Shown here piece after piece: positions 1 through 46,303 of a DNA stretch of 46,303 nucleotides. Each line of letters begins with the position of its first letter. Within the stretch, counting starts at the first letter, position 1. The notes below the pieces were generated by a model, which worked only from the letters and a program-made list of their open reading frames with translations, was not told the DNA's origin and did not search any database. This DNA is from Paraglaciecola polaris LMG 21857 (GTDB lineage: Bacteria > Pseudomonadota > Gammaproteobacteria > Enterobacterales > Alteromonadaceae). Made by a program: the position numbers and the translations under genes. The stretch spans positions 1 to 46,303 of the forward strand of contig NZ_BAER01000005.1 of assembly GCF_000315055.1 (NCBI RefSeq). Direction: 5' to 3'.

Positions 1-43
1 TGTTAACTACCCATATTAACTGTGACTTGTGAGGCTTCGCTAT

Positions 44-60
44 TATGGGTGTCTTGATAT
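44..60 (+). repeat. Copy of the 17-nt RAYT-element end
   Basis: The 17-mer TATGGGTGTCTTGATAT matches the right end of the RAYT element (16263-16279) at 15 of 17 positions and has the same orientation. At that element the motif lies just upstream of a minus-strand transposase gene. By analogy a related transposase gene may lie just left of this window. The identity is seen directly; the neighbour is inferred. Confidence 0.5.
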
Positions 61-126
61 GAAGAGCTGGCGCTTTTGAAAGAAGAGCGACAAGGTACAG
101 TGGGTTAGGGCTTAGTATTAAATTTT

Positions 127-971
127 TCAAAAAAACGCTTCGACGGTATCCACATCCGTTATTCCTAAAATCCATACAACTTCGACTAAGTCTGAGAAAT
201 CAGCCCTGCCGTTATCAATTGCGTCATTGCGGTAACGGCCATTCGTACCCTTGTATTGGCGGCTGACTTTATTAGCGTCATGCCAAGCGTCGGCACTTGG
301 TAGCTGATTATTTTCCAGATTTTTCACTTTAAATTGTGCGTTATTAAAATCAGGGGTGCCATTGGCTGAAGCATTGCCGTCTGGTACTTTCACATAGGTG
401 ATATGTTGCTTTACAAAGGCGAGGGCGCCTTGGCTGGTTTCTTTCTCGTTCCAATCACTGTGTTGCACCACGACCATTTTATTTTTAGGTACCGGGTTAC
501 CGCTGTTAGCCAAGTGCTGCATAAGTTGCTGAGTGAAATCACTTTGACCGGCCTCCATTACCCATACGTGCCCGCCTGATGCTAAGTTACTTGCTATCCT
601 ATCGCTGGTGTCATTTATCGCTTGTTGACGCTGCATGTGGGCGTCAGTCCAATTTTGTTTAAATATTAAGTCAAACAGATGATTGGCGGGTACATACAAA
701 CCACTTTGTACGCCATATGTGCCACTGATTGCAAAGTAGTTTAGGTGTTTGAACGGTCCCGATTTTAAAATAAGATCTAGCGCTGCCACAGTGTGCACAT
801 CATCCACGTCGGTTTTTAGGTCGAAATTGAGTAGCAGTAGATCTTTATCAATGTTGAATGTGTAGGGTAGTTTGGGGGTTATTTTCGGGTTAATTTCAGA
901 AAAGGCACTGATACTGAAAATAGAGTACAAAACGGATAAAAAAACGTAGTGCGAATAACAAATTTTTTCAT
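127..971 (-). CDS. Secreted nucleoside-hydrolase-like protein with an out-of-frame signal peptide
   Basis: The continuous reading frame (930 down to 127, TTG start) encodes 267 residues and begins inside what looks like a signal peptide. An ATG at 971, with a weak AAGAG upstream, starts a typical MKKF... signal sequence in another frame. One extra T in the seven-T run (938-944 on the plus strand) would join the two frames and give a complete signal peptide ending in SAFS. The mature part opens with a DLKTDVDDVHTVAAL stretch resembling the acidic calcium site (DxDxGxDD) of nucleoside hydrolases, and it ends with an ADFSDL...WILGITD block that, from memory, such secreted nucleoside-hydrolase-like proteins share. 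The first Asp and the final DD are kept, but the middle of the motif differs. Enzymatic activity is therefore uncertain. The gene is either a real frameshift, a phase-variable tract or a sequencing error. Confidence 0.65.
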
Positions 972-1091
972 AATTTCACTCTTAGTGCTGTCAGGTTTTA
1001 TGTGTTTACCACACACATTCAAACATAGAAGGTCGGGGTGTTAAATTATTGTTTTTGTTCATGATAGGTTCAATTTTGTTGGTTTTTAAGA

Positions 1092-1121
1092 TTGCAGACA
1101 AGCCTTGTGCTACCATAAAAT
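1092..1121 (+). promoter_or_regulatory. Possible sigma-70 promoter of the BCCT gene
   Basis: A TTGCAG hexamer (1092-1097) and TAAAAT (1116-1121) are separated by 18 bases and lie about 70 bases upstream of the TTG start at 1192. It was chosen by eye and is unsupported by any other signal. Confidence 0.3.
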
Positions 1122-1191
1122 ACCGAGAGTCAGACAGAGCTGCCCGCAGTTACAGTTAAAAGAGCAGCGGTTGAAATAAGGTAAAATCCTA

Positions 1192-3165
1192 TTGAATCCC
1201 ATATCTTCTTCTAAACATCTTAATAAAATTGTTTTCCTTGGCTCATCGGGCGCCATCATTGCCTTACTCCTTTTTGCGTTACTCTCCCCCCAGTTAGCTG
1301 ATCAAACTTTTTCTCAATTGCAGACCATTATTGTGGATAACGGTAGTTGGTTTTACGTGATGACGGTAGCTGCGATTTTGATATTTGTTATGTACCTGGC
1401 GGTATCTAGGCACAGTCAAATCAAGCTAGGGCCGGATCACGCTGAGCCTGACTACTCCTTTTCTTCTTGGCTTTCCATGTTATTCGCAGCAGGCATGGGC
1501 ATTGGCTTGATGTTTTTTGGGGTAGCGGAGCCTTTAATGCATTTTCTCGCTCCGCCTACGGCATCACCGAGCACCATTGAGGCGGCGCGTGAAGCGATGA
1601 AGATGACGTTCTTTCATTGGGGATTGCACGCATGGGCGATATACGCTGTTGTGGCGCTTATCTTAGCGTATTTTAGTTATCGGCATAATTTACCCCTTAC
1701 GTTACGTTCAGCACTTTACCCCATTATTGGGGACAAAATTTACGGATGGCGAGGTAACGTAGTCGATATTTTTGCCGTCATCAGTACTATTTTTGGTGTA
1801 GCCACGTCGCTAGGTTTGGGGGTATTACAGATTAGCTCGGGCCTTAACTATTTGTTTGGTTTCCCTATATCAGAGCCCTACCAATTACTGTTGATAGTGG
1901 CGATTACCGGCTTGGCGATTGTTTCTGTGGTCAGTGGTTTAGATAAGGGAATACGCATCTTGTCTGAATTCAATATGCTGCTGGCGATTGGCTTACTTGT
2001 GTTTATTTTGTTAGCCGGACCAACCGTATTTTTACTACAAGCGATGCTGCAAAACACAGGTGCGTATTTGTCTGATTTGGTACGTAATACCTTCAATCTT
2101 TTTGCTTATGACAAGAAAGACTGGTTAGGCGGTTGGACCATATTTTATTGGGGGTGGTGGTTAGCGTGGGCCCCCTTTGTTGGTGTATTTATCGCTCGTA
2201 TTTCAAAAGGCCGCACCATACGCGAGTTTTTGATTGGCGTACTGTTGATACCGTCTATGTTCACGCTGGCATGGATGACTATTTTTGGTAATAGCGCTAT
2301 CGAGTTAGTGCTTAATCAGGGCAGTACCGAGCTGGCCAAGTTGGCCACAGATAACACCCCGGTGGCATTATTTTTATTCCTCGAACACTTCCCTTGGTCA
2401 AATGTGATATCCGGTGTGGCGGTGCTGATGATTGTCGTGTTCTTTGTCACTTCCTGTGACTCAGGCGCTATGGTGGTTGATATGCTGTGCTCTAACGGTC
2501 AAAACGATACGCCGGTTTGGCAGCGTATTTACTGGGCCGGGGGAGTTGGTTTAGTCGCCGGAATATTGTTAATGGCTGGTGGGCTAAGCGCTTTGCAAAC
2601 CATGACCATAGCCAGCGCTTTGCCGTTTGCAGTGATATTACTGATAGCTATGTACGGGCTGATTAAAGCGCTGAGGGTTGAAGCATATAAACGTGAAAGC
2701 ATGACGCTGCATGCACCGTCAGGGCAAATCAACGCGGGTAGCGATAGCTGGAAAGAGCGATTGCATACCATAGTCGATTTTCCCAATAAGTCTGCGGTGG
2801 AACGCTTCGTTGAACAAACCGTAAATCAAGCATTCGATTCTGTGGCGAAGGAATTAACCTTAAAACAAATCGATGCTGATATTAACCAATCCGCCGAAGC
2901 TATTACATTGACGGTCAAACATGGCGAAGACGCTGAATTTGTATACGCGGTCTACCCAACGATCCACCATTTACCTGTATATGGCCAATCAACAGAGACC
3001 CCAGCGCCTGACTCCGATGGTGAACATACATATTATCGAGCAGATGTGCATTTAAGCGAAGGCGGGCAAAACTACGACATTATGGGTTGGTCAAAGTTAG
3101 CGGTGATCAACGATATCATTGACCAATACCATCGCCATTTACACTTCTTACATTTAGCGGGATAG
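1192..3165 (+). CDS. betT: BCCT-family choline/betaine-type transporter (BetT-like)
   Basis: This 657-residue inner-membrane protein belongs to the betaine/choline/carnitine transporter family, which imports quaternary-ammonium osmoprotectants with sodium ions or protons. It shows the family glycine-rich segment (GMGIGLMFFGVAEP, about residue 100) and the Trp-rich signature GWTIFYWGWWLAWAPF (about residues 315-330), with roughly twelve hydrophobic segments up to residue 495. The last 150 residues are a hydrophilic cytoplasmic tail ending in a YDIMGW...DQYHRHLHFLHL block, as in E. coli BetT, so choline is the best guess. The start is TTG; an AAGG about ten bases upstream supports it. There is no bet enzyme operon next to it. 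The family call is firm; the substrate and the gene symbol are inferred. Confidence 0.9.
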   Translation: MNPISSSKHLNKIVFLGSSGAIIALLLFALLSPQLADQTFSQLQTIIVDNGSWFYVMTVAAILIFVMYLAVSRHSQIKLGPDHAEPDYSFSSWLSMLFAAGMGIGLMFFGVAEPLMHFLAPPTASPSTIEAAREAMKMTFFHWGLHAWAIYAVVALILAYFSYRHNLPLTLRSALYPIIGDKIYGWRGNVVDIFAVISTIFGVATSLGLGVLQISSGLNYLFGFPISEPYQLLLIVAITGLAIVSVVSGLDKGIRILSEFNMLLAIGLLVFILLAGPTVFLLQAMLQNTGAYLSDLVRNTFNLFAYDKKDWLGGWTIFYWGWWLAWAPFVGVFIARISKGRTIREFLIGVLLIPSMFTLAWMTIFGNSAIELVLNQGSTELAKLATDNTPVALFLFLEHFPWSNVISGVAVLMIVVFFVTSCDSGAMVVDMLCSNGQNDTPVWQRIYWAGGVGLVAGILLMAGGLSALQTMTIASALPFAVILLIAMYGLIKALRVEAYKRESMTLHAPSGQINAGSDSWKERLHTIVDFPNKSAVERFVEQTVNQAFDSVAKELTLKQIDADINQSAEAITLTVKHGEDAEFVYAVYPTIHHLPVYGQSTETPAPDSDGEHTYYRADVHLSEGGQNYDIMGWSKLAVINDIIDQYHRHLHFLHLAG

Positions 3166-3182
3166 CGTCGTAATTCAAGTAG

Positions 3183-3234
3183 CGTGATTGCGCTCACGTG
3201 ACAGTACCGACGCTGTAGCTTAGGTATTGTCACG
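3183..3234. promoter_or_regulatory. Two overlapping palindromes after the BCCT gene
   Basis: Starting 18 bases after the BCCT stop, CGTGA-N6-TCACG (3183-3198) has the form of a CRP/FNR-type half-site pair. It overlaps a 12-bp hairpin (3197-3208 with 3223-3234, one G-T wobble, 14-base loop). No T run follows, so a simple intrinsic terminator is unlikely. It could be a rho-assisted stop, an RNA stabiliser or a regulator site. Confidence 0.4.
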
Positions 3235-3907
3235 CACCGCTATCAACATTATCGATGTTTTATTGCCTAACATATGTGTTCGGTTGAGATGTAATGTATC
3301 AAGCTTGCGCATTCAAAAGAGTATCTACTGGCTGCAGTTTATTGAAACAGTTTATATAAGTAGCAATGCAGATCGCATTAGTACCAAAAATACAGTCAGT
3401 GCAGCGAATGTCGACTGCAGCCTCCTTTGTGTAAACACATGCTTATCGCCATATCCTTATACCCATTAAAGTAGCCGCCGTTTATATCATGGCATTTACG
3501 CGTTATGACTCTTAATGGGGCGTAGTGCATTTAAATAGTGCGCATTATTTTTCCATATAAATAACGATTATTTGGTCATTAGATTTTTTAATAGCATAAA
3601 GAATGAACGCTCGATTAGCTGATGATAGCGCCCATCAAGATAAGAAAATCTTATACGTTTATGCTTTGTTAACAGATTTTTTAATCATCTTAACTAGCTG
3701 AAAAATATAGATATATTTAAATCCGTACTCCATGCCTCCTGTGTCACCCATGTTTTATCCCATTAACAATTTTTAAATCCGAGTTTTAGGTATGGCTTGT
3801 GCTTTTGTTCAAGGGCAACAACAAGATTGCAAGTGGGTGTTTGCTAATCCAAATCCGCTCATATAAGCCGAAAAAACGCACATGTTCTTTGAACAGGAGA
3901 TACACAT
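3235..3907. other. Non-coding gap upstream of the TonB receptor
   Basis: About 670 bases, AT-rich especially from 3530 to 3780, with no convincing gene. One 80-codon frame from 3227 has no ribosome-binding site and an unnatural composition. The receptor ribosome-binding site (AGGAGA near 3895) lies at the right end. The long AT-rich leader is the likely promoter and control region of the receptor operon, but no specific site could be picked out. Confidence 0.4.
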
Positions 3908-6733
3908 ATGAAGAGCCAGAATAGTACCAAGTCTATGAAAGTGACCTATTTAGCTGCGATGATTTCCTCTTCATTAATGGGTAGTCATGCTTTTGCACAA
4001 GATGCAGTTACTGAAGCTAAGAAGATTGATGAAATAAAAATGGAATCGATTCAAGTGACCGGTTCAAGAGTGGCTCGTGATGGCTACGACACACCTGCCC
4101 CGATTACACTGATGACCCAAGAAGACATTAATGCGTATGCACCAGGAAGCGTAGCTGAATTCGTTAATACTATGCCTTCAGTTACAGGCAGTGCAACGGC
4201 ATCTACCTCCTCAGGCTCACTAAGTAGTGGGGCGTCAGGTATTGCAGCATTAAATTTACGGGCGTTAGGCGTCGGCAGAACCCTCGTTTTATTTGATGGA
4301 CAACGAAATGTTGTGTCAGCCTCAACCGGTGAAGTGGACACAAATACGTTTCCCCAGTCACTGATTAAAAACGTGGAAATTGTCACGGGAGGTGCTTCCT
4401 CTGTGTATGGTTCTGACGCCATTAGTGGTGTGGTGAACTTCATTCTAGATAAAGAATATGTTGGTTTTAAGTCGCAAGTTGAATATGGCGAAACGACTTA
4501 CGGCGACCGTGAAAACGGCAAGGTGGTTTTGACCTATGGGTCAGAGTTTGCTGGTGGTGATGGGCATTTGTTACTCAGTGGTGAGTATTACTCGGCAAAT
4601 GGTATTCATGGCACTACACGTGATTGGGCCGAGCAAGGCTTTACGGGCATGATTAACCCAGATACCAGTGAAGGTTCTCCTTTCTACTTGGTCGATACTG
4701 GTATTGGAATTTCCAATTATACCCCTGGTGGCTTAATTGCTTCGGGTCCTTTAGAGGGGACTTATTTCGGTGTTGATGGAGCGGTAAACCAACTTGCATA
4801 CGGTGCGGTATCTGGTCAATGGATGCAAGGTGGTGACTGGGAATATACAACGTCTGGCATGCTTGGCACTAATTCATTGGCTGCTGATGAAGAACGCAAA
4901 AACTTATTTGCCAGATTCAGCTATATGGTGGGCGGCGCAGAGTTATACATGCAAGGTTCATATGCGGAATACGAAGGCTTAAGTTATTACATTAACCCTA
5001 CGTCTAAAGGCGTAACGATTTTCGCTGACAATGCCTATTTACCCTCTTCGGTGTCTTCACAAATGACGGAACTTGGGCTAGATAGCTTGAGTTTAAACAC
5101 CAGTAACGTTGATATGCCGGCCTCTGGTGCTAACAACGTTCGTGATACTACGCGCATTGTGTTTGGTGGTAACGGTGAGTTCCAAATCAGCGATAAGTTT
5201 TTCACTTGGGATGCTTATTACCAATACGGCAAAACCAAATCTGATGAGCACATGACGGGTACCTATAATACGTCACGCTTAGATTTGGCCACCGACGCTG
5301 TTGTTGATCCCGATTCAGGCGAGATTGTGTGTCGCTCTGTGTTAACAGACCCAACGAATGGTTGTTTTCCACTGAACCGACTTGGTGTGGGTGTTGCCAG
5401 TGATGAGGCGCTGAGCTATGTGTTAGGGCAACCGCGTCGTATACAAGAGTTTGTGCAAGATGTTGCCGCAGTCAATTTCAGCTCGGGCGACTTTGACGGC
5501 TGGGCCGGTCCTATTTCAATCGCCTTTGGTGCTGAATACCGACATGAAGAAATGGACGGTGAAGTGGACTCTCAGTACTCAAGTGGTTGGAAATACGGCA
5601 ACTATAAAGTGACGCAAGGTTCGTACAATGTAAAGGAAGCTTACGTTGAAACGTTGATCCCATTAATGGATGAACTCGATTTCAATGGAGCAATACGTTA
5701 CACGGATTACAGCACATCTGGTGGGGTGACCACCTGGAAAACAGGCCTTACCTATAGACCCATTGAAGATGCAACATTTCGCCTAACGCGTTCACGAGAT
5801 ATTCGGGCTCCAAATTTGAGTGAATTGTACGCTGCAGGCACAGCGCGAAGTAACTCAGTGACAATAAATGGTGCTTCTGTACCTATGATTCAAAACCTTC
5901 AAGGTAATCCAACTGTTGCTCCTGAGGAAGCTGATTCATGGGGTGCTGGTGTGATTTTCAGACCTAGTTTTATTGAAAATTTCTCAGCTACGATTGATTA
6001 CTATGAAGTTGAAATTGGCGGCATTATATCTTTCGTTACCGCTGATGATACGGCTGAATACTGTGTGGAGTTTGGCGTTCAAAAATATTGTGACAACATG
6101 ATTTATGACGCCGGCGGAGCACTACAGACGATCAACTTGTTGTACGACAATCTTAACTCTATGACTGCCAGAGGCGTCGATTATGACGTGACCTATAGCT
6201 TTGATATGGGCGATACCTTTGATGGTGCGCTTGGTGCTGTGAAGCTGCGTTTCTTAGCAACCAATTATCTAGAAAATATTACTGATAATGGCGTTACCGC
6301 GATTGATTCTGCCGGAGCAAATACCAGTAGTACGCCGGATTGGAAATACCGAGCATCGGTTAGTTACGATATCGATGATATGACATTCAACGTTACTGCC
6401 CGCGGGGTAAGTGATGGTGTACTCAACAATTCATATATCGAATGTGCTACTAATTGCCCGGTCAGTTCTGCACCAAACTACACCATTAATGACAACAGCG
6501 TTGATGGCAAAATCTTCTTCGACTTCTACGCGGCTAAAACCTTTAGTTTTGGCCCAGAAACAGATGCGGAGTTCTACCTTTCTATTCGAAATGTTTTTGA
6601 CGCCGACCCAGCAATGGTTGCTTACCCTGCATTTCAAGGTTCAGAAAATAGACCTGGTTACCTAGAAACTAACCGCGGACTTTACGATGTACTTGGGCGT
6701 GAGTTCAAGCTTGGTGTGCGTGTAAACATGTAA
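3908..6733 (+). CDS. TonB-dependent outer-membrane receptor
   Basis: A 941-residue precursor with a signal peptide ending AFAQD (about residue 31), a short linker holding a TonB-box-like ESIQVTGSR stretch, a plug domain (roughly residues 60-180, with APITLMTQEDINAYAP and VEIVTGGASSVYGSDAISGVVNFIL) and a large beta-barrel ending in the aromatic/hydrophobic strand GREFKLGVRVNM. Such receptors pull large or scarce substrates across the outer membrane using TonB energy. The gene has a good ribosome-binding site and is followed after 35 bases by a secreted amidohydrolase, so the substrate may be a peptide or an acylated amino compound cleaved in the periplasm. The plug type resembles receptors for oligosaccharides and peptides rather than classic siderophore receptors. 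The substrate is inferred from the neighbours only. Confidence 0.92.
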   Translation: MKSQNSTKSMKVTYLAAMISSSLMGSHAFAQDAVTEAKKIDEIKMESIQVTGSRVARDGYDTPAPITLMTQEDINAYAPGSVAEFVNTMPSVTGSATASTSSGSLSSGASGIAALNLRALGVGRTLVLFDGQRNVVSASTGEVDTNTFPQSLIKNVEIVTGGASSVYGSDAISGVVNFILDKEYVGFKSQVEYGETTYGDRENGKVVLTYGSEFAGGDGHLLLSGEYYSANGIHGTTRDWAEQGFTGMINPDTSEGSPFYLVDTGIGISNYTPGGLIASGPLEGTYFGVDGAVNQLAYGAVSGQWMQGGDWEYTTSGMLGTNSLAADEERKNLFARFSYMVGGAELYMQGSYAEYEGLSYYINPTSKGVTIFADNAYLPSSVSSQMTELGLDSLSLNTSNVDMPASGANNVRDTTRIVFGGNGEFQISDKFFTWDAYYQYGKTKSDEHMTGTYNTSRLDLATDAVVDPDSGEIVCRSVLTDPTNGCFPLNRLGVGVASDEALSYVLGQPRRIQEFVQDVAAVNFSSGDFDGWAGPISIAFGAEYRHEEMDGEVDSQYSSGWKYGNYKVTQGSYNVKEAYVETLIPLMDELDFNGAIRYTDYSTSGGVTTWKTGLTYRPIEDATFRLTRSRDIRAPNLSELYAAGTARSNSVTINGASVPMIQNLQGNPTVAPEEADSWGAGVIFRPSFIENFSATIDYYEVEIGGIISFVTADDTAEYCVEFGVQKYCDNMIYDAGGALQTINLLYDNLNSMTARGVDYDVTYSFDMGDTFDGALGAVKLRFLATNYLENITDNGVTAIDSAGANTSSTPDWKYRASVSYDIDDMTFNVTARGVSDGVLNNSYIECATNCPVSSAPNYTINDNSVDGKIFFDFYAAKTFSFGPETDAEFYLSIRNVFDADPAMVAYPAFQGSENRPGYLETNRGLYDVLGREFKLGVRVNM

Positions 6734-6768
6734 TTGGGTGTTCAGCTAAATTCTAAAAAGGAATCAGT

Positions 6769-8367
6769 ATGTTAAAACAAAAGTTTGTAACAGGTTTGTT
6801 GGGATTGACATTGGTTGTCGCGCCTACTGCCTTATTGGCCAGCGCAGATATGACGCTAAATGAGCGCATGGACGCAAAAGCAGAGCTTATTGAAGCTGTA
6901 GGTAGTAAAGCCAAAGACGTTCAAGTCATGAACGATATGATTTTCAGCTTCGGTGAACTTGGTTTTCAAGAGTTTGAGACTTCGGCCTATTTGACCAGAA
7001 TACTCAACGATAACGGTTTCTCTATCGAAACTGGGATATCAGGTATTCCTACAAGTTGGATGGCCACATGGGGAGAGGGCGAGCCGGTAATTGCGCTGGG
7101 CTCTGATATCGATGGAATACCTAAGGCATCGCAGAAACCGGGTGTGGCTTATCATGATCCTGTTATTGAAGGTGCACCAGGTCATGGTGAAGGCCATAAC
7201 TCAGGTCAGGTCGTTAATATTGTGGCGGCCATAGCCGTCAAAGAATACATGGAGAAAAACGGCCTCAAAGGAACCATTAAAATATGGCCAGGTGTGGCTG
7301 AAGAACAACTAGGCACAAAGGCGTATTACGTCAGAGATGGATATTTTAAAGACGTTGATGCTGTACTGTTTTCCCATGTGTCTAACGCCTTTAGTACCAG
7401 TTGGGGAGCAGGCCGAGGTAACGGGTTAGTATCTGTACAGTATGATTTCTTTGGTGAGTCGGCGCATAGTGCAGGATCACCATGGCGTGGCCGTAGTGCG
7501 CTTGATGCTGCTGAATTAATGAGTGTTGGGATGAATTATCGCCGTGAGCATTTACGTTTGTCGCAAAGAACGCATTCAATTGTTGTTGATGGTGGAGACC
7601 AACCTAACGTTGTGCCGCCAAAAGCGAGCATTTGGTACTTTTTCCGAGAAACGGATTATCCACATATTAAGGCCTTGTGGGAAGTTGGCGACAAAATGGC
7701 TGAGGGTGCAGCGTTAATGACCAATACTACTTGGGAGTCCACTGTATTAGGTTCTGCATGGCCACAGCATATGAACAAGGCTATTGCCGAAAATGCCTAT
7801 TCGAATATCAAGCTGATTGGCATGCCGAACTGGTCAGATGACGATATAACGCTGGCCAAAGCGCTGCAAAAAGAGATCGGCGTTGAACCTACAGGGTTGA
7901 AAACGGAGATAGAAGTGTTGTCGGATCCAATTGATCCGAAGAAAAATATGGGCGGTGGCTCAGACGATATCGGTGATGTGTCGTGGCAGGTGCCTACGAT
8001 CACCTTACGCTACCCCGCCAATATTCCCAATTTACCTGGCCATAACTGGTCAAATTCTGTGGCTATGGCAACCCCTATCGCACACAAGGGGGTACTGGCA
8101 GGTGCAAAAGTACAAGCTTTGAATTTGTTTGATTTGTTAACCAGTGACGCACTGATTGACGCTGCGTGGGATTACTATAAAGACGTGCAAACCAAGGATG
8201 AAAAGTACATTCCTTTATTAAGTGCAGAAGATACGCCTGCGATCCATTTAAACGAGCAAATTATGGCGACGTATAAAGAGCGTATGAAGAAGTTCTACTA
8301 CGACCCGTCAAAATTCGACACATATCTAGAGCAGTTAGGGATTACCTACCCAACAGTAAAAGAGTAA
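6769..8367 (+). CDS. Secreted AbgB-like M20 amidohydrolase, copy 1
   Basis: A 532-residue protein of the M20D peptidase/amidohydrolase family, closest in memory to E. coli AbgB (p-aminobenzoyl-glutamate hydrolase subunit B). Shared blocks include ELGFQEFETSAYL, GVAEEQLGTKAYYVRDG, GRSALDAAELMSVG, AEGAALMTNTTWES and the closing DDIGDVSW...TPIAHKGVLAGAK. Unlike cytoplasmic AbgB it has an N-terminal signal peptide ending near LLASA, so it should act in the periplasm. The usual metal-site motif GHxCGHN reads GHGEGHN here, replacing the Cys ligand by Glu. The reaction should be hydrolysis of an amide bond on an amino-acid-like substrate. AAAAAGGAA is the ribosome-binding site. The gene is 35 bases after the TonB receptor and upstream of a close paralogue, and a strong terminator follows it. 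Confidence 0.88.
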   Translation: MLKQKFVTGLLGLTLVVAPTALLASADMTLNERMDAKAELIEAVGSKAKDVQVMNDMIFSFGELGFQEFETSAYLTRILNDNGFSIETGISGIPTSWMATWGEGEPVIALGSDIDGIPKASQKPGVAYHDPVIEGAPGHGEGHNSGQVVNIVAAIAVKEYMEKNGLKGTIKIWPGVAEEQLGTKAYYVRDGYFKDVDAVLFSHVSNAFSTSWGAGRGNGLVSVQYDFFGESAHSAGSPWRGRSALDAAELMSVGMNYRREHLRLSQRTHSIVVDGGDQPNVVPPKASIWYFFRETDYPHIKALWEVGDKMAEGAALMTNTTWESTVLGSAWPQHMNKAIAENAYSNIKLIGMPNWSDDDITLAKALQKEIGVEPTGLKTEIEVLSDPIDPKKNMGGGSDDIGDVSWQVPTITLRYPANIPNLPGHNWSNSVAMATPIAHKGVLAGAKVQALNLFDLLTSDALIDAAWDYYKDVQTKDEKYIPLLSAEDTPAIHLNEQIMATYKERMKKFYYDPSKFDTYLEQLGITYPTVKE

Positions 8368-8374
8368 ATGTGCT

Positions 8375-8405
8375 TACAGGCTGCATCATTGCAGCCTGTA
8401 TTTTT
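8375..8405 (+). terminator. Intrinsic terminator between the two amidohydrolase genes
   Basis: A perfect 11-bp stem (TACAGGCTGCA, 8375-8385, with 8390-8400), loop TCAT, followed directly by TTTTT (8401-8405). It starts eight bases after the stop codon of copy 1, so copy 2 is reached by readthrough or by its own promoter. Confidence 0.85.
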
Positions 8406-8441
8406 GTGCTGTGTGATGATGCCATTTAAAGGATACACGTT

Positions 8442-10040
8442 ATGAGTTTGAGTAAATTAGTGCAATTTAGTGCAATGTTCTTGTCAATGAGCATAGCTTT
8501 TGAAACCTCTGCCACCACCTTTACACCAGAGCAACGGGCTGCAGCAAAGGCGCAAGTAGTTGCTGCCGTAGACAAGCAAAAGAAGCTTGCGCAGGTTATG
8601 AATGACACCATCTTTTCATTTGGAGAGCTTGGTTTTCAAGAATTCGAGACGTCAGCCTACTTAACCAAAATGCTCACCGAGGAAGGCTTTGAGATTGAAC
8701 AAGGCATTGCGGGGATCCCGACTGCTTGGATTGCAAAGTGGGGCTCAGGTAAACCAGTTATCGCACTAGGAACTGATTTAGATGGTATCCCCAAAGCGTC
8801 GCAGAAACCCGGTGTTGCTTATCATGAGCCGATTATTGAAGGGGCGCCTGGGCACGGGGAGGGGCACAACTCGGGGCAGGTAGTAAATATTATTGCTGCC
8901 ATAGCACTCAAAGACTACATGGCAGAGAATGATATATCCGGCACCATTGTATTGTGGCCTGGTGTAGCAGAAGAGCAATTAGCGACGAAAGCCTACTATG
9001 TGCGTGCTGGGTACTTTAACGATGTTGATGCCGTGCTTTATTCTCATGTAGGAAGCAGTTTTGGCACGTTTTACGGTAATCCTGGGCTGTCAGGATTGGT
9101 CTCAGTAAAATATAACTTTTACGGGGAGTCAGCTCATAGTGCAAGCTCGCCATGGCGTGGACGTAGTGCGCTTGATGCCGTTGAATTAATGAGTGTTGGT
9201 TTGAACTACCGCAGGGAGCACTTGAGACTATCGCAACGTATTCATTCTGTTATCGTTGATGGTGGTGACCAGCCCAATGTGGTGCCGCCTAAAGCCAGTT
9301 CTTGGTATTTCTTCAGAGAAGTCGATTATCCTCATATTAAAGCCCTGTGGGAGGTTGGTGATAAGGTCGCTGAGGGCGCCGCATTAATGACGAATACCAC
9401 GTGGGATTCTGTCGTAATGGGGTCTGCTTGGCCATTACATTCAAACAAACCATTAGCGTATAGAGCATTCGAAAACATAAAAGCAATAGGCCTTCCTGAA
9501 TGGTCTGAGGATGACTTAACACTTGCAAAAGCCCTGCAAAAAGAAATAGGTGCTGAGGTCATAGGTTTACCGGAAGAGATTATGCCAATGGTGGCTCCAC
9601 CTCCTTTAGAGAAATTAACAGGAGGCGGTTCAGATGACGTGGGTGATATCTCATGGGTGGTACCTACTATCTTCATGTTATATCCGTCAAACATTCCGAA
9701 TTTGCCGGGCCACAATTGGTCAAACGCTGTTTCTATGGCGACGCCTATTGCGCACAAGGGCATTATTGCCGGTGCAAAAGCACATGCGATGACCATGATT
9801 GATCTATTTACTGACCCTTCGTTACTCGAAGAAATGGATGATTACTTCACCAATACGCAGACAAAAGATCTTAAATATGAATCGTTATTGCGTGAAAAAG
9901 ATACCCCTCAAATTCATTTGAATGAAGATATTATGGGGCAGTATCGCGATAGAATGCGCGAGTTTTACTATGATGCTGAGAAATACGATACCTACTTGCA
10001 ACAGTTGGGCATTGATTACCCTACTATTAGGTCTGAGTAG
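8442..10040 (+). CDS. Secreted AbgB-like M20 amidohydrolase, copy 2
   Basis: A 532-residue paralogue of the preceding gene, same length and colinear throughout; by eye about two thirds or more of residues are identical. It has its own signal peptide (ending near FETSA) and keeps the AEEQLATKAYYVRAG, GRSALDAVELMSVGLNYRREH and DDVGDISW...TPIAHKGIIAGAK blocks. The Cys of GHxCGHN is again Glu (GHGEGHN), so this is a shared subfamily trait and not a stray mutation. The least similar part is around residues 370-390, where copy 2 has a Met/Pro-rich insert-like stretch before GGGSDDVGD; this could alter specificity. AAAGGAT serves as ribosome-binding site. Only six bases separate it from the next gene, so the two are co-translated from one message. 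This is a recent tandem duplication in the same locus as the TonB receptor. Confidence 0.88.
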   Translation: MSLSKLVQFSAMFLSMSIAFETSATTFTPEQRAAAKAQVVAAVDKQKKLAQVMNDTIFSFGELGFQEFETSAYLTKMLTEEGFEIEQGIAGIPTAWIAKWGSGKPVIALGTDLDGIPKASQKPGVAYHEPIIEGAPGHGEGHNSGQVVNIIAAIALKDYMAENDISGTIVLWPGVAEEQLATKAYYVRAGYFNDVDAVLYSHVGSSFGTFYGNPGLSGLVSVKYNFYGESAHSASSPWRGRSALDAVELMSVGLNYRREHLRLSQRIHSVIVDGGDQPNVVPPKASSWYFFREVDYPHIKALWEVGDKVAEGAALMTNTTWDSVVMGSAWPLHSNKPLAYRAFENIKAIGLPEWSEDDLTLAKALQKEIGAEVIGLPEEIMPMVAPPPLEKLTGGGSDDVGDISWVVPTIFMLYPSNIPNLPGHNWSNAVSMATPIAHKGIIAGAKAHAMTMIDLFTDPSLLEEMDDYFTNTQTKDLKYESLLREKDTPQIHLNEDIMGQYRDRMREFYYDAEKYDTYLQQLGIDYPTIRSE

Positions 10041-10046
10041 CCGCTC

Positions 10047-12521
10047 ATGACTGTTATATTTTCAAAGTATGCAGAAAATACTGGGGTAGGCATACCGTCG
10101 TTTCGTTATAGGCTGCTTTTGCGTGTTATTTACGCAGCCTTTATTTTGCTGGTGTTAAGTACGTTTTCAGGGGGCAGTCAGGCTCAGAGTCGCGATTTTA
10201 CCCAAGCGACTAAATCTTTAACAAAGCAGCCAGGGTTTATTCCTTTTTATTGGGATGCTGACGCTGGCAAAGTGTTAATGGAGCTAACAGACTTCGACAG
10301 CGATGTTTTGTATTACGTCAGTGCCGCTACTGGTGCAGGTTCAGTTGAATTGCCTTTGGATAGAGGGATCTTAAAAAGCATGGTGATTCACTTTCACAAA
10401 AGTGGCCCCAATGTTTTGGTTATTCAACAAAATTTAGATTTTAGAGCGCATGGAGGGACACCTGAAAGGATTAATAATGTCGACCTTTCATTTGCAACTT
10501 CAGTTTTAGCATCGTTACCTGTTATTTCTAAGCGAGATAAAACGTCTTTGGTTGATGCGACGGCTCTATTTATTCGTGATGCAGCTGATGTGGAGAACGG
10601 AAGGGCATCGAAGCATGCTCAGTTCAAATTTGACAATAAGAAAAGTGGTTTTTATCCGGCTAGGATGAAAAATTTCACTGACAATACCGAAATTGAAACC
10701 ATTGCTTCTTTCAATGTGAGTAAACCTAATGTAGTAGTAAAAAACGTTTTGCCGGATTCTCGTGTGCTGTCAATGCGCATCCATCATTCTCTTTTACGTG
10801 CTCCCACGGGCTATCAAACTCGCCAAGCTGATTCTCGTATCGGGGTGAGTAAATTGAAATTCAGCAACCTTGCTAATCCAATTACCAAAGACACGGAAGT
10901 CTCGTGGGTGACACGATGGCGCCTTGAGAAAAAGCAACCACAGGCTGTTCTGAGTGAAGCAATAAAACCTATCGTGTTTTATCTTGATCCTGCTATTCCA
11001 GGTGATATTCGACAAGCTATGAAAGAAGGCACGCTATGGTGGAATGAAGCATTTGAAGCGGCGGGCTTTAAAAATGCAGTGCAGGTAAAAGACCCTGAAC
11101 CAGAAATGGACCCGATGGATATTCGTTATGCTTGGGTGCAATGGATTGAGCGTGACGGTCGCGGGTTTTCGATGGGAGGAACGTATCGAGATCCACGCAC
11201 CGGAGAAATATTAGGCTCAAAAAGTCGTCTTGACTCACATCGTATGCGAACAGTCGCTAGTTATTATAAAAGTTACGTGAAAGCAGAGACAAAAGAAGGC
11301 AAGACACTAGCTGCCGCTGAAATAGAGTTCGCTTTAGCACGCCAACGGGTGTTGGTGGCACATGAGTTGGGCCATGTACTAGGCTTTGGTCACAATTGGG
11401 CATCGAGCATTAATGAACGTGCATCAGTCATGGAATATCCTTCTCCGAGGGTAAAGGTTAAAAATGGAAAACTGGATTTATCGGAAGCGTTTGCCGTTGG
11501 TATTGGCGAGTATGATAAATACATGGTGCGTTATGCTTATACGCCCATGGCAAAAAGTGTTGAGTCAAAAGGCTTAAATAGCATTATTGAAGAAATGCAT
11601 GACGACGGTATTTTATTTGTTCCTTCAACAGACCCACGCTGGGCATGGTATGACGACTTATCGTCACCCGTTGAATACATGGATGAAAGCTTTGAAGCGC
11701 GGGAGATTATGTTAGCTCAGTACGGACCCGATATGCTTCAGGAAGGGGAACCATTGGGGCATTTACGCGACATGAAACTGTGGATGGTGTATTTGCATCA
11801 TAGGTGGGCGATTGAAGCAGCACAGCGCTTTATTGGTGGTATGTATCATGAGTGGGCGGTTAAGGGGGACGGCCTAGCGCCAACCCAAATAGTGCCTAAG
11901 GCACTCCAAGATCGACTATTAAGTAAACTCATGCATAGTTTATCGCCAGATGCGTTGGCGTTACCTGAGACCTTGTTAGTTCAATTAACTGTGCATCCGG
12001 GCCTTAACCGCGAGGATATGTCAGATGATTATGCATTTGATCAGCTTAAAGCTGCGCGTATTTTGGCTGATTTAATTGTGACTCCATTGTTAGCGCCCAA
12101 GAAACTTAACAGAATGGTTGCATTTGAAGCGCGAGATCCGTCGACACTGACGTTGCCCAAGTTAATCCAGACTTTGGTGCGAAATACGTGGGGTAAAAAG
12201 ATCGGCTCATCCTCTAGTCGCTCAGCTTTACTGAGAGTGACACAAAGCGTGGTGTTGAATAGCTTAATGACCGCCGGTGCTGACCTGAAATCTAGCCCTG
12301 ACGTTAGCGCAATGATAATGATGACGTTATCAGATCTTGCCGAGGAGCTTGAAGGTAAAAAACATCAAGACCCATTAACGAAAGCACACTACCAACAAGC
12401 ATATCGGAGCATTCGATTGTATTTATCTGATCCAGTTAAATATGTGCCTTCTAGAGAGTTTTTAAGATGGGGGGAACAGCCAATGTCTCGTTACCCTGCG
12501 CCCCCAGGGCCACCTTTGTAA
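10047..12521 (+). CDS. Secreted zinc metalloprotease (DUF5117/DUF4953-type)
   Basis: An 824-residue exported protein with a hydrophobic export segment at residues 22-47 (ending QAQS). The zinc site is HELGHVLGFGH (His439, Glu440, His443, His449), the extended HExxHxxGxxH motif of metzincin-like proteases, followed by a Met-containing SVMEYPSPR (Met462) that resembles a Met-turn. The N-terminal part (FIPFYWDADAGKVLMEL, GSVELPLDRG, residues 60-110) and the DPMDIRYAWVQWI segment match what is known of the DUF5117/DUF5118/DUF4953 zinc-dependent metalloproteases of marine bacteria. The start at 10047 gives a long N-terminus before the hydrophobic segment. The gene follows the amidohydrolase by six bases, so it shares that transcript. 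With the receptor and peptidases it points to processing of a peptide-like nutrient; the exact substrate is unknown. Confidence 0.82.
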   Translation: MTVIFSKYAENTGVGIPSFRYRLLLRVIYAAFILLVLSTFSGGSQAQSRDFTQATKSLTKQPGFIPFYWDADAGKVLMELTDFDSDVLYYVSAATGAGSVELPLDRGILKSMVIHFHKSGPNVLVIQQNLDFRAHGGTPERINNVDLSFATSVLASLPVISKRDKTSLVDATALFIRDAADVENGRASKHAQFKFDNKKSGFYPARMKNFTDNTEIETIASFNVSKPNVVVKNVLPDSRVLSMRIHHSLLRAPTGYQTRQADSRIGVSKLKFSNLANPITKDTEVSWVTRWRLEKKQPQAVLSEAIKPIVFYLDPAIPGDIRQAMKEGTLWWNEAFEAAGFKNAVQVKDPEPEMDPMDIRYAWVQWIERDGRGFSMGGTYRDPRTGEILGSKSRLDSHRMRTVASYYKSYVKAETKEGKTLAAAEIEFALARQRVLVAHELGHVLGFGHNWASSINERASVMEYPSPRVKVKNGKLDLSEAFAVGIGEYDKYMVRYAYTPMAKSVESKGLNSIIEEMHDDGILFVPSTDPRWAWYDDLSSPVEYMDESFEAREIMLAQYGPDMLQEGEPLGHLRDMKLWMVYLHHRWAIEAAQRFIGGMYHEWAVKGDGLAPTQIVPKALQDRLLSKLMHSLSPDALALPETLLVQLTVHPGLNREDMSDDYAFDQLKAARILADLIVTPLLAPKKLNRMVAFEARDPSTLTLPKLIQTLVRNTWGKKIGSSSSRSALLRVTQSVVLNSLMTAGADLKSSPDVSAMIMMTLSDLAEELEGKKHQDPLTKAHYQQAYRSIRLYLSDPVKYVPSREFLRWGEQPMSRYPAPPGPPL

Positions 12522-12542
12522 GCATAATTGCGGAATTAAAAA

Positions 12543-12579
12543 GACCCTCAGTAATTGGAATGTCCAACTATTGGGGGTC
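12543..12579. terminator. Hairpin between convergent genes
   Basis: A 16-bp stem (12543-12558 with 12564-12579, loop AATGT) with two wobble pairs and one mismatch, between the stops of the metalloprotease (plus) and the LysR gene (minus). No clean T run is present on either side; a bidirectional terminator is likely from its position. Confidence 0.55.
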
Positions 12580-12625
12580 ACTTCAAAGGTTGCCTTTTCA
12601 CTTTATACACAGTAACCCTGCGTTG

Positions 12626-13480
12626 TTAAATTGCGAGTTGGGTTTCAATGGTCTTGGCTAGCAGTTCAATGGCTTCTGAGCGCACTTTCTGGGGATTCAT
12701 CAGGTACACACCAACTTGACCTAATTCAGGCAATAACGGACTAGGGGGCAGTATAAATAGCCCAGGAGGCACAGTGCTTCTGGCTAAGGCGGTAATGCCT
12801 AAATCTTCATTAATAGCGGTTTGAATGCCGTTAAGGTCAGCGATGGTGTAAATTATTTGCCAATTTTTCTTGTGTGCGTTCAACACTGAAGTGACGCGTT
12901 TGCGATAAAGACACGGCGATGGCGCTGCGATAATAGGCAATTTTTCAGGAATAGTATTAACGAACCTTTGGCTACCAACCCAAACTAATTGATCAGTGAT
13001 GATATGCCCTTCTTGGCTGGAGTCAGCGTCTTCTTGTAGGGATAAAATTAAATCAAATTTACTTTTAAGTGGTTCGCATAGAAGGTCTTTGCTGAGTGCA
13101 CAATGGACTTCAAGTGATATTTCTGGGTAAGTATTTATGAAACGACGAATAATTTTTGGCATCAAGGTAGTCGAAAACTCACTCGGTATGCCTAGTTTAA
13201 TATTCCCACTGACTTGGGGACGCCCAAACTCCTTCATCGCTTGATCATTTAACGAAATGATCTTCATGCCAAACTCTAATAATTTGCTGCCGGCTAACGT
13301 CAATGTGAGTCGATTAGATTCCCGAATAAATAGTTTCTCACCTACCACATCTTCTAGTTTCTTGATTTGCAGGCTAATGGCTGGTTGCGTGCGTTTTAGT
13401 CGCTCAGCACAAAGTGTGTAACTACCTGTTTGCGTAATTGTCACAAACGAACGTAGAAAGTCGACTGACAAGTTTTTCAT
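12626..13480 (-). CDS. LysR-family transcriptional regulator
   Basis: A 284-residue protein with the N-terminal LysR winged helix-turn-helix (residues 4-63: FLRSFVTITQTGSYTLCAERLKRTQPAISLQIKKLED) and a substrate-binding effector domain starting about residue 90 (GNIKLGIPSEFSTTLMPKIIRRF). It is transcribed away from the serine hydroxymethyltransferase gene, with 124 bases between the two start codons, the usual arrangement in which a LysR protein controls its divergent neighbour and itself. The effector is unknown, but a substrate or product of the hydroxymethyltransferase is a reasonable guess. No specific T-N11-A box was assigned, because the AT-rich spacer has several. Confidence 0.9.
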   Translation of the reverse strand: MKNLSVDFLRSFVTITQTGSYTLCAERLKRTQPAISLQIKKLEDVVGEKLFIRESNRLTLTLAGSKLLEFGMKIISLNDQAMKEFGRPQVSGNIKLGIPSEFSTTLMPKIIRRFINTYPEISLEVHCALSKDLLCEPLKSKFDLILSLQEDADSSQEGHIITDQLVWVGSQRFVNTIPEKLPIIAAPSPCLYRKRVTSVLNAHKKNWQIIYTIADLNGIQTAINEDLGITALARSTVPPGLFILPPSPLLPELGQVGVYLMNPQKVRSEAIELLAKTIETQLAI

Positions 13481-13604
13481 AAGATTCCTTCCATCGTTTT
13501 TTAACTATTATTTGAAAAGCTTATGACATCATTGTAATTATTGATTTTATTTTATGCGCAGTAAGAATTAGCATAATCATCCTAATTAATCAACGGGAAG
13601 CGTT

Positions 13605-14858
13605 ATGCACGACCTAAATACGTCATTAAAAGAAACAGATTCTGATTTATTTACCTTATTGAGTGATGAAGGAAAGCGTCAAGAAAATCACATCGAACTC
13701 ATTGCTTCTGAGAACTACACCAGCAAAGCAGTGATGGAGGCACAAGGCAGTAAGCTGACGAATAAATACGCTGAGGGCTACCCCAAAAAGCGCTATTACG
13801 GTGGGTGTGAATTTGCAGATGGTGTTGAAACGTTAGCAATTGAAAGAGCGAAAACGTTATTTTCATCGGATTATGCAAATGTTCAACCACACTCTGGGTC
13901 ACAGGCTAACGCAGCGGTATACATGGCATTGTTGAATCCGGGGGATACAATTTTAGGTTTAAGCTTAGATCATGGCGGTCATTTGACTCATGGCGCAAAA
14001 CCAAATTTTTCTGGAAAATTATACAATGCTATTCAATATGGGTTAGATACTGCTACTGGATTAATCGATTATGAGCAAGTGGCTGCTCTTGCCAAAGAGC
14101 ATCAACCAAAAATGATTGTCGCTGGCTTTTCAGCTTACTCTCGTGTTGCTGATTGGCAAAAATTTAAAGATATAGCGGAAAGCGTTGGAGCTTATTTGTT
14201 TGTTGATATGGCGCATGTTGCAGGTCTAGTTGCTGCAGGTTTGTATCCAAATCCTGTTCCTATCGCCGACGTTGTTACCACGACCACTCATAAAACGTTA
14301 CGTGGCCCACGGGGGGGTATGATTTTATGTAAAGCCAACCCAAGCCTCGAGAAGAAGTTTAACTCACTGATTTTTCCCGGTATTCAAGGTGGGCCTTTGA
14401 TGCATGTTATTGCGGCCAAAGCAGTCGCCTTTAAAGAAGCGACTTTACCTTCTTTTATAGCCTACCAGCGACAGGTTATTGATAACGCAAAAGCGATGGC
14501 CGAGGCGTTCATTCAGCGGGGGTTCGGTGTGGTATCTGGGGGGACTGATAATCACATGTTTTTAGTTGATCTGACTGCTAAGGGATTAACCGGTAAACAA
14601 GCTGATGAGGTGTTAGGAGCGGTGAATATTACGGTGAACAAAAACACCGTACCTAATGATATCCAGTCGCCATTCGTGACCAGTGGAATACGTGTAGGTA
14701 CGCCAGCGATAACGTCTAGGGGAATTGGTAGTGAGGACGCGGCAAAGCTTGCTCATTGGATGTGTGACTTGTTAGATAATATAGAAGAGGAGCAGCTTTA
14801 CAGCGTTGTACGTCAAGATGTTGCTAGGTTAACGGCAAAGTTTCCTGTTTACCCATAG
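13605..14858 (+). CDS. glyA: Serine hydroxymethyltransferase (probably an accessory copy)
   Basis: A 417-residue PLP enzyme interconverting serine plus tetrahydrofolate with glycine plus methylene-tetrahydrofolate; the family also cleaves beta-hydroxy amino acids. The conserved [49 protein letters not shown] and [14 protein letters not shown] blocks are present, and the PLP lysine is Lys230 in [14 protein letters not shown]. The length matches E. coli GlyA. The gene stands alone, not next to nrdR/ribD as the housekeeping copy often does in this order, and is divergent from a LysR regulator. It may thus be a second, inducible copy for amino-acid catabolism, perhaps linked to the peptidase locus to its left. 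GGGAAG precedes the ATG. The enzyme call is firm; the accessory role is inferred. Confidence 0.93.
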
Positions 14859-14863
14859 TTGAA

Positions 14864-14912
14864 AGGAAGTATCGATCCATCCATCGTTAATGTATTGGCT
14901 TACCTCCTTTTT
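14864..14912 (+). terminator. Possible terminator after glyA
   Basis: AGGAAGTA (14864-14871) can pair with TTACCTCCT (14900-14908) around a loop holding a smaller CGAT/ATCG stem; a T run (14908-14912) follows. The stem has one mismatch and a long loop. Confidence 0.4.
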
Positions 14913-14968
14913 AAACCTCCGTAGGAGTTAAGTCATTTCGCCTTTAATTTGCCCTTCTGCCATTATCC

Positions 14969-16279
14969 TTATCATGACATCCAGAATAATTAAGCAACGT
15001 GGTGCATGTAAAATTGGAATTTAGTAATGTGACATGAACGGGTTTGAGTTATTTACGGGAGATAAGTTGAAAAATTACATCGGAATTGCAGAGTGTAGTG
15101 TTTTGGCTGTTCCATTAATGACTTTAACTTTTTGAAATTTTTTTTAACACATGCAGTTCAGCCATACTTAATGTGGATAGTATTAATGTGAAAAATTTTG
15201 TTTCAGTTATACTTTTTTGAGCAATGCCTTTGCCTTACCCATCCCGCGTAGCCTTTGATGGTGAGTATGCCGCTTAAAGGCGTGCATCATTTGCTCTGAT
15301 CCAGCAGCATAGTAAAAATGCATTTCGAATTCAGTCGTAAGAACCAACCACTGAGCGGAGTTTAATCCTAGTCGTTCTAAAATAGGGTTAAGGTTCTGTT
15401 CGACAAACCCACTTGTATCATCGCGAATAGAGCGACCTGTAGTATCAACTAATGCGCAGTAATCCTGTAAGTCGAAAGCAATTCCTTTTGGTCTACCTTG
15501 TTTAGGGCTTCCTGCGAACGGCATGAGATTCTTCGGTTGCGACCAATTGTTTTTTAGAGCCTTTACACGTTTTTCAATACTGGTGTGTGCTGATGTTTCA
15601 GGAGTTGATGCCATATTGGCTCGAATTGGATTTAAGTCTACATATGCCATACAGGCCAATACTGCACTTTCATCCAGCAAGGCTTGGGACTTAAAACGAC
15701 CTTCCCAAAAGCGTCCAGTACAGTCATCTTCTTTGTTGGCTTCTCTGGCTATATATTCGTTTAAATCGCGCATAAACCAACTGATGTCATACAGACGCTT
15801 CCGGTACAGCTCAACTGTTTCGTCAAAGCTTATCAACTCACCTTGGCTGAGTTTGTCTCCCTTGGTGTATTTTTGAGTCAGCAAGGTGCCTTTGTGCAAT
15901 CTATGATAACGAGTCAATACCTCATCAATGGACCACTGCTCAGCTAATGGTTCATCAATACATAAAACGACATGGGTGTGGTTGCTCATCACGGCATAAG
16001 CACAAATATCAATTGCGAAGACCGTAGATAAAAATACCAAGCGGTTTTCTACCCATCCCCGGCGGTGGTCGTAACTCTGTCCTGAATACTTATCAACGCC
16101 GCAAAGAAAGGATCGACGAACGCAGCGTGAAACACAATGATAGTAAGCGGTATCGATTAAACTAATTTGGCTTTTACGAGACTGAGGCATAACGCACCCA
16201 TCAAATTAATAATGAAACACTTAATTAGCTTAGTTTAAGGGATGAAAACTAACCATTTTTAATATGGGTGTCATGATAA
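14969..16279 (-). mobile_element. RAYT transposase element with inverted ends
   Basis: The left end TTATCATGACATCCAGA (14969-14985) and the reverse complement of the right end (16263-16279) agree at 15 of 17 bases. They enclose the transposase gene with about 220 bases on its 3-prime side and 70 bases on its 5-prime side. Y1 transposases normally recognise subterminal hairpins and not classical terminal repeats, so these may mark recognition sites and not cut points. No target duplication was seen outside the pair. The element sits between glyA and the LacI gene. Confidence 0.55.
15207..16190 (-). CDS. REP-associated tyrosine transposase (RAYT, Y1/HUH type)
   Basis: A 327-residue single-stranded-DNA transposase of the IS200/REP-associated type. 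The HUH motif is His71-Thr-His73 (SNHTHVVL), and a Tyr in the DLNEYIARE helix (about residue 146) is the likely nucleophile. The block CTGRFWEGRFKSQALLDE...YVDLNPIRANMA (residues 157-195) is typical of RAYTs. The C-terminal 130 residues extend beyond the compact E. coli type, as in many marine gammaproteobacterial homologues. All recognisable motifs are present, so it may be active. Upstream is the 17-mer repeat shared with the element's left end and with position 44-60. It presumably lies in a gap that once held a LacI-regulated gene (see 16474). Confidence 0.88.
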   Translation of the reverse strand: MPQSRKSQISLIDTAYYHCVSRCVRRSFLCGVDKYSGQSYDHRRGWVENRLVFLSTVFAIDICAYAVMSNHTHVVLCIDEPLAEQWSIDEVLTRYHRLHKGTLLTQKYTKGDKLSQGELISFDETVELYRKRLYDISWFMRDLNEYIAREANKEDDCTGRFWEGRFKSQALLDESAVLACMAYVDLNPIRANMASTPETSAHTSIEKRVKALKNNWSQPKNLMPFAGSPKQGRPKGIAFDLQDYCALVDTTGRSIRDDTSGFVEQNLNPILERLGLNSAQWLVLTTEFEMHFYYAAGSEQMMHAFKRHTHHQRLRGMGKAKALLKKV

Positions 16280-16473
16280 GAGGGGGTGCAAATATGTATG
16301 TATTATTTGCGGAGTAGTAGGCGTTATTTCGTCGGTGCAAAGCGGATTTTGTTCTAACTAAGTTGGCTTTGTTTCATACCTTATTCGTTTTTCACTTTGT
16401 CATATCACTGATAGCGATTAAGTACTGCAAGCAGTCTAAATTTAATTGTTATCCGGCACCTATTTAGCGCGGG

Positions 16474-16528
16474 TAAACCGGTTTAGTTTGTTTTGTGATT
16501 TTATTGAAAAATAGCATGAATATTTCAA
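16474..16528 (-). promoter_or_regulatory. LacI operator with a leftward promoter but no gene
   Basis: TAAACCGGTTTA (16474-16485) is the core of the operator found at 17614-17629. On the minus strand, TTGAAA (16528-16523) and AATAAA (16505-16500), 17 bases apart, precede it, so a leftward promoter could be controlled here. The next leftward gene is the RAYT gene about 280 bases away. The palindrome is certain; the promoter is tentative. The rest of 16280-16473 shows nothing recognisable. Confidence 0.55.
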
Positions 16529-16531
16529 TAT

Positions 16532-17545
16532 TTAACCTTTGGGTGGCGCGCATGACTGTCTTTGCGTGATGGAGCATGAAATCATAATTTTTTGAGAGTG
16601 GCGGTTTTTATCATTTATGTTTTCCAGCAGTAGCTTGGTAGCTTCTTTGCCAATGATATAGGGTTCTTGCTTAACCACTGTGATAGGCACTTTGAAGAAC
16701 TCGGCCATAGGGATATCGTCGAAACCGATCAATGAAATATCATCTGGAATGGTGATATTTTCTTGATTTAAATGGGTCAACAGTTCGGTAGTGATAGCCA
16801 AGTGTTGGCTGAAGAATGCTGTGGGCGCTGCGCTCGATTCAATGATGTTTTTCGGGGAGTGTTCAAAACCTGTTTCCCGCTGCCAATACTGAATTAACTG
16901 GGGATCTAAGGGAATAGCATGCTGTTCCAGGGCTGCTGCATAACCCAAATACCGCTCATTTCTGGACTTCACATTTTTAAAGTCTTGGGTGACAAAACAT
17001 ATTTTTTTATGTCCTAGTTGAATAAGGTACTCGGTGGCGTCAAAAGCGGCTTGCCGATAGTCTGACAGAATGAGATTTTTTTCACTGCCATCATGCTCTA
17101 ACTGAAAATGTACAATGGGCATGCCCTTATTTATATATTCGGATATCAGTTTATTGTTCTTTCCTGAGGAGGCGATAATGATGCCGTCTACGCGCAGCTG
17201 ATATAGGGCTTCTAAGGATTTCGCTTCGATCTCAGGGTCAAAATCTGTGTTGTAAATCAATGCGTTATAGTCGCTAGTTTTGCAATAATCATCTACTCCA
17301 CGAATAGTATGACTGGTATCGAAACCTGTAATGTCTCTGACTATTACCCCTATGGTCTTAGTCTTATCAGCCTTTAAATTTCTCGCGATAGGATTTGGCA
17401 CATAATCTAATTCTTTTATCGCGGCTCTAATACGCACCTGAGTTTCTTTCGACATGTAGTCAAATCGGCCGTTAAGATATTGAGATACCGTACTTTTTGA
17501 TACTGACGCAAGCTTTGCAACATCAATTAATTTTACTTTAATCAT
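16532..17545 (-). CDS. LacI-family repressor of the ManD operon
   Basis: A 337-residue protein with a LacI helix-turn-helix and hinge (residues 4-60: LIDVAKLASVSKSTVSQYLNGRF...NPIARNLKA) and a periplasmic-binding-protein-like sensor domain (TKTIGVIVRDITGFDTSHTIRGVDDY; SLIGFDDIPMAEFFKVPITVVKQEP). The spacing of the helix and the NPIARNLK hinge fit direct operator binding. A 16-bp perfect palindrome lies in the gap before the divergent operon, and a 12-bp core of it lies just beyond this gene's stop. It should repress the manD operon and itself and release when a sugar acid or pathway intermediate binds. The inducer is not visible; D-mannonate, a uronate or 2-keto-3-deoxygluconate are candidates. 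Confidence 0.92.
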   Translation of the reverse strand: MIKVKLIDVAKLASVSKSTVSQYLNGRFDYMSKETQVRIRAAIKELDYVPNPIARNLKADKTKTIGVIVRDITGFDTSHTIRGVDDYCKTSDYNALIYNTDFDPEIEAKSLEALYQLRVDGIIIASSGKNNKLISEYINKGMPIVHFQLEHDGSEKNLILSDYRQAAFDATEYLIQLGHKKICFVTQDFKNVKSRNERYLGYAAALEQHAIPLDPQLIQYWQRETGFEHSPKNIIESSAAPTAFFSQHLAITTELLTHLNQENITIPDDISLIGFDDIPMAEFFKVPITVVKQEPYIIGKEATKLLLENINDKNRHSQKIMISCSITQRQSCAPPKG

Positions 17546-17580
17546 GGTTTTGTTCTGCTAATGAAGTAAATAGCGTGATG

Positions 17581-17629
17581 TTGACATACTGCAAGATTAT
17601 GCTAATTTGTTCAACTAAACCGGTTTAGT
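17581..17629 (+). promoter_or_regulatory. Promoter and LacI operator of the manD operon
   Basis: TTGACA (17581-17586) and TAATTT (17603-17608), 16 bases apart, are followed five bases later by ACTAAACCGGTTTAGT (17614-17629), a perfect 16-bp palindrome covering the expected start of transcription. Its CG-centred form is typical of LacI-family operators, and its placement implies simple repression. It also lies upstream of the divergent LacI gene. Confidence 0.75.
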
Positions 17630-17667
17630 AAAGTCCGTGCGGCTATATCAATAAAAGAGGGCGTCAG

Positions 17668-18885
17668 TTGAAAATTACCGATATTAAAGTGTTCGTTTGT
17701 AGTCCGGGCAGAAATTTTGTCACCGTTAAGGTGGTGACGGATGCCGGTATCTACGGTTTTGGCGATGCAACACTCAATGGCCGTGAAATGGCGGTTGTCG
17801 CTTATTTGGAGGAGCATGTTGCTCCGTGCCTTATTGGACGCAACGCCCACGAAATAGAAGATATCTGGCAGTATCTGTATAAAGGGGTTTATTGGCGCAA
17901 AGGCGCGGTTAATATGGCTGCCATTGCTGCCATTGATATGGCGCTGTGGGATATCAAAGGCAAAGCAGCAGGAATGCCTGTTTATCAATTGCTTGGTGGC
18001 AAAAGCCGAAAAGGTGTAACACTTTACGCCCACGCCAGCGGTGAAACCATAGATGACACCCTAGATAAAGCCGATGAGCATATAAACAATGGTTTTAAAG
18101 CGATTCGCCTGCAATGCGCTGTGCCCGGATTAAATGTGACATACGGTGTGTTAGGCGATAAAGCGGACTATTTTGAATTGCAGGGCAGTCGGCCGCTACC
18201 ACCAGAAGAAGAGTGGTCCACGCAAAAATATTTCAATATGATTGTTAAGCTCTTTCACCAAGCAAGAGAGCGCTTTGGTGATAATGTGCACCTGCTTCAC
18301 GATGTGCACAGTCGATTAACACCCATTGAGTCTGCTCGCTTAGGCAAGTTATTAGAGCCTTATAATCTCCTCTTTTTAGAAGACGCCTCAATCGCTGAAA
18401 ACCAAGATAGTTACAAGACAATCCGTCAGCACACAACTACGCCATTAGCTATTGGCGAGACGTACAACACCATTTGGGATTGTAAAGATCTCATCCAAAA
18501 TCAGCTTATCGATTACATACGTGTGGCAGCGACGCACGCCGGCGGCATCACAGCGCTGCGCCGTATCGCTGACTTTGCCAGTGTGTACAACGTTAAAACC
18601 GCTCCCCATGGTGCGCCAGATCTTTCTCCCGTTTGCTTTGCTGCGCACATGCATTTGAATATCTGGGCACCTAACTTTGGTATACAAGAATTTGTTGGCT
18701 TTGGGAATGAGCCCTCTAGCCGAATATTCAAACATGGAATTGAGGTTAAAGATGGCATTGCTTATTTGAGTGATGCCCCAGGTTTGGGCATAGAGTTTGA
18801 TGAAAGCGCAGCAAAAGAATATCCCTATAAACGTTCGTACTTGCCGGTCAGTAGATTGGAAGACGGGACGGTATGGAATTGGTAA
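17668..18885 (+). CDS. manD: D-mannonate dehydratase of the RspA/ManD enolase group
   Basis: A 405-residue enolase-superfamily enzyme. ManD removes water from D-mannonate to give 2-keto-3-deoxy-D-gluconate in uronate breakdown. Predicted magnesium ligands are Asp212 (HLLHDVHSR), Glu238 (LFLEDAS) and Glu264 (AIGETYN); the domain closes with [21 protein letters not shown], where a terminal Trp is family-typical. At the position that in published ManD work separates efficient D-mannonate enzymes (Ala) from weak mixed ones (Pro), this protein has Ala316 (HGAPDLSP), though the loop around 340-357 ([17 protein letters not shown]) differs from the textbook PHDYSF form. The TTG start is supported by AAGAGG and by the canonical MKITDIKV opening. 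It is first in the operon. The exact substrate within the subgroup remains uncertain. Confidence 0.85.
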
Positions 18886-18936
18886 TTCAGCATTTTTAAT
18901 TATGAATTTAGTCTTTGAAAAGTAGAGATAAATAAC

Positions 18937-20076
18937 ATGAGTAAAAGTATAAAAGTATTGATACAAGGCACCGGTTTTGCCGGTCAAGGGCACGCAGAGG
19001 CATTCCGATCTGTAGGTGCAGAAATCGTGGGTATTGTGGGTCGAACAAAAAGCGTTGTGGAACAAGTCGCCAAAGATTTGGCCATCCCATTTGCAGGTAC
19101 CGATTGGCAGCAAGCATTGATTGAATGCAAACCCGATGTGGTGTCAATTGCCACACCTGGCGGCGCCCATGAAGAAGCGATTGTTCAGGCCATAGAATTT
19201 GGTTGCCATGTGTTTAGTGACAAACCGCTGACCGCAACCGGTGAGTCTGCCAAAAAACTGTACGACTTAGCCCTTGAGAAAAACGTGAAAACGGCGTTTG
19301 CAGCTAGCTTTAGATATATGCCGGATGTGATCCACGCCAAGCGTATGGTTGCCGCAGGCGCTATTGGCGAGCCCTTAGAAGTTGAGTGTATATCGCATTT
19401 TAACTTAGAGCGGGATATTCCCTTTGGTTGGTCGCACCGTAAAGAAGATGGCGGTGGGCGTTTGAATAATAACTTCACGCATAAGTTGTCGATTGTGACG
19501 TCTATTATTGGTGAGAAAATATTGTCAGTCATGGGTGAAGTTCGTGATGATCTGGGACGTGCTCCAATTGTCGAAGGCGTGCATAACTTCAAAAAACGCC
19601 GTGATTTTATTCCTGATAATCTGAACGATCCGTCACTGAAGTGGGGCGAATCAAATGTTGAATGGTCGTACACTGTGCTGGCGCAGCTTGAAAGCAAATT
19701 AGCACAAAAGCCGGTGTCAGTGTTGTTTAAACATGGCGGCTTACATCCACGTTTCAACGAAGACCACATAGTGATCTACGGCAGCAAAGGCGCGATATAC
19801 ATAAAAGGGCATTACGGGAGCGGTCCACTGTATTTTTACGATGCGAATAACAATTGGACAAGACTGCCCGTGCCGGACGACATCGTAAAAAATAATCCTG
19901 CAGGAGAAGGGGATACCGAGCGTAATTGGCGCTACCTCATTAGAGAATTAGTAAATGATATTAAGGGCGAAAATGTTGCCCCATATCAAACCTTCAAAGA
20001 AGGTAGCCAGTATCAACAACTAATTGATCTTATTCGTAAAAATGATAATTGGGTTGACGTTAGTCATCTGCAATAA
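18937..20076 (+). CDS. Gfo/Idh/MocA-family oxidoreductase
   Basis: A 379-residue NAD(P)-dependent sugar oxidoreductase. The N-terminal Rossmann fold has the GTGFAGQGHAEAF loop (residues 11-23) and DVVSIATPGGAHEE; the catalytic lysine is in DKPLTATG (Lys96, usually EKP in the family). A FRYMPDVIHAKRM segment begins the C-terminal substrate domain. Such enzymes oxidise or reduce sugars, inositols or sugar acids, and here it could interconvert a uronate or keto-acid with the substrate of ManD. It follows manD by 51 bases and ends 11 bases before the symporter, so it belongs to the operon. The substrate cannot be read from sequence. Confidence 0.88.
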   Translation: MSKSIKVLIQGTGFAGQGHAEAFRSVGAEIVGIVGRTKSVVEQVAKDLAIPFAGTDWQQALIECKPDVVSIATPGGAHEEAIVQAIEFGCHVFSDKPLTATGESAKKLYDLALEKNVKTAFAASFRYMPDVIHAKRMVAAGAIGEPLEVECISHFNLERDIPFGWSHRKEDGGGRLNNNFTHKLSIVTSIIGEKILSVMGEVRDDLGRAPIVEGVHNFKKRRDFIPDNLNDPSLKWGESNVEWSYTVLAQLESKLAQKPVSVLFKHGGLHPRFNEDHIVIYGSKGAIYIKGHYGSGPLYFYDANNNWTRLPVPDDIVKNNPAGEGDTERNWRYLIRELVNDIKGENVAPYQTFKEGSQYQQLIDLIRKNDNWVDVSHLQ

Positions 20077-20087
20077 AAGGTACGCCC

Positions 20088-21857
20088 ATGTTTTATGAAT
20101 ATCTGGTCATAATTGGTTATTTTATCCTCATTGTGGGCATAGGTTTCGCCTTCAAAGATATGGCAAAAAACTCGACCAGCGACTACTTCAGAGGCGGTGG
20201 TCGCATGTTGTGGTGGATGGTCGGATCAACGGCGTTTATGGCGCAGTTCTCGGCTTGGACATTCACTGGCGCTGCGGGTAAGGCATTTACTGACGGTTTT
20301 GCCATTAGTTTGGTCTTTTTTGCCAATACCTTCGCCTATTTCTGCGGCTGGGCCTACTTCTCTGCTCGTTTTAGACAGATGCGAGTGGATACACCAACCG
20401 AAGGTATCAAGCGGCGTTTTGGTCACCAAAATGAACAGTTCTTCTCATGGGCCTTGATCGTTTTTAGTTTTATTAACGCTGGCGTTTGGTTAAACGCACT
20501 GGGTGTGTTTGCCAGTGCTGTTTTTGAAGCCGACATTACCTTAACAATTATTGTGACTGGGCTAACCGTGGTCTTCGTTTCTGTGCTATCTGGGGCATGG
20601 GGCGTGGTGGCGTCAGACTTTGTGCAAACCTTGGTTGTGGCGGTTATTTCAATTGCCTGTGCCATTGTTGCTTTGGTGATGGTGGGCGGACCCGTTGAGT
20701 TGGTGAATAACTTCCCAACTGATTTCATTATGGGTCCTGACATGAACTATGGGCTCATTTTAGTGGGCACGTTTGTCTTCTTTTTAGCTAAGCAAATGAT
20801 CACCATTATGAATATGCATGATGCATTTCGCTTTCTGAACGCAAAAGATTCAGACAACGCGCGTAAAGCAGCATTGCTGGCCATGGTGCTGATGGGCGTG
20901 GGCAGTATAGTGTGGTTTATTCCGCCGTGGGCGTCAGCCATTTTATATCCTGACGCGGCCGCTGCTTATCCAGAATTAGGCAACAAAGCGGCGGATGCTG
21001 TGTACTTGGTCTTCACGCGAAATGCCATGCCCATTGGTACGGTAGGCTTACTTTTGGCGGGACTGTTCGCAGCGACCATGTCATCAATGGACTCCGCGCT
21101 GAATAAAAATGCCGGTATTTTTGTCAGAAGCATTTACCAACCACTACTGCTTAAAAAGAACAAAAAAGTCACTGACGAACACTTGTTAACAGTAAGCCGC
21201 TATGTGAGTTTTATTAGCGGCATCTTGGTTATTGTGGTGGCCTTGTTCTTTAAGTCGTTGAAGGAGTTAAGCTTATTTGAATTGATGATGAGTGTATCGG
21301 TTATGGTTCAAGTACCGTTACTCGTGCCGCTGATTTTTGGTTTGTTTATTAGAAAGACGCCTCAATGGGCCCCTTGGGTTACTGTGATTATTGGCATGTT
21401 TGTCTCTTGGTGTACGGCAAATATTTTAACGCCCGAGGTGTTCGCCAATTGGATTGGTCTAGAGCAAGTTCTGACGCGCCGTGAATCAATAGACATGAAC
21501 TTAATGATCACCATAGGTGCGCACCTAATCATTACCGCAGGATTCTTCTGTTCGACTACCTTTTTCTATCAAGAAGAGCGGGATGAACATAAGCAGGAAA
21601 CCGACCGTTTCTTTACTGATTTTGAAACGCCTGTTATTGCCGACTTCGAACAAGATGAGTACGACCGGCAGCAGCGGGATAAGTTAGGCTCTATGGTGAT
21701 ATTTATGGGGTCTGGGGTATTTGTCATGATGTTGATACCCAACCCAATGTGGGGACGATTGGTATTTGGATTATGCGCACTGGCTATATTAGCCATGGGC
21801 TTTTTACTGAAAAACAGCGCTAAACCCAAATCTAAGTGTCAAACAAGCAATGCCTAG
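20088..21857 (+). CDS. Sodium/solute symporter (SSS family)
   Basis: A 589-residue inner-membrane carrier of the sodium:solute symporter family with about 13-14 hydrophobic segments. It shows the GGGRMLWWMVGSTAFMAQFSAWTF opening, a long helix-rich core (GTFVFFLAKQMITIMNMHDAFRFLNAKD) and the sodium-site-like GLFAATMSSMDSALNKNAGIF segment near residue 330. A hydrophilic loop at about 490-540 precedes the last two helices. AAAGG lies before the ATG, 11 bases after the oxidoreductase stop. By context it imports the sugar acid or sugar used by the operon. The family is firm, the substrate inferred. Confidence 0.92.
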   Translation: MFYEYLVIIGYFILIVGIGFAFKDMAKNSTSDYFRGGGRMLWWMVGSTAFMAQFSAWTFTGAAGKAFTDGFAISLVFFANTFAYFCGWAYFSARFRQMRVDTPTEGIKRRFGHQNEQFFSWALIVFSFINAGVWLNALGVFASAVFEADITLTIIVTGLTVVFVSVLSGAWGVVASDFVQTLVVAVISIACAIVALVMVGGPVELVNNFPTDFIMGPDMNYGLILVGTFVFFLAKQMITIMNMHDAFRFLNAKDSDNARKAALLAMVLMGVGSIVWFIPPWASAILYPDAAAAYPELGNKAADAVYLVFTRNAMPIGTVGLLLAGLFAATMSSMDSALNKNAGIFVRSIYQPLLLKKNKKVTDEHLLTVSRYVSFISGILVIVVALFFKSLKELSLFELMMSVSVMVQVPLLVPLIFGLFIRKTPQWAPWVTVIIGMFVSWCTANILTPEVFANWIGLEQVLTRRESIDMNLMITIGAHLIITAGFFCSTTFFYQEERDEHKQETDRFFTDFETPVIADFEQDEYDRQQRDKLGSMVIFMGSGVFVMMLIPNPMWGRLVFGLCALAILAMGFLLKNSAKPKSKCQTSNA

Positions 21858-21900
21858 TCTTTTAGGTAAGCGTAATTGTTAGTTATCAAGTCAATTTGAA

Positions 21901-21935
21901 AGATGGACCAGTGGCATACTGGCTCATCTTTTTTT
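21901..21935 (+). terminator. Intrinsic terminator inside the operon
   Basis: AGATG-GA-CCAGT (21901-21912) pairs with ACTGG-CT-CATCT (21918-21929), loop GGCAT, followed by a seven-T run (21929-21935). The next gene starts only 27 bases later, leaving no space for a separate promoter behind it, so the hairpin may lower expression of the last gene. Confidence 0.85.
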
Positions 21936-21961
21936 GTGCGTAAAATAGGTGAATAAACCAT

Positions 21962-22840
21962 ATGTTTTTAAAAAACATCGCTTCAAAGATAGTCCCATAT
22001 ATTTCCCGCTCGAACATATCCGCTTCTCTTATGATATTTTGCTGTGCCCTGTTAAGCACAGGTTGCAATTCGCTACCTGAGGTTAAGCAAGTGTCGTTAA
22101 GTCATGGAATTGATGTGTCAGCTGGCGGCGCTTTCGCCTACGTGATCAGTATTTCAAACGCTACTTTTTATCTTGAAAAAGAAGGGGGTGGGTTATCCAG
22201 TATGCTGGATGCGGACGGGATTGATTGGATAGGATTTAACGATAGCAAAGGCTCAGGTTGGAAGGGCGAGTACCGTGGTTTCCCCAATGCGATACATAAA
22301 CAAGACGGCAGCTATTTCCACGCTATGAACGCCGGTACAGACCAGTCTGTGTCCCAAATCACAGTTGAAACGCCTCAGCATGTGCAAATCATATTCACCT
22401 CTGGCAATGGTCAGTGGCAGGGACAATGGGACTTCTACCCTGAGCGATGTGACTTCACTATGTCGCAAGTCAGTGAGGGCTTCCATTACTGGGTGCAATA
22501 TGAAGGTGTACCCGGAGGCGAAATGGATGAAAGTGACTTTTGGTTTAATTCAGCCGATACCAAGCGCCATCCTATCAATGAAGGGTTTAGTGGCGATTTA
22601 CCTAGCCCGGAATGGTATGCCTTTGGTGATGAAAAAGCCCCGCGAATGTTTTATTTATTACATCATGAAGATGACAACCACCCAGATGATTACGCTAGCA
22701 GACCCTACATGACCGTTTTAGGTTTTGGTCGTAGCAATAAAGACAAATACCTAAACACAGTACAAACATTTTCCATTGGCTTCGCTGAATCCACCCAGTA
22801 CAACGTCGTTGAGCAAGTGGTCAAAGACATTATCCGTTAA
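21962..22840 (+). CDS. Putative lipoprotein of the sugar-acid operon, unknown function
   Basis: A 292-residue exported protein with a long signal peptide and a possible lipobox (LLSTGC, Cys35; Ser at -3 is less usual). The mature part has many beta-strands and the blocks YRGFPNAIHKQDGSYFHAMN and YWVQYEGVPGGEMDESDFWF. I recall similar segments in uncharacterised secreted proteins of planctomycetes and marine bacteria that degrade polysaccharides, but no domain name is certain. The shape resembles a sugar-binding or mutarotase-like beta-sandwich. It comes after a terminator at the end of the manD operon. A role in the cell envelope, such as binding the operon's sugar, is only a guess. An AGGTGA sits a few bases before the ATG. 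Confidence 0.75.
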   Translation: MFLKNIASKIVPYISRSNISASLMIFCCALLSTGCNSLPEVKQVSLSHGIDVSAGGAFAYVISISNATFYLEKEGGGLSSMLDADGIDWIGFNDSKGSGWKGEYRGFPNAIHKQDGSYFHAMNAGTDQSVSQITVETPQHVQIIFTSGNGQWQGQWDFYPERCDFTMSQVSEGFHYWVQYEGVPGGEMDESDFWFNSADTKRHPINEGFSGDLPSPEWYAFGDEKAPRMFYLLHHEDDNHPDDYASRPYMTVLGFGRSNKDKYLNTVQTFSIGFAESTQYNVVEQVVKDIIR

Positions 22841-22845
22841 TTAAC

Positions 22846-23031
22846 ATGACCCATCTGGTAAAAAGTAGCAAGCTTAAGTCGTTATGCTTACGTAGGAATT
22901 TATTCTTAGTGTGGCCATTGGCCTTGAATGTATTGTTAATGCAGTCGATGTTAATTATCGATATTTGCCTCGTTTCTCCATTAAGGGACGTTTCACTCGC
23001 GTCGATGGGGATTGCCACGAATTTTACCTGA
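22846..23031 (+). pseudogene. N-terminal fragment of a MATE efflux transporter
   Basis: Sixty-one codons, of which residues 16-61 (RRNLFLVWPLALN...QSMLIIDICLVSP...LASMGIATNF) resemble the first helix and loop of MATE-family multidrug/sodium antiporters, including the Pro-Leu and Asp positions. A TGA then cuts it off, and the sequence after it has no further MATE similarity, where 400 residues should follow. No ribosome-binding site is visible. It is most likely the remains of a deleted transporter gene, with the deletion ending near 23030. Confidence 0.55.
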
Positions 23032-23311
23032 ATCATGGCAGTCATTGAGCGGGCAGGTTTTGTTGTCTATCTGCAAAACGCGTGTTTTTCGGGGATAAAA
23101 ATACACTTTGCTTTTCATCTTGTATTTATTTTTTTGCGCGCTATTATCGATACCATACTTTGAGGGAATCATGTTCATAAATAGCACCATCAACGACATA
23201 AAGAGTAACTTACTCACCTTACCAAATTAAGCCGAGCGTAGTCCTTACGCTCGGCGAATATCCCCTGCTTTTTCATTTATTTTAGTAATCAGTCCGGTTG
23301 GAGATATAGCC
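23032..23311. other. Gap with a strong hairpin at 23231-23255
   Basis: No convincing gene. GCCGAGCGTA (23231-23240) and TACGCTCGGC (23246-23255) form a perfect 10-bp stem with a five-base loop. On the minus strand a TTAATTT stretch follows, on the plus strand no T run. It may be a terminator left from a lost gene or part of the leader of the next gene. Confidence 0.5.
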
Positions 23312-23713
23312 GTGCTTATGCGTATTTTCAGGATTTGCAAAACCTTAATTTGCCCACCCAACTCTATGCTTCAAGACGCTGGTCACCGCATTCTGTTGGA
23401 TCCGATTGCATTGTGTTTGTTACTTAATCAATTGGAATTTTCAGACCGTCAGTCATCACGTTTACAGAATCGCGTGCGCATTGGTAGCACTGTGGTGCTG
23501 CGTAACGTGGCGACCAAAGAGCGCTTGATATTACATATCGTAAAAGATCAAAAAGCTTGCCCTGAGCAGGGCATCGTGTCGTTCACTTCAATAATAGGTT
23601 CGACCTTAATTGGGCTGCGTAGAGGGGACGTGGCTAGGGTTAATACTGCTCAGGGAGAGCTTAAATTTAAGCTGCTCAAAGTTAATTACAGCGCAACGAA
23701 TTTGTCGCAATAG
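23312..23713 (+). CDS. GreA/GreB C-terminal-domain protein (Rnk-like)
   Basis: A 133-residue protein whose second half (about residues 52-127: VRIGSTVVLRNVATKERLILHIV...GIVSFTSIIGSTLIGLRRGDVARVN) has the FKBP-like fold pattern of the Gre transcription-factor C-terminal domain, as found in Rnk. The N-terminus is too short for a full Gre coiled coil, so a true cleavage factor is unlikely. The GTG start is supported by GGAGA seven bases before it; ATG at 23318 is an alternative. An Rnk-like gene lies 250 bases downstream, so the two may act together on RNA polymerase. Binding of the secondary channel is known for the family, not shown here. Confidence 0.75.
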   Translation: MLMRIFRICKTLICPPNSMLQDAGHRILLDPIALCLLLNQLEFSDRQSSRLQNRVRIGSTVVLRNVATKERLILHIVKDQKACPEQGIVSFTSIIGSTLIGLRRGDVARVNTAQGELKFKLLKVNYSATNLSQ

Positions 23714-23780
23714 TTTTATAACACTCACGTGATAAATGGAGGGTCAGACCTTGGAGTAATCAATCTTTGAAAAGGTATTA

Positions 23781-23819
23781 ATGCAGGTAAACGTATTGAA
23801 TTTTTTTAGAGGAAAATAA
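23781..23819 (+). other. Possible 12-codon leader ORF
   Basis: ATG at 23781 with AAAAGG five to six bases upstream, reading MQVNVLNFFRGK and stopping four bases before the next ATG. It could be a leader peptide that couples to the micro-protein below, or chance. Confidence 0.25.
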
Positions 23820-23823
23820 GCTC

Positions 23824-23904
23824 ATGAGTACAGATAAAGACAAAAAAAAGCCGCAAAGTACGTTAAAAGAAAAGCGTCGTAAGCGCAAAGATAAGCAAAA
23901 GTAG
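23824..23904 (+). CDS. 26-residue lysine/arginine-rich micro-protein
   Basis: A short frame of 26 codons plus stop in which 13 residues are Lys or Arg (ten Lys, three Arg), mixed with Asp, Gln, Ser and Thr and no aromatic residue. An AGAGGA lies about 12 bases before the ATG, and a very strong terminator begins 13 bases after the stop, which makes a dedicated small transcript likely. The composition fits a nucleic-acid- or ribosome-binding peptide. It sits between two Gre/Rnk-type genes. I do not recognise a named family. It is unusual enough to keep although it is short. Confidence 0.55.
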   Translation: MSTDKDKKKPQSTLKEKRRKRKDKQK

Positions 23905-23917
23905 CCAGTTAATGTGA

Positions 23918-23943
23918 GGGGCTCAATAGAGCCCCTTTTTTTT
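23918..23943 (+). terminator. Strong intrinsic terminator
   Basis: GGGGCTC (23918-23924), loop AATA, GAGCCCC (23929-23935), then eight T (23936-23943). It ends the transcript of the micro-protein. Confidence 0.92.
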
Positions 23944-23967
23944 ATACACAAACGCGAGGAAGAGATT

Positions 23968-24354
23968 ATGGAAACACAACCAGACATCATTATTTCAACC
24001 GCTGATCTAGCCGAATTAGAGTTTCAACTTGAGCGTTCCAAATTACCTAATGACGTTATACGCGCAATTGAGAATGAGCTAGACCGAGCGACAATTGTTG
24101 CCTGTAAGGACTTACCTGAAAACGTCGTCGCGATTGGTAGCCAGGTAACATTTAAAATATTGGATACCCAGCGAACGTTTACTAAAACCTTATGTTTGCC
24201 AGCCGACACCATCAAATTCGAAGACAGTATTTCGGTGTTTGCTCCCATTGGGTCGGCGTTAATTGGCTTGAGCACGGGGCAGAGCATTAAATGGCAGACT
24301 CAGCGCGGTCAGCAGTCTGTAGAAATCATCGATGTGAGCAGTAATAAACGCTAA
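23968..24354 (+). CDS. rnk: Rnk-like regulator of nucleoside diphosphate kinase
   Basis: A 128-residue protein resembling E. coli Rnk: opening PDIIISTADLAELEFQL, then IENELDRATIV (compare LNAELDRAQM), then the Gre-type C-terminal domain VAIGSQVTFKIL...ISVFAPIGSALIGLSTGQSIKW. Rnk-family proteins bind RNA polymerase through this domain and alter nucleotide-kinase and alginate-related expression in other bacteria. The ATG at 23968 is chosen because GAGGAAGAG precedes it and because a longer frame would run back into the preceding terminator. It is followed after about 40 bases by gdhA. Confidence 0.85.
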   Translation: METQPDIIISTADLAELEFQLERSKLPNDVIRAIENELDRATIVACKDLPENVVAIGSQVTFKILDTQRTFTKTLCLPADTIKFEDSISVFAPIGSALIGLSTGQSIKWQTQRGQQSVEIIDVSSNKR

Positions 24355-24390
24355 TCACACTGACGTAAGCGATAAAAAATAGGGTAGTAA

Positions 24391-25746
<1,356 letters not shown>

Positions 25747-25764
25747 CCGTTCTGGGATAGGCTA

Positions 25765-25799
25765 TATCAATTTGGTTGACATTATCAACTAAATTGATA
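25765..25799. repeat. 15-bp inverted repeat after gdhA
   Basis: TATCAATTTGGTTGA (25765-25779) and TCAACTAAATTGATA (25785-25799) are complementary with one wobble, loop CATTA. No T run follows. It lies 18 bases after the gdhA stop and about 45 bases before the next start, so it could end gdhA mRNA or act as an operator for the next gene. Confidence 0.55.
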
Positions 25800-25843
25800 G
25801 TCTTAGCGTTTACATATTCAAATTAATTTGTTTGGTGAACGTT

Positions 25844-26290
25844 ATGCACAACACAGTAAAAAAAGTCTTGCTCGTCATTACTATGGTCACCCTATTGGGT
25901 GGCTTATTTACTGGGATTTTGACCTATTCGAACATTGGCTTAAGCGATACGTTCGTTCGCCAATGGGCTTGGTCGTTTGTGCAGGCTGTGTGTGTACTTT
26001 TCCCCCTTGGCGTAGGGGTGATGTGGGTCATGAATAAGTTAGTGGCTGCATTTTTTACTGGCTTTTCTACATTAAACAAAAATCTGATATTTGGTCTGGG
26101 AATGGCAATCATAATGGAAGCCATTATGGCGCTAAGCACCACTTACAGTAATATAGGGATTGGGGATATGCAGCGCTTCGGTAACGCGTTTTTAGCCAGC
26201 TATTTAATGGTATTGCCCGTTGCTTTGGTCCTCTCGCCTTTGATGACATTATTGGTCAAACCTAAATTAGATGCGTTTCTGGCCAGCTGA
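25844..26290 (+). CDS. Four-helix membrane protein (DUF2798-like, two repeats)
   Basis: A 148-residue inner-membrane protein with four hydrophobic segments. It contains two similar halves: TYSNIGLSDTFVRQWAWSFVQAVCVLFPLGV (about residues 27-57) and TYSNIGIGDMQRFGNAFLASYLMVLPVAL (about 101-129). This internal duplication and the Asn/Ile/Gly turn fit the DUF2798 family, whose function is unknown. ATG at 25844 is chosen over upstream TTG because GGTGA sits six bases before it. It lies alone between gdhA and a truncated AraC gene on the other strand. Confidence 0.75.
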   Translation: MHNTVKKVLLVITMVTLLGGLFTGILTYSNIGLSDTFVRQWAWSFVQAVCVLFPLGVGVMWVMNKLVAAFFTGFSTLNKNLIFGLGMAIIMEAIMALSTTYSNIGIGDMQRFGNAFLASYLMVLPVALVLSPLMTLLVKPKLDAFLAS

Positions 26291-26385
26291 TAACAACATT
26301 GTTGTTAGCGAATTTTTATTCTCCCTAATGAATGTTTATACCTATTGTGTTCGAAGTCATTTGTATTCCTGAGTGTAAATGATCA

Positions 26386-26820
26386 TTAGACTTGATGACG
26401 GCGGCGAAAATCCCGCGCTGAAATACCTGTTTGCTGATTGAAAAAACGTGAAAAATAGGCTGGATCCTGAAAGCCAAGTTCGTACGCGATGACATTGATC
26501 GGCTTGATGGTGTAAACCAAGTTACGTTTTGCTTCAATTAGTAACCGTTGTTGGATAATTTTGGACGGCGTCTGGTCTGTCATTTTCTTACAAAGTGCAT
26601 AAAGCTTACTTTCCGTCATGCCGATTTGACTAGCGTAGTCGCTCACTGACCAATGTTCGATATAATGATGTTCGATGAGTTGACGAAACTGCTCAAATGT
26701 TTCGTTCTTCTTCATATGTTTATGATTTCTATCCGCGCTCGCCAAAGCGCTAGTGGCTCTTCCAAGATGTACCAGAAGTGCATTTACTTTTGCGCACCTG
26801 ATAGTAACGGTTGATAACAC
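26386..26820 (-). pseudogene. AraC-family regulator lacking its sensor domain
   Basis: A 144-residue product that is almost only the AraC DNA-binding domain: two helix-turn-helix units (SVSDYASQIGMTESKLYALCKKM and PINVIAYELGFQDPAYFSRFFNQQTG, residues 58-137) and the linker before them. Full AraC regulators of this kind (PobR/HpaA-like) are about 280-300 residues with an N-terminal cupin domain. Here only 35 bases separate the GTG start from the neighbouring gene, so there is no room for the missing part. The start codon lies in the loop of a perfect hairpin. Either a deletion removed the sensor half or it is a short, constitutive DNA-binding protein. It may once have controlled the alkylsulfatase-like gene beside it. 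Confidence 0.65.
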
Positions 26821-26833
26821 TTATCAACCGTTA
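26805..26833. terminator. Perfect 13-bp hairpin between two minus-strand genes
   Basis: TAACGGTTGATAA (26805-26817) and TTATCAACCGTTA (26821-26833) with a three-base loop. It lies 22 bases beyond the stop of the alkylsulfatase-like gene and overlaps the GTG of the AraC fragment. There is no T run, so termination is possible but unproven; an operator is another option. Confidence 0.55.
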
Positions 26834-26855
26834 AATATGCGTCAACCTATTAAGC

Positions 26856-28238
26856 TTATAGTCCTGCTTTCTTTTCCAATAATTTGGCAACGGTAAAATA
26901 GTAATTTCTACCGGTGCCATTGAGTAAATCCTTTGCCAGTAAGCGCATCGATTTTGCTTTGAGTAACATGGCGGCTTTATTCGAATCATCCATTGCCAAT
27001 AAGTAGTCACATAACTGCGCTGTCCATTGGGGGTTGTCGTTCAAAGCGCTTTGCGCTTGTTTCATGAGTTCGTCTGCGCCACCGGCTAAAGCCGCGATTT
27101 TTTGTGCTTCTTCTTTATCACTCAACGGAAATAGATTGGATGGGTTGCCGTCATACCAGCCTAAATAGCCATTAAAGATAGAGCGAATGGCCCATTCTGG
27201 GTGGCCGTAATAGGGCTGCAAGTAATCTAATTTTTGGAATTTTTCGGGTAACTTTACATATTCCACAAGTTGATTCGGGGTCATGCCTTTATTCATGCCT
27301 TCAATAGTTTTATCGAATAAAAATTGAATAGCATCCCGATAATTGGTCAGTACATCGATGACTTCGGCTTGACCGCTAATAGGACGAGTATGCCCACCGA
27401 CCAAATAAGTCGGCTTATATTTCACCATGTTGTGGACCGACTTCGCCCATAAACGCACATCTCGATACGCAGCACCACGGATTGGGTAAAGATTAGGCCA
27501 AGATTTGTAAAAATTGTCGCCAGCAAACAAGGTTTGTGTTTGTGGATACCAAATGAACATCTCATCATCGGTTTCTCCAGGTGCAGCAACAAGTGACAAT
27601 TCCAGACCGGCTACCTTCAATACGTGGATCTGGGTATTAAACGTATTGGTTATCTTTACTTTTGTGTCAGCACCAAAGGCGTCGCCACCTTTTGACGGCC
27701 AGTATGCTTTGGCTATACCGTTGTTGATGCGCTCGTCGGGTGATAATAAGAATCCCCCTTGTGCTGCACCGCGCTTACGTTGAATCGTTAACCCTGCGTC
27801 GTTGGCAAAATTTCCTTCGTGTCCAAATCCTTCACGTGCCCATACTTGTACGTCATCATTATCTTTAAAAGCAATGGCGCCCGTAGTGTGATCGCCATGA
27901 CCATGGGTAAATATAATGGCTTTCACCGGTTTAGGGGTAATCGTTGCGAACAATTGCCGTACTTTTTTGCTTTCTTCAGGGCTAATACCGGTATCAATAA
28001 TCACAATTCCATCATCGCCGATGATCATGCTGATAGGCGAAACGCCGTAGCCTACCGCGGTATAAACCTGCTCGTTTACTTTGATCAGTTCCTGATTAAA
28101 TTCAGCACTTCGCGCTGCTAATTGTTTACTGGCAGGGCTTGGCGTTTCGGCAAGCACAGGCAGGCTTAAACTCAATGACAGTGAAATGGCCAGCGCTTTA
28201 CTTATCTGGGAAAGTGAATTTTTTGTATAAGTAGACAT
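26856..28238 (-). CDS. Secreted alkylsulfatase-like metallo-beta-lactamase-fold hydrolase
   Basis: A 460-residue protein with a signal peptide ending PVLAE. It has the metallo-beta-lactamase-fold zinc motif THGHGDHTTGA (His112, His114, Asp116, His117), further ligand-region blocks APGETDDEMFIWYP and GGHTRPISG, and the NLYPIRGAAYRDVRLWAKS segment characteristic of SDS-hydrolase-type alkylsulfatases (SdsA1, BDS1), followed by the helical dimerisation domain (residues 300-420). Full alkylsulfatases are about 650 residues with a C-terminal lipid-binding-like domain; that domain is missing here. The substrate could be an alkyl sulfate or another hydrophobic ester. ATG at 28238 with GAGAGGGG upstream is preferred over the TTG at 28259. 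The regulator fragment next to it is broken. Confidence 0.85.
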   Translation of the reverse strand: MSTYTKNSLSQISKALAISLSLSLSLPVLAETPSPASKQLAARSAEFNQELIKVNEQVYTAVGYGVSPISMIIGDDGIVIIDTGISPEESKKVRQLFATITPKPVKAIIFTHGHGDHTTGAIAFKDNDDVQVWAREGFGHEGNFANDAGLTIQRKRGAAQGGFLLSPDERINNGIAKAYWPSKGGDAFGADTKVKITNTFNTQIHVLKVAGLELSLVAAPGETDDEMFIWYPQTQTLFAGDNFYKSWPNLYPIRGAAYRDVRLWAKSVHNMVKYKPTYLVGGHTRPISGQAEVIDVLTNYRDAIQFLFDKTIEGMNKGMTPNQLVEYVKLPEKFQKLDYLQPYYGHPEWAIRSIFNGYLGWYDGNPSNLFPLSDKEEAQKIAALAGGADELMKQAQSALNDNPQWTAQLCDYLLAMDDSNKAAMLLKAKSMRLLAKDLLNGTGRNYYFTVAKLLEKKAGL

Positions 28239-28926
28239 GTGAATACCCCTCTCTATCAAACTGTAGAAAAAAACGGCAAGTTGTCATCACCGTTATTTGT
28301 GTATTAAGTACAGTAAAAAAGCCTCAAAATATGGGTTCTAAGCATGCAGACGTAAGCCCAGAAGCCATAGACTTATAACTATCTTCCGTTAACTCTACTT
28401 ACTTTGAAAGGCCAATCAAAATGGGAAAGTATATACTGTGGATGAATAACAATTGTCGCGACCATCATGAATGAATATTAGCGCGTTGGAAGTGTATTTT
28501 TATAAGGTGCCATGTTTACTAACGGCGATCTCTATGCCCTCATTTTGCAATTCATCCTTACTCTACAGGACAGAAAAACCTCTGAAACTTGGGCTGATTA
28601 AAGTAAGCAATTTTATTGAGCGTCGGTTATTGCGTAAATTCGATTTGAAAAATGCCCAAAGCGGCATTATCAAATTCTGCAGGCGTAATAAGGGTTACGC
28701 TTAATAAGCCTTTTATTGGTAGTTCCCTGTTCAAATTATACCTTTCAATTACAGGCTATGGTTGTTTTTATACTCGGCGGGGATTATGGTGAATGCTTGG
28801 TAACACCCGTCTGGCAGTGAAAAATGTCTTATGGTTAGTTAGGGGGAAGTGTGATTTATTATCCTTGATTACTGGCTAAGCTAAATAGTCTCTGCCTATC
28901 TTATTCAGCCTCCGGAAGGTAAAAAT
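28239..28926. other. Non-coding gap
   Basis: About 690 bases without a convincing gene. A 77-codon frame from 28471 has no ribosome-binding site and no family resemblance. A short hairpin (28681-28702, one wobble) is followed by four T at 28711. The right end holds GGAAGG just upstream of the next start. Confidence 0.4.
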
Positions 28927-29664
28927 ATGAATGACATAACGATTCAACGAATGCGTCTCACTATTGTGCTTTTGCTACTATCTTTCAACACTTATGCCCT
29001 ACCGATTGTTTCAAGCGATTTCGACGGCTTGTCATTAGGGGCTAAAATAGCGGGTCCTGTGGGTCCTGAAGTCGAAACATCGTTAGTCAACTCTGCCGGC
29101 CAGGCGATAGGTGATCTCGCCAGCAGTGTCAGTTGCCCCCCTGGCGCTGCGGTATGCTCGCCTGGAGATAACGCTCTCGGTACGATTTACACCTATGTTC
29201 ATGAAGTTATCCCTGGTATCGATTTGTTAAATGATGGGCCTTTTCCAAATCCTGATGAGGTTATTCCCTTTGACAACATAAGTGATTTTAGCTTGGGCTT
29301 TTCTGCCAGTGGATTCAACGGTGTTGCAGGCTACAGTTTCACTGAGGCGGCTACTGCACAGGTTAATTTTGATGTAGAGATATCTGATACGGGTATATTG
29401 CGCTGGGTAACAGATTCTAGCAACTGGGGCTCAAACGAAAAAATCACCTTTTTCTGGCAAACAACCCAAGCGCCCGTGGGGACTGGTGGTTCCTATGGTA
29501 TTGCTAATGCGCAAGACTCTGGTTTTGGAGCTGGGCCCCTGCCGATGGCGATAGAGGTCGCGGAGCCTAATGTGTTGGGCAGTTTAGTTGCCAGCTTGTT
29601 CATTGTATTTGCCTTCAGGGTTCGTGATAAACAACACATTCACAGTAAGGCGCTGGCATCATAG
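28927..29664 (+). CDS. Exported protein with a PEP-CTERM-like C-terminus
   Basis: A 245-residue protein with a signal peptide (ending TYALP, about residue 26) and an Asp/Gly/Pro-rich extracellular part of no recognised fold; two Cys (about residues 69 and 76, SCPPGAAVC) could form a disulfide. The C-terminus EVAEPNVLGSLVASLFIVFAFRVRDK has the pattern Glu-Pro, one transmembrane helix and a basic cluster, as in PEP-CTERM exosortase substrates; the motif reads AEP in place of PEP. The tail after the basic cluster is ten residues longer than usual. GGAAGG precedes the ATG. If correct, the protein is sorted to the cell surface or matrix. No exosortase gene is in the window. Confidence 0.72.
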   Translation: MNDITIQRMRLTIVLLLLSFNTYALPIVSSDFDGLSLGAKIAGPVGPEVETSLVNSAGQAIGDLASSVSCPPGAAVCSPGDNALGTIYTYVHEVIPGIDLLNDGPFPNPDEVIPFDNISDFSLGFSASGFNGVAGYSFTEAATAQVNFDVEISDTGILRWVTDSSNWGSNEKITFFWQTTQAPVGTGGSYGIANAQDSGFGAGPLPMAIEVAEPNVLGSLVASLFIVFAFRVRDKQHIHSKALAS

Positions 29665-29685
29665 GTTATGGCCTAATAATCGTAT

Positions 29686-29708
29686 GTGCTGGGGCTGATA
29701 CCCAGCAC
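29686..29708. terminator. Hairpin between convergent genes
   Basis: GTGCTGGG (29686-29693) and CCCAGCAC (29701-29708), perfect 8-bp stem, seven-base loop, between the exported protein (plus) and prpD (minus). No T run; a bidirectional stop is likely from its position. Confidence 0.5.
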
Positions 29709-29750
29709 TTGCTCCCTAAGGTGAATGTCGCACGGGTATAACCAGCGTTA

Positions 29751-31196
29751 TCAAATAACCAATAAATCCATAAACTCATTAACCGCTAACTTCTCTAATT
29801 TTGCTTTGTTATTACAGAGGCTTACGATTGTCATTGCATGTTTATTAGGAAAACGAGTTTTAACATTGCGCGCAAATTTGGCTTGCAGTGATGGGATCCC
29901 TTCATCTCTACGAAATTTATGCCCGAGTGGATATTCCACTTCGACCTTTTCAGTACTGCTACCGTCGTTAAAAAAGATTTGAACTGCATTGGCAATGCTA
30001 CGCTTGTTAGGATCGAGATATTCCTGCGAATATCGTTTGTCTTCAGTAACGCGCATTTTTTCTCTTAGGGTATCAATACGTTTATCAGAAGCGACGTCAT
30101 CTTCATAGTGATCGGCATTTAACTCGCCAAACAGCAATCCTATGGCCACCATATATTGCAAACAGTGATCGCGATCAGCGGGATTATGCAACACACCTTG
30201 TTTGCTGATAATACGAATGGCGGATTCGTGTGTTGTTAATTCAATGCGTTCAATGTCGACTAAGCGATTAATCGCTTGTGTATGCAGTTTAACGGCACAC
30301 TCTACTGCGGTCTGAGCATGAAACTCTGCCGGAAAGGAAATTTTAAACAACACGTTATCCATGACATATTCGCCATAGGGCCGTTGCAACGTAAATGCTT
30401 TGCTGGTGAACAATACCTCATAAAACCCCCAGGTTTTTGCGCTTAATACACTTGGATAACCCATTTCACCAGACATAGTGATCATCGCTAATCGCACCGC
30501 ACGACTAGTGGCATCGCCGGCTGCCCATGACTTTCGCGAACCCGCGTTAGGCGTATGCCGATAAGTTCGCAAACTTTGCCCATCGACTAAAGCTTGGGAA
30601 AGCGCATCCATAATATCTTCATATGTTCCGCCTAACATTTGGGTCACTACCGCGGTCGAAGCAATTTTAACTAAAATGACGTGATCCAAGCCTACTCGGT
30701 TGAAACTGTTGTCTAGGGCCAGTACTCCTTGGATTTCATGGGCTTTGATCATAGCGGTCAGCACGTCTTTCATGCTTAATGGATTATAACCGTTTGCTAT
30801 TCGTTGACGGGAAACATAATCCGCTACCGCTAAAATGCCTCCCATATTGTCAGAGGGATGGCCCCATTCGGCGGCTAACCAAGTATCATTAAAATCTAAC
30901 CATCGAATGATACAACCTATATCAAACGCAGCTTTTATGGGATCCATCACAAATTGCGTGCCGGGAACGCGAGCCCCATTAGGCACTATGGTTCCGGGCA
31001 CTATGGGCCCTAAATGTTTAGCGCATTCCGGGTATTTCAGTGCCAAAAAACCGCACCCCAGTGTATCCATTAAGCAGTAGCGGGCGGTGTCATACAGGTG
31101 GTCATTTTCAATCACGTAATCTGTTACGTAAAGGGCAATATCTTTGATAGGGCGGTCGTAGTCGGGCTTTATATTTGATTCAACATTGGCATTCAT
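29751..31196 (-). CDS. prpD: 2-methylcitrate dehydratase PrpD
   Basis: A 481-residue member of the MmgE/PrpD family, which dehydrates 2-methylcitrate to 2-methylaconitate in propionate catabolism, without an iron-sulfur cluster. The [75 protein letters not shown] and [18 protein letters not shown] blocks match PrpD through its length (E. coli 483). ATG at 31196 with GGAG upstream is chosen over an earlier TTG. In most relatives it lies with prpB, prpC and acnD; none is here, so it is an isolated copy that may depend on methylcitrate genes elsewhere or serve as a side dehydratase. Confidence 0.93.
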
Positions 31197-31381
31197 GCGT
31201 GACTCCAAATAATTCTTGATGACTTAAGGATTAGCTTCTTCATTAACCTAACATCAATGAAGTGAAGTGCCTATACGTGTCAATATTTAACCTAGATGTC
31301 GTGGTATTCTGCAGCGCGAAGCAGAGCATAATGGCTATCGCCTAGGGCTATCCATCTCTGCCTGAACAAACACGACCAAAA

Positions 31382-31402
31382 GCGAGGAGGACAAGCCCTC
31401 GC
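31382..31402 (-). terminator. Terminator of the ABC exporter operon
   Basis: Reading on the minus strand: GCGAGG, nine-base loop, CCTCGC, then TTTT. It lies about 17 bases past the stop of the second ABC gene. Short stem, modest T run. Confidence 0.55.
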
Positions 31403-31418
31403 AAAGACTCGTCAAAAA

Positions 31419-33212
31419 TCAAGCAGGTTCGGGCAATAATGCGCCCTCGTCATCTTCAATATTGTCATCATCTGTAAGCAAGCTGGAATACACACCGTTC
31501 ATGGCGAGTAAGTCTTCGTGCCTGCCTTGTTCCACAATCTTACCTTGGTTTAGCACCAATATTTGATCGGAATGACGAATGGTGCTCAGGCGGTGCGCAA
31601 TGGCGATAACGGTCTTTTCTGCAAACAGGCGAGCAATGGCTTTTTGGATCAGATTTTCGGTAATGGAATCCACTGAGCTAGTGGCCTCGTCCAACATCAT
31701 AACTTGGCCACCTTGGGCCACGGCCCGAGCAAACGAGATAAGCTGAGCTTGGCCTGCTGACATATTACTGCCACTCTTTTTCAGCTCGAACTGATACTGA
31801 CCCGGTAAACCTAAAATGAAGTCATGGGCATAGACATATTGTGCGGCGTCGACCACGGCTTCGTCGCTGATTTGTGCGGCGCCAAGGGAAATATTAAAAT
31901 GGATGTTTTCCTCAAACAGAAACACGTCCTGCTGCATCAGGGAGAATAAATGAAGCATTGACGCTTTAGGAATACTCGACAGCTCAATGCCGTTGAGCAA
32001 AATGCTGCCTTCGTAATCCATGTAGGCTTTATTCATGATGCGTATGATTGTCGACTTGCCGGAGCCTGTTGTGCCAACTAACGCTAATTGCTCGCCCTTG
32101 TTTAGCGTAAACGACACATCATGCAAAATATAGGGACCTGTGTTGTTGTAACGAAAACGTACATTTTTGAATTCGAGCGAGTCGAAGTTAGCAAGTTTGT
32201 CTTTCAGGGATTCAGCGGGTAAAAGCGTTTTACCTTCTTCTTCGAGTTCTTGCACAAAAAGCTCTTCTATGTGCTCAAAGGCAGCAAAAGAACGCTGAAT
32301 GGCGGCGATCTGTGAGGTGAAATCGCGTAGTGGCACAAACACTTTTTCCAAGGTGTTAATGAAGGCGATAAGTACCCCAAGGCTCACTGCGCCCGCTAAA
32401 ACTTTACCTGATCCATACCAAATAATTAGTCCAATGGTGATGGTTGTGATGCCCGAGATGACCGAAAACAGAGTGGCATCGTATTTATTGGTTTTTAATT
32501 GTGCCCGCAGAAAATCTTCTGTGTAACCGTGATACTTGGCTTCTACTTCTTCTTCGGCACCATACAGTTGCACGGTTTTCACCCCGAGCAAACATTCTTG
32601 TAAAAAGCCGGTGCCTTTAGCTAAAGACGAGCGGGTAATGGCAAACATTTCACGCAGGCGATTACGCACATACTGGGTCAGCATTAACACCGGAGGAAAC
32701 ACCAGTAAGACTAACAAGGCTAATTGCCAGTTAATGAAAAACATAAAGATCAATACTGCCAAGGTGTTAATAGAGTCTTTGAGCAAACTCAATACGCCCA
32801 GTACGAAGGATTCACCTATGGCTTCAAGGTCACTGGTTAGGCGCGATAGGGTGACCCCAGTGGGAGTTTTGTCAAAATAGGTTCGGGGCAGTTTCAAAAT
32901 ACGTGCAAACAGGGCCATACGTATATCGAAAACGGCTTTCTGTCCGGTCTTACGCAAGCAATAAGTGTAAACGGCATCGGCAATATAATTGACAATTAAG
33001 ACCACGAGCATGACGGCAATCAGGGTCATCAAGCCAGTGTATTTCCCCGGCGTGAGGTGTTTGTCAATCACTTGAATAACCAGCCAAGGAAACAACAAGT
33101 TGGCGGCTACTGATATGGGCATCATCAACAACCCAATCACAGCGGTCTTTTTGTAACGCGAAGCGAAGTGATAAAAATGCTTGAGGTAGGCGAGATCCAA
33201 AGATTTAATCAT
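31419..33212 (-). CDS. ABC exporter subunit (MdlB-like)
   Basis: A 597-residue half-transporter: six membrane helices (residues 20-300) and an ATPase domain with Walker A GTTGSGKST, signature MSAGQAQLISFARAV and Walker B VMMLDEATSSVD. Its catalytic Glu is present, but the signature is altered from LSGGQ. Its start overlaps the partner gene end by four bases (ATGA), so the two are translated together and form a heterodimer. The export cargo is unknown; drugs, lipids or peptides are typical for MdlAB/MsbA relatives. The start MIKSLDLAYLKHFYHFASRY follows directly from the overlap. Confidence 0.9.
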   Translation of the reverse strand: MIKSLDLAYLKHFYHFASRYKKTAVIGLLMMPISVAANLLFPWLVIQVIDKHLTPGKYTGLMTLIAVMLVVLIVNYIADAVYTYCLRKTGQKAVFDIRMALFARILKLPRTYFDKTPTGVTLSRLTSDLEAIGESFVLGVLSLLKDSINTLAVLIFMFFINWQLALLVLLVFPPVLMLTQYVRNRLREMFAITRSSLAKGTGFLQECLLGVKTVQLYGAEEEVEAKYHGYTEDFLRAQLKTNKYDATLFSVISGITTITIGLIIWYGSGKVLAGAVSLGVLIAFINTLEKVFVPLRDFTSQIAAIQRSFAAFEHIEELFVQELEEEGKTLLPAESLKDKLANFDSLEFKNVRFRYNNTGPYILHDVSFTLNKGEQLALVGTTGSGKSTIIRIMNKAYMDYEGSILLNGIELSSIPKASMLHLFSLMQQDVFLFEENIHFNISLGAAQISDEAVVDAAQYVYAHDFILGLPGQYQFELKKSGSNMSAGQAQLISFARAVAQGGQVMMLDEATSSVDSITENLIQKAIARLFAEKTVIAIAHRLSTIRHSDQILVLNQGKIVEQGRHEDLLAMNGVYSSLLTDDDNIEDDEGALLPEPA

Positions 33213-34987
33213 GCGCTGGCCTCTGACTCATGTTGCTGTAATTCCCAGGTTTGACGGTAATAGCTTGACGATTCAAGCAGTTCGGCGTGGGTGCCACGGG
33301 CGATGATTTCCCCTTGTTCTAATACCAGAATTTTATCCATGTATTCCAGCGCGCTGACTCGGTGAGATACCACCAATAAACTTTGCTCCTGAATGCGATT
33401 GAATACACCTTTTAGAATGGTTCGCTCGGTTTCGTAATCCACCGCTGATAATACGTTGTCCATAATAATGAGGTCACTGGGTGTCAACAGCGCCCGGGCA
33501 ATACTCAGTCGTTGTTTTTGACCTCCGGATAACATGATACCTTTTTCACCTACCAGCGTTTGATCCCGAGCGCCAAAACGCTGTACATCTTCTTGTAGCT
33601 GACTAAGTTCAAGGACTTGGGCTACGTCGAGTTCATCGACGTCTTGGTTTTTTCGTTTGGCGCCAAACTTAACATTTTCAGAAATTGTAGCGGAAAACAA
33701 AAAAGGGTCTTGGGTTATAGTGCGAACATAGCTGCGCCAATCCTGACGCGATACTTGAGTAATATCTTTGTCCCCCCAAAAAATCTGCCCAGGGTCGAGA
33801 GACAAATGATGATTCAAACAATTCACCAAGGTACTTTTACCCGCACCTATGCTGCCTAAAACGCCAACTTTTTCCCCTGGTTCAATGGAGAAACTGAGAT
33901 CTTTGAGCACCATCTGCGATTGCTTGTCTTTGGCGTTTGGATAGCCGTAACTGAGATTTTGTACCGAGAGCGTTGAGCGGCGCAAAGCGGATTTTTCATT
34001 GTCGTCCATTCTCAACATATCTGTGCTTGGCACGGCGTTATTGAGAATATTCTGCACACTGTCAATGCTTATCATGCCCATTTGATACACAGTGACAATT
34101 CGTCCTAAGTGCATCAATGGAAGTGCCAAAAGAACCGAGTAAGACAAAAAGGCGGTAATTTCGCCAATTGTCAGCTTGGCCTGTAAAAGGTAATAACCAC
34201 CCAATCCCAAAATCAGTACCTTCATGAAATGGTTGGCATAATCTAGAATCGGCATGTAGATGGTTTGAATTTTGGCTATTTGCATGGTGCAATCGTAGAG
34301 TCGGCGATTGACCTTATTCACTTCATTTGTGACCCAGTCACCCATTTGTTGATTTTTAATTAAATCGATGCCTGATAAGTAGTTCATCAATTGCTCGGAC
34401 AAATCTTGCAAACGGTTTAAACGCTCAGCATGCAAGGCACGTAATTTTCTAAAACCAATGCGGAAAATAATAGCGGCAATGGCAATGGGGATCACTGAGT
34501 ACAGAGTTAATTCCGGTGATATTTTCCACATCCAAATCGGTGTAAGCGACAGGGCAAACAAAATATTAAACAGCTGTAAAAATCCAATTCCATAAAACAG
34601 ACGAATACCATTGAGGTCGTTATTAATAATGGATATCAGTTTACCGGAAGCAAATTTATCGTGAAAAGTTGAAGGCAGCCGGTTCAAACGATGAAAAACA
34701 TCATTCTTTAATGCCGCTTCCGTAATTCGCCCGGGGTTTAATGCGTACATGCGGGAAAGTATACGGACAACCACCATGACCACGGATAACGCAATTACCC
34801 ACTCTACGTTTTCAACCAATCCCGCTTTGGACTCAAGCGTTGACTGATTCAGTAAATCAACCGCCAGTTGGATGTAGCGCGGAATTTCCACTTGCAAGTA
34901 ATTCACGATAAAAATACACACAATCGCCAACAAATAAGAAAATTTGTTTAACAGTAAATAGTGCATGATAAATTTCGATTTAGTCAT
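33209..34987 (-). CDS. ABC exporter subunit (MdlA-like) with a non-canonical Walker B
   Basis: A 592-residue half-transporter with six hydrophobic segments and an ATPase domain: Walker A GSIGAGKST, signature LSGGQKQRLSIARAL and Walker B LIIMDNVLSAVD, where Asn replaces the catalytic Glu. With the partner's altered signature this gives one degenerate and one active ATP site, as known for heterodimeric exporters. ATG at 34987 is favoured, because it overlaps the stop of the small gene upstream (ATGACTAA), indicating translational coupling; a longer frame to 35041 would overlap that gene further without a ribosome-binding site. Confidence 0.88.
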   Translation of the reverse strand: MTKSKFIMHYLLLNKFSYLLAIVCIFIVNYLQVEIPRYIQLAVDLLNQSTLESKAGLVENVEWVIALSVVMVVVRILSRMYALNPGRITEAALKNDVFHRLNRLPSTFHDKFASGKLISIINNDLNGIRLFYGIGFLQLFNILFALSLTPIWMWKISPELTLYSVIPIAIAAIIFRIGFRKLRALHAERLNRLQDLSEQLMNYLSGIDLIKNQQMGDWVTNEVNKVNRRLYDCTMQIAKIQTIYMPILDYANHFMKVLILGLGGYYLLQAKLTIGEITAFLSYSVLLALPLMHLGRIVTVYQMGMISIDSVQNILNNAVPSTDMLRMDDNEKSALRRSTLSVQNLSYGYPNAKDKQSQMVLKDLSFSIEPGEKVGVLGSIGAGKSTLVNCLNHHLSLDPGQIFWGDKDITQVSRQDWRSYVRTITQDPFLFSATISENVKFGAKRKNQDVDELDVAQVLELSQLQEDVQRFGARDQTLVGEKGIMLSGGQKQRLSIARALLTPSDLIIMDNVLSAVDYETERTILKGVFNRIQEQSLLVVSHRVSALEYMDKILVLEQGEIIARGTHAELLESSSYYRQTWELQQHESEASA

Positions 34988-35192
34988 CGCGCTGAAAGCC
35001 TTTATTACAAATAGATGGATGCTGAACAAGACAAGCGTCAATAATTAGCTGTCTTGGGTCTCCTATTTCACTCAGTTGTTCGAGTAGCCATGCAGGTAGT
35101 CGAATGGGCTGGGTTTTGACGCCGGGTTTACGACCACAACCACTGCGTTTACCGCCGTGATCACAGCATTCTTTTTTGGGCTTATGGGGCAT
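34980..35192 (-). CDS. Small Cys-rich protein coupled to the ABC exporter
   Basis: A 70-residue basic protein. The N-terminal half, KKECCDHGGKRSGCGRKPG, has three Cys and a GGxRxGxGRKPG pattern that short DNA-binding-like proteins often carry before a helix pair; the second half is RLPAWLLEQLSEIGDPRQLIIDACL. It ends in an eight-base overlap with the start of the ABC gene, so it is the first gene of that operon. The function is unknown. A ribbon-helix-helix-like regulator or a metal-binding accessory protein are possibilities. The ribosome-binding site is weak. Confidence 0.6.
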   Translation of the reverse strand: MPHKPKKECCDHGGKRSGCGRKPGVKTQPIRLPAWLLEQLSEIGDPRQLIIDACLVQHPSICNKGFQRDD

Positions 35193-35452
35193 TTTGACTC
35201 GCGTTGAGAGGGGGAGTAGGTAAATAGCTTGATAAGTGTGCGCTTTTCAAGTGAATTTTACTAGCGACTATTTGTAACAACGATCTCATAACGGACAACA
35301 ACAATGGGTCCCATGTCGCATTTTGGGGATTCGGCTTAGCTATATTGTTGCTAGTTTTAGCGTATTTAAAGTGGGGGAGTAACGAAAGGATAAGCCGCAA
35401 CAACAAGCTCACTTCCCCTATGGATGCAAGCGTTTCTACTTAACTTTGGGGT

Positions 35453-35480
35453 GAATGGTGAATGGCGAATGGCGAATGAA
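35453..35480. repeat. Short tandem repeat of 7 bases
   Basis: GAATGGT, GAATGGC, GAATGGC and an imperfect GAATGAA follow each other in the gap between slyD and the small Cys-rich gene. No gene overlaps it convincingly. The rest of 35193-35452 shows nothing recognisable. Confidence 0.6.
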
Positions 35481-35521
35481 AAAGGGGCAAAGTGCATCAG
35501 AATGATGTTCACTTGTGCCCC
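35479..35521 (-). terminator. Terminator of slyD
   Basis: Reading on the minus strand: GGGGCACAAGTG pairs with CACTTTGCCCC with one mismatch and an inner ATC/GAT pairing, followed by TTTTT. It lies just beyond the slyD stop. Confidence 0.7.
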
Positions 35522-35544
35522 TTCACTGGTATATGGCGCGCTTT

Positions 35545-36024
35545 TTAGTGTTGATGCCCACCTTCGCCATGAACATGACCATGGGCAAGTTCTTCTTCAG
35601 TGGCTTCTCTAACCTCAATCACCGAGCCTGAAAAAGTAAGCGTTTTTCCTGCCAGTGGGTGATTGGGATCGACTGTGATGTCATCACCTTCAATGCCTGC
35701 AACTCGCAATTGAACGGGGCCATTTTGGCCTTCCGCGCTAAAAACCATACCTTTTTCGATGCTCTCAACACCTTTAAAGGCTTCACGAGGCACAACTTGT
35801 AATATTTCTTCGTTGTATTCACCGTAACCATCTTCCGGTCCTACGGTGACTTTAAATTCATCGCCAGGGGCTTTGCCCACAAGGGCGTTTTCCAAACCGG
35901 GAATAATATTTTTTTGGCCGTGTAAATACACCAATGGTGCAGCATTTTCTGAGCTGTCTATAAGCTCGCCTTCAGCGTCTTTCACTGTGTAGTTTAGTGA
36001 TACCACTTTTTGATCTGCAATCAT
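35545..36024 (-). CDS. slyD: FKBP-type peptidyl-prolyl isomerase SlyD
   Basis: A 159-residue cytoplasmic prolyl isomerase and metal-binding chaperone. Opening VVSLNYTVKDAEGELIDSS, then YLHGQKNIIPGLENALVGKAPGD (FKBP active-site pattern), the insert-in-flap domain (about residues 70-128, with DPNHPLAGKTLTFSGSVIEV), and a tail AHGHVHGEGGHQH that binds nickel or other metals, shorter than the E. coli tail. In hydrogenase-bearing species SlyD delivers nickel; here general folding is more likely. It is monocistronic with its own terminator. Confidence 0.95.
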   Translation of the reverse strand: MIADQKVVSLNYTVKDAEGELIDSSENAAPLVYLHGQKNIIPGLENALVGKAPGDEFKVTVGPEDGYGEYNEEILQVVPREAFKGVESIEKGMVFSAEGQNGPVQLRVAGIEGDDITVDPNHPLAGKTLTFSGSVIEVREATEEELAHGHVHGEGGHQH

Positions 36025-36234
36025 TTTTTGTCCTTCTATCTGTCATCGTTTAATCATGTTGTGAGGTGGGGGAGTAAAACTCAGGTTACACAAGCACCAT
36101 CACATTCTTAATGTTCTAGCATAAGACTTGGAGGCCTTTTTACTCAAATCAAGGGTGCGTAATAAAACTTGCCGACTATGGGTTTTAGCTGGCGATCGCT
36201 AGTTAGGAGCATGCACCTGGGTACAATCCTGATA

Positions 36235-36271
36235 AGCTAGGCCTTCGGATCACACGATGAAGGCCTAAGCT
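36235..36271 (+). promoter_or_regulatory. Hairpin hiding the selU ribosome-binding site
   Basis: AGCTAGGCCTTC (36235-36246) pairs with GAAGGCCT-A-AGCT (36259-36271), 12 bp with one bulged base and a 12-base loop. The 3-prime arm contains the GAAGG ribosome-binding sequence and reaches the first base of the TTG start. Translation may thus depend on opening the stem. The pairing is certain; control is inferred. Confidence 0.6.
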
Positions 36272-37362
36272 TGCAATCCAATGCTGACTATAGAAGCTTA
36301 TTTTTAAACGACATTCCGATGATGGATGTCAGAGCGCCGATTGAATTTAACAAAGGTGCTTTTCCGTATGCTGTAAATCACCCGCTGATGAACGATAGTG
36401 AGCGTGCAGCCGTGGGCACCTGTTACAAGAAACAAGGCCATGAGGCGGCTTTGGCGTTAGGTCACAGCTTGGTAAAGGGCGCCGTGAAAGAGCAGCGCAT
36501 TCACGCGTGGCAGTCATTTCATACACAAAACCCCAATGGGCTTTTGTATTGCTTTCGTGGTGGCCTTCGGTCCCGAGTGACCCAAAGGTGGCTAGCGGAA
36601 GCGGGCATAGATATGTCGTTTGTCGAAGGGGGCTACAAGGCGATGCGGCGGTTTTTGCTGGCGCAACTGCATGCACGAATCGCTCAAGGAAACATACTGC
36701 TGCTTTCAGGTGCCACGGGTACAGGCAAAACGGACGTTATTCATGATTGGCCCCAGTCAATCGATTTTGAAGGCTTAGCCAATCATCGTGGCAGCGCATT
36801 TGGTAGTACTGGCAGTAAACAGCCAAGCCAAATTGATTTTGAAAATGCATGGTCGATAAACTGGCTAAAACACACCAGCCTTGGCAATGCCCCGATCTTA
36901 TTTGAAGATGAATCACGTATGATTGGCCGCATCGCGTTGTTGCCTGAGTATTTAGCGCTGAGCAAGCAGGCACAGTTCGTATTATTGAAAGCTCCGTTAC
37001 AGGAGCGTATCGAGCGAATTCGTAACGATTATTTCGTAGATGCTTATCAATCACGGCTTAGTCAAGGTGACGAAGCGGCCATTGCGTTCCTTGATGATTT
37101 TATCCGGGGCGCTTTGACGCGTATAAAAACTCGCCTAGGGGGGGATCGTTATAAAAAGCTCACCACGTTACTTGATCACGCGGTAACACAACTGATAAAT
37201 CAGGGCAGTTGGAGTAAGTTTGACGATATCATTGCCGTGCTGCTGAGTGATTATTACGACCCGATGTACGCGTATCAATTGACCGCAAAAGCCGAGCACA
37301 AAGTATTTGAAGGTAGCCATCAAGAGATCCTTGATTGGTTAACGCAGTGCACACCAGCTTAA
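36271..37362 (+). CDS. selU: tRNA 2-selenouridine synthase
   Basis: A 363-residue enzyme (also called MnmH or YbbB) that replaces sulfur by selenium in wobble 2-thiouridine of certain tRNAs, using selenophosphate. The N-terminal rhodanese domain has the catalytic Cys94 in LLYCFRGGLRS, and the C-terminal half has a P-loop GATGTGKT (residues 147-154). DVRAPIEFNKGAFPYAVNHPLM is characteristic. The TTG start fits the GAAGG before it. It is followed by the selenophosphate synthase gene that feeds it. Confidence 0.95.
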   Translation: MQSNADYRSLFLNDIPMMDVRAPIEFNKGAFPYAVNHPLMNDSERAAVGTCYKKQGHEAALALGHSLVKGAVKEQRIHAWQSFHTQNPNGLLYCFRGGLRSRVTQRWLAEAGIDMSFVEGGYKAMRRFLLAQLHARIAQGNILLLSGATGTGKTDVIHDWPQSIDFEGLANHRGSAFGSTGSKQPSQIDFENAWSINWLKHTSLGNAPILFEDESRMIGRIALLPEYLALSKQAQFVLLKAPLQERIERIRNDYFVDAYQSRLSQGDEAAIAFLDDFIRGALTRIKTRLGGDRYKKLTTLLDHAVTQLINQGSWSKFDDIIAVLLSDYYDPMYAYQLTAKAEHKVFEGSHQEILDWLTQCTPA

Positions 37363-37584
37363 AGCAATGAAGTGTGCCCTGTGTCGTCATTCTCTTTCTT
37401 TGCCGCTTTTACGGGCAGTTGAGTCACCACTTTGGGTACTCATATTTTTATTGAATAGGGACGTGGGTTTGTTCGGTCTAATGCCTTGATTGACAACATT
37501 TTATATAGAAAATTAGGCTCATTCCTATTGGCATTTTTTGGTCGGTTACAAAATCGGTTTTCATACTTTAATAAGGCAAGCTTC

Positions 37585-39729
37585 TTGAACGAACGAGATT
37601 TGGTATTTATTGGCGGCGGTCATACCCATGCATTGGTGCTCAGAATGTTGGCCATGAAACCCATTCCTAACGTACGACTCACGCTCATTTCAGACACTCG
37701 TCTTACGCCATACTCAGGCATGCTACCGGGTTTTATTAGTGGGCATTATTCTCAAGCACAAACCCATATTGATCTGAATAAGCTCGCTCAAGCTGGGCAT
37801 ATCCGTTTTATTCATGGCCGTGTTACGGGCCTTGATGTTGAACGTAAGCGTATTCAAGTACATAACCATCCTGATATTGAATACGACAAGGTTTCAGTTA
37901 ATGTTGGTTCGACGCCTAACCTGACTCTGCCCGGCGCCAAAGAATTTGCGGTTGGGGTGAAACCGGTAAGTCAGCTGACGGCCACATGGGCGCATCTACT
38001 GGCCCATGACTACCAAGGTAAGACGCCCCACTGGGCGATTGTGGGAGCTGGTGCCGCGGGTGTTGAAATTGCGTTGGCGATTGCGCATCGTTTTGCAAAG
38101 CAACAAAAACCGATTCAATTGTCTTTAGTTCAGTCAGGCTCAGCTTTGCTGGCAGGTTATCAAAGGGGAGTACAAAATCGTGTCCGTAAAGCGCTGAAGT
38201 ACTTCAACGTGACCTTGGTGAATAATTTTCGTGTAGTTAAAGTAGAGCAACATCAATTAGTTGCGGACGATAATCAAACGCTTGCCATTGATAAGTCGAT
38301 TTGGTGCACCCCAGCGACGGCACCTACATGGCCTAAAGAAGCCGGGCTGGCAACGGATGAACAGGGATTCATTGCAGTAAACGCCTATCTGCAAAGCACC
38401 TCCCATACTGATGTTTTTGCTGCCGGCGATGTGGCGAGCATGACGTTCTCGCCGCGCCCTAAAGCGGGCGTTTATGCAGTGCGCTCAGCCCCTTTTTTAA
38501 CCAAGAATTTACGGGCGGCTTTTGGTCTCAGCAACTTCACGCCCACGAAATTGCAAACAACTTTTTTATCACTCATTTCCCTTGGCAATCGCACGGCGGC
38601 CGGGCAAAAAATGGGCATTAGTTTTTCTGGTGGATGGGTATGGCGCTGGAAAAACCACATCGATTTAACCTTTATGAATTTGTTTCAAAAACATTTACCG
38701 ACAATGGACAGCCACATGAATGAACCCATGCATTGCGCTGGCTGTGGCAGCAAACTGGGTCCCCAATTGTTGCAAGATTCGCTACAAGCATTACCCATTT
38801 ATAAACAAGCAAACTTGGCCATTAATTTGGCTAAAACTGAAGATGCAGCGGTTGCTATTTACCGCAAAGAACATAGTGTATATCAGAGCATTGATGGCTT
38901 TCGTGCATTTACCGACGATCTTTACCGTCTTGGTATTGTGACGACTCATCATGGGATTAATGATTTGTACGCCATGGGCATTCAGCCGACTAGCGCCCAA
39001 GTCTGGGCCAATATCTGCTTTGCTCATCCCCGTTTGAGCAAACGAGATTTTCAGCAGCTGATGAGCGGTATAACAGAGTCTCTGATTCATCATGAAACGA
39101 CGCTGGTGGGTGGCCACAGCACGCAAGGCAATGAAACCCATATAGGCATAGTGGTAAATGGAGAGCAGAGTAACGTTTGGTCCAAGAACAATCTTAAACC
39201 CGGTGATTGCTTGTTACTTAATCGGCCCCTGGGCTCAGGTGTTATTCTCGCAGCCGACATGCAAGGCAAAGCAGATGCGGAAATAGTTGACCAACTTTGG
39301 ACACATCTATTGACGTCTAACCGTGCCTTTTTTAAGGCACTGCGCGCTTTGCATGTTGACGGTGCAACCGACGTTAGTGGTTTTGGGTTAGTGGGCCACT
39401 GCTTGGAAATGGTTGAAGGCTCAGATTTACAAATAAACATCGATAGCCGCAAAGTGCCTATTTTAGCTGGTGCGCTAGAGCTGTCGCATGCGGGTATTGG
39501 TTCAAGTTTGTTACCTCAGTTATTGCCACTAAAAAGCCGCTGTAATATAAGCAAAGAAGCATACAGCCAAGTTATTGATTTGCTCTTTGACCCACAAACT
39601 AACGGCGGCTTGCTGGTATCGGTATCACCCGAGGTGGCAACACAGCTGTTGAAAATAGACGGCGTTGTCAAGATTGGCGAGGTGACAGCCCGTATGCTTG
39701 CCAGCGAAAAGGAAGTCGCTATTCATTAA
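37585..39729 (+). CDS. selD: Fused NADH-dehydrogenase-like oxidoreductase and selenide, water dikinase
   Basis: A 714-residue fusion. The N-terminal half is an FAD/NAD(P) oxidoreductase (LVFIGGGHTHALVLRML; second nucleotide fold HWAIVGAGAAGVEIALAIA; SHTDVFAAGDVASM). The C-terminal half is SelD, which makes selenophosphate from selenide and ATP, starting at MHCAGCGSKLGPQLL with the catalytic Cys387 and Lys390, then FTDDLYRLGIVTTHHGINDLYAMG and NGGLLVSV. The second Cys of the E. coli motif is Ser. TTG at 37585 with AAGG upstream is chosen; a longer frame opens at 37486 but its extra 33 residues resemble nothing and lack a ribosome-binding site. The flavin part may deliver reduced selenium to the kinase part. 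No selA or selB lies near, so selU is the visible consumer. Confidence 0.92.
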   Translation: MNERDLVFIGGGHTHALVLRMLAMKPIPNVRLTLISDTRLTPYSGMLPGFISGHYSQAQTHIDLNKLAQAGHIRFIHGRVTGLDVERKRIQVHNHPDIEYDKVSVNVGSTPNLTLPGAKEFAVGVKPVSQLTATWAHLLAHDYQGKTPHWAIVGAGAAGVEIALAIAHRFAKQQKPIQLSLVQSGSALLAGYQRGVQNRVRKALKYFNVTLVNNFRVVKVEQHQLVADDNQTLAIDKSIWCTPATAPTWPKEAGLATDEQGFIAVNAYLQSTSHTDVFAAGDVASMTFSPRPKAGVYAVRSAPFLTKNLRAAFGLSNFTPTKLQTTFLSLISLGNRTAAGQKMGISFSGGWVWRWKNHIDLTFMNLFQKHLPTMDSHMNEPMHCAGCGSKLGPQLLQDSLQALPIYKQANLAINLAKTEDAAVAIYRKEHSVYQSIDGFRAFTDDLYRLGIVTTHHGINDLYAMGIQPTSAQVWANICFAHPRLSKRDFQQLMSGITESLIHHETTLVGGHSTQGNETHIGIVVNGEQSNVWSKNNLKPGDCLLLNRPLGSGVILAADMQGKADAEIVDQLWTHLLTSNRAFFKALRALHVDGATDVSGFGLVGHCLEMVEGSDLQINIDSRKVPILAGALELSHAGIGSSLLPQLLPLKSRCNISKEAYSQVIDLLFDPQTNGGLLVSVSPEVATQLLKIDGVVKIGEVTARMLASEKEVAIH

Positions 39730-39740
39730 CTAAAAGGCGC

Positions 39741-39778
39741 AAAAACAGGTAAGGTAACTTTCCTTCTTACTTGGCCTG
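39741..39778 (-). terminator. Possible terminator after the TolC-like gene
   Basis: On the minus strand CAG(GCCAA)GTAAG pairs with CTTACCTG with a bulge, followed by TTTTT. The stem is weak. Confidence 0.35.
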
Positions 39779-39821
39779 CCTACTATGTTGTGTGACTATT
39801 TGTAATATTATGAGTAGGGTG

Positions 39822-41255
39822 TCATTTTTCGCTAAAAGTAAATTTAGAAAGTAGTGTATTTTGAATAAACTGATGATTGAGCTTGGCGTTTAATTTCATG
39901 ATAGCAAGCTCTTCTCGAAATACATTGATACGCGCGGTCATCGCTTTTAGCTCGGCCTGGAACGCGTCTACTTCCCGAGTATTAAGCATAAAAAAGTCGC
40001 TTGAACCGAATTCGAACTGCCGCTGTTCTTGCTCAAAAAGCTTACGAGATAGCACTACCTGTTTTTTCTGCATGTCATGCAATCGCTTGGCGTAGGTGAG
40101 ATTAATGAGGCGCTCTTTTAATTTGGCATCAATAGACCCTTGTAAGGCATTGGTTTTCTGCTCTAGAGCATTAATCTCGAACTGTGTTCTGCTCTTTTTG
40201 GCTTTTGCTTGCGAGCGTTCAAAAGGCACTGAAAAATATAACCCTATTTTAGCTTCAGTGTCTTGCAGTGACGTGGGGCCTGACCCTATGTCCCTTGCGA
40301 GTTTAGCTTCTACATCTAGCTTGGGTAAAAGCGCAACTTTAGCTAGGCGCATTTTTTGTTTTAACTCCTGCATTTCATAGGCTTTAGCCGCTAAAGCTGG
40401 ATGGCTTGTTGATACGCCTCCGTGGATGACACTCTTGAAAGCATTTGGCCATACCATGCCTGTTGTACTGTCTGTTGTATTGTGTGATGGGGCGTTCTGG
40501 ATATCATCAACTGAGGCATTGCTATGCATGTAGTAACGCAGTTTCTGTATGTTAGCCTGCACGTTTCGCTCTGCTGAGAGAAAGGTTGATTGGCGCTCGA
40601 GTAAACGAGTTTCAAATTCGAGCAGCTCAATTTCAGCAATATCCCCCTCTGCTACGCGCCTTTTCATGCCTTCCTGCCTATTGATACCGACTTCAACCAG
40701 TTGCTGTATTTTGTTGAAATAGCTAACAGACTCTATCCAGTCGAGATAGGCTAAAATTGCCGCGTAGTAAAACTCACTTTGGGCAAGTTTTGCTTCTTCA
40801 TTCCACATTTTATATTTGAGACGTGCACTGGCCATAGCGGTGCGCTTTTTGTCTGTGTCTCGCCCTTGTAACAGCGATAGTTTTACGCCTACAGATGCTT
40901 CGCCACCGGATAACGTGGCGTATTCTTGCTCATAAACGGGAAAGTCGCCATGGGAAATACGGTACTCAGAGAATATCTCGGCGTTATAGGCTTCAAGAGG
41001 TTTCGAGAATTTTTGAGAAGCCTGTAATCCATCGTAATACCCCGTGACCCGGGAGAAGCTGTTGTGATCCAGCTTGGCATCATAGGCTCCATCGGCGTAT
41101 TGGATATCTGCACCGTATTGACCAGTAGTCGCGTCGATGGCCAATATTTCAGGGTGGTTATTGGCTACAAGCGTCAAATATTCGTGCAAGTTGAATGCTT
41201 TAGATGGATTTGAAACGCTCAATAGTGCTGCAAAAAAAGCCAGAGATTTGTACAT
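39822..41255 (-). CDS. TolC-family outer-membrane efflux protein
   Basis: A 477-residue outer-membrane channel subunit with a signal peptide (ending PSKAF). It has the long coiled-coil-forming repeats of the family (ATTGQYGADIQYADGAYDAKLDHNS and a C-terminal REVDAFQAELKAMTARINVFREELAIMKLNAKLNHQF). TolC proteins trimerise to form a tunnel from the periplasm to the outside. ATG at 41255 overlaps the TGA of the HlyD gene by one base, so it is the third gene in an operon. Spacing of the two halves fits TolC, though the fit to any one member is loose. Confidence 0.85.
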   Translation of the reverse strand: MYKSLAFFAALLSVSNPSKAFNLHEYLTLVANNHPEILAIDATTGQYGADIQYADGAYDAKLDHNSFSRVTGYYDGLQASQKFSKPLEAYNAEIFSEYRISHGDFPVYEQEYATLSGGEASVGVKLSLLQGRDTDKKRTAMASARLKYKMWNEEAKLAQSEFYYAAILAYLDWIESVSYFNKIQQLVEVGINRQEGMKRRVAEGDIAEIELLEFETRLLERQSTFLSAERNVQANIQKLRYYMHSNASVDDIQNAPSHNTTDSTTGMVWPNAFKSVIHGGVSTSHPALAAKAYEMQELKQKMRLAKVALLPKLDVEAKLARDIGSGPTSLQDTEAKIGLYFSVPFERSQAKAKKSRTQFEINALEQKTNALQGSIDAKLKERLINLTYAKRLHDMQKKQVVLSRKLFEQEQRQFEFGSSDFFMLNTREVDAFQAELKAMTARINVFREELAIMKLNAKLNHQFIQNTLLSKFTFSEK

Positions 41256-42283
41256 CAGGCAGAGCCCTCTTGGGTCTCTTGCACGCGCACCGGCGGGAAG
41301 TTGTTCAATTGTCGCCACAATTCGTAACCCAACCTCACTTCTTCGAGCAGTATCCAGGCTCTTACGCGGCTCCCCAAGCGCGCACTTTCATGATCGGGCC
41401 AAGGGACAGTGGTGTTGACTGGTGCGACCCAAACGGTGAATAAGCCGAATTGATCCGCGACGGGCTCCACGAAAGACACCACACCCTCAAATGTGCCCAC
41501 TGACATGCCAGGCCAACCACTGAATTGGAACGTTGGCCAGCCTTCGAACTGTATTCTGACTTTTTTGCCTTTGGTGGCCAGTGCTGCATCAAGACCGTTA
41601 ATTTTAATACTGATTTGGCGCTCAACATTGGCGGGTACAAACCAGCCTAATACACTTCCGGCGGTGACGTAAGTTGCGCTTCCACCAGATTGAAGCCTAA
41701 CGACTGTGCCATCCATTGGTGCATATTTAGTACGGGTTTCTTGACGGGCCAGTGTCATTTTTAGAGTATCTAGATCTTCTTCGGTTTTTGATGCTTCGGC
41801 TTTTAGCTTTTCAAGTGCTATTTCGACTGCTTCAACTTCCTTTTGCGATACGAGCCCTTCCTGAAGTAGCTTTCGCTGGCGTGAAAGATTACTCAGTGCG
41901 TTTTGCACTGAAAGTTTGTTTGATACATAACGTTGATTGGCTGCGACTTGTTGCGAGCGCAGTTTTTCTAACCTGTCGGAATCTACGTCAACCAAAGTGA
42001 CGATAGGCTGGCCTTTAACGACATTATCGCCTTCTCTGACGTGCCAAGTTTCAATCTGGCCATTGAGTAAAGCCGAGATAGGCTGAATACGGTACAAAGG
42101 GTCGGGGGAGTTAACCGAGCCAGTACCATAGGCGGTTTGTACCCAAGGCGTAAATGTTAAAAGCAGCACGGCTGCAACGACTAAGGTCACCACAAGCCAG
42201 ATAATCGTTTTGTGAGTTTTGGGCACTTTTAAACGTTGTAAGGTTTTCATTTCCCCCATGAAGTCGTTATGCGCGTTACTCAT
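41255..42283 (-). CDS. HlyD-family membrane-fusion protein
   Basis: A 342-residue periplasmic adaptor anchored by one N-terminal helix (TIIWLVVTLVVAAVLLLTF, about residues 28-46). It has a split lipoyl-like domain (QIETWHVREGDNVVKGQPIVTLVD and TKYAPMDGTVVRLQSG) around a long coiled coil (about residues 100-190, rich in Leu, Glu, Lys, Gln), then a beta-barrel domain. Adaptors of this type join an inner-membrane exporter to TolC. The start at 42283 has CAGGAGAAC upstream and overlaps the end of the ABC gene (ATGAGTAA); longer frames to 42352 run back into that gene. In this operon it should dock with the motif-less ABC protein. Confidence 0.9.
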   Translation of the reverse strand: MSNAHNDFMGEMKTLQRLKVPKTHKTIIWLVVTLVVAAVLLLTFTPWVQTAYGTGSVNSPDPLYRIQPISALLNGQIETWHVREGDNVVKGQPIVTLVDVDSDRLEKLRSQQVAANQRYVSNKLSVQNALSNLSRQRKLLQEGLVSQKEVEAVEIALEKLKAEASKTEEDLDTLKMTLARQETRTKYAPMDGTVVRLQSGGSATYVTAGSVLGWFVPANVERQISIKINGLDAALATKGKKVRIQFEGWPTFQFSGWPGMSVGTFEGVVSFVEPVADQFGLFTVWVAPVNTTVPWPDHESARLGSRVRAWILLEEVRLGYELWRQLNNFPPVRVQETQEGSA

Positions 42284-43955
42284 GACTGTTCTCCTGAAGT
42301 GGAGCGGAACTGAGTGGCTGCTCTTTTTTGCTTTGTAGCGCAATAGTGCCATCTAAAAAATCGTTAGACGGCGCATTTGAAAAATACAATACAGTCAGGT
42401 CGGTGGCTTCAATGACTCTTAATATTCTTTCACGTCTGGAGGTCGGGATAGCATCAAAATGCTGATTAATGACCAATACTTTGGGTTTGGACAGCATCAC
42501 TACGACTAACTTAAGCAAAATAAATTCAAGGGGCTGTAACGGCGTTCCGACCGCGGATATAGAGGTTTTCAGCTTATGCGGAAGTGCGTTAATTACCACC
42601 GTCAGACCGACTTTTTCAAGGGTGTCGTTTATTTCATTGGTAGAAACATCCGGCGCGCACATTTTAATGTACTCTTCGATGGTGCATTCGATGATTAATG
42701 AGCGGTCTAGTACAAACACGGCTTGGCGCAGATCGTAGGTGTCGTAATCAGACAGGTCGTTGTTATCAAGGTTAATCCAGCCAGATGCGGGCGTTTCGTA
42801 ACGCTTGAGTAAATTGACTATGGTGCGCTGGGTCCAATTAGACTGAGTCGTGACAAAGTATTTATTGCCCTGAGCGATGTTTTTGTTGATAAGGCACGAC
42901 TCATCCTTGCGCTTAATAATGACATTATTGAAATTCAGTGAACCGCCGACAGGAGCAGGTTTAGATGTTTGCTCATATGCTTCTTGGGGCATGCTAATAA
43001 CGCCACCGATTTTATCTGCTGTGCCATACAACTCGTAATACAATTTTAGGTAATGGCTGAAGTTAGAAAGCCCTAAAAATACCGCGGCCATAATCAATTC
43101 AGCCGCAACAAGTTGGCCAATAGATAACTGCCCGTCGATGACCAGCCAACCACCTAAACCAAGCAAAGCAGAGCTTGCCAGTGCGTAAAGCACCAGAAAC
43201 ATAACAACTTGTTTAAAGGTGAATGAAAAATGTTTGGCGTGGATGTCATTGTATTCTGAAACGTAGCGTTCGGTTTTCTTGCCTGCGTAATCGAATTGAG
43301 AAGACGATTTTAAGAAATCGTTAGCCGATGCTAAGTTACTCAACCATTTCGCCGTAGAGTACTTCGACTCAGACAGGCGCACTGCTGTAATCTTTGCTTG
43401 GGTCGACCAAAGTCGCCAAATGATATACATGATCAATATCACGCACAGGTTAAATGCCAGTAAAAATGGGTGATAAAACGAGACGAGGGTAAAACCTACA
43501 ATCATCTGTAATATTAAGGCAATACCGTCAACCATCAAGCTAGGGACATTCTTTTGTAATGTCATGATGTCGAAGTAACGGTGGGTAATTGACGTGTTTT
43601 GGTTGCCCTCAAAGTAACTATGTGGGGCCAGTATAGTGCGCAGGCTTAGATCAGCGACGAGGCGCGCATAAATACGCCGTTCGTAATATTCCATAACCCG
43701 CATGCGCAGCGCCGCAAAGCAGCCAGAAAGCAGCAAGGTACTAAACAAAACAATGGCGAGAGTCGCCACTGCACGGGTTGAGGCGATGTTTGCGATAGTA
43801 TTAATCAGTGTTTGTACGGCAATAGGTACTGCTAAGGTAAGCAGCCCAATGACAACGCTATAAGCGATGACTACGGCGAAAAACGAACGTTCAGGCTTTA
43901 ACAAAGCAAACAACGTTTGGCGCAAGTTAACTAGGTCAATATTTTTGGAGGACAT
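42276..43955 (-). CDS. ABC exporter-like protein with a fully degenerate ATPase domain
   Basis: A 559-residue protein with six hydrophobic segments (residues 20-300) in the type-I exporter pattern and a C-terminal domain (about 338-540) that keeps the length and strand order of an ATPase domain but no catalytic motif. Walker A (around 368-378) reads TTQSNWTQRT; the Q-loop position has VLDRS; the signature position has TPLQPLE in place of LSGGQ; Walker B (493-498) reads VLVINQ, lacking both acids; the D-loop has DAIP; the switch His position has Asn (FSNAPS). The frame is intact and the gene overlaps hlyD, so it is translated. No C39 peptidase domain precedes the helices. It may be a pseudo-ATPase acting as a scaffold or passive channel, or partnering with a different ATPase. 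It is not an ordinary pseudogene. Confidence 0.85.
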   Translation of the reverse strand: MSSKNIDLVNLRQTLFALLKPERSFFAVVIAYSVVIGLLTLAVPIAVQTLINTIANIASTRAVATLAIVLFSTLLLSGCFAALRMRVMEYYERRIYARLVADLSLRTILAPHSYFEGNQNTSITHRYFDIMTLQKNVPSLMVDGIALILQMIVGFTLVSFYHPFLLAFNLCVILIMYIIWRLWSTQAKITAVRLSESKYSTAKWLSNLASANDFLKSSSQFDYAGKKTERYVSEYNDIHAKHFSFTFKQVVMFLVLYALASSALLGLGGWLVIDGQLSIGQLVAAELIMAAVFLGLSNFSHYLKLYYELYGTADKIGGVISMPQEAYEQTSKPAPVGGSLNFNNVIIKRKDESCLINKNIAQGNKYFVTTQSNWTQRTIVNLLKRYETPASGWINLDNNDLSDYDTYDLRQAVFVLDRSLIIECTIEEYIKMCAPDVSTNEINDTLEKVGLTVVINALPHKLKTSISAVGTPLQPLEFILLKLVVVMLSKPKVLVINQHFDAIPTSRRERILRVIEATDLTVLYFSNAPSNDFLDGTIALQSKKEQPLSSAPLQENSHE

Positions 43956-44043
43956 TTTGGGCTCGTCTCGATTAAGTTAGCGTCAATACACGGTCAATTT
44001 CAATGTAGTTAACTTTATAAAAACTGAGCTATCACAGGAAAAC

Positions 44044-44081
44044 TCTGAGTTGAAGTTGGTTCACACCAACTTCAACTCAGA
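44044..44081. repeat. Perfect 17-bp inverted repeat
   Basis: TCTGAGTTGAAGTTGGT (44044-44060), loop TCAC, ACCAACTTCAACTCAGA (44065-44081). It lies 89 bases upstream of the ABC gene start, in the gap between two minus-strand genes (43956-44261). There is no T run next to it. It may be a regulatory RNA hairpin, an operator or a mobile relic. Nothing else is recognisable in the gap. Confidence 0.7.
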
Positions 44082-44201
44082 TAGCTTACTGATTTCTTTC
44101 AGATATTTAAATGCTTGAATCGCCATTGCGTAACTAAATCATTTAGCTAGTGACGAAATTTTTACGTAAAAAGTGGATTTTCCGTTCATTTGTTATTTAA
44201 A

Positions 44202-44224
44202 AAGATCGCCATAGAGGCGATCTT
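44202..44224 (-). terminator. Terminator of the AztD-like gene
   Basis: AAGATCGCC and GGCGATCTT form a perfect 9-bp stem with a five-base loop; on the minus strand TTTTT follows, on the plus strand CATTTTTT. It can stop transcription from both sides and is placed after the lipoprotein gene. Confidence 0.8.
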
Positions 44225-44261
44225 CATTTTTTGCTTTTGTAGTTTACTTCCTACTCAGCTT

Positions 44262-45647
44262 TTATTCGTGATCATGATCAGATTCAGCAATGCCCAGCCA
44301 AGTGACGCTTTGTGGGGCGAAGTCGAGTTCGATGTCACCAGTAATGGTTAACGTTTCAAGGTCAATTTGTAGGATATGCTGTGCAATCGGGTCAGATATG
44401 TAAACGTCATGACCATTTTGCGCCACTGTCATGCTAAACGACATGCCTTCTGGCATGGTGGATACATCCTCTTCGGTGATATCCAAACGATCGTGCAGTT
44501 CCCAGTGCAACCCGCCGTCTTCTTCATGGGCTTCTAGCACATTCAAAAAACCTTGATTGTCGAGGACTAAAAAGGCGTCGCCTTCGTGGGAAAACGCATA
44601 AGATACCGGGTTGGCTCCGCTTACAGGTTGCCACGGCAATGCTTCCATTGTGCCCAGTGCTGGGTTGACGTCGATTAGAATTGCTTCACCACCACCGTGA
44701 CCAGACGCAATACCGATCAATGAATCGCTTTCTTTGTGGCCGTATAGCGTGCCAATACGTGAACCGTCTAATACGTCGATGTTGGCTATTTTTGCTGCTT
44801 CGTATTCGTCGTCATGCTCATGGGCCACAAGTACACCGTCTGTACAGCCGAATACCACGTAATCTTCGTTTTGTGCAGCCCCGTGCAAGTCAGGGCATAG
44901 CACGTCTAGTACTTGCTCTTGCTCGTAAACATCGTCATGTAAGTGATATACACCGACTTGGTCGGGCAAAACTTTTGCTACAGAAGTATTTTCAGTGTCA
45001 TCCCGGCGAACGGTGGCGAGTAAATATTCACCACGAGGCTCAGCTACACCGTGCATATTAATGGTGTAATTTAAAGTGGGTAGTGGGTCGGCTTGGCTGC
45101 TGATTTGCGTGTCGGTGACGACATTCACTGAGGCTGGCGTGCCTGCATCTGCATTGCCATCAAAGAAGACGGCCATTTGACCATCATGACTTAAAATATG
45201 AGTAGGGCTGCTGCCTGTGACTTCAAAGTCACTCATGGCAGGGCTTTGCTCGTAATCATGTAAATGTGCAGTGTGATCTTCGCGCCACATCCCGCCATCA
45301 ATAAAGCCCACATAGTCTTGTGCTCGGCTTGCGATAACTGCAAAACGATAATCTGCTGATGATGTTAAGGTGTTAGATGTGTGAATTAAGATGAAGGTGT
45401 CTAGTTGGTCACCATCGTCTAAATCAAATATTGTGGCCACGTTACTTTCAGCGGATAACACAGCCAGTCGGCCCATTGAATCAATCGTATATTCATCGTC
45501 AGTACTGTCATCATCATGGTCGTGTTCATCCTCTGTCACTTCGATAGGATCTTTTTCGATGAGAGTGGTTTCGGCGTCACCGCAACCCGTTAACAATATT
45601 GCGCCAATAGTCGCCGCGAGAAGGTTAAATTTATGTGTGTTAGTCAT
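44262..45647 (-). CDS. AztD-like zinc-binding lipoprotein
   Basis: A 461-residue periplasmic protein with lipobox AILLTGC (Cys22), an acidic/His N-terminus (EDEHDHDDDSTDDE), and repeated strands of a beta-propeller (VATIFDLDDGD, SPTHILSHDGQMAVFFDG, SYAFSHEGDAFLVLDNQGFLNVLEAHEEDGG). HDHE ends the protein. AztD is a periplasmic zinc chaperone of this fold in Paracoccus, so zinc delivery is the likely job. AAAAAGG precedes the ATG at 45647, chosen over an upstream frame lacking such a site. The TonB receptor gene ends 34 bases upstream, so the two are one operon. Confidence 0.78.
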   Translation of the reverse strand: MTNTHKFNLLAATIGAILLTGCGDAETTLIEKDPIEVTEDEHDHDDDSTDDEYTIDSMGRLAVLSAESNVATIFDLDDGDQLDTFILIHTSNTLTSSADYRFAVIASRAQDYVGFIDGGMWREDHTAHLHDYEQSPAMSDFEVTGSSPTHILSHDGQMAVFFDGNADAGTPASVNVVTDTQISSQADPLPTLNYTINMHGVAEPRGEYLLATVRRDDTENTSVAKVLPDQVGVYHLHDDVYEQEQVLDVLCPDLHGAAQNEDYVVFGCTDGVLVAHEHDDEYEAAKIANIDVLDGSRIGTLYGHKESDSLIGIASGHGGGEAILIDVNPALGTMEALPWQPVSGANPVSYAFSHEGDAFLVLDNQGFLNVLEAHEEDGGLHWELHDRLDITEEDVSTMPEGMSFSMTVAQNGHDVYISDPIAQHILQIDLETLTITGDIELDFAPQSVTWLGIAESDHDHE

Positions 45648-45681
45648 TGTATATTCCTTTTTATTTAGATGAATTTTTGAA

Positions 45682-46303
45682 CTAAAAACTGCCTCTGACG
45701 CCAACTGAAATGCTGCGTCCCGGGCGTGGTGCAATGTCTTTTAGAAATGAGGTGTGTACTCTGGCTTCTGTGTCAGTCAGATTGCTGCCTTTTAAGAAAA
45801 CAGCAATATCCTGATTAGTTACCGGTAGGTCATAAGACACACTTGCATCAACCAGGGTGTAGCCACCGGTCGTTGTTTCGTCTGAAGAAACACGATCTTG
45901 TTCTTGGTAGCGAGTGATATCGAGATGGGCGCTTAAGCGGGCGGCTTCATAGCTAAACTGCGAGCCGAAACGCAGTGGTGGAGTGCGCGGTAAATCGCCG
46001 CCGTCTTTTAAGCGTGCGCGAACATAGTCAGAGAATAAGGTTGCTTTGAACGTGTCGCTGGCTTGCCATGCAATTTGCGCTTCGAAGCCGTGTAATATGA
46101 CGTCGTCAGTTTGAAAAAGATAAACGGGTAACTCATCTGTGTGCTCATCTTCCTCTACGCTGCTTTCTTCATGTTCGTGCTCATGGTCGTGACTACTTTC
46201 GGCGAATAATCCGGTGGATGTTTGGTAGTAGTAATTATCGACTTGGTTGTAGAATGCATTGAGTACAAAACCAATGTCGCCTTGGGTTTTACGCAAGGTT
46301 AAA
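45682..46303 (-). CDS. TonB-dependent receptor, C-terminal part (zinc-type, cut by the window edge)
   Basis: About 206 residues of the barrel of a TonB-dependent receptor, open at the right edge of the window. An extracellular loop carries a His/Glu-rich run (SSHDHEHEHEESSVEEDEH), as in ZnuD-like zinc receptors, and the protein ends in PGRSISVGVRGSF with terminal Phe, the usual outer-membrane insertion signal. DLPRTPPLRFGSQFSY and GGYTLVDASVSYDLP are typical receptor barrel blocks. Its downstream neighbour is the His-rich AztD-like lipoprotein, supporting a zinc uptake operon. The promoter and any Zur site are outside the window. Confidence 0.88.
   Translation of the reverse strand, partial: LTLRKTQGDIGFVLNAFYNQVDNYYYQTSTGLFAESSHDHEHEHEESSVEEDEHTDELPVYLFQTDDVILHGFEAQIAWQASDTFKATLFSDYVRARLKDGGDLPRTPPLRFGSQFSYEAARLSAHLDITRYQEQDRVSSDETTTGGYTLVDASVSYDLPVTNQDIAVFLKGSNLTDTEARVHTSFLKDIAPRPGRSISVGVRGSF

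Follow-up and report, generated by a model that had tools for sequence, protein, structure and literature searches.

The window analysed here is a stretch of 46,303 nucleotides (positions 1-46,303 of contig NZ_BAER01000005.1) from Paraglaciecola polaris LMG 21857. Inspection of its open reading frames revealed three overlapping genes on the minus strand, as the first-pass annotation had claimed, which code for an ABC protein, an HlyD-type adaptor and a TolC-type outer-membrane protein (Table 1). The stop of the ABC gene and the start of the HlyD gene share 8 bp (ATGAGTAA), the HlyD stop and the TolC start share 1 bp (TGATG), and the three genes are translationally coupled. A homologue search, proposed in that annotation as a check on gene order and on the substitutions described below, returned the order ABC-HlyD-TolC in 26 of 26 related loci (HlyD and TolC start codons in relatives chosen by script). 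Within the genus the operon is patchy, being present in its own genome and in seven of 21 congeners. The two residues R and L of the RLS-type TolC-docking tip motif, as defined in an excerpt of PMC3391258, are each found in 18 of 18 adaptors.

Table 1. Features of the ABC-HlyD-TolC operon and of its ABC subunit
Feature	Position in window	Strand	Evidence
ABC exporter subunit, putative pseudo-ATPase, 559 aa	42276..43955	-	ORF, profiles, homologues, fold search
Transmembrane domain (residues about 1-322)	42990..43955	-	profile match, AF2 model, conservation
E286 codon, TM6 glutamate	43098..43100	-	family and ordinary-exporter alignments
Degenerate nucleotide-binding domain (residues 335-541)	42333..42953	-	profile search, AF2, Foldseek
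Former Walker A (TTQSNWTQR)	42825..42851	-	alignment, conservation windows
Former ABC signature (PLQPLEF)	42522..42542	-	conservation windows, close homologues
Former Walker B and D-loop (VLVINQHFDAIP)	42444..42479	-	alignment, conservation windows
Former H-loop (TVLYFSNA), His replaced by Asn	42372..42395	-	alignment, conservation windows
HlyD/MFP-family periplasmic adaptor, 342 aa, from 42283	41255..42283	-	ORF, profiles
Adaptor RLS-type TolC-docking tip motif (R135, L139, S146)	41846..41881	-	motif from an excerpt of PMC3391258
TolC-family outer-membrane protein, from 41255	39822..41255	-	PF02321, 71.2 bits

Loss of the ATPase motifs

The ABC protein matched PF00664 (ABC_membrane) with 42.1 bits (cut-off 28), confirming that the exporter membrane domain is kept, whereas PF00005 (ABC_tran) reached 13.3 bits and stayed below its cut-off of 25. 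Membrane domain and fused ABC-domain fold, the combination typical of an ABC exporter of the type IV fold, are nevertheless both present. Alignment with 11 ordinary ABC exporters bore out the claim that the ATPase motifs are replaced together: Walker A, the Q-loop Gln, the signature, the Walker B Asp, the catalytic Glu and the H-loop His are all substituted, leaving none of five functional ATP site elements (Walker A, Walker B Asp, catalytic Glu, signature, H-loop His), and the reading frame is open and free of internal stops in the window and in close homologues, again as annotated. The AF2 model has modest confidence (mean pLDDT 71, with residues 281-310 at 42-69); the ABC domain still folds in the prediction, with a block pLDDT of 75-88, and Foldseek matched the model to HlyB, TM287/288 and PCAT1 with E-values of 1e-15 to 1e-17. 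Judged from these replacements, the ABC subunit would no longer be capable of regular ATP binding and hydrolysis.

The close homologues comprise 30 distinct proteins, window included, which belong to the Alteromonadaceae by title or group code, some being titled only Alteromonadaceae or Gammaproteobacteria bacterium and one (L041) Endozoicomonas. Walker A, the Walker B Asp, the catalytic Glu and the H-loop His are absent from all 30, and GK[ST] occurs in the Walker A region of none. The replacements themselves are shared, NQHFDAIP by 28 of 30 and PLQPLE by 25 of 30, and extend to homologues with as little as 49% identity; in the tree, the 22-row clade of the window is Walker-A-less throughout. 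For the dead domain, dN/dS was 0.032-0.050 in the four computable of 12 pairs, the others being saturated. Comparison of the window with L021 gave 0.019 for the membrane domain, 0.050 for the nucleotide-binding domain (NBD), 0.019 for HlyD and 0.053 for TolC; the value of the ATPase domain is two to three times that of the membrane domain, which is also the more conserved by mean entropy (0.76 vs 1.40 bits). Within the dead domain, the signature, D-loop and H-loop windows rank in the top 5.0%, 4.5% and 3.0% for conservation, respectively. The former Walker B and Q-loop are only moderately conserved, being equalled or surpassed by 20.4% and 11.1% of the windows, and the former Walker A is average (53.5%). 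The last 18 residues of the protein are almost unconstrained, with a dN/dS of 0.5-1.1 in the computable pairs.

Intact motifs in close relatives or a dN/dS near 1 had been named beforehand as signs of decay. All members with the five elements are distant and none is among the 30 close sequences, and the ratios in the four computable pairs are far from 1. The shared replacements and the low dN/dS support the earlier view of a selected pseudo-ATPase, in which the motif loss appears to be kept by selection.

The wider family and its genome context

The wider family was collected by a search with the HlyD partner as query, which is blind to the state of the ATPase. Among 51 ABC partners scored, 14 of the 30 close sequences included (all 30 entered the close-set tally above), the five catalytic elements are complete in three, and Walker A is retained in 14 and absent from 37. 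The three complete members (L144, L147, L148) are distant from the window, and in three others (L075, L076, L078) the Walker A stretch is missing from the alignment. By motif content the family spans a range from a nearly complete ATPase through Walker A only to no catalytic motif at all. Walker-A-less rows stand at several places in the tree, and an AU test did not reject a single Walker-A-less clade (p 0.197 and 0.087); the trees omit four near-copies (L021, L022, L073, L076), and the Walker-A tree also eight of the 11 references. In the order of genome G670, HlyD was present in 60 of 161 genomes, and the ABC partner was read in 18 of these 60 (L079 plus 17 loci hand-picked across the score range). 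Six of 22 plasmid records were read, four Riemerella matches at 21% identity were left out, and divergent members may escape the HlyD scans at E<=1e-35. In the loci examined, the ABC gene is constantly associated with an adaptor gene, and most loci also have a TolC gene.

No cargo gene adjoins the operon in the window, so that the annotation was right on this point at the locus. A LysR gene lies near the operon in 22 of 26 loci, and no other neighbour cluster recurs in more than seven of 26 (flanks up to 6 kb). The AztD-like and TonB-receptor genes upstream were considered as partners and dismissed, as they do not recur in the 26 loci within these flanks. By Pfam, the neighbours of distant members (PEP carboxylase, a GTP_EFTU-domain protein, UvrA, PNPase, GatA/GatB, MMPL and others) likewise yielded no common cargo. 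An NhaR-like regulator, the sole one found, is divergent to the operon in five of five tested g40 genomes, which are probably Alteromonas, and adjoins nhaA in the genome of the window and in three others; this placement may be a faint hint at control of the operon by Na+ or pH. In the genome of the window there is no second HlyD-family match at E<=1e-35, and its other ABC exporters reach at most 55 bits and 18-23% identity to the ABC subunit. Neither a partner ABC gene in the operon nor a family paralogue in the genome was found. An ABC pair at 31419-35041, considered as a candidate partner, is over 7 kb away from the operon and beyond the 6 kb flanks compared.

A family-specific glutamate in TM6

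The TM6 glutamate (E286 in the window) is present in 53 of 53 aligned members (and in 51/51, 4/4 and 2/2 in separate counts) as compared to none of 41 ordinary ABC exporters (0/11 and 0/30, the 30 control exporters being those given a locus among the 33 matches listed). Further charged and polar residues of the membrane domain also distinguish the two groups: Q150 in TM3 (51/52 vs 3/37), H162 (48/52 vs 1/41), K198 (50/53 vs 0/41), H242 (48/53 vs 0/40) and Q249 (51/53 vs 4/40). On sequence grounds, the invariant TM6 Glu is the one carboxylate within a transmembrane helix that stands out. As it also occurs in all three members with the full set of ATPase elements, the TM6 Glu alone is no proof that ATP is dispensed with.

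Discussion

The label type-I-secretion-like given in the first-pass annotation holds for the architecture, but a secreted cargo was not found in the neighbourhoods examined. An operon of the ABC-MFP-OMF type is present, in constant order in 26 of 26 loci, and HlyB/HlyD/TolC (TIGR01846; PDB 7sgr, 8dck) has the same gene set, exporter fold and RLS-type adaptor tip. TIGR01846 was the best NCBIfam model (121.2 bits vs a cut-off of 725.55), ahead of TIGR03375 (75.1 vs 693.1) and TIGR01842 (63.9 vs 510.15), and the HlyB/D complex was the best Foldseek match of the AF2 model. Unlike HlyB, the ABC protein of the window is without ATPase motifs and without a cargo gene near its operon, its 559 aa leave no room for a C39-like N-terminal domain, and the TM6 Glu of the family corresponds to an Asn in HlyB and in two T1SS-like references.

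ATP hydrolysis is the defining property of ABC transporters. SbmA and LmrA serve as precedents for the present system. According to an excerpt of PMC13316013, SbmA is an ABC-related protein without NBD that is driven by protons through a glutamate ladder, and part of this ladder is found in YddA, its full-length ABC relative. SbmA/BacA (SLiPTs) resemble the window protein in an ABC-exporter-type membrane domain thought to work ATP-free, in membrane carboxylates and in having full-length ABC relatives that still carry the ATPase domain (PMC13316013, same excerpt). SLiPTs, however, no longer have an NBD or coupling helices, and they take up peptides with neither HlyD nor TolC, whereas the window protein keeps a degenerate NBD, its fold being present by AF2 and Foldseek, and on sequence grounds shows one outstanding carboxylate instead of a ladder. 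It gave no match at E<=1 to the SbmA_BacA or ABC_membrane_2 families. LmrA, which is not known to have an adaptor or outer-membrane partner, keeps working NBDs, unlike the window protein. According to PMC6155054, ion-coupled drug transport by LmrA requires E314, a TM6 residue near an amide face of TM3; E286 is a possible counterpart in TM6 of the window protein. For NBD-less LmrA, the same paper describes no current under membrane potential plus ATP only, and cites an ion conductance reported earlier.

Building on operon conservation, motif loss, purifying selection, TM6 Glu invariance and the TolC-docking motif, we propose a tripartite exporter of an inner-membrane ABC-fold protein, presumably a homodimer, an HlyD-type adaptor and a TolC-type channel. 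E286, together with Q150 in TM3, H162 and further polar residues, may couple an H+ or Na+ gradient to alternating access, and the dead ATPase domain would be kept for structural dimerisation and coupling. ATP would not be hydrolysed, transport would run outward, and the cargo may be a small molecule or peptide. By analogy to SbmA/BacA or LmrA, we give an even chance to an ABC exporter lineage that has given up ATP hydrolysis, kept adaptor and channel, and probably become ion-driven.

The strongest competitor, though an unlikely one, is a passive gated conduit without energy coupling of its own, through which a solute equilibrates or, delivered by a separate inner-membrane transporter, passes on into the HlyD-TolC duct. 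The missing motor motifs and the retained tip motif and channel gene would suit it, and energy coupling is nothing that the sequence data display, but the family-specific charged and polar residues and the strong conservation of the membrane domain (0.76 vs 1.40 bits for the NBD) suggest more than a pore. Less probable again is a borrowed ATPase, the dead subunit joining a motif-intact ABC exporter from another locus in a heterodimer or in some larger assembly of the HlyB/HlyD kind. Motif-intact ABC exporters do exist in the genome, the HlyB/D complex is the best structural match, and heterodimeric exporters carrying a single degenerate site are an established arrangement (PMC7756269, in excerpt); TM287/288, TmrAB and BmrCD share the non-consensus catalytic residues. 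These keep one good ATP site, however, whereas a subunit without Walker A and signature, and so without both site halves, would be expected to spoil both composite sites. A partner subunit giving a consensus site was found neither in the operon nor among family paralogues in the genome, the other ABC proteins being only 18-23% identical.

Non-canonical nucleotide use, with ATP or another nucleotide bound through new contacts as a switch, appears rather improbable: the replaced motifs are in several cases conserved and non-random and AF2 still yields an ABC domain (block pLDDT 75-88), but the former Walker A is only averagely conserved and L075, L076 and L078 align without this stretch. That no cargo gene recurs in the neighbourhoods examined could also point to a non-transporter such as an envelope sensor or assembly factor; the fixed link to the adaptor gene, and mostly also to the TolC gene, makes this very doubtful. 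Hardly credible is a decaying gene, despite the loss of every catalytic motif and the nearly free last 18 residues, since it is contradicted by open frames, a dead-domain dN/dS of 0.03-0.05 and replacements common to 30 sequences down to 49% identity.

If the ion-driven exporter is real, it would be a second, independent origin of an ion-driven secondary transporter from an ABC exporter, this time within an HlyD-TolC machine, with living intermediates and a TM6 carboxylate predating the ATPase loss; we put this forward tentatively, with somewhat less confidence than the exporter itself. Literature searches aimed at the family or at such a system turned up no openly licensed PubMed Central paper whose title or abstract beginning describes it. 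Its natural variants, from nearly complete to wholly lost motor with the adaptor kept, make the need of an ABC membrane domain for its ATPase testable. The family also bears on annotation, as several Walker-A-less members, e.g. L159 and L160, are labelled 'ABC transporter ATP-binding protein' in RefSeq.

Loss of the ATPase motifs in the ABC subunit

The three genes of the operon overlap by 8 bp and 1 bp. The first encodes a 559-aa protein resembling ABC exporters, the second a 342-aa adaptor of the HlyD/MFP family and the third a member of the TolC family. Pfam analysis of the ABC protein gave ABC_membrane with 42.1 bits and ABC_tran with 13.3 bits, below the cut-off of 25, and the top NCBIfam model, of HlyB type, scored 121 bits, far below its cut-off of 725.55. 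The adaptor is supported by lipoyl/HlyD-type Pfam matches, of which HlyD_3 was barely above cut-off (22.5 versus 22.2), and the TolC-family gene by OEP (71.2 bits). Alignment with 11 ordinary ABC exporters led to TQSNWTQRT at the Walker A position, LQPLE at the signature, VLVINQHFDAIP at Walker B and D-loop, and YFSNA at the H-loop; the Q-loop Gln is also missing.

Among 30 distinct close sequences (this protein included, identity down to 49%), none showed GK[ST] in the Walker A region, the Walker B Asp, the catalytic Glu or the H-loop His (0/30 each). NQHFDAIP was present in 28 and PLQPLE in 25 of them, while the most distant, L016, carries other letters (TQFFDLLT, PLSPGS) and is equally dead. 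In this set, the former signature, D-loop and H-loop segments rank in conservation within the top 5.0%, 4.5% and 3.0% of the domain, followed by the Q-loop and Walker B segments at 11.1% and 20.4%, with the Walker A segment average (53.5%), indicating that part of the dead site is kept at new letters. Nei-Gojobori dN/dS for the least saturated pair, the P. polaris operon and its relative L021 (dS 0.75-1.6 by region), was 0.019 for the membrane domain (TMD), 0.050 for the degenerate nucleotide-binding domain (NBD), 0.019 for HlyD and 0.053 for TolC; the relatives L022 and L023 gave 0.012, 0.034, 0.019 and 0.062, respectively (dS about 2-3). For the NBD, values of 0.032-0.050 were computable in 4 of 12 pairs, the others being saturated, and the C-terminal 18 residues of the ABC protein are almost free of constraint.

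An AF2 model of the ABC protein built on 26 sequences had a mean pLDDT of 71 (NBD blocks 75-88, TM6 42-69). Its top Foldseek matches were HlyB in the HlyB/D complex (E 4.7e-17), TM287/288 and PCAT1, with query TM-scores mostly of 0.5-0.6 and rmsd of 13-19, so that domain placement is unreliable.

Distribution and phylogeny of the family

The order ABC-HlyD-TolC was conserved in 26/26 loci, with script-chosen start codons lying between 14 bases ahead of the preceding gene's stop and 20 bases past it. Distribution is patchy: the operon occurs in the P. polaris genome and 7 of 21 congeners, and of 394 genomes from the order, 7 were positive in a search with the ABC alignment (E<=1e-70), all belonging to one family. 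As sampling by ATPase state was to be avoided, wider members were sought with the HlyD partner (E<=1e-35), leading to 14/369 genomes of the class, 11/398 of the phylum, 2/250 of the class of genome G860, and 60/161 and 4/160 of the orders of G670 and G1085. A family ABC gene adjoins HlyD in each of the 37 loci read beyond the close relatives; the ABC frame is split in L135, L138 and L144 end at contig ends, and L075, L076 and L078 have gatA/gatB-type genes downstream and no TolC (Pfam check on L075).

Scoring of 51 ABC proteins, 14 of them close sequences, revealed Walker A in 14 and its absence in 37. All five elements (Walker A, Walker B Asp, catalytic Glu, signature and H-loop His) occur in three, L144, L147 and L148, which lack the Q-loop Gln in the same alignment. 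L079 retains Walker A, Asp and Glu with signature and His gone, and Walker A is missing from the alignment in L075, L076 and L078. Seven members of 689-708 aa (L079, L133, L134, L136, L137, L139 and L140) carry about 150 additional N-terminal residues, in which L079, the one examined, gave no Pfam match. A plasmid tblastn with the ABC protein matched 22 records (15 from Sphingomonadales genera and 7 from Bacteroidota genera), including pNL2 of Novosphingobium aromaticivorans DSM 12444. The four Sphingomonadales plasmid loci read have adjoining HlyD and TolC genes and no Walker A; in the loci from Persicobacter and Aureibacter, both partner genes are present and the site is degenerate either in part or throughout.

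In a TMD-only tree the family forms a single group versus 11 references (support 99/99), and the 22-row group with the P. polaris protein is entirely without Walker A (100/100). This group spans Gammaproteobacteria and a second class of the phylum (L091-L095), probably Alphaproteobacteria judging from the named Sphingomonadales plasmids. With TMD and HlyD combined its support was 95/100. A group of six rows without Walker A clustered with Walker-A-bearing rows (21 rows in all, 97/94), and its precise position in that cluster is unsupported (82/65). A single Walker A loss was not rejected by the AU test (p 0.197 and 0.087).

Membrane-domain residues and possible mechanism

In the AF2 model, helix 279-308 (TM6) has E286 as its eighth residue, and confidence in this part is low. 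Glu occupies this position in 51/51, 4/4 and 2/2 family members in three sets, whereas it was found in 0/11 and 0/30 ordinary exporters; the 30 were taken via PF00664 from eight genomes also bearing the family, and all have Walker A, Asp-Glu and His intact. Further residues distinguish the family from ordinary exporters: Q150 (51/52 versus 3/37), H162 (48/52 versus 1/41), K198 (50/53 versus 0/41), H242 (48/53 versus 0/40) and Q249 (51/53 versus 4/40).

From established ABC biochemistry, ATP-driven cycling of the ABC subunit is very unlikely, since with both Walker A and the signature gone, it has no half-site to contribute to a composite ATP site. Reportedly, ion coupling in LmrA can be mediated by a TM6 Glu positioned near the amide face of TM3 (PMC6155054), and SbmA has an ABC-type membrane domain able to run on protons, with full-length ABC relatives carrying part of its glutamate set (PMC13316013). 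With the TM6 Glu in all members examined and full ATPase elements in few, the family would fit such a path. The reading we favour, with evenly divided confidence, is that the operon product would be an ion-driven tripartite exporter; its rivals are a passive conduit, a subunit working with a borrowed ATPase, and a nucleotide switch. The family is a variant of the ABC-MFP-OMF exporter for which aimed searches of the openly licensed literature found no description. Proof of ion coupling would add it to the ABC exporters that have become secondary transporters.

Adaptor, regulator and neighbouring genes

The adaptor motif RxxxLxxxxxxS, a type reported to bind TolC (PMC3391258), has R and L in 18/18 sequences and Ser (12), Ala (5) or Thr (1) at the third position. 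In 22/26 loci the ABC gene is preceded by a divergently oriented LysR gene, and the two LysR proteins scanned scored highest with NhaR (187 and 189 bits, cut-off 219). A search for NhaR-like genes (E<=1e-30) in nine genomes besides that of P. polaris found the sole copy adjoining the operon in 5/5 genomes of genus g40 (probably Alteromonas); nhaA is elsewhere in four of these and was not found in the fifth, G256. The NhaR-like gene adjoins nhaA in P. polaris, G002, G007 and G022, and is elsewhere in G013, where a search for nhaA found none. This placement hints at Na+/pH-linked control of the operon.

Coordinates of the operon, its neighbours and selected loci of relatives
Location	Strand	Feature	Remark
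31419-35041		Overlapping pair of ABC exporter genes	
36271-37362		Rhodanese/P-loop gene, adjoining the fusion gene	Presumably SelU type
37486-39729		Pyridine-nucleotide-disulphide oxidoreductase domain fused to AIRS domains	Presumably SelD-like
39822-41255	minus	TolC-family gene	
41255-42283	minus	HlyD gene	
42276-43955	minus	ABC gene	
44262-46302		AztD-like gene and end of TonB-dependent receptor gene	Directly upstream of operon; AztD 110 bits, cut-off 400
L024:5013-5930		Divergent LysR gene, NhaR-like	
L147:2152-5067		HlyD and TolC matches in a single 971-aa open frame	Adjoins ABC with all five elements; possibly adaptor-channel fusion or sequencing artefact
L160:1362-3914		Operon preceded by DUF2309 gene, which we take to be DabA-type	Sphingobium plasmid pHAL16; carbonic anhydrase gene about 4 kb downstream

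The AztD-like and receptor genes both have His/Asp/Glu-rich stretches, a composition that suggests metal uptake; neither recurred upstream of the operon in related loci. In the exporter pair, the protein of 33209-35041 has Asn for the catalytic Glu (MDNVLSAVD), resembling one subunit of a heterodimeric exporter.
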